From Okeania sp. SIO2F4 (GTDB lineage Bacteria; Cyanobacteriota; Cyanobacteriia; Cyanobacteriales; Microcoleaceae): 60,954 bases of DNA. Both the position numbers and the translations under genes were made by a program. Under the pieces are notes generated by a model that made no database searches, was not told the origin of the DNA, and saw nothing but the letters and a program-made list of their open reading frames with translations. This document shows positions 1-60,954 of the stretch, piece by piece. Each line of letters starts with the position of its first letter. The stretch's first letter is position 1. The stretch covers positions 1 to 60,954 of the forward strand of contig NZ_JAAHGT010000022.1 of the NCBI RefSeq assembly GCF_010672385.1, written 5' to 3'.

Positions 1-1
1 C

Positions 2-43
2 TGTTTGCAAATAATCTGAGCTTGTTTGCAAATAATCTGAGCT
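2..43. repeat. Two tandem copies of a 21-bp repeat
   Basis: The 21-mer TGTTTGCAAATAATCTGAGC(T) occurs exactly twice in direct succession at 2-22 and 23-43. Related TTTGCGAGCCG segments follow at about 91-122. This is the leader-distal flank of array 1. No gene is visible in 1-127. Confidence 0.8.
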
Positions 44-127
44 GAAAGGTGTTTTTATTTGCAGTTAATGTGAGCTGAAAATTGTCTTGTTTGCGAGCCG
101 AGGCGTTTTTGTTTGCGAGCCGTTACA

Positions 128-3100
128 ACTAGAGAAATGTTTCTAAAAACTGGTAGCACATTTTTTGAGGGTTTCCATTAATTCCGCTTCAAACGAAGCA
201 CTAGAGCTTGGTCGATGATGACATCAGCAGGAATGCTTGACTCAGTGTTTCCATTAATTCCGCTTCAAACGAAGCACTAGAGCTTTGCTAAAAAAATTAA
301 ACATAAGCAAAGGCTTGATGTTTCCATTAATTCCGCTTCAAACGAAGCACTAGAGTTTTATATTTGCGAAGAGCTCAAAGCTTTAAGCAAGTTTCCATTA
401 ATTCCGCTTCAAACGAAGCACTAGAGTCAGCTTCTAACGAAGAAGTTAAGGTTAAAATAATTCAAGTTTCCATTAATTCCGCTTCAAACGAAGCACTAGA
501 GCAAAAAAGCCATAGATAATTATATTACATGGGCGAAAAACATGTTTCCATTAATTCCGCTTCAAACGAAGCACTAGAGTGTATTGTAGCTTCAATGTCT
601 GCAATAATCTGTATGGTTTCCATTAATTCCGCTTCAAACGAAGCACTAGAGTATGCAAATACAATGATCCGAAAACTTTCTTTCATTTTAATGTTTCCAT
701 TAATTCCGCTTCAAACGAAGCACTAGAGGAAAACAGGGATAAACCCCCTTCCTCTTCTGACAAAGTTTCCATTAATTCCGCTTCAAACGAAGCACTAGAG
801 CAAACGCGTGTATCTTCATGTATGAAGGATACACTGAGAGTTTCCATTAATTCCGCTTCAAACGAAGCACTAGAGAGACATTAACAAAAGCATATCAGCT
901 TTACCATGAAGGTTTCCATTAATTCCGCTTCAAACGAAGCACTAGAGATGTACGTAATTCTATAAAGGTCTAAGCCTAATGGTTTCCATTAATTCCGCTT
1001 CAAACGAAGCACTAGAGAAATTTATGAAGTACAGACAGATGAAAGAAGGAGAGGGTTTCCATTAATTCCGCTTCAAACGAAGCACTAGAGCATCAAGGAA
1101 TACGGAGTAGACTTTGATGGTGTTCATTTTGTTTCCATTAATTCCGCTTCAAACGAAGCACTAGAGTCTATCAGTCATACTGATGGAACCATAACAGAAT
1201 CAGGTTTCCATTAATTCCGCTTCAAACGAAGCACTAGAGGATGTAGTAGTGAAGGAGGTTATAGAGCCTACTATAATCGTTTCCATTAATTCCGCTTCAA
1301 ACGAAGCACTAGAGAGTTTAGTTAAAACTGAAAAACCAGCGGAGCAATCCTGCCGTTTCCATTAATTCCGCTTCAAACGAAGCACTAGAGTCGAAGAGTT
1401 CGACGGAAGTCGTTCTCGCTACTTCGAAGGTTTCCATTAATTCCGCTTCAAACGAAGCACTAGAGCAAACTTGCGGCGACAAATGTCGACGACGAGCAAA
1501 ATGTTTCCATTAATTCCGCTTCAAACGAAGCACTAGAGTTTCACTTTCGAAGTTCCAAAACAACAATCTGAGCAATGTTTCCATTAATTCCGCTTCAAAC
1601 GAAGCACTAGAGTCCGTTGGTTCCGCAGCAATTGCTGCTCCCTACACTTTTAGTTTCCATTAATTCCGCTTCAAACGAAGCACTAGAGTTACCGCCCTTG
1701 CGGGAGAGCCACTCAATAAAGTTCCAGAAGGCTGGTTTCCATTAATTCCGCTTCAAACGAAGCACTAGAGTTAATATTGTGTTTGAGATGAAGGGAACAG
1801 GCTTAAGTTTCCATTAATTCCGCTTCAAACGAAGCACTAGAGTTTTGTCATAGCTATTGCTATGACCACTGTTCTTATCCCAACGTTTCCATTAATTCCG
1901 CTTCAAACGAAGCACTAGAGTTAAGAAGTCGGGCCACTACTGCGACTTTCCTCCTGTTTCCATTAATTCCGCTTCAAACGAAGCACTAGAGTGTTTTGGC
2001 AGCTGCGCCCGCGCCAGCTGCTCAAGACAACGTTTCCATTAATTCCGCTTCAAACGAAGCACTAGAGAAAGATATGGAGCTTCGCAAAGCGGATTCACAA
2101 GGTTTCCATTAATTCCGCTTCAAACGAAGCACTAGAGCCCCCCGTACTCAACCTCCTCGGGAGGTGCAGCCCGTTTCCATTAATTCCGCTTCAAACGAAG
2201 CACTAGAGGTCACAGGCCAGACTGTCACTGAGACAGAGCGCCAGGTTTCCATTAATTCCGCTTCAAACGAAGCACTAGAGTGTCTAATCAAAATCAAAAA
2301 AACGAAACACTTGCTGAAGTTTCCATTAATTCCGCTTCAAACGAAGCACTAGAGCAAAAAAATCATGCGTAACTTAATTGCTTCCGTTATTTGTTTCCAT
2401 TAATTCCGCTTCAAACGAAGCACTAGAGGGAGACTGCGCTTCGGCTTGTGCCGACGAGTGTGCCCCTGGTGGTTTCCATTAATTCCGCTTCAAACGAAGC
2501 ACTAGAGCCATGATTTTCAGTATTTGCGAGATATTGGAGCTCAACGTTTCCATTAATTCCGCTTCAAACGAAGCACTAGAGCTTCTTCTGTTCCGATCGA
2601 AAATGTTGAGCAAAGCATATTTCGTTTCCATTAATTCCGCTTCAAACGAAGCACTAGAGTGGAGGAATGTCCTCCTCCTGAGGAGAAGGAGGAAAAAGTT
2701 TCCATTAATTCCGCTTCAAACGAAGCACTAGAGGTGCGCCCCTGGTGCACCAAACGGACCGTGCAAGCGTTGGTTTCCATTAATTCCGCTTCAAACGAAG
2801 CACTAGAGCGCCGCCGCTTGCTTCGAAGCAAGCGGCGGCGACTACTACGAAAAGTTTCCATTAATTCCGCTTCAAACGAAGCACTAGAGCTTCGAAGCAA
2901 GCGGCGGCGACTACTACGAAAACAACGGGTTTCCATTAATTCCGCTTCAAACGAAGCACTAGAGGTCTTATCTCTCTCCTTATCGTGCTTTCGCTCCTGT
3001 TTTCGTTTCCATTAATTCCGCTTCAAACGAAGCACTAGAGAAGAAGAGTGGGAACCGGAGAACAACGGTTCCGCTAGTTTCCATTAATTCCGCTTCAAAC

Positions 3101-4450
3101 GAAGCACTAGAGCATTTCTATATGGATCGGCTTTTATACTCCTGATCTATGTGTTTCCATTAATTCCGCTTCAAACGAAGCACTAGAGATTCTCTCACTT
3201 TCAGCAACCGCTGCAGGTGCAGAAACGGTTTCCATTAATTCCGCTTCAAACGAAGCACTAGAGGTAGTGGTGGTGAGTGGGGCGTGCGAACTTCAACCCA
3301 GAATTGTTTCCATTAATTCCGCTTCAAACGAAGCACTAGAGTGCTGCTACTGCTACTGCCTTAGCAGTAGCTTCAAGTTTCCATTAATTCCGCTTCAAAC
3401 GAAGCACTAGAGGCACACTCCCAAGATCATTTAAATGATCTTGCTCGGGAAAGTTTCCATTAATTCCGCTTCAAACGAAGCACTAGAGTTGAAATAGACA
3501 GTAAATATTTCAGCATTGACAACGGCGTTTCCATTAATTCCGCTTCAAACGAAGCACTAGAGCTGGTGAATTCGGATTTGCGTACGTTAAACGCACGTTT
3601 CCATTAATTCCGCTTCAAACGAAGCACTAGAGGTTTCCGTTGCTACTTTGATTTCTGTTGCTTCTGCGTTTCCATTAATTCCGCTTCAAACGAAGCACTA
3701 GAGTAGATAAGTTTTCAGTAGAGGAAGTGCCTCCGCTGATAAGCTTGTTTCCATTAATTCCGCTTCAAACGAAGCACTAGAGACTCTCCAAAGCCCCTGC
3801 TTTGGAGACTGCACAACGAGTTTCCATTAATTCCGCTTCAAACGAAGCACTAGAGGAAAACCAAAAAAATAAGAGCATATATGAAGTTAGTAAACTGTTT
3901 CCATTAATTCCGCTTCAAACGAAGCACTAGAGTAGTTTTAGCAGCTGCTCCTGCAGTCGCTGCTACTACGATGTTTCCATTAATTCCGCTTCAAACGAAG
4001 CACTAGAGATTATTTCGCAATCTCTGTGCAACAAGAAGTGCGAAGGTTTCCATTAATTCCGCTTCAAACGAAGCACTAGAGAAATTCATAGGCGGCGCAG
4101 ACGCTGCCTATGAAAAAGTTTCCATTAATTCCGCTTCAAACGAAGCACTAGAGAGCGCTAATGCTGAAACTGTTGAAACTGTAGCACGAGGTTTCCATTA
4201 ATTCCGCTTCAAACGAAGCACTAGAGCCGATCTCAGCTCGTCGTGTTGCTTCTAATCCTGTAGCAGTTTCCATTAATTCCGCTTCAAACGAAGCACTAGA
4301 GCATACGCAACTACAACATGCAGTTGCGTTATATCCCAAGTTTCCATTAATTCCGCTTCAAACGAAGCACTAGAGGCCTCGTTGAACATAGGTGTTGAAG
4401 TTGATAACTTTGATGTTTCCATTAATTCCGCTTCAAACGAAGCACTAGAG
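128..4450 (-). CRISPR. CRISPR array 1: 58 full 36-bp repeats, transcribed leftward
   Basis: The repeat, in transcript sense, begins CTCTAGTGCTTCG and ends TTAATGGAAAC. On the plus strand the first full copy is 171-206 and the last is 4415-4450; I counted 58 full copies with 57 spacers of about 34-46 nt. Beyond the leader-distal copy there is one more spacer-sized piece (135-170) and a 7-nt repeat stub (128-134). Direction is fixed by the leader at 4451-4800, which is homologous to the leader of array 2. Repeats are essentially identical throughout, so the array looks active. Many spacers contain perfect inverted repeats (see findings). Reading frames in the array that encode VSINSASNEALE-like peptides are artefacts of the repeat. 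Confidence 0.98.
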
Positions 4451-4800
4451 AGTTCAGTTTCAGAACCACGACAAATCAAGGCTTTCAGACCCCCCAATAT
4501 ACACGCCCCTTTGATAAAAAAATCAACAAGGCAATTTTTGCCAAAATGACAACCCTCAAACCCGCTCCTGGCAAGGCACATACACGGGTCAACGAGATAA
4601 TCAGCATTTCAGCGATTCTCGGAGGCGTGTATGTGGGGTACCATGCAAAGATGAAAAACAACCTTTTAACCACTCCTTAAAGACTAGAAATGACTAAAAA
4701 AGTTTTGCTATTCATTTTTCGAGGTTCTTCATACTAATTCCGTTACTTTCTATCTTAACTTTAAGCATACAAATTGTCAACCCTAAGTTAATATTTTTTT
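4451..4800 (-). promoter_or_regulatory. Leader of CRISPR array 1 with sigma70-type promoter
   Basis: On the minus strand the leader has a consensus -35 TTGACA (4775-4780), a 17-bp spacer and a -10 TAAGAT (4752-4757), so transcription should start about 290 nt before the first repeat. The sequence aligns over its whole length with the array 2 leader. It contains a 10-bp stem with a 39-nt loop (4577-4635) that is preserved in the other leader by compensatory changes, a second small stem (GGCAA/TTGCC) and a TTGAT/ATCAA stem near the first repeat. Confidence 0.85.
4577..4635 (-). other. Covarying stem-loop in CRISPR leader 1
   Basis: The arms are CACATACACG and CGTGTATGTG on the minus strand, separated by 39 nt. 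The array 2 leader has CATCGACGCA and TGCGTCGATG at the aligned place with the same 39-nt spacing. Five of ten base pairs differ and every one is compensated. The loop itself is nearly identical. The element lies in the predicted leader transcript. Confidence 0.75.
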
Positions 4801-4817
4801 TCGGCCATATTTTTGTT

Positions 4818-5090
4818 CTAAATCACATAAAAATTAGGTGGTGGCGCTGGTTTTTCACTGCCAATTGTCAAAGTCATTGACATTGCTTCAGCAAACATCC
4901 AGTAAAAGCGAACATTATCTTCCGTTGGCAAAACAAACTTTTTCACCTTCTGATGCAACTGTCGCATTTCCTCCAAACTAATAAAACATTCAAACACTGA
5001 AAACTGCACCCGGCGACCGTAACCCTCCAGAAAATTAGATAATTTCGTTCGCCTCTTATCATCAGGAATATCGTACACAACAATTACCAT
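4818..5090 (-). CDS. cas2: CRISPR-associated endonuclease Cas2
   Basis: A 90-residue Cas2 whose ferredoxin-like fold starts with MVIVVYDIPDDKRR; the Asp in VYDIPDD is the usual conserved position. I start at the ATG at 5088-5090 because this is where the family begins; an upstream in-frame start would add 33 residues encoded by intergenic heptamer repeats. Cas2 dimers bridge Cas1 dimers in the spacer integration complex. It is the last gene of the minus-strand adaptation module and lies just beyond the array 1 leader, whose promoter reads away from it. Confidence 0.93.
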   Translation of the reverse strand: MVIVVYDIPDDKRRTKLSNFLEGYGRRVQFSVFECFISLEEMRQLHQKVKKFVLPTEDNVRFYWMFAEAMSMTLTIGSEKPAPPPNFYVI

Positions 5091-5094
5091 AGTT

Positions 5095-5270
5095 TTTTTA
5101 GGACTCAGGAGCCAGAATCCAGAATCCAGGAGCCAGGAGTTAAGTATGATGAGACTAATACTATAACTAAAGGTAATAAATTTTCCCAAGGAACTCTAAT
5201 CTAATTCCTGAATTCTGTTTGCAGAGCATTCCGTAGGAAATTCTGAATTCTGAATTCTAACTCCTGAATG
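5095..5270. repeat. Heptamer repeat block and first copy of a ~60-bp direct repeat
   Basis: The block contains heptads of the CCAGAAT/CCAGGAG and AATTCTG type. About 5128-5187 (ggagttaagta...gagactaatac...aaaggtaataaatttt) is repeated with few changes at about 5717-5780, in the same orientation, on the other side of the S23-like gene. Confidence 0.7.
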
Positions 5271-5272
5271 AA

Positions 5273-5641
5273 TTATCTTTGTTGTTCTAACTTGTTTACA
5301 TAAGAATCTAGTAGTTTACTTACCTCTTCTAAATTTCCCATTACTTTAGTGCAGTTGTTATTGTATCCAAGGTCTTCAATTAGGATTAAATAATAACGAC
5401 ACTCTTCCAATGAACTTTGTGATATGTTCAAAAATCTAATTTTATCAGGTACAGTTCTTCTCTTAAAACCTTCTGCTATATTTGCAGGTACAGATACAGC
5501 AGCACGTCTTAATTGAGATGTTAATCCATAGATTTCTTCTTTGGGAAAACTACGACTAATAGAATAGATTGACAAAACAAAATGATGGGCTTTTTGCCAC
5601 ACAATTAAGTCTTGAAATTTTCTAGCAGGTTGGGTTGGCAT
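5273..5641 (-). CDS. Four-helix-bundle S23/Avd-like protein inside the Cas1-Cas2 module
   Basis: The 122-residue helical protein has the hallmarks of the S23 (23S rRNA intervening sequence) / Avd-like four-helix-bundle family: an N-terminal FQDLIVWQKAH, then LTSQLRRAAVSVPANIAEGF near residues 41-60, a helix with LNISQSSLEECRYYL and a C-terminal amphipathic helix. Family members form pentameric barrels, and the Avd branch binds the reverse transcriptase of diversity-generating retroelements. The gene lies between cas1 and cas2 on the same strand, next to an RT, so an accessory role for the RT is an attractive inference. It is also flanked by a duplicated sequence, so it may simply be a mobile passenger. 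Family assignment is firm; function here is not. Confidence 0.85.
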   Translation of the reverse strand: MPTQPARKFQDLIVWQKAHHFVLSIYSISRSFPKEEIYGLTSQLRRAAVSVPANIAEGFKRRTVPDKIRFLNISQSSLEECRYYLILIEDLGYNNNCTKVMGNLEEVSKLLDSYVNKLEQQR

Positions 5642-5903
5642 GAGTAATATTAAGTATTAAGTAGTTGGAAGCTAGGAGTTAGAATCCAGAATCCAGGAGC
5701 CAGAATCCAGGAGTCAGGAGCCAGGAGTTAAGTAAGTTGACGAGACTAATACAATAACTAAAGGCAATAAATTTTCTCAAACAATTCTGGCTCTGTTTAC
5801 GGAGCATGACATTAGCGTAGCTCCTCTGTAGGAGGCACGGAAATTCTAGCTCCTTCCATTCTAAATTCTGGATTCTGAATTCTGAATTCTGACTTCTTCC
5901 ATT
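5642..5903. repeat. Heptamer repeat block and second copy of the ~60-bp direct repeat
   Basis: Holds AGAATCCAGGAGCCAG-type heptads, the second copy of the direct repeat (5717-5780) and AATTCTG heptads ending at the cas1 stop codon. No gene seen. Confidence 0.7.
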
Positions 5904-6995
5904 CTAAATTCTCCAAAAAGGTTCATAAGCTTCCCCATGTAAAAGATAACGTTTATAACGCCGAATTTGTAATTGAATTGCACGTCGATAACAAACCTGA
6001 GACTGTATATCAGGATGAGAAATTGACTCATTCATTCTTTGTTCAAATTGTTCTAAAAATACCTTCCTTGCCCCTGACTTTAGATAAACACCACCAGTTG
6101 TAATAACCGATTCAAAATTCTTTGGTTTAACCGCCGAAGAATTAATAAACCATAGCACAAAACTATCAACAATAGGAGAACGAAATTCTTCCATCAAATC
6201 GAATGCTAAATATGGTTTTTTCTCTTCTCCATAATGGAAATTTCCAAAATACGGCGATAAACCCTCAGCAATAATCAAACTCAAAACATTATTAAAAAGT
6301 AGAGTATAGCCAAAACTCAACAAAGAATTAACTGGGTCTGTAGGCGGTTGACGATTCCGCAAAGAAAAGCTAAAAGCCGAATTACTAATTAACTTACCCA
6401 AAGCCGGAAAATATCGAGCAGCAGCAATACCTTCATAACCCCGTAAACTATCAATATTTTTCACACTATCAACAGCCAAAATATCCGTATTAATTCCAGC
6501 GATCGCCTTCGCCACATCTGGCACTTGACGCTTTCGATTTAATCGTAATAAAAGCTGTCGAGAATTCATCAACTTACCCCGAACAATAGCCTGACAAACA
6601 GGTAATTTAAAATCCACATTTCCATGTTTTTTCACCTGAACCAACTCATTATCTAAATGAGTAGATTCTACATTCCACACATGACCCTTATATTGACCAG
6701 AAGAAGCCAAAAACAAGACAATAATTTTTTTATCTAAACAAGTTTGAATAACCGGAGTAGTTAACTGGATATTACCAAAAATTAAAATCCTTTCAATCTC
6801 CCGAATTGGAATTTCCATCCGATTATTATCATTATTTTTATCAGGAATCCAAATCCCAAAACGTTGATTGTCCTTATAAATAGTAGTACCAGCCTCAAGT
6901 AAATAAAGAGTAGCCATTTCTTGACTCCAAATAACGCGATTAGTAAATTTTTTAGCTAGCTTTGTTGGTGAAAAAGCTCTTGGTAAAACCTCCAA
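5904..6995 (-). CDS. cas1: CRISPR integrase Cas1 (C-terminal part of a split RT-Cas1)
   Basis: Cas1 integrates prespacers at the leader-repeat junction. The three metal ligands are visible: Glu in RGYEGIAAARYF, His in FGNFHYG and Asp in AFDLMEEFRS, so the integrase looks intact. The open frame begins with a TTG at 6993-6995 that overlaps the end of the RT gene by 40 bp; the usual Cas1 core begins at an internal ATG (MATLYLLEAG, from 6917), preceded by about 26 linker-like residues. This frame is open upstream as far as a TAA touching the A9 tract at 7028-7036. A -1 shift on that tract would join RT and Cas1 in one chain, as in known RT-Cas1 fusions. Whether Cas1 is made separately, by frameshifting, or the gap is an assembly error cannot be settled here. 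Confidence 0.95.
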   Translation of the reverse strand: MEVLPRAFSPTKLAKKFTNRVIWSQEMATLYLLEAGTTIYKDNQRFGIWIPDKNNDNNRMEIPIREIERILIFGNIQLTTPVIQTCLDKKIIVLFLASSGQYKGHVWNVESTHLDNELVQVKKHGNVDFKLPVCQAIVRGKLMNSRQLLLRLNRKRQVPDVAKAIAGINTDILAVDSVKNIDSLRGYEGIAAARYFPALGKLISNSAFSFSLRNRQPPTDPVNSLLSFGYTLLFNNVLSLIIAEGLSPYFGNFHYGEEKKPYLAFDLMEEFRSPIVDSFVLWFINSSAVKPKNFESVITTGGVYLKSGARKVFLEQFEQRMNESISHPDIQSQVCYRRAIQLQIRRYKRYLLHGEAYEPFWRI

Positions 6996-8020
6996 TTCCG
7001 TTGTTTCCGTTTCTTGTTCTTGGAGACTTTTTTTTTACCCCGTTCTTCCTTCTGCCCTCTGCCTTCTGCCTCCTGCCTTCTTCCTTCTTCCTTCTTTCTT
7101 CTTCCTTCCTCATTCGACTCAATAGGAAAAATAGCATTATCCAGAAAACCATGACCAAGAAAACGAAAACCTTCTTTAAAATTAGTCAATAAAGTTTTAT
7201 CAGGATGCAAAGTCAACTCCAGAGAATCCAAAGTTTTTTCTACATGAGCAGAAGCTGCCAGAATTTCCTCTAAACTTTGAGCCAGCACAAGAAAATCATC
7301 AGCATAACGTACCAACTTCCAATCAGTATCAGAGAAACTTTTATCAAATTCATCCAAATAAATATTAGCCAAAAGAGGAGAAATCACAGCCCCTTGAGGA
7401 ATACCTTTGTCAGATTTAACAATTTTTTCCTTAGTCAAAATACCAACAGAAATCCAAGATTTAATCAAACATAAAATTCCTGGATGTTCTACATATTTCC
7501 GAACAGCTTTTAACAAGATTTGATGATTAATATTATCAAAAAACTTAGTAATATCGGCATCCAAAACAAACCGATAATTCAAATTTCGCCACCGAATTAC
7601 CTCATTAACAGCATCCAAATAAGAGAGATTAGGACGATAAGCAAAACTAACAGCAGAAAAAGATTTTTCCACCACAGGATTAAGCACATTTAAGAGAGCG
7701 TGTTGTACAATTCTATCCCTAATAGTAGGAACTCTTAACTCTCGAAAATTGCCATGATTTTTAGCAATTAAAATCTGTTTACAAGGAAGAGGTTCATATC
7801 TATTATTAGCCACATCATCCTTAAGTTGAGAAATATTAGCGCGTAAATTTTGCTTAAAGTCATCAATAGTTTCATTATCAACTCCAGCACTACCTTGTTT
7901 AGCAGCAACATTAGCAAAAGCTTGGAGAAAATTGTCTAAATTCAGGAATTTCTCAACTAAATTAGTTGAGTCTAATTCCGAGTCATTGTTTAAATTAGAA
8001 AAAATCTTTCGGAAAACCAT
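6956..8020 (-). CDS. Reverse transcriptase of an RT-Cas1 adaptation module
   Basis: The 354-residue protein carries the RT fingers and palm motifs of group II intron-like enzymes: GSAGVDNETIDDF near the N-terminus, REL-RVPTIRDRIVQHAL, LDADITKFFDNINH (motif A), GIPQGAVISPLLANIYLDEF, catalytic YADD in LVRYADDFLVLA, and LTLHPDKT with FLGH. There is no N-terminal Cas6 domain. RTs joined to Cas1 allow spacer capture from RNA. After residue ~300 the protein runs into a low-complexity linker (EEGRRKKEEGRRQEAEGRGQ) encoded by intergenic-type heptamer repeats, then overlaps cas1. It should be transcribed with cas1 and cas2. Confidence 0.93.
   Translation of the reverse strand: MVFRKIFSNLNNDSELDSTNLVEKFLNLDNFLQAFANVAAKQGSAGVDNETIDDFKQNLRANISQLKDDVANNRYEPLPCKQILIAKNHGNFRELRVPTIRDRIVQHALLNVLNPVVEKSFSAVSFAYRPNLSYLDAVNEVIRWRNLNYRFVLDADITKFFDNINHQILLKAVRKYVEHPGILCLIKSWISVGILTKEKIVKSDKGIPQGAVISPLLANIYLDEFDKSFSDTDWKLVRYADDFLVLAQSLEEILAASAHVEKTLDSLELTLHPDKTLLTNFKEGFRFLGHGFLDNAIFPIESNEEGRRKKEEGRRQEAEGRGQKEERGKKKVSKNKKRKQRNWRFYQELFHQQS
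7028..7036 (-). other. A9 tract at the RT-Cas1 frame change
   Basis: Nine As on the coding strand, read AAA AAA AAA in the RT frame. Slipping back one base, or one extra A in the transcript, places the ribosome in the Cas1 frame right after a TAA (GG-TAA), giving a continuous RT-Cas1 with a linker of about 20 residues before the overlap ends. Confidence 0.7.
7044..7112. repeat. Heptamer repeat inside the RT coding sequence
   Basis: The sequence TTCTGCC TCCTGCC TTCT... is the same heptad family as the intergenic block at 8046-8080 and the short copy near 8838-8853. Here it lies inside the reading frame and encodes the RT-Cas1 linker. Confidence 0.8.
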
Positions 8021-8651
8021 CTTTTTTTCAGTTATCAGTTATCAAGAAAGGCAGAAGGCAGGAGGCAGAAGGCAGAAGGGAATATTGGTTCAAAGAGAGA
8101 AAGTTTTTTAGTCGCGTAAGCGCTATTTCCACCAGACATGATATTATTACCTTCCTTGCCTACTGCTCTCAACATAAGTGCTTTCTGCCTTCGATGACAT
8201 TATGGCATTGGTATGGAAAAGGGGTTTTCCTGACGCAGATATGATATGATATAGCAGATTCCACCAGGGGTGAAGACAACATAAGCATCACTGCTTTTTA
8301 ACCTAATTAAGGATAAAAATTATGAAAATTGACACTGAAGGAAAAATTACCGAATAATTATTAATGGTTAATAATTAATAATTAATAGTCAATTAATTAT
8401 TCATTCAACAATTCACACCTTGAAGCCTCCCTTTGGATAGGGGATAAATCAAAAATTTTCCTTTTAGGCAATCCTATCCGTTTTAAGAAGGGGTAATTTG
8501 TTCATTGTTAATTTCTGAACATACCTCTAGAAATTCAAAACCAGGTGTTGTCTTCTAACTTCCTTTTACAAGTATAGGAAAAAGCCTCTTCCATTAACTT
8601 TTATAGTGAATAATATCAGAGCGCTCAACTCACTTAAAAGGAGCAAAGTTA
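8021..8651. other. Intergenic region upstream of the RT gene
   Basis: Contains the heptamer block AGAAGGC/AGGAGGC (8046-8080), a TTAATTA-type block at 8358-8400 and a CCTCCC/GGGGTAA composite repeat near 8430-8500. The promoter of the RT-cas1-S23-cas2 unit should lie here but I see no clear consensus. No gene supported before the small ORF at 8652. Confidence 0.5.
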
Positions 8652-8813
8652 ATGACGATATATTTTCTGGTTACTATTTCTTTTTCAACTATCTTAGGAA
8701 TCATAAATATATTATTCAAACCCAATAATATAAAGTTTAATTTCCTAGCTGAAAGTATCTATTTAGCTGAAAACGAAGATGCAGAAAATGGCTCTACTAT
8801 TTCCCCAAATTAA
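8652..8813 (+). CDS. Small one-helix membrane protein, unknown
   Basis: A 53-codon frame beginning MTIYFLVTISFSTILGIINI, preceded by a good Shine-Dalgarno sequence (AAAGGAG about 8 bp before the ATG). Residues 3-22 form a likely membrane helix; the C-terminal half is polar and acidic. It sits alone between the minus-strand RT and WYL genes, opposite in direction. I recognise no family. The ribosome binding site is the main support; conservation in related loci is unknown. Confidence 0.4.
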   Translation: MTIYFLVTISFSTILGIINILFKPNNIKFNFLAESIYLAENEDAENGSTISPN

Positions 8814-8851
8814 TACCGCTTCTTAAACAACCAAAACTTCTGCCTTCTGCC

Positions 8852-10339
8852 TTAATCACAATAAAATTTCCAACTTTGTTGAATGTCCTTCGCCATAGTT
8901 TCACGCAAATCCCAAGGTAAGAAAACTTCAACTTTGGCTCCCCAACTTCTCAAACGCATAATCGTATTATAATCCTGACGATAATTTACTCGACAGTAAA
9001 TATCAGAGCTAGAACGAGATTTTAAACTTCCTAAAAGCTGCTGTTTTTGTTCCAATTTTATCTCCGAATTATTAATCAAACTTTGAGCTTGTTTGTAAGA
9101 AATTTGTTGAAATAACTTCTCTCGTTCCGTACCTTGAATATAAAGATTATGATAATAGCGGTCAAATCTAATTAGTAAAATTTCTTGAGGCCGAGCCAAA
9201 TTAAATCCCCAAGTTTCACTTCTAATTTTTTCTAAAGTTTGAGGTGTTTTTGACTCACATATTTTCTGAGAAAAATTCGGCAAATTTACCAAACTCCATT
9301 CTAACTCTTCTATATTTTTAATCCTGTCAAGGCGATAACCATACCAATTTATTTTCATGGAACTACTATTCTTTGGAGTTTGACCATAAGCAAATAAATA
9401 AGGGGCACGTTGAGAATAGTAAATACAAACAGGATAGATAATATAATCTTCTCCCTCATCCTGATAATTTTGAAAATTACTGGCACTAACATAAGTAATT
9501 TTTATTGGTGGAATTGGTTCAGATTGCCAAATATTTTTCAGTTTTTGTATCCAAATATTGAGATTTTTATAAAACTGTTGATGCACAATATATTCAAGTT
9601 CTAAAAAGAAACGTTGTTCGTGATTAATTTTCTGACTAAATTCATTGAAAAAATCTGCTAAATCATTTTGAATCAGATTTTCAAATCCTTGATTCTCGAC
9701 AACTTCCTCTGAGACAGACATTAGAATAGCGGGAAATGAATCAACTTTAATATATTGAGTTTTAAATTTGTTGTGAGTCGGCTCGCTCTTAACCTTTTCT
9801 GTCTGTAACCAACCCAGAGAAACTAATGTTTGAAAATCATATTGAAAGTTTCTGCGGGTTTTAGCTAATAAACCTTTTTTTTGTGGTTTTTCCGACTCTT
9901 TATTTACAGAAAGCGTACCACAATTCAATAAATTATGAAGTTGTTGTGTTGTAACTGGATAAAGCTGAAGAAACGACTTTTTCCATTCATTATCATTAGA
10001 ACCTATGCTTGGTTCAAATAGCCAATCAGTCATTGTTTTGTGACAAGAACAATTAGAATCATGGTTATGAGGAATTATATCATTTTTATGATAATTAAAC
10101 CCCGTAAAAAAACGACTGCACCAGTCATTATAGGTAAATTTATTTCCTAATTCAACTTTTACCGGATCTGCTTCCGAACCGTAGAGCGATCGCAAGATTA
10201 CCCATAGACGTACTGCTTTAGGTAAGTTTTGTTTGAGAGAACCTTGTGCCAATATCTGTAAAAATTCAACATCAGGGGAAAATTCAAAAGTGTTAGATGC
10301 TCTGAAGTTATTTTGATTCATTTTTATAGTTTGTTTCAC
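8852..10339 (-). CDS. WYL-domain CRISPR-associated regulator (TIGR03985-like)
   Basis: The 495-residue protein resembles the cyanobacterial CRISPR-associated family TIGR03985: an N-terminal helical part (LAQGSLKQNLPKAVRLWVIL, then LYGSE), a winged-helix-like segment around residues 150-185 (AKTRRNFQYDFQTLVSLGWL) and a C-terminal WYL-like region with INWYGYRLDRI, ETWGFNL and a final RLRSWGAKVEVFLPWDLR. WYL proteins commonly control defence operons, some in response to nucleic-acid ligands. The gene diverges from cmr2 across a 411-bp gap, the classic position for a regulator of the effector operon. A role as repressor or activator is inferred. Confidence 0.85.
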   Translation of the reverse strand: MKQTIKMNQNNFRASNTFEFSPDVEFLQILAQGSLKQNLPKAVRLWVILRSLYGSEADPVKVELGNKFTYNDWCSRFFTGFNYHKNDIIPHNHDSNCSCHKTMTDWLFEPSIGSNDNEWKKSFLQLYPVTTQQLHNLLNCGTLSVNKESEKPQKKGLLAKTRRNFQYDFQTLVSLGWLQTEKVKSEPTHNKFKTQYIKVDSFPAILMSVSEEVVENQGFENLIQNDLADFFNEFSQKINHEQRFFLELEYIVHQQFYKNLNIWIQKLKNIWQSEPIPPIKITYVSASNFQNYQDEGEDYIIYPVCIYYSQRAPYLFAYGQTPKNSSSMKINWYGYRLDRIKNIEELEWSLVNLPNFSQKICESKTPQTLEKIRSETWGFNLARPQEILLIRFDRYYHNLYIQGTEREKLFQQISYKQAQSLINNSEIKLEQKQQLLGSLKSRSSSDIYCRVNYRQDYNTIMRLRSWGAKVEVFLPWDLRETMAKDIQQSWKFYCD

Positions 10340-10750
10340 AGGAGTCAGGCTGAAAATTTTGTTACTTACTATAAAAGTTGTGGTGATGAATTTTCAATAT
10401 ATTTGATGCGAATGAGGAAAAAAGTGTAACTAAACCGCATAAATACAGAGTTATCCAAAAGAGATTTAATTTTTTTGCCCCACTAATAAATAATGGTCTT
10501 TTAATGGACATAATATTTATAAAAAACCCAATTTTTGTCATTCGCATAAAAAATCATAAAAACAGTGGCGAATAAAAAAAATTGATGTTAGTCTATAAAT
10601 GTCAATAGAAAATCAAGCAAATATGAACTACATTACCTAAGAAAAAAAAATAATTATTAGCGTTGTTTTTGAAGATAGGAAACTACGAAAAAATTAAAGA
10701 TTACGGAAATTGTCATCCATAGCAGAAAAACTATAACTTTCATAACTGCA
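10340..10750. promoter_or_regulatory. Divergent promoter region between WYL regulator and cmr operon
   Basis: Two copies of a 10-mer lie in opposite orientation: ATGCGAATGA at 10406-10415 and TCATTCGCAT at 10538-10547, with a related GGCGAATAA at about 10567. They are candidate regulator sites. A possible cmr2 promoter is TTGTCA (10710-10715), 16 bp, TATAAC (10732-10737), which would start transcription only a few bases before the ATG at 10751. Confidence 0.45.
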
Positions 10751-15021
<4,271 letters not shown>

Positions 15022-15023
15022 CA

Positions 15024-15938
15024 ATGAACCAGCGTCAAAATTATTTAACTTATGCTCATTTAATCACACCTTTACACACAGGAGGTAGCACTCAAGAAGG
15101 AAATTTAATGGGTATTGCTCGTGAAGTTCATACAGAATTTCCTTATCTACCTTCTGCTTCTTTGCGGGGTAAAATTCGTTCGGAATTAGAATATTTGAAT
15201 CCCAAGGAAGCTGATACATTTTTCGGTCAGAAAATTAAAGATGGTAAACAACCAACGGAAGGAGAGGTTTGGTTTGCTGAAGCGACATTATTATTTTTTC
15301 CTATTGCTTCTTTAAACTATCATTTAATCTGGATTACTTGTCCTCTTTGGTTAGAAAGATGGAATCGCTGGATTAATAATAGTCAGTTAAATAATTTTCT
15401 AGTAAGTTGTCGGGAAAATTTGGGTAAAAAATCTGCAATAGTAACTTTTGATGCTCCAGAGATTTATTTGCAAACTGCTCTAATTAAACAATCTAATTTT
15501 GAAAAAATTGAGCTTTTAATACCTGAAGAATTTGAGCAATTATTGAATAGTAATGGTTTAGTTCAGCAAATACCAGGTCGATTAATTATTGTCAACAATG
15601 AAGATTGTATTGCTTTGGTAGAAACTGGTTTACAACGGGAAGTTAGGGTGGCATTGAAGGAAGAATCTAAAACTGTCAAAGGAGGTTCTTTTCGTTCTGA
15701 AGAGTCTATTCCACCAGAGGCAATAATGTTTTTTCCTTGGGGAATGAAGTCTATGTTAAAAGATAGAATTAAGGTTGATAAGGGTATAGAAGAGGAAAAA
15801 AGTGAAACAGAAGTAGAACCTCAAGATACGACAAATATCCGTCAAGAAATTGTAGAGATTCTCAATGATAGATTGCAATTTGGCGGTTTAGAAGGTTTGG
15901 GAAGGGGCTGGACAGATTTATTTACAATTAAATTGTAG
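15024..15938 (+). CDS. cmr4: Cmr4 (Cas7-group backbone), catalytic Asp apparently replaced
   Basis: The 304-residue backbone subunit begins YLTYAHLITPLHTGGSTQEG and has the RAMP loop LPSASLRGKIRSELE and a C-terminal glycine-rich GGLEGLGRGW. I start at the ATG at 15024, 2 bp past cmr3, rather than at 15006, because the family begins there. In Cmr4 the residue that cuts target RNA is an Asp in a pattern like G-x-x-D-x-P-I-Q-R-E-x-H-T. Here the stretch is G-N-L-M-G-I-A-R-E-V-H-T, placing Met29 where the Asp is expected, with a one-residue gap. Target slicing may thus be lost. The alignment is by eye. Confidence 0.9.
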   Translation: MNQRQNYLTYAHLITPLHTGGSTQEGNLMGIAREVHTEFPYLPSASLRGKIRSELEYLNPKEADTFFGQKIKDGKQPTEGEVWFAEATLLFFPIASLNYHLIWITCPLWLERWNRWINNSQLNNFLVSCRENLGKKSAIVTFDAPEIYLQTALIKQSNFEKIELLIPEEFEQLLNSNGLVQQIPGRLIIVNNEDCIALVETGLQREVRVALKEESKTVKGGSFRSEESIPPEAIMFFPWGMKSMLKDRIKVDKGIEEEKSETEVEPQDTTNIRQEIVEILNDRLQFGGLEGLGRGWTDLFTIKL

Positions 15939-16024
15939 AAATTTTGATGTTTTTTATATCCTCTTGCTTTCAAATAACAGAGGAAATGAGAGTAGTTAAA
16001 TCAATTTAATTAACAGGAGTAATA

Positions 16025-16612
16025 ATGAGTAAAAACAAGCAATACAATCAAAAAAAGCAGACTGGTCAAAATCCATCTGGTACTAATCTTAAAAAACAGA
16101 CTCAACAACCACAAATAGTTTCAAAAATAAGTTATCCAGTAGCTCAAGTTCAGAAATTAGATTCACGAACTTTTAGCAAAGAAGCTTATGAAGCATTAAA
16201 GGAAATGATAAAACTACCTTCAGAAAATGAAAAAAATAAATATTACTTAGAAGAAGATTATCGAAAAAAAGCTAGTGCTTTAGTACAGGGTTTAACTGCT
16301 TATATTTCGACTTGGGGATTACATCGTCTGAGTGGAGATGCTAAGAAATTTCTGAAAAAAGACTTAGATAATAAAGATGGAGAAAATAATCCTAAAAAAG
16401 GAGAAGACACTCAGTATAAAGGAAAAGTATATCAGAAATTCTTAGAGAGTCTTCAATGTTTTAGTGAAATGAATTTTGATATTGATGATGAAGCTAGTTT
16501 AATCGATCTTCCCTTAAGAAAATATACAGCTTTAAATCGTTTAGCAATTCAGTTAGCAAAAGAATGGGCTTTTTGGGCCCATTCAGTATTAGGAGAAGCA
16601 GATAATGGATAA
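16025..16612 (+). CDS. cmr5: Cmr5 (Cas11, small subunit)
   Basis: A 195-residue, mostly helical protein with a basic, Gln/Lys-rich N-terminus and a core containing KKASALVQGLTAYISTWGLH and a C-terminal helix RLAIQLAKEWAFWAHSVL, as in Cmr5. The subunit lines the inner filament of the complex and stabilises the crRNA-target duplex. It is longer than the usual ~130-150 residues because of the N-terminal tail and a Lys/Asp/Gly-rich insert near residue 115. An AGGAG ribosome binding site precedes the ATG. The 3' end overlaps the next gene by 8 bp. Confidence 0.88.
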   Translation: MSKNKQYNQKKQTGQNPSGTNLKKQTQQPQIVSKISYPVAQVQKLDSRTFSKEAYEALKEMIKLPSENEKNKYYLEEDYRKKASALVQGLTAYISTWGLHRLSGDAKKFLKKDLDNKDGENNPKKGEDTQYKGKVYQKFLESLQCFSEMNFDIDDEASLIDLPLRKYTALNRLAIQLAKEWAFWAHSVLGEADNG

Positions 16613-18434
16613 CAATCAAGAATGGCAATATTTCCTCCAAAAATTGCAGAAAGATAATATAAATATGTATGAATTATTGAAGGAAACAGAGCTAGATATA
16701 GGGGAAAATTTAACAATTTATCATCCTACTGAAGAGGGGAAAGCAGATGTTGGAAAACAGCGGGGTAAAATTCAAGCTAAGTTAGTTAGAATGTATCCCC
16801 ACTGGCAGCAGAAAAAGTTGATTGTTAAAGCTGGTAAACCAATAGCAATAAAAAACATAACAAACCCCTTGCAAAGTCTTGTTATTGACAAGAAAAAACT
16901 GCTAGACAGGGCCAAGGGCAAAGATAAAAGTTTACAGCCACTACTAGAAGAAGTGAAAAATGCCGATAAAACCTGTGAAGATATTTATTCCTTCTTAACT
17001 GAACGCACCAAAACCCTATCCAAAGAAGGGCGAACGTTAGAGGTAAAATTTTCTTGGCGACTGCGAGTTGGTGGAATGCGTGGTTTCCAAGAACTATTGT
17101 TACCCGTATTTCACCCAGTTTATGGTATACCTTACGTTCCTGCTGGTAGTCTCAAGGGAGCTACTAGAGCATGGGCAAGACAACATGGTGTGAGTAAGGG
17201 TGAGATTAATAGGTTGTTAGGAGAGTTGGAGCAAGGGGTGGGTTGCATACAAATTTTAGATGCTTTTCCCAAAGCTCCTTGCTTAAGTGTAGATATGGCA
17301 AACCCCCAATGGGTATGGGAAAAGAACAGAGTTAGGTATGATCCTAAACCCCATCCACTTCTCTCTATGCAGGAACCGGAGTTAGTTATTGGTTTAGTTC
17401 GGACTCATCGAGGGAAACGACAGCAGCAAGCTCAAGACTTGGAAACAGTGGAAACTTGGTTAAAAAATGCTTTAGCTGCCGGAATAGGTTCTCGTGTTAG
17501 TGCGGGATACGGACGCACTCAACCTCAAGCTACTTTACCTCATTCCTTATCCCATAGTTTTAAAGTGTGGACGCAAGGAATGTATGGAGCTAATACCAAA
17601 GAGGGAGAGTTTCGCCATACCGCAGTTAGAGGAGTATTACGGTATTGGTTTCGAGCGGTTGCTTTAGGTTTGTATAGTGTTGAAACTTGCCAGGAACTTG
17701 AGACTCAGCTTTTTGGTGCTTTGAGTAAAGAGGGAAGCGTGAGAATAGGAATTAATTTACAAGAGATTTCTACTAACAAAACACCTTATTTTTATGAAGG
17801 TTCTATCTTACTAGAATCTAAGTCTAAGAGTCATTTATTGTTAGTAGAAAATGTCTTAAAATTATTATCAAATATTGGGGGAGTAGGTAGGGGTTCAAGA
17901 CGGCCTTTGCATTGGAATGATGGGAGAATGAGGGGTTGTCATTGGGAATTAGATAAGTGTAAACTTTCTTTCGATAAAAACCAATGGCAAAAGTTTCTTG
18001 AATCTGTAATAAATTCATTTATAGAGGTTTATCCGTGTGGCATTTCTACTAACATGAAGCTGAGTGATGGAGAAAATCGTTATCAGGATGTATTGAACTC
18101 TAAAGCTAAAATATTTTTAGTGCCTTCTGTGCAACAAAAACATCCTCAGCGTGTTAATAATTGGTCGGTAGAAGGATATAAAAAATCTGTATTAGGAGAA
18201 GCACTAGATTTACTTTACAGCAGTCCTAGTTTTAAAGGAAAAAACAGGAAAAAAGTTGGTAATCCTCTTGTGGGAGGAACATTAGGAACTCCTTCTTTTG
18301 TGATTATTAAATCTATTTTTCCTAGTTCTGGTCATCCCTATCAAGTAGTAACAATATTTGGGGCAAATCATCCTCAGCGAGATAATTTTGTTCGGGCTTT
18401 ACCTGATAATTCTATTCAGGTTTGGCCTCTATAA
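16605..18434 (+). CDS. Cmr6-Cmr1 fusion (two RAMP domains)
   Basis: At 609 residues this is twice the size of a single RAMP. The first half has the Cmr6 pattern: FSWRLRVGGMRGFQELLLPV, then YGIPYVPAGSLKGATRAWAR and, at its end, GIGSRVSAGYGRT. The second half has the Cmr1 pattern: FRHTAVRGVLRYWFRAVALG, a LFGALSKEGSVRI segment, and GGVGRGSRRPLHW. Together with Cmr2-5 it supplies all six Cmr subunits; there is no separate cmr1 or cmr6. A fixed 1:1 pairing at the head of the complex follows. It overlaps cmr5 and is followed 35 bp later by the first CARF gene. Confidence 0.88.
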   Translation: MDNNQEWQYFLQKLQKDNINMYELLKETELDIGENLTIYHPTEEGKADVGKQRGKIQAKLVRMYPHWQQKKLIVKAGKPIAIKNITNPLQSLVIDKKKLLDRAKGKDKSLQPLLEEVKNADKTCEDIYSFLTERTKTLSKEGRTLEVKFSWRLRVGGMRGFQELLLPVFHPVYGIPYVPAGSLKGATRAWARQHGVSKGEINRLLGELEQGVGCIQILDAFPKAPCLSVDMANPQWVWEKNRVRYDPKPHPLLSMQEPELVIGLVRTHRGKRQQQAQDLETVETWLKNALAAGIGSRVSAGYGRTQPQATLPHSLSHSFKVWTQGMYGANTKEGEFRHTAVRGVLRYWFRAVALGLYSVETCQELETQLFGALSKEGSVRIGINLQEISTNKTPYFYEGSILLESKSKSHLLLVENVLKLLSNIGGVGRGSRRPLHWNDGRMRGCHWELDKCKLSFDKNQWQKFLESVINSFIEVYPCGISTNMKLSDGENRYQDVLNSKAKIFLVPSVQQKHPQRVNNWSVEGYKKSVLGEALDLLYSSPSFKGKNRKKVGNPLVGGTLGTPSFVIIKSIFPSSGHPYQVVTIFGANHPQRDNFVRALPDNSIQVWPL

Positions 18435-18469
18435 TTTTTGTTAATAATTATCAATAAAAGAGCAATAAT

Positions 18470-20155
18470 ATGGATAGCAAAAAGAAATCGATTGTAATTG
18501 CCAACATCGGCACGTCTGACATAGCAGTAAAAATTGAAGAAATAGACCGTTATATTCCTGTTGGATTTGACCGTAATGAACCAAATATTAACGATTCAGA
18601 CTTAACAGAAGAAGACAAAAGTACCTGGGAACAGGAATTAGAAAAAAGTTTTATTCGAGAATATCTATGTCTGGAATTAGGAATAGATCGATATTCTTTT
18701 CGAGAACTAACCGAAAGAATTTTAGAGGAATATAACAAGGATGAAGAAACATGGCATCATCGAATAAGTTTAGACCGTTTTAAGGGAGTAATTGACCAAG
18801 CAAAAAGTGCTTTTGATATAGAAAAAGTATATCTCTTTGTCACAAACCAACCTAAATATATTCCTGATCTGAAAACAGGCAAACTAAAATTTAACAAAGG
18901 ATATCTAACAGATACAATTCATTTGTATGACATTTTTCAGAAATGGTTTAAGCGTGAGATTCCTGATTTGAAACTGGAAAAGAAAGAAATTCCTCAAAAT
19001 ATTTTACCAGTTGAACAAGATAAACTATTCAGTTATTACTATCAATTTTTTGAAGAAAGTATAAATAAACTTTTCAGGAAAAATACTAAAAGTGATTCGA
19101 TAATTATAGCCAGTATTAAAGGTGGGACAAATCAGATGGAAAGTGCATTGAGATTGCAAACAATTGCATCATTGGCAAAAAAACAATTGTTTGTTGAACC
19201 TATTTTGTCTTTAAAAAAAATACTTTATGGAAAACCTTCTGAGTGTAAATTTACTTCTTATTGGCAATACATGAGTATCCAGAAATATGAAGATGTAAAG
19301 GTCATTTTAGACAGGTGGGATTTTGATGGTGCTTTACAGTTACTTGAACAGTGGCAAAAGAGTCTAATATTTTTAAAAGATAATAACATAGATGATGCTC
19401 AAATAAAGACTCATAATAAATTAATCGGCCAAGTGATTAAGGTTTTGGAAATAGGAAATAATTATTGGAGTTTAGACATAGAAAAGGCGAAAGGTATAGC
19501 AAAAGATAGGTCTTTTAAAATACCTCCAGAAGTTACTAAAGAACTTACTATTAATGATGATAAAGATTTGCTTGGTGAGATTTTACTCAATACTTATACT
19601 CAGTGTCGCATTCACTATAAGTTAAAGCAAATGGCTAGCTTTTTAGTTGGTGTAAGCTCTTTTTATGAAATTGTATTACAAAGAATAGTTGATGATCGTG
19701 GTACGGAAGCAAAACAAAAAGAGTTTCAGAAAAAGAAGAATCGTTATGAGAAGAGAGATGTAATAGATAGCCTTTTTACTAAGAACTCAAAAGAGAAAGA
19801 ATCTTGGCAGGGTACTAAAAATATTAGGGGTATTAGACCATCACTAAATCAATTAAACCTTTGGTGTAAACGACGAAATCAATTTATTCACTATGATGAT
19901 ACAGCTTCTAAAAATTTAGGAGGGATTTCTGAAGAATCACTGCAAAAGTTCTACGAAGATGAGAAAAATAAAGGCAACAATATTTGTTCTCTTAAAGAGA
20001 TTTTAGATGAAGTAATGCCGCAAATACTCAAAAGTGATTTAGGATTGATATCTTTAGAGCAGAAAAGCAAATTTGTTGGCGAAGATAAACCCTATTATAT
20101 CTATTCTGAAGTCAGAAACTGGGTAGTTAAACAATTGACTGAAAAAGGTTTCTAA
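18470..20155 (+). CDS. CARF-HEPN ribonuclease, Csm6/Csx1-like (copy 1)
   Basis: The 561-residue protein begins with a CARF-type strand, IVIANIGTSDIAVKI, and has the second ligand-binding motif IASIKGGTNQMESA near residue 215. The C-terminal part is helical with a HEPN active site R-N-Q-F-I-H (R-x4-H, near residue 480). Such proteins bind cyclic oligoadenylate made by Cas10 and degrade RNA. It is the sixth gene of the cmr operon and has a paralogue directly downstream. The exact subfamily name is not certain. Confidence 0.87.
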   Translation: MDSKKKSIVIANIGTSDIAVKIEEIDRYIPVGFDRNEPNINDSDLTEEDKSTWEQELEKSFIREYLCLELGIDRYSFRELTERILEEYNKDEETWHHRISLDRFKGVIDQAKSAFDIEKVYLFVTNQPKYIPDLKTGKLKFNKGYLTDTIHLYDIFQKWFKREIPDLKLEKKEIPQNILPVEQDKLFSYYYQFFEESINKLFRKNTKSDSIIIASIKGGTNQMESALRLQTIASLAKKQLFVEPILSLKKILYGKPSECKFTSYWQYMSIQKYEDVKVILDRWDFDGALQLLEQWQKSLIFLKDNNIDDAQIKTHNKLIGQVIKVLEIGNNYWSLDIEKAKGIAKDRSFKIPPEVTKELTINDDKDLLGEILLNTYTQCRIHYKLKQMASFLVGVSSFYEIVLQRIVDDRGTEAKQKEFQKKKNRYEKRDVIDSLFTKNSKEKESWQGTKNIRGIRPSLNQLNLWCKRRNQFIHYDDTASKNLGGISEESLQKFYEDEKNKGNNICSLKEILDEVMPQILKSDLGLISLEQKSKFVGEDKPYYIYSEVRNWVVKQLTEKGF

Positions 20156-20227
20156 TAGTTAATTTTCTATCAGCTTCAATCTAACATCAAGCTATTAAAT
20201 ACATTGAATAATTTAACCTCCTATAAC

Positions 20228-20257
20228 TCCCCCCTTTCAAAGCATGGCAGGGGGGGA
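20228..20257. repeat. REP-like palindrome between the two CARF genes
   Basis: TCCCCCC and GGGGGGGA arms enclose TTTCAAAGCATGGCA. This is a common cyanobacterial intergenic palindrome type; the same family occurs inside the reading frame at 26782-29019. It could attenuate transcription into the second CARF gene. Confidence 0.65.
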
Positions 20258-20291
20258 TTAAATTAAATATTAATCACAAACAAACAATAAT

Positions 20292-21887
20292 ATGGCTATC
20301 CTAATTGCAAATATCGGCACATCTGATTTAGCGGTAAAAATTGAAGATTATTACATTCCTGTAGGTTTTGACCGCAACGAACCAAATCTTGATTATTCTG
20401 GCTTAACGGAAGATGAGAAAATTATGTGGGAACAGCAGAAATTAAGACAGGAATATGTTACTCAACTTCTTTGTCCTGAGTTAAATGTTGCAGTCGATAA
20501 AAATAATCCTAAAATTCCTTTTTATTTCCGAGAATTGACTGAAAAACTACTCAATGCTTATCAACAAGATGAGGAAAAATGGCATCCTCGGATTCGCCCA
20601 GGCAGAATTAGTGGGGTGATTAAAACTGCTGTGGAAAAGTTTAAAGTTCAAGATATTTATATCTTTGTTACTAAACAAAAAGACCCACATCCCCAAGATT
20701 CAATTTATCTGTTTGATATTTTGCAAAAGTGGTTCAAAAAAGAACAAAATATTCAGTTAATTCCTGAGATTATACCTGCTGATATCCCGGCGGTAGATTT
20801 AGATAATTTACTGGACTACTATTATGGAGTTTTTGTTAAATATATTAGTAGAGATAGTGAATTATTAATCAGTCTCAAAGGTGGAACACCTCAGATGAAA
20901 ACTGCTATTTCTATGCAGGCTTTTGCTTCTTCTATTAATAAACAAATTTTTATTGACCCTGTGTTGTCTCCTGCTAAAATTTTGGCTGGAGAACCTTCTG
21001 ATTGTCTGTTAACTTCTTATTGGCGATATATGCGGAATCAGAAGTATCAAGATGTGAAAATTTTGTTGGAGGAAAGATGGGATTTTGATGGAGCTATTCA
21101 GTTAATTAAGCAATGGCAGGAGACTTTAAAGTTTTTGAATTATCACTTGGAAGATATTAAGATTTCTCAGATAAATCATTTGATTTCTCAGGTTTTTAGA
21201 GGGCTAGAAATTGCTAATTATTGTTTGAATTTAGACTGGAAAACTGCTAATGAGATTGTTAAGAATAATTCTGCTCAAATTCCAGGAAGGATTTCTAATC
21301 AAGTCAAGGATAAGAATTACAATCTTTTACTTAATGTCTATACTCAATGTCGCATTTATTATTATGATGAATTGAATCAGATGGCTAATTTTTTGGTGGG
21401 AGTCAGTTCTTTTTATGAACAAGTTTTGGAAATCATAGCAAAGAATTTAGGTCAGAAAAAATATTATCCAGATAAAGGAAATCGTTATGAAAAGCGAGAT
21501 TTTGTAGATGGTATAATTAGTAAAAATTCAAAGCATTATGATTCTTGGTTGACTATTCAAGAATGTCTGAATAGCTTAAATTTTTGGTGTAGTAAACGTA
21601 ATAGATTGATTCATAATGGTGAGGGAATTTCTATTAAATTAATGGAAGATTTATATTTTCAAAAAGAGTTACTGCTACAGAGAGCTAATGAATATGAACG
21701 AGAGGATATTAAAAATGCTTGTGCCCCCAAGTCAATTTTAAATGTAATGACACGAATTTTGGAAACAGATTTCCAGCTCTTGCCTAACCAATATCAGAAA
21801 TATGTGGGTAGAAAAGCTGACTATTACATTTATTCTGCTGTCAGAGAGTGGGCGATCGCTCAGTTGATGAATGAAGGATTGAAATGA
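20292..21887 (+). CDS. CARF-HEPN ribonuclease, Csm6/Csx1-like (copy 2)
   Basis: A 531-residue paralogue of the preceding protein. Shared features: ILIANIGTSDLAVKIE at the start, PVGFDRNEPN, ISLKGGTPQMKTAISMQ as the second CARF motif, WDFDGAIQLIKQWQ in the linker and NRYEKRDFVDG before the HEPN active site R-N-R-L-I-H. Both copies look catalytically intact. Retention of two divergent copies suggests different ligand ring sizes, different targets or heterodimers. A 136-bp gap with a palindrome separates them; it contains no clear promoter, so co-transcription is likely. Confidence 0.87.
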   Translation: MAILIANIGTSDLAVKIEDYYIPVGFDRNEPNLDYSGLTEDEKIMWEQQKLRQEYVTQLLCPELNVAVDKNNPKIPFYFRELTEKLLNAYQQDEEKWHPRIRPGRISGVIKTAVEKFKVQDIYIFVTKQKDPHPQDSIYLFDILQKWFKKEQNIQLIPEIIPADIPAVDLDNLLDYYYGVFVKYISRDSELLISLKGGTPQMKTAISMQAFASSINKQIFIDPVLSPAKILAGEPSDCLLTSYWRYMRNQKYQDVKILLEERWDFDGAIQLIKQWQETLKFLNYHLEDIKISQINHLISQVFRGLEIANYCLNLDWKTANEIVKNNSAQIPGRISNQVKDKNYNLLLNVYTQCRIYYYDELNQMANFLVGVSSFYEQVLEIIAKNLGQKKYYPDKGNRYEKRDFVDGIISKNSKHYDSWLTIQECLNSLNFWCSKRNRLIHNGEGISIKLMEDLYFQKELLLQRANEYEREDIKNACAPKSILNVMTRILETDFQLLPNQYQKYVGRKADYYIYSAVREWAIAQLMNEGLK

Positions 21888-21952
21888 TGCGATCGCGCAA
21901 CAATTTCGTAATGGCCAGTTTTTTCTAGGGAAAAAAAAGTATTAATTTAGAG

Positions 21953-22282
21953 TTGACAATTTGTATTTCTAAAGTTAAGATAGAAAGTAAGAGTAACAGT
22001 AAAAAGAACCTCGACAAATCAAGAGTGAAAGGTTTTCGGTCATTTATGGTGTTCTAGGGGTAGTTAGAAGGTGGTTTTTCATCTTTGCATGATACCCCAT
22101 CGACGCACCTCGGAGAATCGCTGAAAGGCTGATTATATCGTTGAACTGCGTCGATGCTATGCTAGGAGAGGATTTGAGGGTCGTCATTTTGACAAAAATT
22201 GCCAATTTGATTTTTAAATCAAAGGGGTAGGTACATTTGGGGGTCTGAAAGCCTTATTCTGTCGTGGTTCTAAAACTGAACT
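21953..22282 (+). promoter_or_regulatory. Leader of CRISPR array 2 with sigma70-type promoter
   Basis: TTGACA (21953-21958), 17 bp, TAAGAT (21976-21981), the same promoter as in leader 1, followed by about 300 nt of leader to the first repeat. The leader aligns end to end with leader 1. A perfect TTTGATTT/AAATCAAA palindrome lies about 60 bp before the first repeat; in leader 1 it is TTGAT/ATCAA. Confidence 0.85.
22098..22156 (+). other. Covarying stem-loop in CRISPR leader 2
   Basis: Arms CATCGACGCA and TGCGTCGATG enclose 39 nt. It is the counterpart of 4577-4635 in leader 1, with five compensated base-pair changes out of ten. Confidence 0.75.
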
Positions 22283-25200
22283 CTCTAGTGCTTCGTTTGA
22301 AGCGGAATTAATGGAAACTTTTGGCTTTTCCATCTTTTCTATCCCATTTTCTTTGGCGCTGTTGTCTCTAGTGCTTCGTTTGAAGCGGAATTAATGGAAA
22401 CAATAAAGCATCTCTCGATACGTAAGTCCTAATTTACTGAGTTGCTCTAGTGCTTCGTTTGAAGCGGAATTAATGGAAACAAGTTGACAAAAACTACTGA
22501 ATAGATCCGTATCCATTCTCTAGTGCTTCGTTTGAAGCGGAATTAATGGAAACAAAATCTTGAGCAGAAAAACTTTCGAAGCGCTCAACTCCTATATGCT
22601 CTAGTGCTTCGTTTGAAGCGGAATTAATGGAAACCATAAGTCCTAATTTACTGAATTGTAAATAGGAGCGAAGGACTCTAGTGCTTCGTTTGAAGCGGAA
22701 TTAATGGAAACATCTCTAACAGTTCCACTTCCTGGGGGTTCTGTCCCCCACTCTAGTGCTTCGTTTGAAGCGGAATTAATGGAAACTATATTCTGGGTCA
22801 ACTGGGTCAACTGGGTCAACTGGGTCTCTAGTGCTTCGTTTGAAGCGGAATTAATGGAAACATGCAGGGTCTTTGGCAATGGAAATAATTTTTACACTCT
22901 AGTGCTTCGTTTGAAGCGGAATTAATGGAAACCACCGAGGGTGGCAGCGAATAATTCTGGAGCAAAAGAACTCTAGTGCTTCGTTTGAAGCGGAATTAAT
23001 GGAAACGTTTATGGGTTACAAAAACATGAACCTCTAAATTGGCCTCTAGTGCTTCGTTTGAAGCGGAATTAATGGAAACGGTCTATATTATCTGCTGTTA
23101 AAATTAAGATAGATATAGACCTCTAGTGCTTCGTTTGAAGCGGAATTAATGGAAACCAGTAAGAACATTTTTCTGTTCAGTGAGACCTAGGGTGTTAACT
23201 CTAGTGCTTCGTTTGAAGCGGAATTAATGGAAACGAGTTAACACCCTCATCGATCCTTACTGCGCCAACTGTCTCTAGTGCTTCGTTTGAAGCGGAATTA
23301 ATGGAAACTAGATTTCTTACAAAATCCACCTCATCTTCATGAGGACTCTAGTGCTTCGTTTGAAGCGGAATTAATGGAAACAAGTAGACGTTTGCGACTG
23401 CATCCTCTACAATCACATTGCTCTAGTGCTTCGTTTGAAGCGGAATTAATGGAAACTATCCGGGTTGCCCCTTTTGGGGGTCGTAATTTTTTGAACCTCT
23501 AGTGCTTCGTTTGAAGCGGAATTAATGGAAACCAGTCTATGATTATCATAAACTGGCTTAATTGTGGTGACTCACTCTAGTGCTTCGTTTGAAGCGGAAT
23601 TAATGGAAACTTGAAGGCTCTGCAATAGAAGCGGTCTTCTTTGAGTCTCTAGTGCTTCGTTTGAAGCGGAATTAATGGAAACAGTATGGAGTTGCTGACC
23701 CCATGATCAGTAACACAACTCTAGTGCTTCGTTTGAAGCGGAATTAATGGAAACTAGCCAGTCTTGCACGTCATCATCACTGTCCCGCCGCGGCTCTAGT
23801 GCTTCGTTTGAAGCGGAATTAATGGAAACAACACTGGCCCAGCCAGCGTCTGTTACATGGCTTTCATCCTCTAGTGCTTCGTTTGAAGCGGAATTAATGG
23901 AAACCTGCATTGAGCCTCTGTGGTTGCTGTTGCCAGTAAGACTCTAGTGCTTCGTTTGAAGCGGAATTAATGGAAACAATTACCAGTTCTGTCATATGTC
24001 TTGCATTTAATTTCTGCTCTAGTGCTTCGTTTGAAGCGGAATTAATGGAAACACTTCTTGTTTATAAGAGTGAACTAATTGTAGGTATGTATTCTCTAGT
24101 GCTTCGTTTGAAGCGGAATTAATGGAAACAAGAAAGGCAAATAGTGTTTCCAATGAAACGGAGAAAACTCTAGTGCTTCGTTTGAAGCGGAATTAATGGA
24201 AACTTGTTAGTAGTCATTTTTTTCAGATATTAAGTAATAATTCCTCTAGTGCTTCGTTTGAAGCGGAATTAATGGAAACAAGTAAGCTGTTGCAACAACT
24301 GTTGCAACAAAAACTAATACTCTAGTGCTTCGTTTGAAGCGGAATTAATGGAAACCATTTGGTGTTGGCTTAGGTTTGGGGGTTTCACCTGATAAAGCCT
24401 CTAGTGCTTCGTTTGAAGCGGAATTAATGGAAACCCTTAAACTCCGGCTCCGGAGTCTGGTTGCCAACTTCTCTAGTGCTTCGTTTGAAGCGGAATTAAT
24501 GGAAACATCTGCTAATGCCACAGAACACCCTAATGTACCAAATACTCTAGTGCTTCGTTTGAAGCGGAATTAATGGAAACAGGTATCTCACAGCCTTAAG
24601 GAGGAGAGAAATTACCTAACTCTAGTGCTTCGTTTGAAGCGGAATTAATGGAAACATTGCAGAGGATAAGTATGCACAAAAAACGCAAGACTCTAGTGCT
24701 TCGTTTGAAGCGGAATTAATGGAAACATCTTTATATTTGTTAGCTTCCATTTGAACTTTATCTAATTCTCTAGTGCTTCGTTTGAAGCGGAATTAATGGA
24801 AACGATTCCTTAGTTTTGGTATGATCGAAAATTTGAATTGGACCATGCTCTAGTGCTTCGTTTGAAGCGGAATTAATGGAAACAGAAGCATCGTCACAAT
24901 TACCAGTTCTGTCATATGTCTCTAGTGCTTCGTTTGAAGCGGAATTAATGGAAACATCAATTTAGTATAATAAGTACAGGTTTACCTGACCTACTCTAGT
25001 GCTTCGTTTGAAGCGGAATTAATGGAAACTTTCAATACTATTCATTGTTAGCACCTGGCAATACAAATTTACCTCTAGTGCTTCGTTTGAAGCGGAATTA
25101 ATGGAAACAAAAAGCTCTAATTGAAGATTTTCTTCTTGCTTTTTGGCTCTAGTGCTTCGTTTGAAGCGGAATTAATGGAAACAATAGTAGCCATTTGTTT

Positions 25201-25379
25201 CTCTCCAAATATAGAGTATACTCTAGTGCTTCGTTTGAAGCGGAATTAATGGAAACACAATTCCTTAGTCATTAATCTTATCCTCATTCAGATAACTCTA
25301 GTGCTTCGTTTGAAGCGGAATTAATGGAAACGGCTAGTTCTCTTAGCCGCCTGAAGTATATACTTTCCTCTAGTGCTTC
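22283..25379 (+). CRISPR. CRISPR array 2: 41 full 36-bp repeats plus a 12-nt stub
   Basis: The same repeat as array 1, here in transcript sense on the plus strand. The first copy is 22283-22318 and the last full copy 25296-25331; after one more spacer a stub CTCTAGTGCTTC (25368-25379) ends the array. 41 spacers of about 34-47 nt. Orientation follows from the leader. Several spacers share target sequence with one another, six or more span apparent start codons in antisense, and spacer 7 consists of tandem CTGGGTCAA units. The frames seen inside the array are not genes. Confidence 0.98.
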
Positions 25380-25505
25380 ACCGTACGAAAAAAAACTGTA
25401 GAAAATCGTGACAGCTTTTATCTTGATATTGGATTAACCAACACTGGCGCTCTCGGCGCAGCTCACTATTCCCTCGCCAGTAAATGCCTCTGGGAATTTC
25501 TTGTC
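25380..25505 (-). ncRNA. Probable right end / guide-RNA (omega RNA) region of the tnpB element
   Basis: In IS200/IS605-type elements the 3' end of tnpB and the following right end encode the RNA guide. This 126-bp stretch has small hairpins (TTGG-TTAAT-CCAA, GCGC pairs, CCGTACGG near 25380) and runs up to the truncated CRISPR repeat. The boundary is not proven. Confidence 0.35.
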
Positions 25506-26625
25506 TTAAATTTGAAGACTGCCATTAATGTCAGCATTAATCACTTTACCAGTTCCACTCCTGAATAAACCACGTTTGACTCGTTTACCCCTATAAGTTT
25601 CATGTTTTATTGGTGGCTCTAGATCAAGGGCAGATGTTTTGCTTGTATAGCTTTCCTCTGTTTCAATCACCTTGATTCCTGCTAGCTGACATTTGTAAGT
25701 AATTTGCTTGACTAACTTATCATGTGGTATTTGGGTAAAATTTTGGTTGTTTTTTTTGCCCATATTTGCACTTTGTTTCCAGTTATCATTTTTTCCTATG
25801 ACTACAGTACCAATATTATTTGTGGTTAAATACAAGGGCCACTAAGAAACTGGTGTTATGCAAATAATTCTCCACAAAACGATTTCGGTGATAGGTTAAC
25901 GCTTCTATCTTACGGCTAGTTTTTCTGTTGCCTTTGAGATGACTTTGGTACTTCGCTTTACGCTTGTTGTAAAGCTGATTAACACTTTTTAGTGGCTTCC
26001 CGTTAACAAGCATAGGCTTAACACCAGGCTTATTTGTAGATAGAGCTACTAATCTGTCAATTCCTAAGTCTATTCCGGCTACATATGTTGAGTGTATTTG
26101 TGGCTGATTCATTTTTTCATACACTACTTCAATTATATAGCAGCTCGTAGCAGGTACTATCCTGACTTCGATGACAGTATCCACAACTACAGGTATTTTG
26201 ATTTCACTCATTGATAAGTGACAAATACCATCTTTTAGAGGGGCTTTGTAGACTGATTCTTTTGAGTATATAACTACATTCCTACCTTGAGTTTTATTTT
26301 TATACTTTGGTATTTTGGGTTTGCCTAAAAACTTTTGTGGATGTTTTGACCATTCTTTTATAGCCTGAAAATAACCACGCCAAGTTGCAACCAAGCATTT
26401 TATTATTTGTTTTGATACTTTAGTTGGTAATGCTCTATAGGCATCCCTATCTTTGGTGGTGTGGTACAGTTTAGTTAAATCTAGACTTTTTCCACACTTG
26501 AAAAAATGCTGACGACAATAATAGTTAGCCAAGTTGTACAAGTTTTTTGATTTAAAGGCTAACTCATCACACACCCGCCAAAAGTTATGTGTTCGGTTAA
26601 TAATATGTCTGTCAACAAGTCGCAT
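25506..26625 (-). pseudogene. tnpB: TnpB RNA-guided nuclease, frameshifted
   Basis: Two overlapping frames form one TnpB: 26625-25816 and 25835-25506. The first carries the N-terminal helical part and the RuvC-I segment YVAGIDLGIDRLVALST; the second carries LTTNNIGTVVIGKND, RuvC-II ETEESYTSKTSALD and RuvC-III NADINGSL. The break is at about 25835, where ...FLVAL should run into YLTTNNIG; it is not at a homopolymer. The zinc-finger cysteines expected after RuvC-II are absent, as in some cyanobacterial TnpB proteins. The protein also stops right after RuvC-III. No tnpA is present. Probably inactive. Confidence 0.85.
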
Positions 26626-26781
26626 TCACCCGCTATAATTCATTTTAAGTCCTGTACCTGTTTAATATTACAACACTTTTCTACAAATAGCAACTACTTT
26701 ATACAATTTTCATTCAACAGTTAATCACCCCAAATTTCACACTGCAAAACTTAACCATAGATTCAATCAGAAACACCACAA

Positions 26782-29019
26782 ATGAACAAACCCTTAATCT
26801 GTCACTTCCTTATCGGCACCCCAGCATCAGGCAAATCCACCTTTGCCACCCAACTCTCAACCCAAGACAACTACACCACCGTCTCCACAGATGCAATACG
26901 CGCTCAACTCTATGGCAACGAAACCATCCAAGGAAATTGGCAAGACATAGAAACCATCCTCCTAACTCAAATCTCAGAAAGCATCACCGCAGGCATCCCC
27001 GTCATCTACGATGCCACCAACGCCCAACGCCCCTACCGCATGGCACTACTACAAAAACTACCCCAACAAAACTGTGACTGGATAGCATGGCATCTGAAAA
27101 CCCCCCTCCCCATCTGCCTAAAATGGAATAAACAACGCACCCGTCAAGTACCAGAAAACATCATCGAAAAAATGTTTCAATCCCTGAAAAACTTTCCGCC
27201 TTTAGTAGCAGAAGGCTTTGCAGCAGTACAGACAATTAAAATTGGCACATTCAACCACAAAACAATACAGCAAAAAATCGACTCCCTCACCCGCAGCAAT
27301 ATTAACCGCAAAAACCGCTCCTCCTCCCTAGAATTTCATTCCTACTCCCGACTTCTAGACTTCGATCGCCTGATACATTTAATCTCCCTATTCATTCAAT
27401 ATCCCGGTCTCGGTAATTTACAAGAAACCACACCCGATGTACTAACCAACCTATTTAACGAACTACCAGAATTTCCCGACGCTTTAGCAGAAATAGTAGC
27501 AGTCATGGCTAAATTAAAAGGAGAAATTTATGCCGACAGAGAAGCGATCGCCACGGACTTAGCTTGGTTAGAAAGTAACGGCATCGTAGCAGAGGGGCAA
27601 ACTGTTGATGCTGCAATATTAGATGACGAAATATCCCTCCTAACTTTATCCCCTCAAACTCCTCTTTGTAAGGAGGGAAAAGAAAACCTTTTGCAGGGGG
27701 AGAAAGAGGGAAAGGCAACATCTAGCTCTAGCTTCCCTCTTTCAAAGGGCGACGGGAGGGGGATAAAACCTGGTGATGGGAGGTGGATAAAAGAAAACAA
27801 CCCAGACAGACACATCGTTCCCCATCCCTACTCAGATGTAGCTCCATTTAAACGGTTAATGACTGCCATTCGTCTGATATTAAACCAACCATTTCTTCCA
27901 AACGGCAATAAAAAAAGTTTAGACGTTTTTGCAGAAACCCTATCCCAACAACCAGGAATGGGAGGAGACTGTCGAGACCAATTTCGTAAAGATGTAGAAA
28001 ATATTCTCAAACCATATCAAATATTACCAGATTTTCCCATGCGACAAGGTTATTTTGCAGGTACAGGAATTTTATCCCAGTCTGAATTAAAACATTTACA
28101 GAATATATTGCAGGCGCAAGTTAAAAGTATGGAAGATCCCATAACTTTCTCTACTTACGAAAAGCTTCGCCAGCGGATAGGTTATTCTAAAATAGAAACA
28201 GAAAAACCTTATCCAGTCAGAGCGATCGCCCATCAATCAATGATAGACTTAGAATTGCTCTCTAAAAATGTATTATCTCGGAAACTCGAAGTAGTAGAAG
28301 ATATTATTATTAATGGAAAATTAGTTGAGTTAGGGCGCTTCCAAGGTAAAGGAAAATTTACTGGAGATGCTGAAGGAACATTTGCTGCTTGGTTATTGCA
28401 GATAGTATTTTTCAATGATGCCTGGTATTTAGGTTTTGAATGTGAGGGAGGTTCTGATGATGGTTTGTTACGGTTTGAACGTTTAGATAGGTTATATATT
28501 AATCAATATTTAGGCCAGTCTCGTTCTCAGAAAGAACAGCACTCACATTTACAAAAGTTACAAAAACTTTTAGATGCTAGTTTTGGGATATTTTTAGGTT
28601 ATTCTGCTGAAGACCAAAATAAATTTTTGAGTAATAACTCCTCAGAGAAAAAGGAAGTAATAGTAACAGTTGAATTGTGGTTTAATGAAGAAAAATTTAA
28701 GTTTGCCTGTGAAAAAACTAAACGGTTTCCATCCAGAAATTTGAAAATGTCACCTCCTCCTAAAGGTAGTAGTTTTGTCAAGGATGAAGAGTATAAAAAA
28801 GTTTTCTGTTTGCCTGGTACAAAAGATGAACATTTTCCCCATCGGTTTGAAGTAAAGTTACCTCGTTGGAGTTTAAAAGATGTAAGTTTTTTAAGTTGGG
28901 TTATTCCATTTTGCGGTCATATCAAAGTAGTAAAACCAAAAGAATTAATGGATATTGTTTATAAAGTTGGGTTAGATATTGTTGAAGTTTATGAGGGGAA
29001 AACAGAAGAAAAAGAATAA
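26782..29019 (+). CDS. P-loop kinase fused to a WYL domain, with a repeat-derived insert
   Basis: The 745-residue protein opens with a polynucleotide-kinase-like P-loop, LIGTPASGKSTFATQL (residues 11-26), and a VIYDATNAQRPYR segment typical of AAA_33 kinases. The last ~230 residues form a WYL domain (VELGRFQGKGKF..., NDAWYLGFECEGG, LLRFERLDRLY, ending in FCGHIKVVKPKELMDIVYK). Between them, around residues 285-345, is a low-complexity stretch rich in Lys/Gly/Ser, encoded by C-rich/G-rich palindromes (about 27655-27790) of the intergenic REP type. The combination suggests a nucleotide- or RNA-end-modifying or ligand-sensing protein linked to the CRISPR region. Substrate unknown. Confidence 0.8.
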   Translation: MNKPLICHFLIGTPASGKSTFATQLSTQDNYTTVSTDAIRAQLYGNETIQGNWQDIETILLTQISESITAGIPVIYDATNAQRPYRMALLQKLPQQNCDWIAWHLKTPLPICLKWNKQRTRQVPENIIEKMFQSLKNFPPLVAEGFAAVQTIKIGTFNHKTIQQKIDSLTRSNINRKNRSSSLEFHSYSRLLDFDRLIHLISLFIQYPGLGNLQETTPDVLTNLFNELPEFPDALAEIVAVMAKLKGEIYADREAIATDLAWLESNGIVAEGQTVDAAILDDEISLLTLSPQTPLCKEGKENLLQGEKEGKATSSSSFPLSKGDGRGIKPGDGRWIKENNPDRHIVPHPYSDVAPFKRLMTAIRLILNQPFLPNGNKKSLDVFAETLSQQPGMGGDCRDQFRKDVENILKPYQILPDFPMRQGYFAGTGILSQSELKHLQNILQAQVKSMEDPITFSTYEKLRQRIGYSKIETEKPYPVRAIAHQSMIDLELLSKNVLSRKLEVVEDIIINGKLVELGRFQGKGKFTGDAEGTFAAWLLQIVFFNDAWYLGFECEGGSDDGLLRFERLDRLYINQYLGQSRSQKEQHSHLQKLQKLLDASFGIFLGYSAEDQNKFLSNNSSEKKEVIVTVELWFNEEKFKFACEKTKRFPSRNLKMSPPPKGSSFVKDEEYKKVFCLPGTKDEHFPHRFEVKLPRWSLKDVSFLSWVIPFCGHIKVVKPKELMDIVYKVGLDIVEVYEGKTEEKE

Positions 29020-29901
29020 AGTTTTTGAACCCTAATAAAATTGAGCCAGACTTTTTTCATGGTGAATAGAATTATATGATTAAGCCGAGAACAATAGCTT
29101 AAATTGTTCAAGTTATTTTTACACGGCTACTTAATTATTTTTTGACGATTAGCGATCGCTGTTTTATGATAGTTGCTGCGGAGCAAAGCCCAAAAAAGAA
29201 TAACTTTCTATTGTATCACGAAAAACTTTTGCAAGAGGTCTATTTAATAGATTCAACAACACCAGGATTCAATCGGATGTTGGTAGAGGTATTGATGAAA
29301 CTTAGTATTTGGTTGTATAAAAGGAAACTATAACTTTTGTCTAGGAAAAATAGGCAAGAGACTACCAAATTGTGAAATTGAGGTGCTAGTTGCTCTTAGC
29401 AACTTTATCAGCCGATTAGGCTGTTGTCAAGGATTATGCTTTACCTAATTAATTAATAATTAATTAGGTAAAGCATAAAGCTAGTGAGATAGTCTACCCT
29501 TGAATAATTGAAGAGTGTATATTTAGGAAAATATTCTCTTATTAATTATTAATTGCTGAATGGAGCATTAATAATTAATAATTACCCCTTCTTAAATAAT
29601 TAACAATTATTCAGAAACTATCTCCCTCAAAACCACCAACTCAATTATTAATTAAAAGGGGAGGCTGAAAACCTGATTTGTCCAATTATTAATTATTAGG
29701 TGAGCGATAATTAATAATTACCTCTTCTATAATAAAGGAATTGTTGAAAATGATTTTTTTTATCCCTGTAGGGCGACAGCCATTAGCACAACTAAGGATA
29801 GAGTTGTCACCTGAATTTTTCGCTGATTAATAAGTATAATATGCTCAATTTTTAATGTTCCAGCAAGCAATAATTATTAATTATTAATTATTAATTGTTA
29901 A
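29020..29901. other. Non-coding stretch with heptamer repeats
   Basis: Several TTAATTA-type blocks (about 29443-29472, 29540-29585, 29640-29722, 29872-29900) and CCTCCCC/GGGGAGG composite elements. A 63-codon frame at 29142-29333 has a HIP1 site at its start and no recognisable family; I do not call it a gene. Confidence 0.55.
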
Positions 29902-30852
29902 TCAAACTTCCATAGACAAAATATCAGAAATTTCCTTCTGTAAATCCTGACGATTATCGTCGTAAATCAGCAAAGTATTCAAATTAGAATGACGAGATAA
30001 CTTCTGCACCCTTCTCACATCCCCATTAGTCTTATCCAAAGCCGTCGTAATACTACTATGCCTCACCCTATGGGGACTCATCAACTTCTCAATACCCGCC
30101 TCCGTTGCCAACCGTCGTACCATCATATAAATAGCATGGTCTCCCAACCTTTTTCCCCAAGTAGAATGGTCAAGTCGAATAAACAAAGGTTGATTAATAT
30201 CCCACTCCTTCCGAGCCATCAACCAATCCTGCAACGCCTCCACACTTTTAAGAGTCAAACTCACCCGCTGCTTTTCATCCCCCCAACCCTTACTCAACAC
30301 CCACAACGCACGTCCACTCAAATCAACATCTGATATATCCAACTTCGACACTTCCGAACGGCGCAAAGCATTATCCCATAATAACCTCAGAATAGCATAA
30401 TCTCTCTTCCCCCCAAAACAAGAACGATCCGGCACAGCCAAAATCTTCTTATATTCAGCAGCAGGAATGCCAGTCGTATCTCGATAAGGCCGAACCTTAT
30501 CGCTCTGAATATCAGACAAAGTAAAATTACATTGCCCCACTTTCCGAGCATAATTCACCAAAGACTTTATCGCAGATATTCGACGATTAACCGTAGCACT
30601 CTTCAACCCACGACCATAAAGATGTTGCCGATACTTCATCACCCAAGCGATCGCCTCCATTCTCTCCAAATTCAAAAACTGCTGTACCAACTCCGGAGTC
30701 GGGTCAGAACCCGCCAGAAATTGAAAAAAGCTTTTCAAATCCTTAGCATAAGCATGACGAGTATTAGGACTACGCTTGTCAGCCAATAATTCCTCCAACA
30801 AGTCAGAGTGAGAGGCCAGAGGTAGAGAAGATTGAACAACAATATCAGACAT
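29902..30852 (-). CDS. Tyrosine recombinase (XerC/D-like)
   Basis: The 316-residue protein has an N-terminal SAM-like core-binding domain (SPNTRHAYAKDLKSFFQFL, residues 28-46) and a C-terminal catalytic domain with the first Arg in LRRSEVSKL, HxxR in SPHRVRHSS, and a final SRHSNLNTLLIYDD carrying the His and the nucleophilic Tyr. All catalytic positions are present. It probably resolves multimers of the replicon or mediates integration. It is single-gene and separated by repeat-rich DNA on both sides. No attachment site was identified. Confidence 0.88.
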   Translation of the reverse strand: MSDIVVQSSLPLASHSDLLEELLADKRSPNTRHAYAKDLKSFFQFLAGSDPTPELVQQFLNLERMEAIAWVMKYRQHLYGRGLKSATVNRRISAIKSLVNYARKVGQCNFTLSDIQSDKVRPYRDTTGIPAAEYKKILAVPDRSCFGGKRDYAILRLLWDNALRRSEVSKLDISDVDLSGRALWVLSKGWGDEKQRVSLTLKSVEALQDWLMARKEWDINQPLFIRLDHSTWGKRLGDHAIYMMVRRLATEAGIEKLMSPHRVRHSSITTALDKTNGDVRRVQKLSRHSNLNTLLIYDDNRQDLQKEISDILSMEV

Positions 30853-31539
30853 AATATTTAAGTACGGAAAAACGCATTATCATACTTAACAGTCTACAAT
30901 ACACGAAAAAACGTTTTTTGAGCAACTGGATAGCTAAAAAAAATAGTTGAAGTGAGTATGTTGGTGAAGAGACTTTTGTTTGATTAATTGAGGCAGATGG
31001 CTTTAAGCAATTAATAATTAATAATTATTCGGTAATCACAGAAATTGTCTGTGGACTATTATGTTTGTTCTCTGGCTAAAAGTGGCCAAGTACAGATGCG
31101 CTATGGGTGTGTCCTAATACTGGACACGAGTGTTGTGAGTTCTTGGATGCTCAAGTAGATATTTTCAGCAATTAACAATTAATTATTAATAATTAACAAT
31201 TATCGCTATTCGGAGCATTAATAAGCAGGTACACAAAATTAATTACACATTTTCCAAAATTGAAACCTTTTTACTGCAAGAGTTACAGAGAATTAGAGTA
31301 GGTAATCAATTCTGTGTAGGTGCTTGTTGATAAGACAGTATCTTGCTAGCAAGATGTTTTTCAATTATTAATTGTTCATTATTAATTATTAATTATTCGG
31401 TGATTTTCCAGAAGTTAGCTGGTGTGACTACTGCTTCGTTATGATCGGCGGAGTTCCGAGACGCTTCGTTTCGAGCTGTGCAGAAGTTAGAATTTTAGGA
31501 GCGTGAAAATTTATTTGTGTAAAAGAGAAAAAAATACTT
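30853..31539. other. Non-coding stretch with dispersed repeats
   Basis: Holds TTAATTA blocks (31005-31030, 31175-31205, 31362-31396) and one copy (31224-31325) of a ~100-bp repeat whose inverted copy is at 48391-48490. No gene seen. Confidence 0.6.
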
Positions 31540-32355
31540 ATGCAATTAGTTAAAAAAATCTTATTATGTGTCTGTTTAAGTTGCTTTTTTCTAGTTAACT
31601 TTTCATCTAATGGAATAGCTTTTAACTTAGAAAGTAGTCAACTAGAATCAATTATGCCAGATGTTAATGGTATAGAACTATTGAACAAAGTAGCTAAAGA
31701 ATATGCTCCAAAGAAAACTTTTAGTTATGACATGGCTAGAGATATTATGTATACAAAAATTGATAACCATGATGGTGTAGTTCAGGGCATATACACTGGC
31801 TATAGTATTGATTTAGACCCCAATTCATCTACTCCTAGAAAGACAGCATATCAAAATCATATTAATGCCGAGCATATTTATCCTCAAAGTAAGGGAGCAA
31901 TAGGTTCTGCTAAGAGTGATTTGCATAGTCTTTTTCCTGCTTATGAACGGGTAAATAGTCAACGGAGCAATAATCCTTTTGCAGAAATTAATGATTCATT
32001 AACGGATAAATGGTGGATAAATAATCAAATTTTACTAGAACAACCCATTACAGAAATTGATAATTATAGTGAATCTTTAACTGGAAGTGAATTTGAACCA
32101 AGAGAAAAGAAAAAGGGTGATGTAGCTCGTGCAATGTTTTATTTCTACACGGTATATAGAGAGCAAGCTAATGCTAAAGATTCTAACTTTTTTCCAGAGC
32201 AAAAAGAAATACTTTGTCAGTGGAATATTGCTGACCCTGTTGATGATACAGAGATGATTCGTTCTCATTTAATTGCTACATATCAGGGCAATGAAAATCC
32301 TTTTGTGATAGATTCAACTTTGGCTAAAAGAATCTATTGTAATGGAAATAGTTAG
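31540..32355 (+). CDS. Secreted endonuclease I family nuclease (EndA/NucM-like)
   Basis: A 271-residue protein with a signal peptide (basic MQLVKK, then a hydrophobic segment to about residue 28). The endonuclease I hallmark is NAEHIYPQS (His is the general base, near residue 110), followed by SDLHSLFP, KKGDVARAMFYF and, near the end, a YQGNENPFVIDS segment. The family degrades DNA outside the cytoplasm, for nutrient use or to block DNA entry. The stop codon lies inside the 7-bp target duplication of the following insertion sequence, so the coding sequence is intact but its original 3' flank is lost. Confidence 0.9.
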   Translation: MQLVKKILLCVCLSCFFLVNFSSNGIAFNLESSQLESIMPDVNGIELLNKVAKEYAPKKTFSYDMARDIMYTKIDNHDGVVQGIYTGYSIDLDPNSSTPRKTAYQNHINAEHIYPQSKGAIGSAKSDLHSLFPAYERVNSQRSNNPFAEINDSLTDKWWINNQILLEQPITEIDNYSESLTGSEFEPREKKKGDVARAMFYFYTVYREQANAKDSNFFPEQKEILCQWNIADPVDDTEMIRSHLIATYQGNENPFVIDSTLAKRIYCNGNS

Positions 32356-32508
32356 TATCCCACATTCCGCACTTCAATTTGAATTACGATAGGTTACAGA
32401 AAAACCATCTATTGAATTGAGTATAATTACTTATGACGTTTAGTAGCTGCAAGTGAGATCATAAACTTTATGATTGCGTTATTATTTAGTATCAAAAAAT
32501 GTCAGTAG

Positions 32509-33462
32509 ATGGAAGAAATAACAATTAAAAATCTTGACCATTTAGGAATAGTTGCGGGACTAATTGATGAGATAAAAATTGTAGAAATAATTAACCAAAA
32601 ATTGGGAGTAGATAATAGAGAAAAAATTACATCTGGACAAGTAATTAAAGCTTTAATTCTCAACGGATTAGGAATGGTATCACGTCCGTTATATTTATTT
32701 AGTCATTTCTTTGAAGACAAGGCTGTAGAAAAATTATTAGGTGTAGGTATAAATAGTGAATATTTAAATGATGATAAAATCGGTAGAGTGATGGATGCAA
32801 TTTATGATTTAGGGTTAACGAATTTATTTATAGAAATAGGATTACTAATTATTAAAAAATTCAAAATAGAGACGAAATATGCTCACTTAGATTCAACATC
32901 ATTTCATGTACATGGAGAATATAATCAAATTGAATCTACAGAAAATTATGAACAAAAACCAATATTAATTACAAAGGGATACTCTCGTGACCATCGGCCA
33001 GATTTAAAACAATGTGTATTAGATTTAGTTGTTAGTAGTGATAGTGGAATACCATTGTTTATGAGAGCTGCGGATGGGAATGAATCAGATAAAGCAGTAT
33101 TTGGACAAATTTTAACCGAGGTCAAAAAACAGATCAAACTAGATAGTATTATGGTCTGTGATAGTGCCCTATATAGCCAAGAAAATCTGAAATTAATCTC
33201 TAATTTAAAATGGGTAACTAGAGTTCCAATGACTTTAAAAAAAGCTAAAGAAGTAATTGAATTAGACCTGAAAAAAGTAAAAATTCCCTCTTCAACAGAT
33301 CCAGAAATTCAAGAAATAATCAGGGTGCTTCAAGAAAAAGGATATAAATGGTTGGAGCAAGAAGTCACTTATGCTGGTGTCAAACAAAGATGGTTAATTG
33401 TGGAAAGTGAACCCCGTAAAAAAAGTGATGTCCAGAAGTTAGATTCAAAAATTGAACAAGAA
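32509..33462 (+). pseudogene. IS1634-like transposase, N-terminal part
   Basis: DDE transposase of the IS4/IS1634 group: an N-terminal DUF4277-like region (NLDHLGIVAGLIDEI...), then AHLDSTSFHVHGEY, DLVVSSDSGIPLFMRAADGNESD and a VCDSALYSQENL segment. An apparently complete 325-residue frame ends at 33486, but its last seven residues and stop are encoded by the terminal repeat of the inserted Tn3-type element. The rest of the gene resumes at 38313. The protein is disrupted and cannot be functional as it stands. Confidence 0.87.
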
Positions 33463-33510
33463 GGCCTAAAACTAGAGAAGCTGTAATTTAGTGCCAACTC
33501 ACCTGTAATG
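33463..33510. repeat. Left terminal inverted repeat of the Tn3-family element
   Basis: 48 bp identical, in inverted orientation, to 38260-38307. It also contributes the false C-terminus of the IS1634-like transposase frame. Confidence 0.95.
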
Positions 33511-33545
33511 CCGTCTAGGAGATAACTTTAGCCAACCAAAATCCT

Positions 33546-36506
33546 TCACCCCACCCTCTCTCCGACTTCAATCTTCAATCGCTTCGCCAAATCCAACTCA
33601 AAAGTACCATAAGGATTGATATGACTATAAATCAAAGGAGTTAAAGCACGTCGATCAGTCTGAGTCAACTTACCTTCCCAACTGGGTGAAGAGAGAACTT
33701 GTTGCAACATCAAAGTGTTGATATAAATTAAACAAACCTGTAATAGATGTAGAGACAAAACCGCCAACAACTGTTCCGAAGGCTGATTAGTAGCCATTTC
33801 CCCACTATAACCATAGAAAATAAAATTATTAGTGCTATTCCAATTTTCCACTACATTCAAACCCGCATTAATTTCCCTACGCAACTCCTCAGAATGCAAA
33901 TATTGACACAAAAAAATCGTTTTAATCACCTTCCCCAACTCACCCAAAGCTTGATAAGTAGGATGTTTAAGATTAGCGCGAGTAAAACGACGTAATATCG
34001 CTTCCGGTTCAGCAATACCCAACCTCAAAGCAGTAGTATACTTCACCATTTGCTCATATTGCTGACGAATTAAATCCCAATTAATTGGACGAGTCAAAAT
34101 AGGCAATAGATGTGAATAACTTTCAGACACCCCACTTTCAGGACGATATAATTTCTGTCTACCAATATTTTTCAATCTTGGCATCAACTCAAAACCCAAC
34201 AAATGACAAAAAGCAAAAGCTACCTCACTTTGTCCATGAGTATCCACAAAATTTTTCTTCACCGTCATTTCCGTATCATGGCGCAGTACACCCTCAATCA
34301 TTGCTGCCACCTCACTTGAAGAACAAGTTTTCAATTGAGAATAAATGCAGGTGGATTTTTTCTCAACGTGCCAGTAAATCATCACACCTCTACCACCATA
34401 GCGTATATGCCATTCCGTCATTAAATTCTGGTCCCAAGCTCCAAACTTCCTGGAATCACTCGCACAAGTCGTAGTCCCTTCACCCCAAATCTGAGGATTT
34501 CTAATCCTAAATATGGCATTAGCAACAGAAGCAATAGCCTCTCTTAAAGCATCCTTATGAATAAAACGTCGCTTAATATAAGAAAGCTCATGGTAATCTA
34601 CATCTGGCGTACCATCACTCACCCGTTTCAATCCTGTATTAGTACCCAACCCATATAAACAAAGTAATAATCGCTTCCGTAAAACATCTTTGTTAAGAGC
34701 TTCTCGACTAGCAAGACTTTTAAAACTATCAGTAAAACCAACTCTCAAATCAGCCTCTTTCAACACATCCAACAAGCTCGTCATTGGCCATTTCTGTACC
34801 AATTCAGTTTTTAGTCTCAGAATATTGACAGGTTCTGATTGTTTTTCTAGAGGTGAAACACGAATCCAACCATTGTGTTTCTGTAAAATTTTTACCTTTT
34901 TATTATTTAATAGTCCATCATTTAAAGTAGCTAAACCTTCAGACATAGCCTTCTTTAAAGGAGTAATAAAACTCTCTAGATCTATTGGCAATTTTAAAGC
35001 TTGATAGTAAGTTTCTCTATGTGCTTCAAAATCAACAGGTAAATCCTCTTCTGGATTTCTATAACGATTAGCACCTACTACCCAAATTTCCTTACATCTT
35101 AATCTTTCTCTAAGGGCAGTCAGTACACTAATTTCATAATTAATACGATTAATCCTCTCATTACCTTTACTATCTTTTTCAATCATCCATTCTTGCCAGC
35201 CAACTTTGAGTACACCATCTATAGGTATTTCATCATTAAGAGGATAATATCTTTGCGTAGTTTCCCAAGATTTTTTGAGTAATTCTAAAGCTTTAATAAC
35301 TGGTTGATGAATTTCATTATTAGAGCGAAACTCCAACACTGATAATAACTTAGGTACTAACCGACGATAATGACGACTGTAAGAAGAACGAATAATTGTA
35401 TGTACTTTTTGATGATAAACTGTACCTGAAGACTTAAATTCTTTGACTAAATCCCTAAGAGTTTTTTCACTTACAACAGGATAGATAACTTCTTTAACAG
35501 CACCATCAGGATTCTCTAAACTAACATTAGCTATTTGATAAAGTAGATTAGTTTTTCCACCTACTTTTTTAAAATCTTTAATTAGTTCAGTATCAACCTT
35601 TTTTTCTGCTCTTCTACTAATTCCATGTATAATTCTGATTAACAAATCTACTAAATTATCAGTAACTTCTCTCAGTCTTAACCAACAGAATGCTGCAACC
35701 AAAGTGTAGCGAATTGGTTCAGGATGCCAACGTAATTCTCGTGGATGTTCTGTTGCTGCTCGACTCGCATAAGTTTGTAATACTTTGGGAGAAATATTGT
35801 TAAATAAATTTTCTGGAATTTGAATAGTTCGCAGATATTCTAACTTCTCAATTTCTTGAAGGAAACTGTCTAAACTTGCACGTCCTGGTTCAGAGTTGAG
35901 ATAACTAAATAAAGATGGTTTCCAAGATAATTCCTGTTTATTATCTCCGGAGCTTGTTTCAATCAAACTATCAATATTATTTCTAGTTACTTGACTTAAA
36001 TTATTGTAGATATTCTGAAATAAATTATCTTCAAATTGACGACAAGCAGAACGGATTAAGCGTTCTATTCTCTCATCAGTAGGCCGTTCTATTTGTAATT
36101 GGAAAAATCTTTGTTCAACAGCGACTAAAAGATGTTCAAAACTCGACTCAGTAAACAAAACCTCTGTTCGGAGCCAATCAGCCATTTCTTTAAGTTCTTT
36201 AACTGTAGCTTTTTTGATGCCTAAATAGTCACGAATTTCACCACGAAAACGCATTATTGAGCGTTTTTGCCATTGATGATTCTGATATTCAGAAGCTGAT
36301 ATATTTACTTGAGATGCCAGATATTCAATTACATTGAAGGGAATATCTTTTGGTAAATCTGGAAACTTATGAGTATATTGAAAAGACTTGAGTAAAACTG
36401 CAAATATCAGACGATTTACACCAATCTTATTCTTTAATAACTCTCTTTCTTGTGGAAGTAAAGTCCACTCTTCAATTAGTTCGTTCAGTTCCCAATTTTG
36501 CTTCAA
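33546..36506 (-). CDS. tnpA: Tn3-family transposase TnpA
   Basis: At 986 residues it has the normal length for a Tn3-family transposase. The N-terminal half holds the DNA-binding region (begins [20 protein letters not shown]4158-like). The C-terminal catalytic region has [17 protein letters not shown] with the first Asp, [35 protein letters not shown] with the second Asp, and [17 protein letters not shown] near the end for the Glu region. No interruption is seen. It performs replicative transposition at the 48-bp ends. Confidence 0.93.
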
Positions 36507-36614
36507 TTTCCGTGTGAATTACTTATATTTATTAATATACTTTTTCCCTAGTTCGGTTAATAGATAAATTCGGTCCTTTTAGGATGTTATTAGAACTCAT
36601 AGTAAGACACAATT

Positions 36615-37088
36615 TTACCGCTTTTTAGTTACGGTTAACTGTTTATAGGAACTTCCACAATGTGGACAGAATTTGTGTGTGAATGAGGCCAATGATTGGC
36701 CACAGTTACTACAAGTAGAGCGCAGACTACTACCACAGATTAGACAATATTTAGCTCGATGTAAAGTCCATGCAGGGTCTGGTTCTTCGCCTGGAGTCCA
36801 GCAATTGGGACAAAATTTTGGGGTTTCTATGAGAGAAACAGGTAATCCATAGCAAACAGCATCTAAATACTCAGTGGGAATTGATAGTGCTGTTGCTAAA
36901 CCTGTTTTGGTTGTTTGATTAATTCTACTGGTTTTACCTCGCTCCAGTTTGCCTAAGCTTTGCAGATGAATTCCTGCTTTCTCTGCTAATTTTTGTTGTG
37001 ATAGTTTAGCATCTGTTCGCAGTCGGTAGATGTATTGAGCTAATGTTTCACCTGACTGGGGTAATTTTTGTTGGTCAATAGTATACAT
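36615..37088 (-). CDS. XRE helix-turn-helix protein with zinc ribbons, transposon cargo
   Basis: The 157-residue protein has an N-terminal XRE domain (LAQYIYRLRTDAKLSQQKLA, then GIHLQSLGKLERGKTS) followed by a C-terminal array of zinc-ribbon knuckles: CPNC, CLICGSS, CSNCGQS and CPHCGSS. It reads divergently from the tyrosine recombinase, with an 86-bp gap. It probably controls the recombinase and transposase genes, the way resolvase-region regulators do; this is inference from position. Confidence 0.82.
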   Translation of the reverse strand: MYTIDQQKLPQSGETLAQYIYRLRTDAKLSQQKLAEKAGIHLQSLGKLERGKTSRINQTTKTGLATALSIPTEYLDAVCYGLPVSLIETPKFCPNCWTPGEEPDPAWTLHRAKYCLICGSSLRSTCSNCGQSLASFTHKFCPHCGSSYKQLTVTKKR

Positions 37089-37174
37089 AACAATATGTAA
37101 AAAAAGGCTGAATTTTAGTCTACATCTTTGAGTTCTATAAGTGTTAATTCAGTATTCAGAAATTATCACTTTTT
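37089..37174. promoter_or_regulatory. Divergent promoter region, likely recombination site of the transposon
   Basis: The 86 bp between the XRE gene and the recombinase gene is where Tn4430-type elements keep their internal resolution site. I see AT-rich sequence but no clear pair of inverted core sites. Confidence 0.3.
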
Positions 37175-38065
37175 ATGACAATAACTTTAGCTCAATTGGC
37201 TACAAAGTTTTTAGAGCGTCCTGGACTAAGTTTAAGTACACAGCAGTCTTATGAATTTACTTTGATGTCATTACTAGCAAAGTATGGTCGTTTACCTGTC
37301 GAAATTGTTAGTCGTCAACTGCTGTCTGATTACTTGGATGGTTTAAAACATTTGTCTGTTTCTACTCACCATCGTCATCAAGCTATCATTCAAGCTTTGT
37401 TTAATTTTGCTGTACAAGAGGGTTATCTTATTACCAATCCTATTGTGGGTTTGAAGTTGCGTAAACCACAAAAAGAACAGGGAGAACACACTACAGACCA
37501 ACGAATTCGTTATTTGAATCCTGAACAATTGGATGTGCTTTATTCGCTAGTTGCTCCAGATGCTAGGATGCACGCTATTGTAAGATTATTACACCGTACT
37601 GGAGCTAGAATTGGTGAACTTTTGGCTTTGAATTTAGAACAGGTTGATATGAGTGCAAGAAAATTTCAGGTTGTTGGTAAAGGGAACAAGCAACGCTGGT
37701 GTTTCTATAGTGAAGATGCTGAACAAGCGTTATTATTTTACGTTGATTTTTATCGAGATGCGACTGTGAAGGCACTGTTTACTGCCCAAAATCCTTTGAC
37801 TAAAGAAGTTACACGCCTTAGCTATAGTAGAGTTCATGGTATTTGGAGTGATTTGATTGCTCAAAGCAATATTCTCAAGGGAGTCCGCTTGCATGACCTC
37901 CGGCACACTTTTGCCACTGAAAGAGTTGGTTTAATGGGGATTGAGGAACTGCGAGCATTAATGGGTCACGAGCATATTCAAACTACATTACGGTATCAAA
38001 AAGTTACTTCTCTTCGCGCTGAAGAAGTTGCACATAAAGCTTTAAATATTTTAACTAAAAGTTGA
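37175..38065 (+). CDS. Tyrosine recombinase (TnpI-like cointegrate resolvase)
   Basis: A 296-residue integrase-family recombinase: N-terminal core-binding domain (SLSTQQSYEFTLMSLLAKYG), catalytic Arg in GARIGELLALNLEQVD, HxxR in LHDLRHTFATER, and MGHEHIQTTLRYQKV with the final His and Tyr. All catalytic residues are present. Its place within the 48-bp inverted repeats makes it the resolvase of this Tn3-family element, as TnpI is in Tn4430. Confidence 0.9.
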   Translation: MTITLAQLATKFLERPGLSLSTQQSYEFTLMSLLAKYGRLPVEIVSRQLLSDYLDGLKHLSVSTHHRHQAIIQALFNFAVQEGYLITNPIVGLKLRKPQKEQGEHTTDQRIRYLNPEQLDVLYSLVAPDARMHAIVRLLHRTGARIGELLALNLEQVDMSARKFQVVGKGNKQRWCFYSEDAEQALLFYVDFYRDATVKALFTAQNPLTKEVTRLSYSRVHGIWSDLIAQSNILKGVRLHDLRHTFATERVGLMGIEELRALMGHEHIQTTLRYQKVTSLRAEEVAHKALNILTKS

Positions 38066-38307
38066 GTAATAAGTTTAATTTAGTTGTCACGAAATATATA
38101 TAATTTAGGGATTTAGTAATGAAATTGGACTGTAGCAATAGAGTAGGTATTCTACTGTGCTGTCGGAAAATGAGTTTTTCAGTAGCATAGTTGTAATATA
38201 TATGTATTATTCAGCAAATTTATACCCCTGTTCAATGGCTAAATCCCTCTGTGGGAGAACATTACAGGTGAGTTGGCACTAAATTACAGCTTCTCTAGTT
38301 TTAGGCC
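38066..38307. other. Right end of the Tn3-family element
   Basis: Non-coding 194 bp plus the right terminal inverted repeat (38260-38307). It holds CTACTG...CAGTAG inverted arms near 38152-38187, a possible recombinase site. Confidence 0.5.
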
Positions 38308-38312
38308 AAGAA

Positions 38313-38918
38313 AAAAAGATGGCATTAAAGCTAGTAAAAAAATTATAAACAACTGGATTTGATACAGTTATCCAAGCTCAAAATTACTTAAAATCTATCA
38401 ACAAAAAACTGAAATTATGGAGTTTAGAGTCTAGAGAAATTAGGGAAAAGATATTAAATAAACAGTCTATAGTTTATCATCATCAAATAGAAATTCAACA
38501 AAAAGTCTCAGAGATAGAAAGAAGAACTTTAGTGGCTGGCCGATTCATTCTGGCGACAAATATTGAGTCCTCTTCCGAAATTAAAAGTCCAGAAATACTT
38601 TGGAACTATAAAAATCAACAGGCTTGTGAGAGAGGCTTTAGATTCCTGAAAGACCCCCAATTCTTTGCCGATAGTTTTTTTGTGGAAAAACCTCAAAGAG
38701 TTGAAACAATACTGTTTGTTCTGTCACTGTGTTTATTAGTATATAATCTCGGCCAAAGAGAGCTAAGAAATACTTTAAAAAGAACCAGTAATCTCCTCAA
38801 AAACCAGTTAGGAAAGCCTACAAATACTCCCACATTAAGATGGATATTTCAATGCTTTCAAGGAGTGCATTTGTTGACAATAAATCAATCTCAAAAAGTA
38901 GTTAATCTCACAGAATAA
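38313..38918 (+). pseudogene. IS1634-like transposase, C-terminal part
   Basis: The continuation of the transposase begun at 32509. The frame with REKILNKQSIVYHHQ, RRTLVAGRFILATN, a YKNQQACERGFRFLKDPQF segment with the DDE glutamate region, and the C-terminal QRVETILFVLSLCLLVYNLGQ belongs to the IS4/IS1634 transposases. When the two halves are joined across one AAGAA copy the frame is kept, but a TAA about 13 codons later breaks it, so the gene seems to carry a second defect besides the transposon insertion. Confidence 0.82.
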
Positions 38919-39371
38919 CGGAGCTTGATTTTACAGTTTTTACCCTCTTGTTGTCAAAAATATTATCTGTGATACGCTGCAGATAAGCGATGCTGCTGAC
39001 GCAACTTTCCGCGATCGCAATACTTGAATTGAAAAAAATTGATTGATGCTGTCAATGGGAGTGTAGTTGCTCCTGTATTTTCTGCTGCCAACAGAACTCC
39101 CTGGTTCACCAACAATAGTTGTGCCACTCACTTTTTTATGTTCTATCTATTAATTTGTTGGCTAAAATTTTGATTATCGTTCATGTATCTTTTCGTACTA
39201 CATTCTGAAGTGCGGAATGTGGGTTAGTATTCATGTAAGCTCTGGTCAGGTTTCGGGACGTGAATCTTTTCCTACTCAAGTTTATAATTGTACCTAGTTC
39301 ACTTCAATGGGGAATTATTGTGAATAAAATGTCACTATTCAACAATTAATAATTAATTGATGGGGAATATT

Positions 39372-39414
39372 TACTCTTAAGAGTACCACAAGCTCCCAGA
39401 GCTAAAGTTATAAT
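39372..39414 (+). promoter_or_regulatory. Palindrome and -10 box upstream of the 39442 gene
   Basis: TACTCTTAAGAGTA (39372-39385) is a 14-bp perfect palindrome; TATAAT lies at 39409-39414, 27 bp before the ATG. A candidate operator-promoter pair. Confidence 0.4.
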
Positions 39415-39441
39415 AGATATCTCAGTAAATCTAGATAAATT

Positions 39442-40647
39442 ATGGCAGCAAGTATCAAAGAAATTAAACAAAATATTATCAAAATTCAGGGGTTAATTAA
39501 ACAGGCTCAAAATCCTGTGCAGAAGAAAACTTTTTCAGAAATTTTAAAGAATTTACAAGGGCAACTAGAAGAGGCACTTAAGAAACAGAAGTCTACACAA
39601 AAAACTTCACAAAAACTAGAAATTCAGAAAATTGTTAAGTCAATAGAGCCAGAACCAAAATCTACTACTGAAAGTTTACTTGCTGCCAAATCAAAGTCTA
39701 AATTATTACCTGAAACTACACAAAAATTAGAACCAAAACCTACCCCGGCAATTTCCACTTCCCCATTATCTGAACCCCCAAATACTCCACCAATTCAAGC
39801 CGAATCTGAACCATTACCAGAACCCCAAAATACTCCAGTAATTCAACCTAAACAAGAACAAAAAACTCTAGTAGAATCTACTTCACTATTATCAGAATCA
39901 GAATCAATAGCAAAGGATAAATCCGAACCTAAAACCTCTAATAAAATCTTTCAAGGCTTAGGCATTATTGAAGGAAAAATCGTCAAAAGATTTGAAGACA
40001 ATGACAAATATTATAATGTTGTAGTCGGAGATAAAATATATAAATTAATTATCAATAAAAAGAGAGTTCTAGATTTTGTTAAAGCCACCTATAATCCCGA
40101 TCAAACACAACAACTTTTAGTTTATCCGAACTTGGTACATTATCCACAACCAAAAGAAGGTACTTTACCACCAAAAATAAGTTTTACTTTAGTAGCCGGA
40201 ATACAAGAATCACGTTACGAATTAAAGGTGAACGAATTTAAACTCTGTGGTATTTATCAACAAATAGGAGTTTATCGTGGGGCTGTAATTTCTGTTCATC
40301 GTAACAAAACAAATACCTTAAAAAAAATTGTGAGAAAATTTGAGCAGAGGACTAAAAATATCTTGAGAGCTAATCATATACCCATATTGTGGAAAGATTC
40401 TCCAGTTAAACCTTTTAGATTTAATCCTAGATTGGATAAAGATCAACAGGGCGATCGCTACTTTGTAGAAATAAAGGCTAGATTTTTACCAGATAGAGAA
40501 CAATGGGGGTTTATGGAATTACTAGGAGAACCTACCCTCGAATTTCCTAATTTTATGAAAGCTCCCAAACCAGATGGTACTAAATCTAAATCTGACAACA
40601 AAGAAAAGGTAGAAAAAATGAACCAGGAGTTGGACACAAAGCAATGA
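39442..40647 (+). CDS. Hypothetical protein with coiled coil, Pro-rich linker and C-terminal domain
   Basis: The 401-residue protein has three parts: a basic coiled-coil N-terminus (residues 1-60, IKEIKQNIIKIQGLIKQAQ), a Pro/Glu/Ser-rich linker (residues ~65-170 with repeated PEPQNTP-type pieces) and a folded, strand-rich C-terminal region (~175-375) with IIEGKIVKRFEDNDKYYNVV and DREQWGFMELLGEP. It ends in a charged tail. I do not recognise the family; the build resembles plasmid or chromosome-associated proteins with a disordered tether. A -10 box and palindrome lie just upstream. Confidence 0.65.
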   Translation: MAASIKEIKQNIIKIQGLIKQAQNPVQKKTFSEILKNLQGQLEEALKKQKSTQKTSQKLEIQKIVKSIEPEPKSTTESLLAAKSKSKLLPETTQKLEPKPTPAISTSPLSEPPNTPPIQAESEPLPEPQNTPVIQPKQEQKTLVESTSLLSESESIAKDKSEPKTSNKIFQGLGIIEGKIVKRFEDNDKYYNVVVGDKIYKLIINKKRVLDFVKATYNPDQTQQLLVYPNLVHYPQPKEGTLPPKISFTLVAGIQESRYELKVNEFKLCGIYQQIGVYRGAVISVHRNKTNTLKKIVRKFEQRTKNILRANHIPILWKDSPVKPFRFNPRLDKDQQGDRYFVEIKARFLPDREQWGFMELLGEPTLEFPNFMKAPKPDGTKSKSDNKEKVEKMNQELDTKQ

Positions 40648-40669
40648 TTTGTGCTTTACTTTATAGCTT

Positions 40670-40816
40670 TCGGGCGTTCACCCTTGCCCCAGTCCACTGG
40701 TGGTGTGGTGGTGGGCAGTGGTTCTGGCTTGCAAGTGAAGCGATCGAAATCTCAAAGTGTAGAAACATTGGGTGAGGTTTCAGAAACCACGCCCGTCTAC
40801 ACGGCGGGGTAGTTCA
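40670..40816 (+). mobile_element. Possible remnant right end of a TnpB-type element
   Basis: Contains GGTGGTGTGGTGGTGGGCAG and ends in a hairpin (CGCCCGT-CTAC-ACGGCGGG) followed by GTAGTTCAT, which resembles right ends/guide-RNA scaffolds of IS200/IS605 TnpB elements. No tnpB is next to it. Confidence 0.35.
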
Positions 40817-40825
40817 TATTATTAG

Positions 40826-41257
40826 CTAATAACTTAATATCAATTCTTGTGTGGAAATCTGCTCTACTGTAAGGGAACGGCAAAGAGCTTCAATTTTATT
40901 CACAGAACCAATGTTAAATTCCAAATGTAACCAATTTTCTGGTGACAGACCGAGATTTTCTATCCAAGGTGAAGGAGTAACTTGCCTCCATCCAACAATT
41001 GTGCCTAGATTTTTAGGATTTGTAGAAGTGTCACCTGCAAAAAGAGATATCTGGGGTAAAAATTCTACTTGAAGACGAATGCAGGAAACCAAAGTAACTT
41101 TGAGGGGTTGGTCAACTGTTGCTACTTCTGCTTCACTTGAGTTGAGTTCCCAGTAATAGTTAAGATTGAGTATATAATCGTTAGTCGGCTGCCAATTCAT
41201 TGAAAGTAACTCAGCTTCCGTAAAATCGTACTGTTGCCAAATTTCTGTAAAATTCAT
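40826..41257 (-). CDS. Hypothetical acidic protein, partner of the upstream small gene
   Basis: A 143-residue acidic protein starting MNFTEIWQQYDFTEAELLSM, with alternating helix and strand segments (VTLVSCIRLQVEFLPQISLF; WLHLEFNIGSVNKIEALCRS). It follows the 106-residue gene after 11 bp, so the two form an operon. The pairing of a small basic Gly/Pro-rich protein with an acidic protein recalls toxin-immunity pairs, but I recognise neither family and assign no function. Confidence 0.6.
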   Translation of the reverse strand: MNFTEIWQQYDFTEAELLSMNWQPTNDYILNLNYYWELNSSEAEVATVDQPLKVTLVSCIRLQVEFLPQISLFAGDTSTNPKNLGTIVGWRQVTPSPWIENLGLSPENWLHLEFNIGSVNKIEALCRSLTVEQISTQELILSY

Positions 41258-41268
41258 AATATTAAGGT

Positions 41269-41589
41269 TTACGAGGTTAAAAGAAAATGTGTTGATGCGC
41301 GATCGCCTGGTTTACCTAATGCGTTTAAAGGTTGTTCTCGCGGCGCACCACCACCAGGTCCATTATAAACGCGGGCGTATGACGAACCATCTGGTTTTGT
41401 CATAATCCTAACACTACAGGTGGCGTTGGGACTACTCCAAATTGTACCGCTTCCACTTTTTGAACCACCGACAGCGGGAGTAGCAGTCCAACCTGATATA
41501 GAAAGCTCAGTTTCTAAGGTAGTTTTGTCAATCCCACTGACAAGTAAGTTAAGGACATCTGTGGCAGTGAGAATGCTACTTGATGGCAT
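41269..41589 (-). CDS. Hypothetical small protein, possibly toxin-like
   Basis: A 106-residue protein with an N-terminal helix (TATDVLNLLVSGIDKTTLE) and a glycine-rich, basic C-terminal half ending ARVYNGPGGGAPREQPLNAL then GKPGDRASTHF. The RVYNGP/APREQPLN style resembles C-terminal toxin domains of polymorphic secretion systems, though here it stands alone. The neighbouring acidic protein could be an antidote. Speculative; the coding call itself rests on length, operon spacing and composition. Confidence 0.55.
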   Translation of the reverse strand: MPSSSILTATDVLNLLVSGIDKTTLETELSISGWTATPAVGGSKSGSGTIWSSPNATCSVRIMTKPDGSSYARVYNGPGGGAPREQPLNALGKPGDRASTHFLLTS

Positions 41590-41810
41590 AATTATATAGA
41601 TAATTAGTTATGGGCGATATAGCTGCCGAACTTGCTCCGCTGCTGTTAAGGAAAGCATGAGAAATGTCCAGTTCCTTCTGTAATTCCTACTCTCCAACTA
41701 AGCATAGTAGATTGACGCTTCTACTATTAATTATTAACTATTAATTATTAACTATTAATTATTAATCCCAACGGTAAATACCTTAACGGGGTTTCTTTCA
41801 CAATTGCTAC

Positions 41811-42026
41811 TCAATCCCCATTAATGCCGTGAAAATTGACCGATGTATAGTAAGATGGATAAGTCAATCCTAAAGCTTGAAAGCGAGTGACTTCCTTCTC
41901 CCAGTCAATGGTTTGATACAATTTTAATTGTTGTGTATCTATCAGATATTTTATCAAAAAATTGGCTAAAAATCTCTGAAGAAAGAGAAATCCGGGAACT
42001 ATCATCATTATCCTAGTCTTAAGCAA
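41811..42026 (-). pseudogene. N-terminal fragment of a SAM-dependent methyltransferase
   Basis: 71 residues ending YPSYYTSVNFHGINGD and then a stop. The pattern WEKEVTRF..., LTYPSYYTSVNFHGI matches the start of cyanobacterial class I methyltransferases, which continue for about 200 more residues. Only the first part remains; the coding sequence stops where repeat-rich DNA begins (41700-41765 holds TTAATTA blocks). Confidence 0.55.
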
Positions 42027-42035
42027 GGGAAAACT

Positions 42036-42356
42036 ATGAACACATCAAAAAGTTTACAATGGGGACTCACCAGCATTAAAGTCATCTCTATCATTTTAAT
42101 CTCAAGTGCTATCGCATGGGAACTTGCCAATCTTAACGTTTATTTGACTGATTGGCAAATCTCTCCTCATTAAAAATGGATTTTTTGGGTAGAACGTCCT
42201 GCTCTTTTGATTCATGGTATTGAGGCTATTATAGGAGGATATTATGCGTGTCTTCAAGGAAAACAGGCATTTCCTTATGGAGTCTATACGTTTTGGGTAG
42301 GATTTGTGGGTTTATTAGAATTAATTAATCCAGAAAAAGTATCAGCGTCAAAGTAG
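42036..42356 (+). pseudogene. Small two-helix membrane protein with an in-frame stop
   Basis: A 107-codon frame starting at ATG 42036 reads a membrane segment (VISIILISSAIAWELANL), a TAA at codon 46, then a second hydrophobic half (ERPALLIHGIEAIIGGYYA, YTFWVGFVGLLELI) and a final TAG. The frame is kept on both sides of the TAA, so a single nonsense change explains it. It diverges from the methyltransferase fragment by 9 bp. Confidence 0.6.
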
Positions 42357-42525
42357 CCTGTTCAAGGTAAATTTGTAGTTACAGGGTGTTCCGGAAAACG
42401 ACGCGTGAATTCTAATTAGTTCCTACTGGTAATACTTGCCGGGTGTCCCGAAAGACTTGTGGTATCAGCATGATAGATTCTGTACCAGAATCAAACTACC
42501 ATTAAATTTTTAATAATTAACTATC

Positions 42526-42577
42526 AGATTAAATAAGGAGTTGCGTAGAGTAATCTACGCAACTCCTTATTTAATCT
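42526..42577. repeat. Perfect 24-bp inverted repeat with GTAA loop
   Basis: Left arm 42526-42549, loop GTAA 42550-42553, right arm 42554-42577; all 24 pairs match. The arms contain AAGGAGTTGCGTAGA. It could be a bidirectional terminator, the core of a miniature transposable element or a structured RNA. Confidence 0.85.
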
Positions 42578-42690
42578 TTCAATTGTTTGAAAGATATAGG
42601 TATCACTGGATAATTAATATAAAGTCCCTGAATCAGGCTTGGAATTAGCTCTAATTTCCTACGAACTCTGATGCTAGGGGATATTTGTAG

Positions 42691-42876
42691 CTAAATCCTA
42701 GCATTTTTCCAGAAACTAAATGCTTCGTTAATTGCCTCAACAGGATGAATATTTGGCACGTCTACAAGATTCATAGCATACTCCTCTAATCGCCGGATAC
42801 CCACAATGTCTGTACGTTCAAACTGGTTACGCAATTGGTATGCCGGGCATTGTTCAGCCCAAAACACTACGGAACA
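42691..42876 (-). pseudogene. 3' fragment of an unidentified gene
   Basis: An open frame of about 60 codons with natural amino-acid composition (VFWAEQCPAYQLRNQFERTD, then RRLEEYAMNLVDVPNIHPVE) ends in a normal stop at 42691-42693. Its 5' side runs into TTAATTA repeats, so the rest was lost. Confidence 0.45.
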
Positions 42877-43395
42877 ATTAATAATTAATAATTACCCCTT
42901 CTCAATAATTAACAATTAACTTGCGAACAATTAATAATTAATGACTATCACGGTGCTTAGGAGCAATATATATACTCAATCCCCTAGCACTCGAAATATA
43001 TTCATTATTAATTATTCATGATTAATTATTAATTACCAAGGGAGGCTTTAAACCTTAATTGTTGAATTAATAATTAATTATTGACGCTTCTACTATTAAC
43101 TATTAATTATTAATTATTAACTATTAATTATTAATTATTCGGTTATCTGCCAATTGCTCCTCAACCCACCCAAATCCCCTGGCCAAAACACTCAAACAAT
43201 TGAAACGCTACAAGTTATACCATCAAAGGATTATAGTATTTTTTCTACTGAGTAATCAGTAGAAAAATCCGACCCAAATCTGGATTTGATTTAACCCAGA
43301 ATCTAGCAATCAAACAAACTGACTGAATAATTGTTAATTGCTGAAGCCCGTGTCTCGGCAAAAGTCAGTTAGCGTAGCGGTGTTTGATTGTGGTC

Positions 43396-43931
43396 TTAGT
43401 CTACCTTATGTTCTTTTTGCACTCCCAATTGTAAATCTCCCTCTTGGAATTGTCCTACTTCCTCATATTCCGGGTGATGCCCGTGTCGGTATAGAACGTA
43501 TTCGTTTTGCCAATATTCAGCTTCGGCTTGACTTTCAATTAGCCTATATTCTGATAAATCTAGGCAATTCTGCAATTCTGCTATTTCATCCTTTAGTTTG
43601 ACCTCACCCTGAGTTAATAATTTCTCTATAACATCAAAAACCCATACGGCAAAAGCTGGATTTAACCATGCTGCTAGATTGAGAGCTACCTTGCGGTGAA
43701 CCCATGTACCTTGGTTTTTGCCTTTTCCTTGTACTACTTTTACCAAGTCATCATCAGAGAAATTATGCTTCTTTTTCAGCTCTTCTAAATATTCTTTGGT
43801 TTGCTGCATTCTCAGAAAGTTATTGATTCTCTTGTTAAACTTTTTTTTTTACACATAGATGTTGCATCCCACATTCCATCATCATATATAGTAATTTCTT
43901 GTTCTTCAAATACTTCAATTATTTCCCCCAT
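43396..43931 (-). pseudogene. KilA-N domain protein, frameshifted at an A10 tract
   Basis: The N-terminal frame starts at 43931 with a good ribosome site (AAGGAG) and encodes MGEIIEVFEEQEI then DDGMWDATSMCKK. It hits an A10 run (43841-43850) and stops soon after. The other frame continues KRINNFLRMQQTKEYLEEL, then GTWVHRKVALNLAAWLNPAF with AVWVFDVIEKLL, the KilA-N core. One extra A would join both into a protein of about 177 residues, so the break may be a homopolymer error. KilA-N proteins are phage- and plasmid-borne DNA-binding proteins. An AVWVF-distal coiled coil follows. Confidence 0.75.
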
Positions 43932-44394
43932 ATACTACTCCTTAAAAACTCATTTGTACAAATTCGCGTTTCTTAATCAGATTGATATCTATTGCTTTGG
44001 GATGAAACGCTAATTCGCGGTTCTTAAAATTATCTCAAGATTCAGTAGGGATAAATAGGTAAATTAACATTAAAAATATACCGATTTATTCTAACAGTTT
44101 TTACTAGGATTTACCAGACAATAATTACTGATTAGCTGAAATTATAGCTATGATTTCATCAGCTTTTCATCCATCCCAACCATGGCTTTTTAGTCGCACT
44201 ATTTACATCTATCAATTGAGCGTAAAATCCAAGCAAGCTGACAGTTTGATGAGTGCTTCTAGCCAATCTTTGATGTAGTTGTGAAAAGTCTGTATCGGTA
44301 GAGTGACGTAAAGCGCAATTATGTCAGTTAACTATAAATATATAGAGCCAATTTTTCACTCTTGGTATCCTTGCGTCAACTAAATATGAGGATG
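43932..44394. other. Intergenic stretch upstream of KilA-N
   Basis: AT-rich with GCTAATTCGCGTTTCTTA-like direct repeats near 43965-44025 (AATTCGCGTTTCTTAA and AATTCGCGGTTCTTAA). No gene seen. Confidence 0.45.
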
Positions 44395-47300
44395 TCAACG
44401 TTCAATTCCTGCTCTTTGATGTTGTAGATGTTGTTCAAGGACAGGTTTAATATTTTCAGTAAAGTGATGAGCAATTTGAAAGGAGATAGGGTGGTTAGAG
44501 ATATCCTGCCAACCTTCTTCTTGACTCCACTGTGCAGAGAGAAAAGTTTGGCGAGAACCCAGATTCCAAGCTTTAAGTTGTTGAAAATTTGGCTCCCATT
44601 GTGCAGAGTAATATTTTCCTTCAAAACTATGGGATTTATGATATCTTAAAATATCAGCAACTACAGGCTGTACCTGCTGAAAACGTTGAGCCTGTAATTC
44701 TTCTGTATTTATGTCGTTGAGCAAAACTTTTTTCAGATTGAGCATCTGTTCTGTAGATAGAACTGAATTAATATTTTGCCAACTACCATTTGATAACTGT
44801 GCAGAGAAAACTTCATTGTTTTCTCGATCGGTTAATGTTAAATACTTTTCGCATAAATTCCACTGTGGAGTGTATTTGCCTTGAATATCTTTTCTGGGAA
44901 GAAAATCATAATAGTCAGCGATTAAAGATGCTAATTTTGCCGGAATTTCTTTTGCTTCAACTTCAGCTTGCTGAATATCCTTGAGAACAAAACCAGCATC
45001 CAAGGCATCTGATATATCCCAACCTTTCTTAATATCTCCAGTATGAGGAACTAAAGCTGTAGTAGCCTGCTTACCAAAACTGCGTATGGCATTAGCAATC
45101 TTTTCTGCACCAAGAAGTCCTTCATTATGCTGATCGAATCTATCATAAAAGATTACCACTTCTTTTCCAGGAATAGCCTGAAGCTGTTCGACAGGAGGAA
45201 CACCTCTAGCTCCCGTAGAAGTACAAGCCACTGCTATAGGTTCTCCCGACAGGCGCACAAGTTCTCCTAATCGTACAGCATCCCAAGGTCCTTCAGTTAG
45301 ATAAGTTTTTTCAGTTTCCAGATCGGGCTGCTGTACTACCCATACAGATGCTGGAACACCGGATTGTCCCCATGACCGAGTTCCCGGTGGTAGCTCCGAC
45401 TCTTCCATCCAAGGAGCATAACGGCGACGGGCGTAAAGTTTTTCTGGCTTCGCTGCATCTCTGTGGTAAAACGTTATAGAAGCTGGATACTCTTTACCAT
45501 CATTCGTTTTGAAACCAAAATTCAAGCCTATATTGTAGCGCTTGGCCAAATCAGGAGATATACCTCGGTTGTCTAGATACTCTAAGGCTTTTTTCTGAGT
45601 TTCTCGCACATTAGGAGCTACCGGAGATAGTAATCTGTCTTGAGCTTGAGCTAAATGTTCCTCTGTAGCAATTTTTATTTGAGGTGAAGATGGACGATTG
45701 GGCTGAGACTGGTTAAACTCTCGGATAGCCAGATTGGGTTCGACTTTTCCTACTGCCGGAAGACCCAAAGCACGACGAATAGCTTTTTCATCATGGAACT
45801 GTTCAATATCTTTTCCGGGCGGTTCTCCACCACTACCTCTAAAACACCAAAAATCCCCATTTTCTCTAATGCTTAAATTGGTATTATTAGACTTGCCTTC
45901 CGCAGCACAGCATGGACATTCTCCTCGTCCGTGTCTGAACTTGATATGGTCCCGAATATCGAAATCTCTTTGTATATTTTTCCTAATCTCATTACCAGCT
46001 AGTTCAGGTGACTTAGACGTGATAGTAGGATGTGATTTAGGAGTATTATTAGAAAGTAGATTATTAAGTGAGAGAGGTTTTTCCAACACAGAAGGAGAGT
46101 TAAAGGAAAGCCTATATTCTCTTTTCTCAAAATCCTGTTGACTTAGTTGCTCTCCAGCTAAATTATCGCAAATACTTACTTCGGCAACAGCCGGAATGTT
46201 AGGGGTAATTTTTTGAGCAGCATCTAACATAGTACCCTCTAGAATTTTTCCTACACTCACAGCTTTTGATTCAGGAGCAGTCAATACTATCTCATCGTGC
46301 CGGACGAGGGCGATCATAGCACCTGTGTTTTTCAAGCTAAGTGACAGTTTAGCTAAAGCCGATTTACTCATATCAGCTCCTGAACCCTGAATAGGAGCAT
46401 TTAACGCTTCTGTTACAGGAGGACGACTGTTCTGTGTAGGTTCCCACTCCCGTTTTCTGCCTAATAACGTCCTAGTTTGAGGATTGGGAACATCCTCAGA
46501 CTTTAACTTGCTGTACCATTGTTGTTGAAATTCCCGCCTAATTTTTTGTTCGTTTTGGGCCACTCCTGGATAACCTTTGTCCATTGCTGCCTGGAATTTT
46601 TGCGCTTCAGAGAGAGAAAAATCCACGCCATAACTAGACTTGGCATAGCCTTGCAAACCTTGAGCTGATTGACCATAGATTTTACCAAAATTTACAGGTT
46701 TTGCACGTTGTCGCTCCGAAGAGCTTATTTCCTTTTCGGGTTTACCAGTCATCAAGGAAGCTGTTGATTTATGTGCATCGCGACCTTCTTGATATACTTG
46801 AGTTAGATTGCGATCGCTACTTACCTGAGCCAAAATCCGCAACTCTTGTTGAGAGTAGTCGGCACGGACGAAGACTCGTCTTTCTTCTCCATCTTTTTGT
46901 TCGGGGATAACCGCACGCTTCAAATCACCTGTTATATTTTGGATAGCTGGATTAGTAGCGGACATCCGACCTGTTACTGCGGAGTTTTGATGCCACGTCG
47001 GATAAATTTTATTGTCTCGATCGGCAGCATTCAATAATCCTTGAATACCTTTATTACCAATCTGGTCGTCAATAGAACGTAATCTTAAGAATTTATCTAG
47101 AATAGGGTGTTCAGTTGCTAAACTTTGGATATCATCTTTGTTAAAGTTTTTAAGCGGAATTCCACCTTGATTAAACCAACTTACAGTCTGACTTTTATCA
47201 GCAAGTTTGGTTGAAGTTAAGTCTGCTGATAAAATAGCTTCTTCTTGAGTGGGATTTTTCTCGACTAACCACTCTTTAACTAGGGAATCTACTTCTTTTC

Positions 47301-47787
47301 TCTCCTCCCTTAACTCAAGTTGTTTTTCTTTAAGCCAAGAAGTATCTAACCGTACTCCATTCTGACTCATTTGTGCTGTAGCTCTCGTAGCGTCAAATTC
47401 AACCTTAGCTACCTCAATCAATTTTTCGTCAGCCAAGTTTGGCCTTAGATTTTCCCTAAGCGAGAGTAAATCTTGAGTGGTTGGCTCAGATATTAATTTG
47501 TTGAGATTTCTCTGTGCAATAGAAGGGAGAGAATTATCAATATTCAAGCCTGCTGTCAATAGGCTATCGGCTAATTTAATATCAAAAATTTGTCCTTCAA
47601 CCTCTAAACCGTTTTTTCCCAGTCTAGCTTGCCCCTCAACAGCGTCTGCAAAGACTTTGACTGTTGACGGCTCTTGTAGAAGGTCGGCTAGTTTTGGATC
47701 GGAGTATCGATAAGCTTCTTCCTGCTTATCATTGCCGATCAGGACTCGCTCGGTTTGTGGAATTATTGCTATTACTGGCTTAGACAT
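44395..47787 (-). CDS. Family-A DNA polymerase fused to zinc-finger/TOPRIM primase
   Basis: The 1130-residue protein joins two replication enzymes. Residues ~1-100 are a remnant exonuclease-like domain (FDIKLADSLLTAG) without clear catalytic acids. Residues ~110-570 are a PolA-type polymerase: TGRMSATNPAIQNI, VRADYSQQELRIL (motif A), RAKPVNFGKIYGQ (O helix), LVRHDEIVL (motif C). Residues ~625-670 hold a CHC2-like zinc finger (CPCC...FWCF) and ~800-930 a TOPRIM domain (YLTEGPWDAV, VVIFYDRFDQHNEG). No 5' nuclease domain. It likely serves as the plasmid replicase-primase. The upstream 131-residue gene ends 3 bp before it. Confidence 0.9.
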   Translation of the reverse strand: MSKPVIAIIPQTERVLIGNDKQEEAYRYSDPKLADLLQEPSTVKVFADAVEGQARLGKNGLEVEGQIFDIKLADSLLTAGLNIDNSLPSIAQRNLNKLISEPTTQDLLSLRENLRPNLADEKLIEVAKVEFDATRATAQMSQNGVRLDTSWLKEKQLELREERKEVDSLVKEWLVEKNPTQEEAILSADLTSTKLADKSQTVSWFNQGGIPLKNFNKDDIQSLATEHPILDKFLRLRSIDDQIGNKGIQGLLNAADRDNKIYPTWHQNSAVTGRMSATNPAIQNITGDLKRAVIPEQKDGEERRVFVRADYSQQELRILAQVSSDRNLTQVYQEGRDAHKSTASLMTGKPEKEISSSERQRAKPVNFGKIYGQSAQGLQGYAKSSYGVDFSLSEAQKFQAAMDKGYPGVAQNEQKIRREFQQQWYSKLKSEDVPNPQTRTLLGRKREWEPTQNSRPPVTEALNAPIQGSGADMSKSALAKLSLSLKNTGAMIALVRHDEIVLTAPESKAVSVGKILEGTMLDAAQKITPNIPAVAEVSICDNLAGEQLSQQDFEKREYRLSFNSPSVLEKPLSLNNLLSNNTPKSHPTITSKSPELAGNEIRKNIQRDFDIRDHIKFRHGRGECPCCAAEGKSNNTNLSIRENGDFWCFRGSGGEPPGKDIEQFHDEKAIRRALGLPAVGKVEPNLAIREFNQSQPNRPSSPQIKIATEEHLAQAQDRLLSPVAPNVRETQKKALEYLDNRGISPDLAKRYNIGLNFGFKTNDGKEYPASITFYHRDAAKPEKLYARRRYAPWMEESELPPGTRSWGQSGVPASVWVVQQPDLETEKTYLTEGPWDAVRLGELVRLSGEPIAVACTSTGARGVPPVEQLQAIPGKEVVIFYDRFDQHNEGLLGAEKIANAIRSFGKQATTALVPHTGDIKKGWDISDALDAGFVLKDIQQAEVEAKEIPAKLASLIADYYDFLPRKDIQGKYTPQWNLCEKYLTLTDRENNEVFSAQLSNGSWQNINSVLSTEQMLNLKKVLLNDINTEELQAQRFQQVQPVVADILRYHKSHSFEGKYYSAQWEPNFQQLKAWNLGSRQTFLSAQWSQEEGWQDISNHPISFQIAHHFTENIKPVLEQHLQHQRAGIER

Positions 47788-47790
47788 AAG

Positions 47791-48186
47791 TTAAAAAGGT
47801 GGGTCGGTAATATCGGCAATTTCAAATAGATGCTTTGTGTTGGCTAAATGTTTGGATATTTCCCAACCGACAATATCGTCTGTATAATTGTCTGGTAAGA
47901 ATGGTAGTTTCTCCGATAAGTGAAAGAAGAACTTAGGGTAATCGATATTGAATTGATCCAAACATGACATAAACTCTTTTCCACCTTTTTCCACAACAAG
48001 GACAAGCTTTTTGTCAAATGAAATTTCAGTAAACATGGCATCTTGATAGGCTGATAACTCACTACCTTCCAACTCGCATTCTAAGTCTTCTCCTTCAGCT
48101 AGCCAGAAGCAGCCAATATTCCAACCATTGGGTTGGATATCAACGCGGTTGGGGTAAGAAATTACTTCGGGACACTCGTAGTCCAT
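47791..48186 (-). CDS. Hypothetical protein in operon with the polymerase-primase
   Basis: A 131-residue acidic protein (MDYECPEVISYPNRVDIQPN...) with strand-rich N-terminal half and a helical C-terminus (DDIVGWEISKHLANTKHLFE). It lies 3 bp upstream of the polymerase-primase gene on the same strand, so the two are surely co-transcribed. Family not recognised; a replication accessory or a host-takeover protein is possible. Confidence 0.7.
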   Translation of the reverse strand: MDYECPEVISYPNRVDIQPNGWNIGCFWLAEGEDLECELEGSELSAYQDAMFTEISFDKKLVLVVEKGGKEFMSCLDQFNIDYPKFFFHLSEKLPFLPDNYTDDIVGWEISKHLANTKHLFEIADITDPPF

Positions 48187-48874
48187 ATTTTCAAAAAATC
48201 GTTAAATACTGATTACTTCATAGTACCGGAGATTTGATGAAAGCGCTCGCATTTCAGTTGGATAACTTTACCGAATAATTAATAATTAATAGTTAATAAT
48301 TAATAATTGATAGTCAATAATTAATTATTCATTCAACAATTAAGGTTAAAAGCCTCCCCTTTTAATTAATAATTAATAATTAATAATTAAGCACCTACAC
48401 AGAATTGATTTCCCACTCTCATTCTCTGTCACCCTTGCAGTAAAAAGGTTTCAATTGAGAAAAATATGTAATTAATTTTGTGTATCTGCTTAATAATTTA
48501 GTCGGTGGTGTCTAGGGAGATAGTTTCTGGATAATTGTTAATTGTTTGATACTCCTATCTCAATAATTATTAATTGTTCATTGTTAATTGTTAATTATTG
48601 AGAAGGGGTAATTATTAATTATTAATTTACGAACAGTTAATTGCTGAACTACAAATTACACAGACGAAAATGTTGCGACAAAGAATAAAGTTCCAGAGCG
48701 ATCGCTCGTACCTAAATACACCAGCGCTCATTGCTATAGTATTAACTAAGGAGCCATATAAAAATAAGTTGTACAAATTTTATCTAGGATAAACTGTGAA
48801 ATATAGCTTCTATCAAAAAAACTGTTCAGGTTATTTTGACACGAGTCCTAAGCAAAATTTATGTGGAGATAGAG
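48187..48874. other. Repeat-rich non-coding stretch
   Basis: TTAATTA blocks at 48274-48325 and 48360-48390, an inverted copy (48391-48490) of the 31224-31325 repeat, further blocks at 48535-48632, and a HIP1 site near 48700. Position next to the replication gene makes it a candidate for the origin, but no iteron array is evident. Confidence 0.5.
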
Positions 48875-49012
48875 ATGGTAGAGAAATTTATTACAACCAT
48901 ACATGAATTAACTTTATTTGAATTGATATCTAGACTTCTTCTCGGTTTGTTTTTAGGACTGATTTCACTTGTGATAGGATATTATATTGGAAAGCATTTA
49001 TCTGATTTTTAG
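48875..49012 (+). CDS. Small single-helix membrane protein
   Basis: A 45-residue frame, MVEKFITTIHELTLFELISR then LLLGLFLGLISLVIGYYIGK, with a GGAG ribosome site 7-8 bp before the ATG. One membrane helix spans residues ~20-40. It is convergent with the minus-strand secreted protein gene 26 bp downstream. Function unknown; a small toxin-like or conjugation-related membrane peptide is possible. Confidence 0.45.
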   Translation: MVEKFITTIHELTLFELISRLLLGLFLGLISLVIGYYIGKHLSDF

Positions 49013-49038
49013 ACTTAAAAATTGTGTAAGTCCCATTG

Positions 49039-50217
49039 TTACAAACCCAAAAAAATCATATCCTTTTCCTTAGAACTAAACCAAGGAATAGGACCAATAA
49101 CATAAGGAGTACAACCTAAATCAACAAACCCGTATTTTAAACAAACCCGAAAATATAAGCCAAATTTTCCCTCTCCCTCACTCTCAACAGTATCAGTCAA
49201 AACCACCTTAAACAAATCCCCAAAAGGATGTCTACCCGTCGGTTCTTCTCCATCAAACATTTCACCCAAAACCCCCTCACCACCAGGCACCATTTGGCCT
49301 CCATCATCCTTACCACCCTTAATCCACTGAGCACCATGTAATCCCGAAACATCATCAATAACACCCAAAGTACCGGGAGGAACAAGTTCTAAATAAGCAC
49401 AACCAGTTTCTTGAACGCACTGATAGTTAAAACCTACTTCTTTACTGCCAGTAATTGAGCGTTTTGTTGGGGTAAACCTATGTTCTTTATAACCGTAAGT
49501 TACGTCGTGCATAGCTACCATTCCGGCAACAGAAAAAGGAATTTCAAACAGGTTAGGTAATGGTATTTCCTCTAAAGCTGGAATAGAACTTAGGGGTGTA
49601 TTTTCCCATCCTTTAAACTCAGATAAAGGGGTATTTGCCAAATTAGGAATGCTAGTTACCGAATATTTGCTTAAGTCAATTTCTCCTATTTGAATGTTTG
49701 TTAGATTAGGTTTATTGATAAAATATTTAAGTTTTTTTTCACCATCTAAAGGCCCTAAAACTTCGTATTGCCCAATTAATTCCTTTAATACAGGAACTTG
49801 ATTTAGCTTCTTATTTTTAAGTCCGGGAACGGAATTAACAAAATCTTTTAACCCTTGATTTTGAAATAATTCTATAGAACTTAATGGAGTATTTTTAGGG
49901 CTTAATCCTCCCATTTGATTCAGATTCCACAAACTTTTATTACCTATATTTTGTAAATCTCCTAATTGTAAAATATTACCTATAGAAGTACCTTCTCCCC
50001 ATTCACGGGAAGGATCGAAACCTAATTGGTCGATAATTTCAGGGGGTAGTTGAAAACCGCCACTCGATTCTATACCAGGCAAATCACTTAGATTTATATT
50101 AGGCAAATCTAGTACGACTGCCCCATCTTGATTAATGGCAGTAGGGATTTCATCGGCTTTGACTGGCATCTCTATCATTACTGCCATAAATAATGTCATT
50201 AAGATATTTTTCCACAT
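49039..50217 (-). CDS. Secreted protein of the conjugation region, related to the 55969 gene
   Basis: The 392-residue protein has an N-terminal signal-like segment (MWKNILMTLFMAVMIEMPVK-A) and a series of short, imperfect proline-punctuated repeats (SVTSIPNLANTPLSEF, ENTPLSSIPALEEIPLPNLF). The C-terminal domain has paired cysteines (YQCVQETGCAYLEL), GGKDDGGQMVPGGEGVL, EPTGRHPFGDLFKVVLTD and a GCTPYVIGPIPWF end. The TGRHPxxDxFKVVL and YxIGPI patterns recur in the 586-residue protein at 55969-57729, so the two are paralogues. Likely exported and part of, or substrate of, the type IV secretion apparatus. No characterised family is known to me. Confidence 0.7.
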   Translation of the reverse strand: MWKNILMTLFMAVMIEMPVKADEIPTAINQDGAVVLDLPNINLSDLPGIESSGGFQLPPEIIDQLGFDPSREWGEGTSIGNILQLGDLQNIGNKSLWNLNQMGGLSPKNTPLSSIELFQNQGLKDFVNSVPGLKNKKLNQVPVLKELIGQYEVLGPLDGEKKLKYFINKPNLTNIQIGEIDLSKYSVTSIPNLANTPLSEFKGWENTPLSSIPALEEIPLPNLFEIPFSVAGMVAMHDVTYGYKEHRFTPTKRSITGSKEVGFNYQCVQETGCAYLELVPPGTLGVIDDVSGLHGAQWIKGGKDDGGQMVPGGEGVLGEMFDGEEPTGRHPFGDLFKVVLTDTVESEGEGKFGLYFRVCLKYGFVDLGCTPYVIGPIPWFSSKEKDMIFLGL

Positions 50218-51091
50218 ATTAACGTTCTACTCCTTGCTGTTCTTGTTTATTTATGGATTTAGAAATATTATTACTGAAGTAGAAAATTTTTTTTGTTTAT
50301 TCTACATTCAAATTAGATGCAATTTCTTGACTATTTGCTACTAAGAATTCCCTCCGATCACTATTTTTAAGCAATTAACAATAGACTTGTTTGCGACAGC
50401 CGATACAATTAATAATTAACAATGAACAATTAATAATTAATAATTATCACTCATGGTTGCATTGATAATTAATCAGAGAGTTTCTGAGTAGATGTGCGCT
50501 TTTTAATTATGAATTATTAATTATGAATTATTAATGACAAAGGGGGGAGGCTATTCATGAAGTCAGAAGTGTGTTAGCTCCGCATTCTGCAGGAAAGTCA
50601 GAAGTATCAATATAGTGGGAAATTGAGAAAAAGCCACTAATTGAAGACCGCTAAAATAAAATTTATAGCGGGGTTTTGCTCGAAGTCAGAAGTGTGAAGT
50701 CAGAAGTCAGAAGTAAAAAATTAATCAGAAAATTACCGCCCTAAAATCAAATATAAATTCACCTTTTTTGATTTTTACTTCTGTGGGATAGTTTCTTCAA
50801 CAATTAATTATTAATTATTACCTCTTCTTGAAAAGAAGAGGATTGACTCAAAAGAAAAATTTTTTCTTTTTTTCCCTTAAAAGGGGAGGCTTTAGCCCAC
50901 AATTTCTCGGTAAATTTTGTTCCGAAACTTCTGACTTCTGACTTCTGATTTCTGACTTCGAGCGAAGCGAGCAAGCTGAATTGTCGAATGAATAATTATT
51001 GACTATCAACTCTTAATTATTAATTATTAATTATTAACTATTAATTATTAATTATTTTGTAGTTGCTGTGAATTCGGCTTTTTCATCTAAC
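50218..51091. other. Repeat-rich non-coding stretch
   Basis: TTAATTA blocks (50399-50452, 50505-50535, 50800-50822, 51002-51055), TCAGAAG/CTTCTGA heptamer blocks (50685-50711, 50928-50960) and GGGGAGGCT composite elements (50545, 50883). No gene seen. Confidence 0.6.
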
Positions 51092-52969
51092 TTAACGCTC
51101 CTGTTCTTCTGTCTCTTCCTTAATTTTTCCTACTGTAGCTGTAGCTATTTCATTATTAGCAAAGACCTGGTTAATTTTGTTGCTAAACTCCAATAGCTGC
51201 TTAGTCTGTTCGTGCGTAAGTTCTGAACTACCATCTTTATTAATTATTTCCAAACCTGACAAACTTTTATGGAAGTCAAAAGAAGCTGTCTCGTAAGAAT
51301 CTACATTTTGTGCTTTCATAAACTTATCTACAGCATCCTTAATTTTATTATCAGCATAATCTTCAACTTGAACCGCGAAATTAGTAAAATCTTCCGACTC
51401 TTGTAATAGCATTTTATTCTCAATATTTCCTTCTCCATCTGAATGAAATATAGTTCCGCGATCGCCTAATTTATCCTTAATATCTAATCCCCCCTCATCA
51501 TTCCTTTCAATAGTGTAATTGTTAGTTTCATACCGATTAGTTTGTTTCTCAGTTAAATACATATCTAATCCATTATCAATAAATTTATCCTCAGCTTTTT
51601 GATAATTAATATCAGGGGTGTTGGATAAATTTAAGTCTAATTTTTCCTGGTAAAATTCAACAAACTGTTGAGTTTTTTCCTCACTTAAACTTGAAGAAAT
51701 GTTGCCTTCTGCATCGGAATGAAATTCTAATATTTCAGAACCATCATTCTCCTTAGTCCATATAGATACACCTCCGGAGCCATTTCTTTCCAAAACAGAA
51801 TTATCAGTTTCGTAGCGATTAGTTTCTAATACCTCCAAAACCTTATCGGTTCCCTGATTAATTATTTGATTGTCTTGATTATTTGGAAGAGAAACTTCTT
51901 CCCTTACGCTTGTTTCTACATCTAAATTTTCTGTTTTAACTTCATAATTATTGTTTTTACCACCCTTATAAGTCCCTTCATCCATTTCGTAAGAATGATG
52001 TTCTATATAGGGAGTATTCAAATCTTCAGAATGACTAACAGTTTTTCCATTAGTAGGCACGGTCTTCTCTTCTTCCCATGGGTCGGGAAGTATGCTACCT
52101 TCATCTAGATTTATACCTATCAATTCCACATCTTCCTCCTGTTTTTGTACGTCATTAATTATTTGGTAAACTTGCTGGTAAGTATCGTTTAAATCTCGAT
52201 CGTTAATATCAACTTCGTTTGGTTTTGTCGTGCTTTTATTATTATTTTTTTGGTTTACTTTTTCTACAGTATTTTTAGCTATTTGTTGTGCTTCTGCCTC
52301 TCCCTGTTTTTCATTAATAAGATGAAATAATCTCCTGTCAAATTCTTCTAATTGTTCTCTTAATTCTTCATTACCTAAGTCGTCTAAATTAACTTCATCT
52401 TTAAGAGATTCTAATTCAGGTGAGATGTTACTGCCACTTTCTTTTTTGAGGTTTTCCTGATACTTTTTCCAAGCTTGCTTTGGATACAATTTTGATTCAT
52501 AATAATCACTAGCTGCCTCATAGTAATTTACTTTACTTTGAGAAAAATCATTTCTCTCCTGCGTATAATTCTTCCTTGATTTAAGATAATTATTTTGAGC
52601 AGATATCGATTGTTCTCTGATTTTTTTTAAATTATCTGCATCTATAGTTTTGTCTTCTAATGCGTATTGATATTTTTGCTTATAAAAATCTCTATCTTCT
52701 CTAGCAAAACTTAAATATTCTTTAGTATTATTGTATTCTTCACCAGCTTTAATCAAGGAGATGCGAGAATCTTTGTAGTCGCCAAAATAATCCGCCTGCA
52801 TCTTTTCCATTTGCCGACGGGTAGGATTAAAATCAAAATTCAGCTCAATTTTACCTAAGATATCGACAACTTCATCAATAACTTTCAAGGTAGTATCAAC
52901 TCCATCTTCACTGATAGAGGTCATACTTTTTGCGTCATTTTCTAGTACAGGAACAACCATGTTCAACAA
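51092..52969 (-). CDS. Large acidic coiled-coil protein with a triplicated C-terminal motif
   Basis: The 625-residue protein begins with a long helical, coiled-coil part (residues ~60-240; KAGEEYNNTKEYLSFARED...), continues with an Asn/Glu-rich linker, and carries three copies of a ~55-residue motif: NRYETDNSVLERNGSGGVSI, NRYETNNYTIERNDEGGLDI and SYETASFDFHKSLSGLEII, each followed by a (F)HSDxEGNI-type or related segment and a helix (EEKTQQFVEF; HEQTKQLLEF). No signal peptide. It directly follows the coupling-protein gene (112 bp), so a role as relaxosome or coupling accessory is plausible. Family not recognised. Confidence 0.7.
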   Translation of the reverse strand: MLNMVVPVLENDAKSMTSISEDGVDTTLKVIDEVVDILGKIELNFDFNPTRRQMEKMQADYFGDYKDSRISLIKAGEEYNNTKEYLSFAREDRDFYKQKYQYALEDKTIDADNLKKIREQSISAQNNYLKSRKNYTQERNDFSQSKVNYYEAASDYYESKLYPKQAWKKYQENLKKESGSNISPELESLKDEVNLDDLGNEELREQLEEFDRRLFHLINEKQGEAEAQQIAKNTVEKVNQKNNNKSTTKPNEVDINDRDLNDTYQQVYQIINDVQKQEEDVELIGINLDEGSILPDPWEEEKTVPTNGKTVSHSEDLNTPYIEHHSYEMDEGTYKGGKNNNYEVKTENLDVETSVREEVSLPNNQDNQIINQGTDKVLEVLETNRYETDNSVLERNGSGGVSIWTKENDGSEILEFHSDAEGNISSSLSEEKTQQFVEFYQEKLDLNLSNTPDINYQKAEDKFIDNGLDMYLTEKQTNRYETNNYTIERNDEGGLDIKDKLGDRGTIFHSDGEGNIENKMLLQESEDFTNFAVQVEDYADNKIKDAVDKFMKAQNVDSYETASFDFHKSLSGLEIINKDGSSELTHEQTKQLLEFSNKINQVFANNEIATATVGKIKEETEEQER

Positions 52970-53081
52970 TTAACAATTAATAATTAACTAGCTATCAGCT
53001 TTTCTGTTCCGGAATGCTCCGCTTGCCAGCATCTAGCTAACCTCTTGCAGAGAAACTGCGGACTTCAGCTAAAACACCAAT

Positions 53082-54905
53082 TCAATTTTTTTTGCTACCA
53101 AAAGCCTTTTCAGCAGCATCATCTAAAGCAGACTGTAAACCGTTCTCTTTATGTAGGCTAGACTTAACGTTATTGGGAGGTATATCGGAATCATCGGGCA
53201 ACGGAAACTTTTCCTTTACATACGCAAGTCTTTTCTCGACTTGTTGTTTTCTTATTTCATCGAATTCGGATTTTTGCTTGGTTTTTTCAGTTAGTTTTTT
53301 TCTAAGCTTAGGCCATATTGCCTCACTTAATTCACTTGCTGCTGCCCTATCTAATTTTAAGAAAGCACTAATAGGAACAGACCCTTCATTCTTCCGTTTA
53401 TAACCAGGATTAATATACACACATTTACCAGGAGGAAAGCGATTAAATTCTGCTGGTTCTACCAAATAAATCTTGTATTTATGGTCGGATATATTATTAG
53501 AAGCCCCGCTTTTTCCAGTAGTTTTAGATTTACTTTTAATAGTAATAGTTTCTTCCCCTAAATATTTGGCGTAAAATTCGGCACTATCGCTATCTTGAGG
53601 ATTAAAGTAAAATTTAGTGGCAGTACCGCCTAATATAGCTCTACTTATTTCTTTACTATAAGCTTTTTCCAGTTGCCCAATGTTTTGAAAACCTAAAGTT
53701 GTCAACAGGCCATCACTTCTATTTTCATTGAGCCAATTAGTTATATTTGGCAGAAATAAAGTGGGCAATTCATCAATGAATAATGCTAATCCACAAGTCC
53801 GATTAACTACTACATTCTTGTTGATTATCATGTGTAACATTGAAGCAATTAGAGGAGATGTAGCCTCTCTTTTTTCCCTATTTAATCCAAATATTAACAG
53901 CTCTTTTTCTTTTAATTCATACTCATTAGTTCTCCTTCCTTGCTCAAATTCCGATTGGTTTTGAGATTTTTTCTTGAAACAAATCGATGTTTTACCAACA
54001 AAACAACTAATAAGTTCTGGAGCTAAAAATCGAGTAAATAATTTACTGGCGGTGGCGATAATACCCGCCACAGTTTTTTCACTACCCGCCACCTGAAATA
54101 ATTGTGAAAAAGCTAATTCTACCCAGGGATTTAACTTGTTAACTGCTGCTGCTGCTTGAAGTCGCTTGGGCAATTCATCCAAAGTCAGTAGAGCTTGTAT
54201 TGTTAATAAATCGGGGTCTTCACAACTTTTGGCCAACATCATTAGAGCAGTTACCAATTGGTCGCCCGCTTCACTGAAAAATTTATCCTCACTACTATTA
54301 GAAGCAAGGGCCAGGTTGCGGTTCATTACACTGGCAATTTCCCTCGCCATAGTGGCATCACTTTCATCTCTAAGGAAATCTAAAGGATTGATAACTTCGC
54401 TCTCTGCAAAACCGGGGGCGAAAATTTTCACTTTATAACCAGCTTGTGCTGCTACACCAATAATCTCTGAAGTTTGCTGAGGGTATTTAAAATCATAAAG
54501 AACTATTGGAAGAGTTTGGTCGATCGCGCTCATTACTAAAGGATTTATACAGGAGGCAGTTTTACCAGACCCTGGGCCACCTATTACAGCAGTACCCCTT
54601 TCGGCAGAAGTGACATAAAGTTGAGCTTCTTTAGGGTTAGCACCAATATAAAGTGATACCTTATTCTTCCGGCGCTCTTCCATCTCCTTCAAAGCAATTT
54701 TTTTAGCTGCCTTTTTTTCAGCATTACCACCCCATCTAGAGCGTGCTATTTGATCCTTTCCTGGGTCTTCGAGCAGCTTCATAGCAATCATTGCTGCAGC
54801 ACATCCAAATAAAATTAATCCCGTATCCGAAGTCACAAAATCTATCGTTTTATCTAGAGATAAATTCGGCATTCCCACGGATGATTTTGTTTCTGTATTT
54901 GTCAT
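53082..54905 (-). CDS. VirD4/TraD-type coupling protein
   Basis: The 607-residue ATPase links relaxosome to secretion channel in conjugation. Features: one hydrophobic segment near residues 30-45 (GLILFGCAAAMIAMKLL), Walker A GGPGSGKTASC (~residue 110), YDFKYPQQTSEI, Walker B LALFIDELPTLFL (~375), and GFQNIGQLEKAYSKE (~405), all typical of the TraD/TraG group. The C-terminal ~100 residues are charged and helical. It is shorter than many coupling proteins and has only one clear membrane segment. It precedes the 625-residue protein in the same direction. Confidence 0.92.
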   Translation of the reverse strand: MTNTETKSSVGMPNLSLDKTIDFVTSDTGLILFGCAAAMIAMKLLEDPGKDQIARSRWGGNAEKKAAKKIALKEMEERRKNKVSLYIGANPKEAQLYVTSAERGTAVIGGPGSGKTASCINPLVMSAIDQTLPIVLYDFKYPQQTSEIIGVAAQAGYKVKIFAPGFAESEVINPLDFLRDESDATMAREIASVMNRNLALASNSSEDKFFSEAGDQLVTALMMLAKSCEDPDLLTIQALLTLDELPKRLQAAAAVNKLNPWVELAFSQLFQVAGSEKTVAGIIATASKLFTRFLAPELISCFVGKTSICFKKKSQNQSEFEQGRRTNEYELKEKELLIFGLNREKREATSPLIASMLHMIINKNVVVNRTCGLALFIDELPTLFLPNITNWLNENRSDGLLTTLGFQNIGQLEKAYSKEISRAILGGTATKFYFNPQDSDSAEFYAKYLGEETITIKSKSKTTGKSGASNNISDHKYKIYLVEPAEFNRFPPGKCVYINPGYKRKNEGSVPISAFLKLDRAAASELSEAIWPKLRKKLTEKTKQKSEFDEIRKQQVEKRLAYVKEKFPLPDDSDIPPNNVKSSLHKENGLQSALDDAAEKAFGSKKN

Positions 54906-55145
54906 TTTTTCACCTTATAAAATATGTAAGCATTCAGCTATTAGCATTCAGCATTCAGCTTTTTAAAGTAATAACTTTCTTCGGTTAGCTAATGGTCTTT
55001 ATTCTTTCCTGCGGAATGCGGAGCAAACATAAACTTTGAATTCTTCTTGAAAACTAATTCCTGCTTATCAGGCAATGAATTAATAGCTAATAGCTGTTAA
55101 CGTTAGCGTTAGCTCCTCTGTAAGAGGCAGTTCCTCCGCAGGAGG
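54906..55145. other. Intergenic stretch with CATTCAG heptamers
   Basis: CATTCAG heptads at about 54931-54958 and several short repeats with TAGCTCCTCTGTAAGAGGC-like palindromes near 55110-55140. No gene seen. Confidence 0.5.
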
Positions 55146-55754
55146 CTAGCTGGCAGCTGAATGCTTACGAAAATATTTCTTTTCCTGGTTGTCGTAGCAG
55201 TAAGTTTTAGTATTTTCAATTTCTGTTATGTTGACGCAGGGCATACTTGAGAAAACGTTTTGCAATTCTAGATTAGGTTTATCTGTCAAGCTAAAGGGTT
55301 GGAAATAGCCATTAAGAACTTGTAGCCACTTGCCGTCATTGTTGATATAAGCGGTAATTAAACATCCTTTTATGCCACATAAAGGATTCTGGTCAGATTT
55401 ATTAATAGAAGTATCAATAATAAATAAAGAATGACCATTAACTTCTACTTTTGTCGCAACTACTTCTTGAAAGAAAGTACCCCAATTTCGTGAATTATCC
55501 AGTTCGTCACTCTTGAATTTTTTCTTCAAAGAATCAGGTAGAAATGTTGCTGTTTTCCACTTAGGTTCAGAGAAATTACTATGTTTGTTTAGAGTAACTT
55601 TTAAGAGAGAGAGACATCCAATAGTGACTAATACTAAAGTACCGAATGTTCCGAGATAAATAAGTTGTTCTCTGCTAAACAACCTTGTTATATTTGAGTG
55701 CAATTTATTCCGCCTCCAACCTTTAATAAGATGAATATATAGGAGATTAATCAA
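55146..55754 (-). CDS. Single-pass membrane protein of the conjugation region
   Basis: A 202-residue protein with a basic N-terminus, one membrane helix (LIYLGTFGTLVLVTIGCLSL, about residues 31-50) and an outward domain with cysteines (NPLCGIKGCLITAYI; MPCVNITEIENTKTYCYD). This bitopic layout is common among type IV secretion inner-membrane components. The start could be the internal Met-less region upstream; the first 15 residues are uncertain. Family not recognised. Confidence 0.6.
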   Translation of the reverse strand: MINLLYIHLIKGWRRNKLHSNITRLFSREQLIYLGTFGTLVLVTIGCLSLLKVTLNKHSNFSEPKWKTATFLPDSLKKKFKSDELDNSRNWGTFFQEVVATKVEVNGHSLFIIDTSINKSDQNPLCGIKGCLITAYINNDGKWLQVLNGYFQPFSLTDKPNLELQNVFSSMPCVNITEIENTKTYCYDNQEKKYFRKHSAAS

Positions 55755-55912
55755 AGAGAAATAAGTTCTTTAAGAGTGAATGTTTTACGCAAATAGTAAC
55801 TATACATTTTCAGTCAAAGATTAAAAATATACTTTAATTTTTTACCAAAAAATGAGGTCAAAAGCCTCCCCTTTTAAGGGTATGAAACAAATATCCGATT
55901 CAGTATTTCAAG

Positions 55913-55960
55913 CCTCCGACTAAACTCGGAGGTTGACTGATAACTGATAACTGATAACTG
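55913..55960. terminator. Hairpin and ACTGATA heptamers
   Basis: CCTCCGA-CTAAAC-TCGGAGG (55913-55932) is a 7-bp hairpin, followed by three ACTGATA heptads. It lies 3' of the 55969 gene and may end its transcript. Confidence 0.45.
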
Positions 55961-55968
55961 AAATGACC

Positions 55969-57729
55969 TCACTCTTTTTGGTAATTACTATAATTAAGAG
56001 CAATTTTTTCAGCTTCCAGCTTAAAATAAGATGAATCTATAGGAGTTCCAATACCACCTAAATACATTTGAGCAACACGCTCTATTGCTCTATCACCTTG
56101 AAAATTTTTCCCCGTAGTCGGGTCAATTTGTTCCCTAGCTAAATCAAATAATTCTAATTGCTGAGAAGCAAATAAAAAGTCTTGTTGTTCAGGAGAAAAG
56201 AAAACTAGAAATTGGGAAATAGAAGTAGTCTTTCCCGACTCTAATTCCTTGAGAAAATTAGCTCCATTTTTAGAGTAAATACGTTCCCTAACTTCAGGCA
56301 TTCTTGACCAAAATCTATATTTACCTAGTAATCTGCCAGAAGTGCTATTGCTAGATTGAACTACAGGACTTAAATCAGAATAAAGAGAGAATTTTCCTAA
56401 TACTTTTTCATAAGCTTTTTGTAATGCTAAAAAATCCAACTCTTCCAACTCATCAAAACGCGGAGAATTAAGTATTTTCTTGGCAGACTGAAAATCGGAT
56501 TCTACCCTACCCAAAAAAACTGTCTCTCCTACATAAACAGTTCCTAAACTAATCGGACCGATAAAATATGGAGACTTACCTACTTCAGAATTTTCTCTCC
56601 TAAAGTAAAGATTAATCTTGACATTAACTCTATCAATAGGCTGCAAAACAACTTTAAAAGCATCCGAATAAGGATGACGACCAGTAGATTCAAGACCTCC
56701 AGAAGCTACTGCTAAGAATCCCTTTCCTCCCCTAACTTTTTGTTCAGATTCAACCCAACTACGACTAGACAAAAATTCAGAACCTCCCAAAGAAATTACT
56801 TGACATGGAGACAAACAATTTTGCTCAAATCCATCATTTTTACCACCTGATACTGAGGAAATATTTGAAGCTTTATCTATTAAATTAATTGATTTAACTA
56901 ACGCAAAAAATCCTTCATTTGTAGGGGGATTAGGGAAAAAACTGAAAGGTAACTTTTTCAGATAAGGAATATCTGTTAAAACTACAGACTGCCAACCGGG
57001 GAAAAATTTTAGGGGAGTAGAATCTAATCTAGGGATTGAAGTTATCGGATATTTAGATAGTTGAATTTGAGATAATTTCAACTTTTTCAAAGATTTATCT
57101 TGCTCTAAAACTTGACCGATAGTTTTACCTATTACTTCTGAACCTTTAACAGTTTTTATTAGGTCAGCTACAGGAGCGTTCGCGGAGCGTTGCGTTAGCA
57201 TTCTCGCTTCTAATTTTTTAATTTTTAAATCGGGTATAGCTTCAACTAATTCTCCTAAATCTAAATTTTTCAGTAATGGAAAATCTGCCAGTTTTAAAGA
57301 TTCAGGTTTAATACTTAAAGGTACAAAGATTGAATTGAGTGAGAGTAAGTGAAGTTTGAAACTACTCTGAAAATCTCCTAAAGTTAGAACAGATGCTATA
57401 TTTTGACCCTTTTCCCATTCCAAGGATAAAGAATAGCCAGCCAAATTATCTAGAGATTCCGAACTTTGCCAACTTCCAGCAGTTAAGAATGGTGGTAAAC
57501 TTTCAAAAGTAATTAGTTCCCATGCAGGTATTTTTCCTTCAAGTACATTAGTGCCTATTTGATAGGGAACGTAAAATTGTGAATGATTTTCTGAGGAAGT
57601 TTGTGTTGTTTCTTGCTCCAAGATAGCAGTGTTATTTTGTTTTATTATTTTGTTTTGTTTGTTTAGTATTGGGGCATTTATATAAGCACTGGTAGTGACG
57701 GTTAATAAAATAGCTATTTGTAGTTTCAT
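55969..57729 (-). CDS. Large secreted protein of the conjugation region, paralogue of the 49039 gene
   Basis: The 586-residue protein has a signal peptide (MKLQIAILLTVTTSAYINA), then repeats of the kind SKYPITSIPRLDSTPLKFFP that match the 49039 protein. It shares GGKNDGFEQNC, GGKGFLAVASGGLESTGRHP with YSDAFKVVL, and YFIGPISLG. It adds a C-terminal ~190 residues with FARVESDF..., LGKYRFWSRMPEVRERIYSK and IDPTTGKNFQGDRAIERVAQ-MYLGG, a helical domain that could bind peptidoglycan or partners. Likely exported and part of the transfer machinery. Not assignable to a characterised family. Confidence 0.68.
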   Translation of the reverse strand: MKLQIAILLTVTTSAYINAPILNKQNKIIKQNNTAILEQETTQTSSENHSQFYVPYQIGTNVLEGKIPAWELITFESLPPFLTAGSWQSSESLDNLAGYSLSLEWEKGQNIASVLTLGDFQSSFKLHLLSLNSIFVPLSIKPESLKLADFPLLKNLDLGELVEAIPDLKIKKLEARMLTQRSANAPVADLIKTVKGSEVIGKTIGQVLEQDKSLKKLKLSQIQLSKYPITSIPRLDSTPLKFFPGWQSVVLTDIPYLKKLPFSFFPNPPTNEGFFALVKSINLIDKASNISSVSGGKNDGFEQNCLSPCQVISLGGSEFLSSRSWVESEQKVRGGKGFLAVASGGLESTGRHPYSDAFKVVLQPIDRVNVKINLYFRRENSEVGKSPYFIGPISLGTVYVGETVFLGRVESDFQSAKKILNSPRFDELEELDFLALQKAYEKVLGKFSLYSDLSPVVQSSNSTSGRLLGKYRFWSRMPEVRERIYSKNGANFLKELESGKTTSISQFLVFFSPEQQDFLFASQQLELFDLAREQIDPTTGKNFQGDRAIERVAQMYLGGIGTPIDSSYFKLEAEKIALNYSNYQKE

Positions 57730-58130
57730 TATTAATAATTAAGTAGTTGTGCTTTTAGGAAATTCTTAGAGAGGCACTATTGCTACAGGCAATAGGGAGT
57801 CAATAGGATGTGTAATTAATTTGGATCATGGAACTTGACTTTCGGGGAAATATTACCTGTAAAAAATGACAAAAAATGAAATGATTATAAGATGATAATT
57901 TGATAACTGATTGTTGAAAATATCATAGTAAATGATTAACAATTGAGAAGTAATAATTCATCTTTTTTTTCGTGAATAGACAAAAACACATTTACTATGA
58001 ATAGCTAAAATTTTCAGATACACTTGGTCTTGAACTTGAGAATAACAATTAAGTCTTTTTATACATTGATATAACTTAATTTCCATGAAGCTAATGGCTG
58101 AATCTTACATTGAGAAGCAATTATTAATTA
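57730..58130. other. Intergenic stretch
   Basis: AT-rich, with a TTAATTA block at 58120-58143. No gene or clear signal. Confidence 0.5.
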
Positions 58131-58922
58131 TTAATTATTAATTATTTGACAATTTTCACCAATTTTTGAAAGCCGAATTAGGATAGATTCAGTTATTCCA
58201 GACTGTTGCAAAGCATCATCAGCAGAAAAACCTCGATTAATTAAAGTCAGAAAATTTTTAGCTTTACCATAATTCCAAGAAGATAAAGGCATTAACCCAT
58301 TCCAACACTGACGCGATAACCCCATACTGATATGATTTGAATTTAACTGAGTTTCTCCCATATCAAAAATAATTGGAGACTTATCCGACTTTGATAGTAG
58401 GGGAGCAATAACCGTAGAAGAAGTTTCAGAAGTATCCGTCGGTGGTGGTTGAGCAATAATAACAGGAGTATCATTAATTCTGACAGTAGTGTATTCAGGA
58501 GTGCCATTACCATAATTAATTTTGAAACTGTAGAGATTTGTTGTACCACCTCTCCCCTCAGTAACAATAGTCAGCAGAGTAGACGAAGTGCTTGGTAATT
58601 CTGGAATTTTGATAGGTGTAATTCGGCGCAAGTGAATAATTCTAGCTCCACCACCACTAATATTGCCATCAAAATCTGCAATTACTTTACTAGGATCGTC
58701 GAGCCAAACTTTCCGAATAATTTCACCAGTAAGAGAAAAATCTAAATTCAATCCATGCCCTGGCCAAACTGTAACAGTTGCTCCTCCATCTACATCGCCA
58801 CGCGCCACACCTATAGAAATATTACGCACCGCTTGAGAATTAGCAGGTTTTATCCCTATTCCTAGAGTTGCAACTAAACTAATACTGCCCATCAAAATAA
58901 ATTTTTTCAACAAAGTTAACAT
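58131..58922 (-). CDS. Secreted protein, possibly VirB9/TrbG-like
   Basis: A 263-residue protein with a signal peptide (ILMGSISLVATLGIGIKPAN-SQA). The mature N-terminal half is strand-rich, with TGEIIRKVWLDDPSKVIADF and LLTIVTEGRGGTTNLYSFKI, which recalls the VirB9 pattern of a beta domain that receives VirB10. A Pro/Thr linker leads to a helical C-terminus. It starts 3 bp after the VirB10-like gene. The VirB9-like assignment rests on position and weak pattern, so an unrelated secreted T4SS protein remains possible. Confidence 0.6.
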   Translation of the reverse strand: MLTLLKKFILMGSISLVATLGIGIKPANSQAVRNISIGVARGDVDGGATVTVWPGHGLNLDFSLTGEIIRKVWLDDPSKVIADFDGNISGGGARIIHLRRITPIKIPELPSTSSTLLTIVTEGRGGTTNLYSFKINYGNGTPEYTTVRINDTPVIIAQPPPTDTSETSSTVIAPLLSKSDKSPIIFDMGETQLNSNHISMGLSRQCWNGLMPLSSWNYGKAKNFLTLINRGFSADDALQQSGITESILIRLSKIGENCQIINN

Positions 58923-58925
58923 TTT

Positions 58926-60470
58926 TCACCAACCCGAATTATTTACAAATACCTGTACTACCTCGCCTTCAGGAATTACCCAAATGTAAGGACGCTCTAA
59001 AATTTCTTCTAACTCCTCAGAGGAAACCTGAACTGCTTGACGATGTAATTCACCAAAAGCACCTTCCAATATCCCTCCCAAAATATTTGCATCTCCATTT
59101 TTAGAATGACTTGAAACTCCACCAAAACCAGAATATCTAGTAGTGCTATCTGCTCTATTCAAGAGTTGACCAATTTTTGATAAACCTGCCAAAACAGATA
59201 ACTTCAAATTTTGTTTCCCTCCACGCTGACGTTGACTTTCTGCAATTAGGGGACTTCCAGTGCTACTCATCACAGTTACCGTTTCGGGTGAAATTTCTAC
59301 CATTTCTCTTAATGGAGTCACTGCCCCATTAATCTCTAAAATTACCATCCCACTTTGGGAAGTATTTTTGAGTTTGGCAACAAGTAGACTTTTTTCAGGA
59401 ATAAAAATTTCACCCTCAGAATCTAATAATGGTTGTGATAACTCTATGGCAAATCTTTGAGGTTGTGCTTTGAGCTTTAAATCTTCTACCCAAAAAATAG
59501 GAGTATTTAAAATCCCCTCTACCATTTGTCCGGGTGCAATAGTTGGCTCGTTATTTGCTAAAGTTTCCTCAACTTGAGCTGTGACTTGTGGCTCCGGTGT
59601 CGGAGCTAAACTAATATCACTGTAATCCATTTGCCCATAATTCCCATAGCTCATTGCTTTTGCCATTTCTACTTGTGGATCGGGTGGTGGAGACTGTATA
59701 ACAGGACTTGGTTTTTGAATGGGTGGTGGTGGAGACTGTATAACAGGACTTGGTTTTTGAACGGGTGGTGGTGGCTGTATAACAGGAGTTGGTTTTTGAA
59801 CGGGTGGTGGAGACTGTATAACAGGACGTGATTTTTGAACGGGTGGTGGTGCAGAACGATATTGTCGTCGTCTTGGGCTTGAAGTATTAGAAGTTGTTGT
59901 TGAAGAAGTCTGACGAGGTTTATTACTCTTGCTAGATGCTGATTTCTTTTGCGGTTTTTCTGGAACCTCCTTATTGGTATTATTATCTTCAGGTTTTTCT
60001 ATCTTCTCGGCAACTTTGGTAGTCATCTTCTGTTTTTCAGACAATTCCCGTTGCTGAGTTCCTAATGCCAGTTCGGTTTGTAATTCTCCTTCCCTTTCAA
60101 TTCGGTTTTTTTCGGCTTGCTCCAAAGGGTCTACTTTTTGCTCTTTTACCTGATTTGGAGTTACATACTTTTTAGCATTGTTTACCCCTTTCATCCCTCC
60201 AAACATTAAATAAGCAAAAGCAGCAAAAACTCCTGTTCCCCCAACGATAACGAGAATCTTGCTAATAGCAATACTTTTTCTCTTTTTAGTTTTTTCATTC
60301 TCAGCAAAATCTATTTCACCTAGTAAGTCATCATCATCGTCGTCTTCTTTTTCTACAGTATTTTGTTCTACTCCTACTATTTCATCTACATTGACTAAGG
60401 CGGAATCTTCTTGCTTCTCCACAGATTCCTTGCCATTATTTGATTGTTTTGTATTACTATATAACTTCAT
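58926..60470 (-). CDS. VirB10/TrbI-like type IV secretion protein
   Basis: The 514-residue protein has an acidic cytoplasmic N-terminus (DDDDDDLLGEIDF), one membrane helix (ISKILVIVGGTGVFAAFAYL, ~residues 72-91), a charged coiled region, a Pro-rich spacer with five 12-residue repeats of the PPPVQKPxPVIQS kind (~residues 205-270), and a C-terminal beta domain (VEGILNTPIFWVEDLKLKAQ, IFIPEKSLLVAKLKN, PYIWVIPEGEVVQVFV). This is the layout of VirB10, which spans both membranes. The Pro repeats are encoded by near-perfect ~36-bp DNA repeats at about 59690-59840, so their number may vary. Confidence 0.85.
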   Translation of the reverse strand: MKLYSNTKQSNNGKESVEKQEDSALVNVDEIVGVEQNTVEKEDDDDDDLLGEIDFAENEKTKKRKSIAISKILVIVGGTGVFAAFAYLMFGGMKGVNNAKKYVTPNQVKEQKVDPLEQAEKNRIEREGELQTELALGTQQRELSEKQKMTTKVAEKIEKPEDNNTNKEVPEKPQKKSASSKSNKPRQTSSTTTSNTSSPRRRQYRSAPPPVQKSRPVIQSPPPVQKPTPVIQPPPPVQKPSPVIQSPPPPIQKPSPVIQSPPPDPQVEMAKAMSYGNYGQMDYSDISLAPTPEPQVTAQVEETLANNEPTIAPGQMVEGILNTPIFWVEDLKLKAQPQRFAIELSQPLLDSEGEIFIPEKSLLVAKLKNTSQSGMVILEINGAVTPLREMVEISPETVTVMSSTGSPLIAESQRQRGGKQNLKLSVLAGLSKIGQLLNRADSTTRYSGFGGVSSHSKNGDANILGGILEGAFGELHRQAVQVSSEELEEILERPYIWVIPEGEVVQVFVNNSGW

Positions 60471-60954
60471 CTTTCTATCTCTAAATCGCGTATTTCTATT
60501 ATCTGCAAACCTTTTTCTTTGACGTTATAGACAGCTTTTTGTATGGCTGAGGTTGCTTCTGGTATAGGGTCATCTGTAACTTCTATTGCTTCAATAATGA
60601 CCACCTTATTAAAAGGTATGATTATCCCTTCAGGATGCTTAGATGTGATTATCAATAAGTTAGCAACTAAATCTAATTTCCACTTACCTCGGTCTACGAC
60701 TGTAGGATCAGAAATATGTTGAAAGGTTAAGATAGACTGAGCTTTACCTGAAAAAACTTCATCAGGAGTCAGATCGGCGATCGCTTTTAAAAAGCTAGTA
60801 CGGAAAGTCTCGGATATAGCATAAGAAGCCTCCCAACTACTTACAGTTACCTGACTACCATCACTGAGTTTCACCCCTTTTCTAGTATCCCCCGTTGCTA
60901 AGTTTTGATTCCATGTGAATAATAATCCAAAAACCTCTTTAACATAATGTTTGA
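60467..60954 (-). CDS. Conjugation-region protein, 5' end outside the window
   Basis: The frame is open to the window edge, so the GTG at 60872-60874 is probably not the start; upstream codons read HYVKEVFGLLFTWNQNLATG. Visible part ~160 residues: VTVSSWEASYAISETFRTSF, then DEVFSGKAQSILTFQHISDP and VDRGKWKLDLVANLLIITSK. By position ahead of virB10 it may be a VirB8/TraE-type or another channel component, but no hallmark is clear. It overlaps the VirB10-like gene by 4 bp (ATGA). Confidence 0.65.
   Translation of the reverse strand, partial: KHYVKEVFGLLFTWNQNLATGDTRKGVKLSDGSQVTVSSWEASYAISETFRTSFLKAIADLTPDEVFSGKAQSILTFQHISDPTVVDRGKWKLDLVANLLIITSKHPEGIIIPFNKVVIIEAIEVTDDPIPEATSAIQKAVYNVKEKGLQIIEIRDLEIER

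Follow-up and report, generated by a model that had tools for sequence, protein, structure and literature searches.

The reverse transcriptase (RT) and Cas1 genes that lie side by side in Okeania sp. SIO2F4 probably constitute a single recoded gene, giving both RT and an RT-Cas1 fusion through programmed transcriptional slippage on a run of adenines. Under standard decoding, the locus would yield a 354-aa RT that ends in a short basic tail. A portion of the transcripts would gain one A (or 3n+1) through slipping of RNA polymerase on the A9 run, and ordinary translation of these slipped transcripts would produce a 705-aa RT-Cas1 fusion, expected to act with Cas2 as the spacer-acquisition integrase. 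The A run would set the RT : RT-Cas1 ratio, whose role may be either to limit the integrase or to supply extra RT to the complex. We infer from the observations below the occurrence and transcriptional nature of the slippage, its frequency, and what the ratio is for. A wider proposal, held tentatively and as somewhat more doubtful than not, extends this decoding to the whole cyanobacterial clade of seemingly separate RT and Cas1 genes and supposes that the ratio is needed for RNA-spacer uptake. By analogy with the way retroelements ration RT and integrase, the run would there fix the proportion of free, basic-tailed RT to RT-integrase fusion.

The RT-Cas1 junction in Okeania sp. SIO2F4

The stretch of DNA analysed here (60,954 nt, hereafter the window, to which all positions refer) originates from a genome of 10.18 Mb in 1512 contigs. 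The minus strand carries, in this order, a TIGR03985 CRISPR-associated protein gene (8852..10339, profile match), the RT ORF (8020-6956), Cas1, an IVP/bAvd-like four-helix-bundle gene (5273..5641) and cas2 (4818..5090), the last two recognized by profile matches. They are followed by a CRISPR array (171..4450, listed without a strand) of 58 identical 36-nt repeats and 57 different spacers. The RT (354 aa) contains the YADD motif, matches RVT_1 with E=1.9e-37 and is of the group II intron type, its TIGR04416 score being 288.7 bits against a cut-off of 300. The Cas1 frame (7034-5904, minus strand) comprises 376 codons plus a stop, a 39-codon linker included, and matches Cas_Cas1 with E=1.5e-82; its first ATG, at 6917, opens the Cas1 domain (MATLYLLEAG...; 5904..6917, 337 aa). 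This domain keeps its active-site residues and is adjoined by cas2 and the array, as checked in the window and not in every relative. Type III-B (Cmr) effector genes (Cmr2/Cas10, Cmr3, Cmr4 and Cmr6/Cmr1-like) are located on the plus strand at 10751..18434, the Cmr3, Cmr6 and Csm-type matches falling under the NCBIfam cut-offs.

Read in the RT frame, the junction (7039-7019, minus strand) is GGT AAA AAA AAA GTC TCC AAG. A previous reading of the window from its letters alone (the sequence-only reading) had described an RT frame running through AAA AAA AAA at 7036-7028 and a Cas1 frame that opens behind a TAA touching the tract and lacks an ATG until MATLYLLEAG; both descriptions proved exact. 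The A9 tract (7028..7036 on the minus strand, T9 on the plus strand) is in phase 0 of the RT codons. Its first two A's are overlapped by the Cas1-frame TAA (7035..7037), found at the same position in 35 of the 42 distinct loci with a -1 split, so that a ribosome already in the Cas1 frame before the tract would terminate. Beyond the tract, the RT frame continues over DNA read in two frames into a basic tail of 23 residues (VSKNKKRKQRNWRFYQELFHQQS; 6956..7027, minus strand) followed by a stop, and the RT and Cas1 frames overlap by 79 nt. The Cas1-frame linker (6918..7034, minus strand) has no ATG and a single TTG, at 6995, and is homologous to the in-frame linker of the fusion in Okeania sp. SIO2B3. 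A GGAG at 6928-6925 precedes the Cas1 ATG and could permit some independent initiation of Cas1. The claim that one extra A, or a -1 slip from the RT frame, leads to a full RT-Cas1 fusion is borne out by arithmetic: the resulting frame has 2118 nt, that is 705 aa plus a stop.

Seven-base repeats of the GGCAGAA/GGAAGAA type, inverted pairs included, occupy 7040..7119 (minus strand) of the RT-Cas1 linker, where the RT frame is open; none was found in the SIO2B3 linker. A frame switch operated by these repeats was considered and rejected: the shift caused by an extra 7-nt unit would run into the TAA that overlaps the tract and be terminated there.

Among the relatives found for this locus, the closest named one is Okeania sp. 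SIO2B3, with two copies whose Cas1 is 95-96% identical to that of the window. An uninterrupted single RT-Cas1 frame, broken in the window by the -1 offset at A9, exists in copy L005, where it extends over 714 codons and A10 occupies the corresponding position (GGT AAA AAA AAA AGC). Copy L006 also has A10 and is in frame across the junction, and its RT is interrupted just after YADDF by a group II intron (Rfam RF00029, 51.3 bits). Judged by SIO2B3 alone, the window would pass for a case of one-base loss or of error. The in-frame A10 fusion of this nearest relative suggests that tract length has changed in this lineage. Within the fetched stretches, none of the window's 57 spacers recurs among the 71 seen per SIO2B3 locus. 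The spacers are wholly different, a change for which this adaptation module or that of another Cas1-like gene of the window's genome, on contig C910, may be responsible.

Conservation of the A tract among cyanobacteria

Relatives were collected by a Cas1-domain search of the window's family, order and class and of three further families, at E-value limits from 1e-60 to 1e-120; earlier searches of its own genome and genus employed a longer Cas1-frame query. The genomes searched numbered 1106, repeats included, with plasmid records added. Sampling was of one genome per species, and related loci are not independent. Among 104 loci fetched, 88 were used and oriented, of which 81 have both RT and Cas1 and 80 are distinct. 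The identical sequences L076 and L096 are counted once in the distinct-locus figures (54 and 42) and twice in row-based counts. No RT match was obtained in the fetched flank of 7 of the 88 (L014, L049, L057, L061, L063, L067 and L070), yet L014 (59%) and L049 (61%, partial) are within the Cas1 identity range of the tract set. Loci were left out on account of a distant Cas1 (L002-L004, L021, L022, L025, L026), partial sequence (L066, L071, L073), redundancy (L015, the same gene as L024; L001, L005 and L006, repeats of L007, L023 and L008) or the presence of Cas1 or RT alone (L079, L080), and eight further search matches are outside the locus set. One genome contributes two copies, L008 and L023; L008 and L099, whose RTs both contain inserts, were scored as fused by the RT piece adjoining the tract.

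Membership of the tract set required eight or more consecutive A's. The comparison of tract length in relatives, suggested by the sequence-only reading, revealed an A8-A10 run in the RT-Cas1 linker of 54 of the 80 distinct loci (39 A9, 11 A10 and 4 A8), its length being 9 or 10 in 50 of the 54; the nearest relative has A10. A -1 split is observed in 42 of the 54, four are split the other way (L011, L024, L028, L093) and eight are in frame (four A9, three A10, one A8), the -1 offset being found in 42 of the 46 distinct split tract loci. Of the other-way splits, two (L028, L093) seem to be intact, one (L011) is interrupted by additional stops on the way from the tract to Cas1, and one (L024) is degraded. 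Linker length ranges from 122 to 458 nt in the 42 loci with a -1 split. The longest run in the 26 tract-free loci is 3-7 A's; 25 of them are fusions and one (L065) is split. On a quick 80-row Cas1 tree with SH-aLRT support and no bootstraps, tract presence corresponds to one change (SH-aLRT 99), and the split/fused state to at least eight changes, the tract persisting. L024 is absent from this tree, from the tract-phase/third-position analysis and from the split counts of the shuffle test. When the RT-core and Cas1 coding sequences of the 55 tract-bearing rows (101,950 bases) were scanned for A runs, 20 of A8 and one of A11 were counted and none of A9 or A10; the tract at the junction is more than chance.

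The -1 split is also present in complete plasmids of Gloeothece citriformis PCC 7424 (A10), Nostoc N6 (A9) and Microcystis NIES-2481 (A10). Four plasmid records matched at E<=1e-90: three, whose Cas1 identity is 63% or more, are split at A9/A10, and one, at 57%, is a fusion with no tract. Assemblies or records with no more than 10 contigs (rounded counts) supplied 13 rows, in which L076 and L096 represent one sequence; they include nine -1 splits, two A8 splits and two in-frame loci. A search for relatives among viral contigs found none. A YADD-type motif is present in 50 of the 54 distinct tract loci, the misses being L008 (intron), L038 (RT cut by the contig end), L088 (insert) and L090 (deletion); the last two are the RT lesions among the 42 split loci. 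An author-made Cas1 E/H/D pattern is matched by 53 of the 54, the miss being L024.

Linker translation and the origin of the slip

The evidence from the sequences says that the linker is translated in the Cas1 frame. Between the tract and the Cas1 ATG of the 42 split loci, no stop interrupts 2,844 Cas1-frame codons, the other frames containing 192 and 146. The 46 split rows have three stops, all in L011, against a mean of 200 and a minimum of 152 in 300 shuffles. Linker pN/pS is 0.53 in the Cas1 frame versus 0.83 and 1.05 in the other frames for 18 hand-picked close pairs, whose codon alignment in the Cas1 frame may favour that frame; four of these pairs include fused loci, and the RT pN/pS figures, which involve rows with RT inserts, were not used. 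Differences are in excess at third positions (145/888 versus 194/1768, p=1.2e-4, 13 pairs). These comparisons establish the tract, the frames, their conservation and the Cas1-frame coding constraint of the linker at the level of sequence.

Conserved peptides are also encoded by the linker. LHQP or LHKP appears in 30 tract rows (28 split and two fused), with L076 and L096 being one sequence and the L082 match looking unrelated. A Trp-containing stretch, e.g. QKNIWN(R/Q)E, directly precedes the Cas1 Met, and Trp is usual there in inspected tract-free loci too. No ATG, GTG or TTG is found between the tract and LHQP/LHKP in 16 of the 28 split rows, or from the tract to the Cas1 ATG in 17 of 43 split rows; ATG itself is missing from that interval in 34 of 43. 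As the linker is conserved and often devoid of a start codon, the RT frame would be the simplest source of ribosomes, and since the overlapping TAA cuts off a shift made before the tract in 35 of 42 loci, entry in those loci would take place in or after the run. Production of a linker-bearing Cas1 from its own start was rejected, an in-frame start with an SD-like word being present in just 1 of 43 split rows. Cas1 starts with ATG in all 55 tract rows, making it possible that some Cas1 is produced alone. SD words precede this ATG in 5 of 55 tract rows versus 14 of 26 tract-free rows, the latter proportion making the count a weak guide. The RT-frame tails are basic in 40 of 42 loci (+0.33 per residue) and the Cas1-frame linkers mostly acidic (38 of 42), opposite charges that may partly result from A- and G-rich DNA read in two frames. 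Post-tract gaps are multiples of 3 in 13 of 44 cases, in nucleotide alignments too gappy to inform.

RNA polymerase slippage fits these loci better than ribosomal frameshifting, a preference drawn from the run length of 9 or 10 in 50 of 54 loci and from the lack of a downstream structure signal. Papers are cited here and below from the parts of their text that were examined. Programmed -1 ribosomal frameshifting would lead to the same products through a slip in translation and is considered unlikely, even though a slippery heptamer of the X_XXY_YYZ form, A_AAA_AAA, is contained in the required phase in the window's tract and would fit into every A9 or A10 run. The direction is nearly uniform as well (42 loci one way, 4 the other and 8 in frame), and uniformity is a sign of ribosomal frameshifting according to Antonov et al. 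2013 (PMC3711429). Such a slip on A_AAA_AAA could nevertheless do with seven A's in phase, whereas the runs that are not 9-10 are 8 long; the set was picked by a run of at least eight, but the 26 loci outside it form a separate part of the Cas1 tree. In addition, the A9 tracts are in phase 0 and the A10 tracts in phases 0, 1 and 2. Of the stimulators associated with -1 ribosomal frameshifting, neither a downstream structure nor an upstream SD-like site was evident: uncontrolled, pseudoknot-free folds of the 70 nt downstream gave no stem-loop signal over 43 rows (mean z -0.19), with 5 of the 43 individually below z -2 (L027, L036, L077, L081, L092), and SD-like words precede the tract in 3 of 43 rows versus 0 of 42 in an RT-core control, counts too few to weigh. 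A mark of transcriptional realignment is present, namely a stretch of A's or T's, about 9 or longer, at a frame junction that is conserved. Bacterial RNA polymerase slips efficiently on A9 runs (PMC5009743), and A11 in tssM gives about 20% slippage (PMC4256274).

Besides the heptamer and the near-uniform direction, the eight in-frame tract loci and the fused nearest relatives of the window were counted against transcriptional slippage. Phase variation in the DNA, by which the tract would alternate in length within a population, 9 being the split state and 10 the fused one, and so switch the fusion on and off, agrees with the contrast between the A9 split of the window and the in-frame A10 of SIO2B3 at 95-96% Cas1 identity, and with repeated split/fused changes on a tree where the tract persists. 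It is nonetheless judged improbable, as 42 split against 8 fused loci are lopsided for a free switch and the four fusions with A9 make length no simple on/off code; phase variation and slippage are in any case compatible. Silas et al. 2017 (PMC5513706) put some unfused RT/Cas1 cases down to secondary fission, which would leave separate genes, a Cas1 translated from its own ATG and a leftover linker. This is the literature's reading of unfused loci; the Gloeothece, Nostoc and Microcystis plasmid records annotate two genes, and L011 fits. For the tract loci it is very improbable, given a linker open and constrained in the Cas1 frame, peptides conserved ahead of the ATG, a scarcity of SD words at that codon and one dominant offset. 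Hardly any credence is given to a sequencing or assembly error in the window with a true tract of A10: the genome is in 1512 contigs and the nearest relative has A10, but the same -1 split at A9/A10 recurs in 41 other distinct loci, three complete plasmids included. Error fails as the explanation of the clade pattern, and is still conceivable for the window genome alone. The sequence-only reading had left three possibilities: a regulated choice between RT and fusion, a new mutation, or such an error. Regulated production is strongly supported clade-wide (42 of 54 split, complete plasmids). A recent change of length is possible in SIO2F4 itself, since both SIO2B3 copies have A10 and are in frame. 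The A10 of the nearest relative does not refute regulation, because the tract itself is what is conserved.

Relation to known systems

If true, transcriptional slippage at this junction would mean a recoded cas gene. In records and papers, RT and Cas1 are treated as separate genes at such loci; should these be recoded fusions, RT-Cas1 surveys miss a large cyanobacterial clade, and the annotated Cas1 expressed alone is the wrong protein. The RT : RT-Cas1 ratio required by an RNA-acquiring CRISPR integrase would thereby become a testable question. The locus resembles the type III RT-Cas1 fusions of Silas 2017 (PMC5513706) and Toro 2017 (PMC5541045) in its group-II-intron-like RT followed by Cas1, with Cas2, an array and a Cmr effector, and differs from them in that RT and Cas1 occupy separate frames, which meet at a conserved A9/A10 run. 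Such a frame-split junction is not mentioned in the examined parts of either paper. The cyanobacterial clade RT-CRISPR-5 of Toro 2017 (PMC5541045) consists of 3 RT and 5 RT-Cas1, some with a separate RT, and our guess is that the tract-bearing clade corresponds to it. Frameshifts in the RT of RT-Cas1 genes from Drancourtella and Eubacterium rectale were reported as mutations by Toro 2019 (PMC6753606). CRISPR and cas1 are absent from the main text of Antonov 2013 and from the first 300,000 characters of Atkins 2016, no frameshift is mentioned in the examined parts of the 2024 Marinomonas RT-Cas1 study (PMC11014452), and neither a recoded cas gene nor an RT-Cas1 frameshift is named in the titles and abstracts among the matches listed from the open PMC literature.

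Known slippage genes, such as Thermus dnaX, tssM of Citrobacter rodentium and Yersinia, and IS630-type transposases, likewise have A/T runs of about 9-11 at the frame junction, according to the text examined; their products differ in length, and either can be the standard one. RT/Cas1 is distinct from these in being a CRISPR adaptation gene whose full-length product unites an RT with an integrase. Sharma et al. 2011 is reportedly a main list of slippage genes. In retroviral and IS-element frameshifting, a frame slip limits the amount of the integrase or transposase fusion. The RT/Cas1 pair is unlike those systems in that it is a host defence gene with a homopolymer site, at which no stimulator structure was found.

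Among PDB entries, the Cas6-RT-Cas1/Cas2 complex (7kft, 7kfu; PMC8102632) is the best match to L005, the in-frame homologue (E=6.2e-61); it shares a flexible RT-Cas1 linker and differs in being in frame and in having a Cas6 domain. A structure prediction of L005 from a 4-row alignment was set aside, its mean pLDDT being 32.4. In the complex, a heterohexamer, two Cas6-RT-Cas1 dimers are combined with a Cas2 dimer, and 2 of the 4 Cas6-RT lobes are seen as density (PMC8102632). Mixing free RT with the fusion and restricting the integrase would each make sense as the role of the RT : RT-Cas1 ratio.

Distribution of the RT-Cas1 module

Horizontal transfer of the RT-Cas1 module is hinted at by the sequence comparison, because the Cas1 of the window's genome displays 95-96% identity with that of a genome bearing a different genus code (G048, SIO2B3), whereas among six other genomes examined from the window's own genus, a Cas1 match was obtained in one, at only 34%, and none in the remaining five.

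Interruptions and repeats within the RT and the linker

The CRISPR RT is itself interrupted or shortened at several of the compared cyanobacterial loci. In L006, the second copy in SIO2B3, it is split directly after YADDF by a group II intron (about 3378-5765) carrying its own maturase ORF (3997-5670). Close to this position the RT of L099 carries an insert of 645 nt, and in L088 an insert of 926 nt lies elsewhere in the RT. The RT core of L090 lacks residues 88-273, the A9 tract and the open Cas1 frame still being kept.

A further A8 run, located at a single site of the RT core, is common to 18 of the loci with an A8-A10 tract in the RT-Cas1 linker, a count in which L076 and L096 are the same sequence. 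L093 displays an A11 run near this site and just A8 in the linker. Seven-base repeats of the GGCAGAA type, which we take to be possibly of the cyanobacterial heptameric STRR type, are found in the window within the linker (7040-7119) and, as a second cluster, directly upstream of the RT (8048-8094).

Neighboring genes and CRISPR array

An IVP/bAvd-like four-helix-bundle gene (5273-5641) is located between cas1 and cas2 and is flanked by similar 51-nt stretches (5147-5197 and 5738-5788, 86%). Avd-type proteins are partners of the RT in DGRs. On the Pseudanabaena plasmid L078, an IVP gene lies immediately upstream of a fused RT-Cas1.

None of the spacers of the window's array (171-4450) is shared with the SIO2B3 arrays, as compared within the retrieved SIO2B3 stretches; the array comprises 58 repeats, all identical, and 57 spacers, all unique. 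Two tandem ORFs of 561 aa (18470-20155) and 531 aa (20292-21887) adjoin the Cmr operon. The Csm6 CARF match of the first is weak, falling under the Pfam cut-off, and the starts of both ORFs are related to each other.
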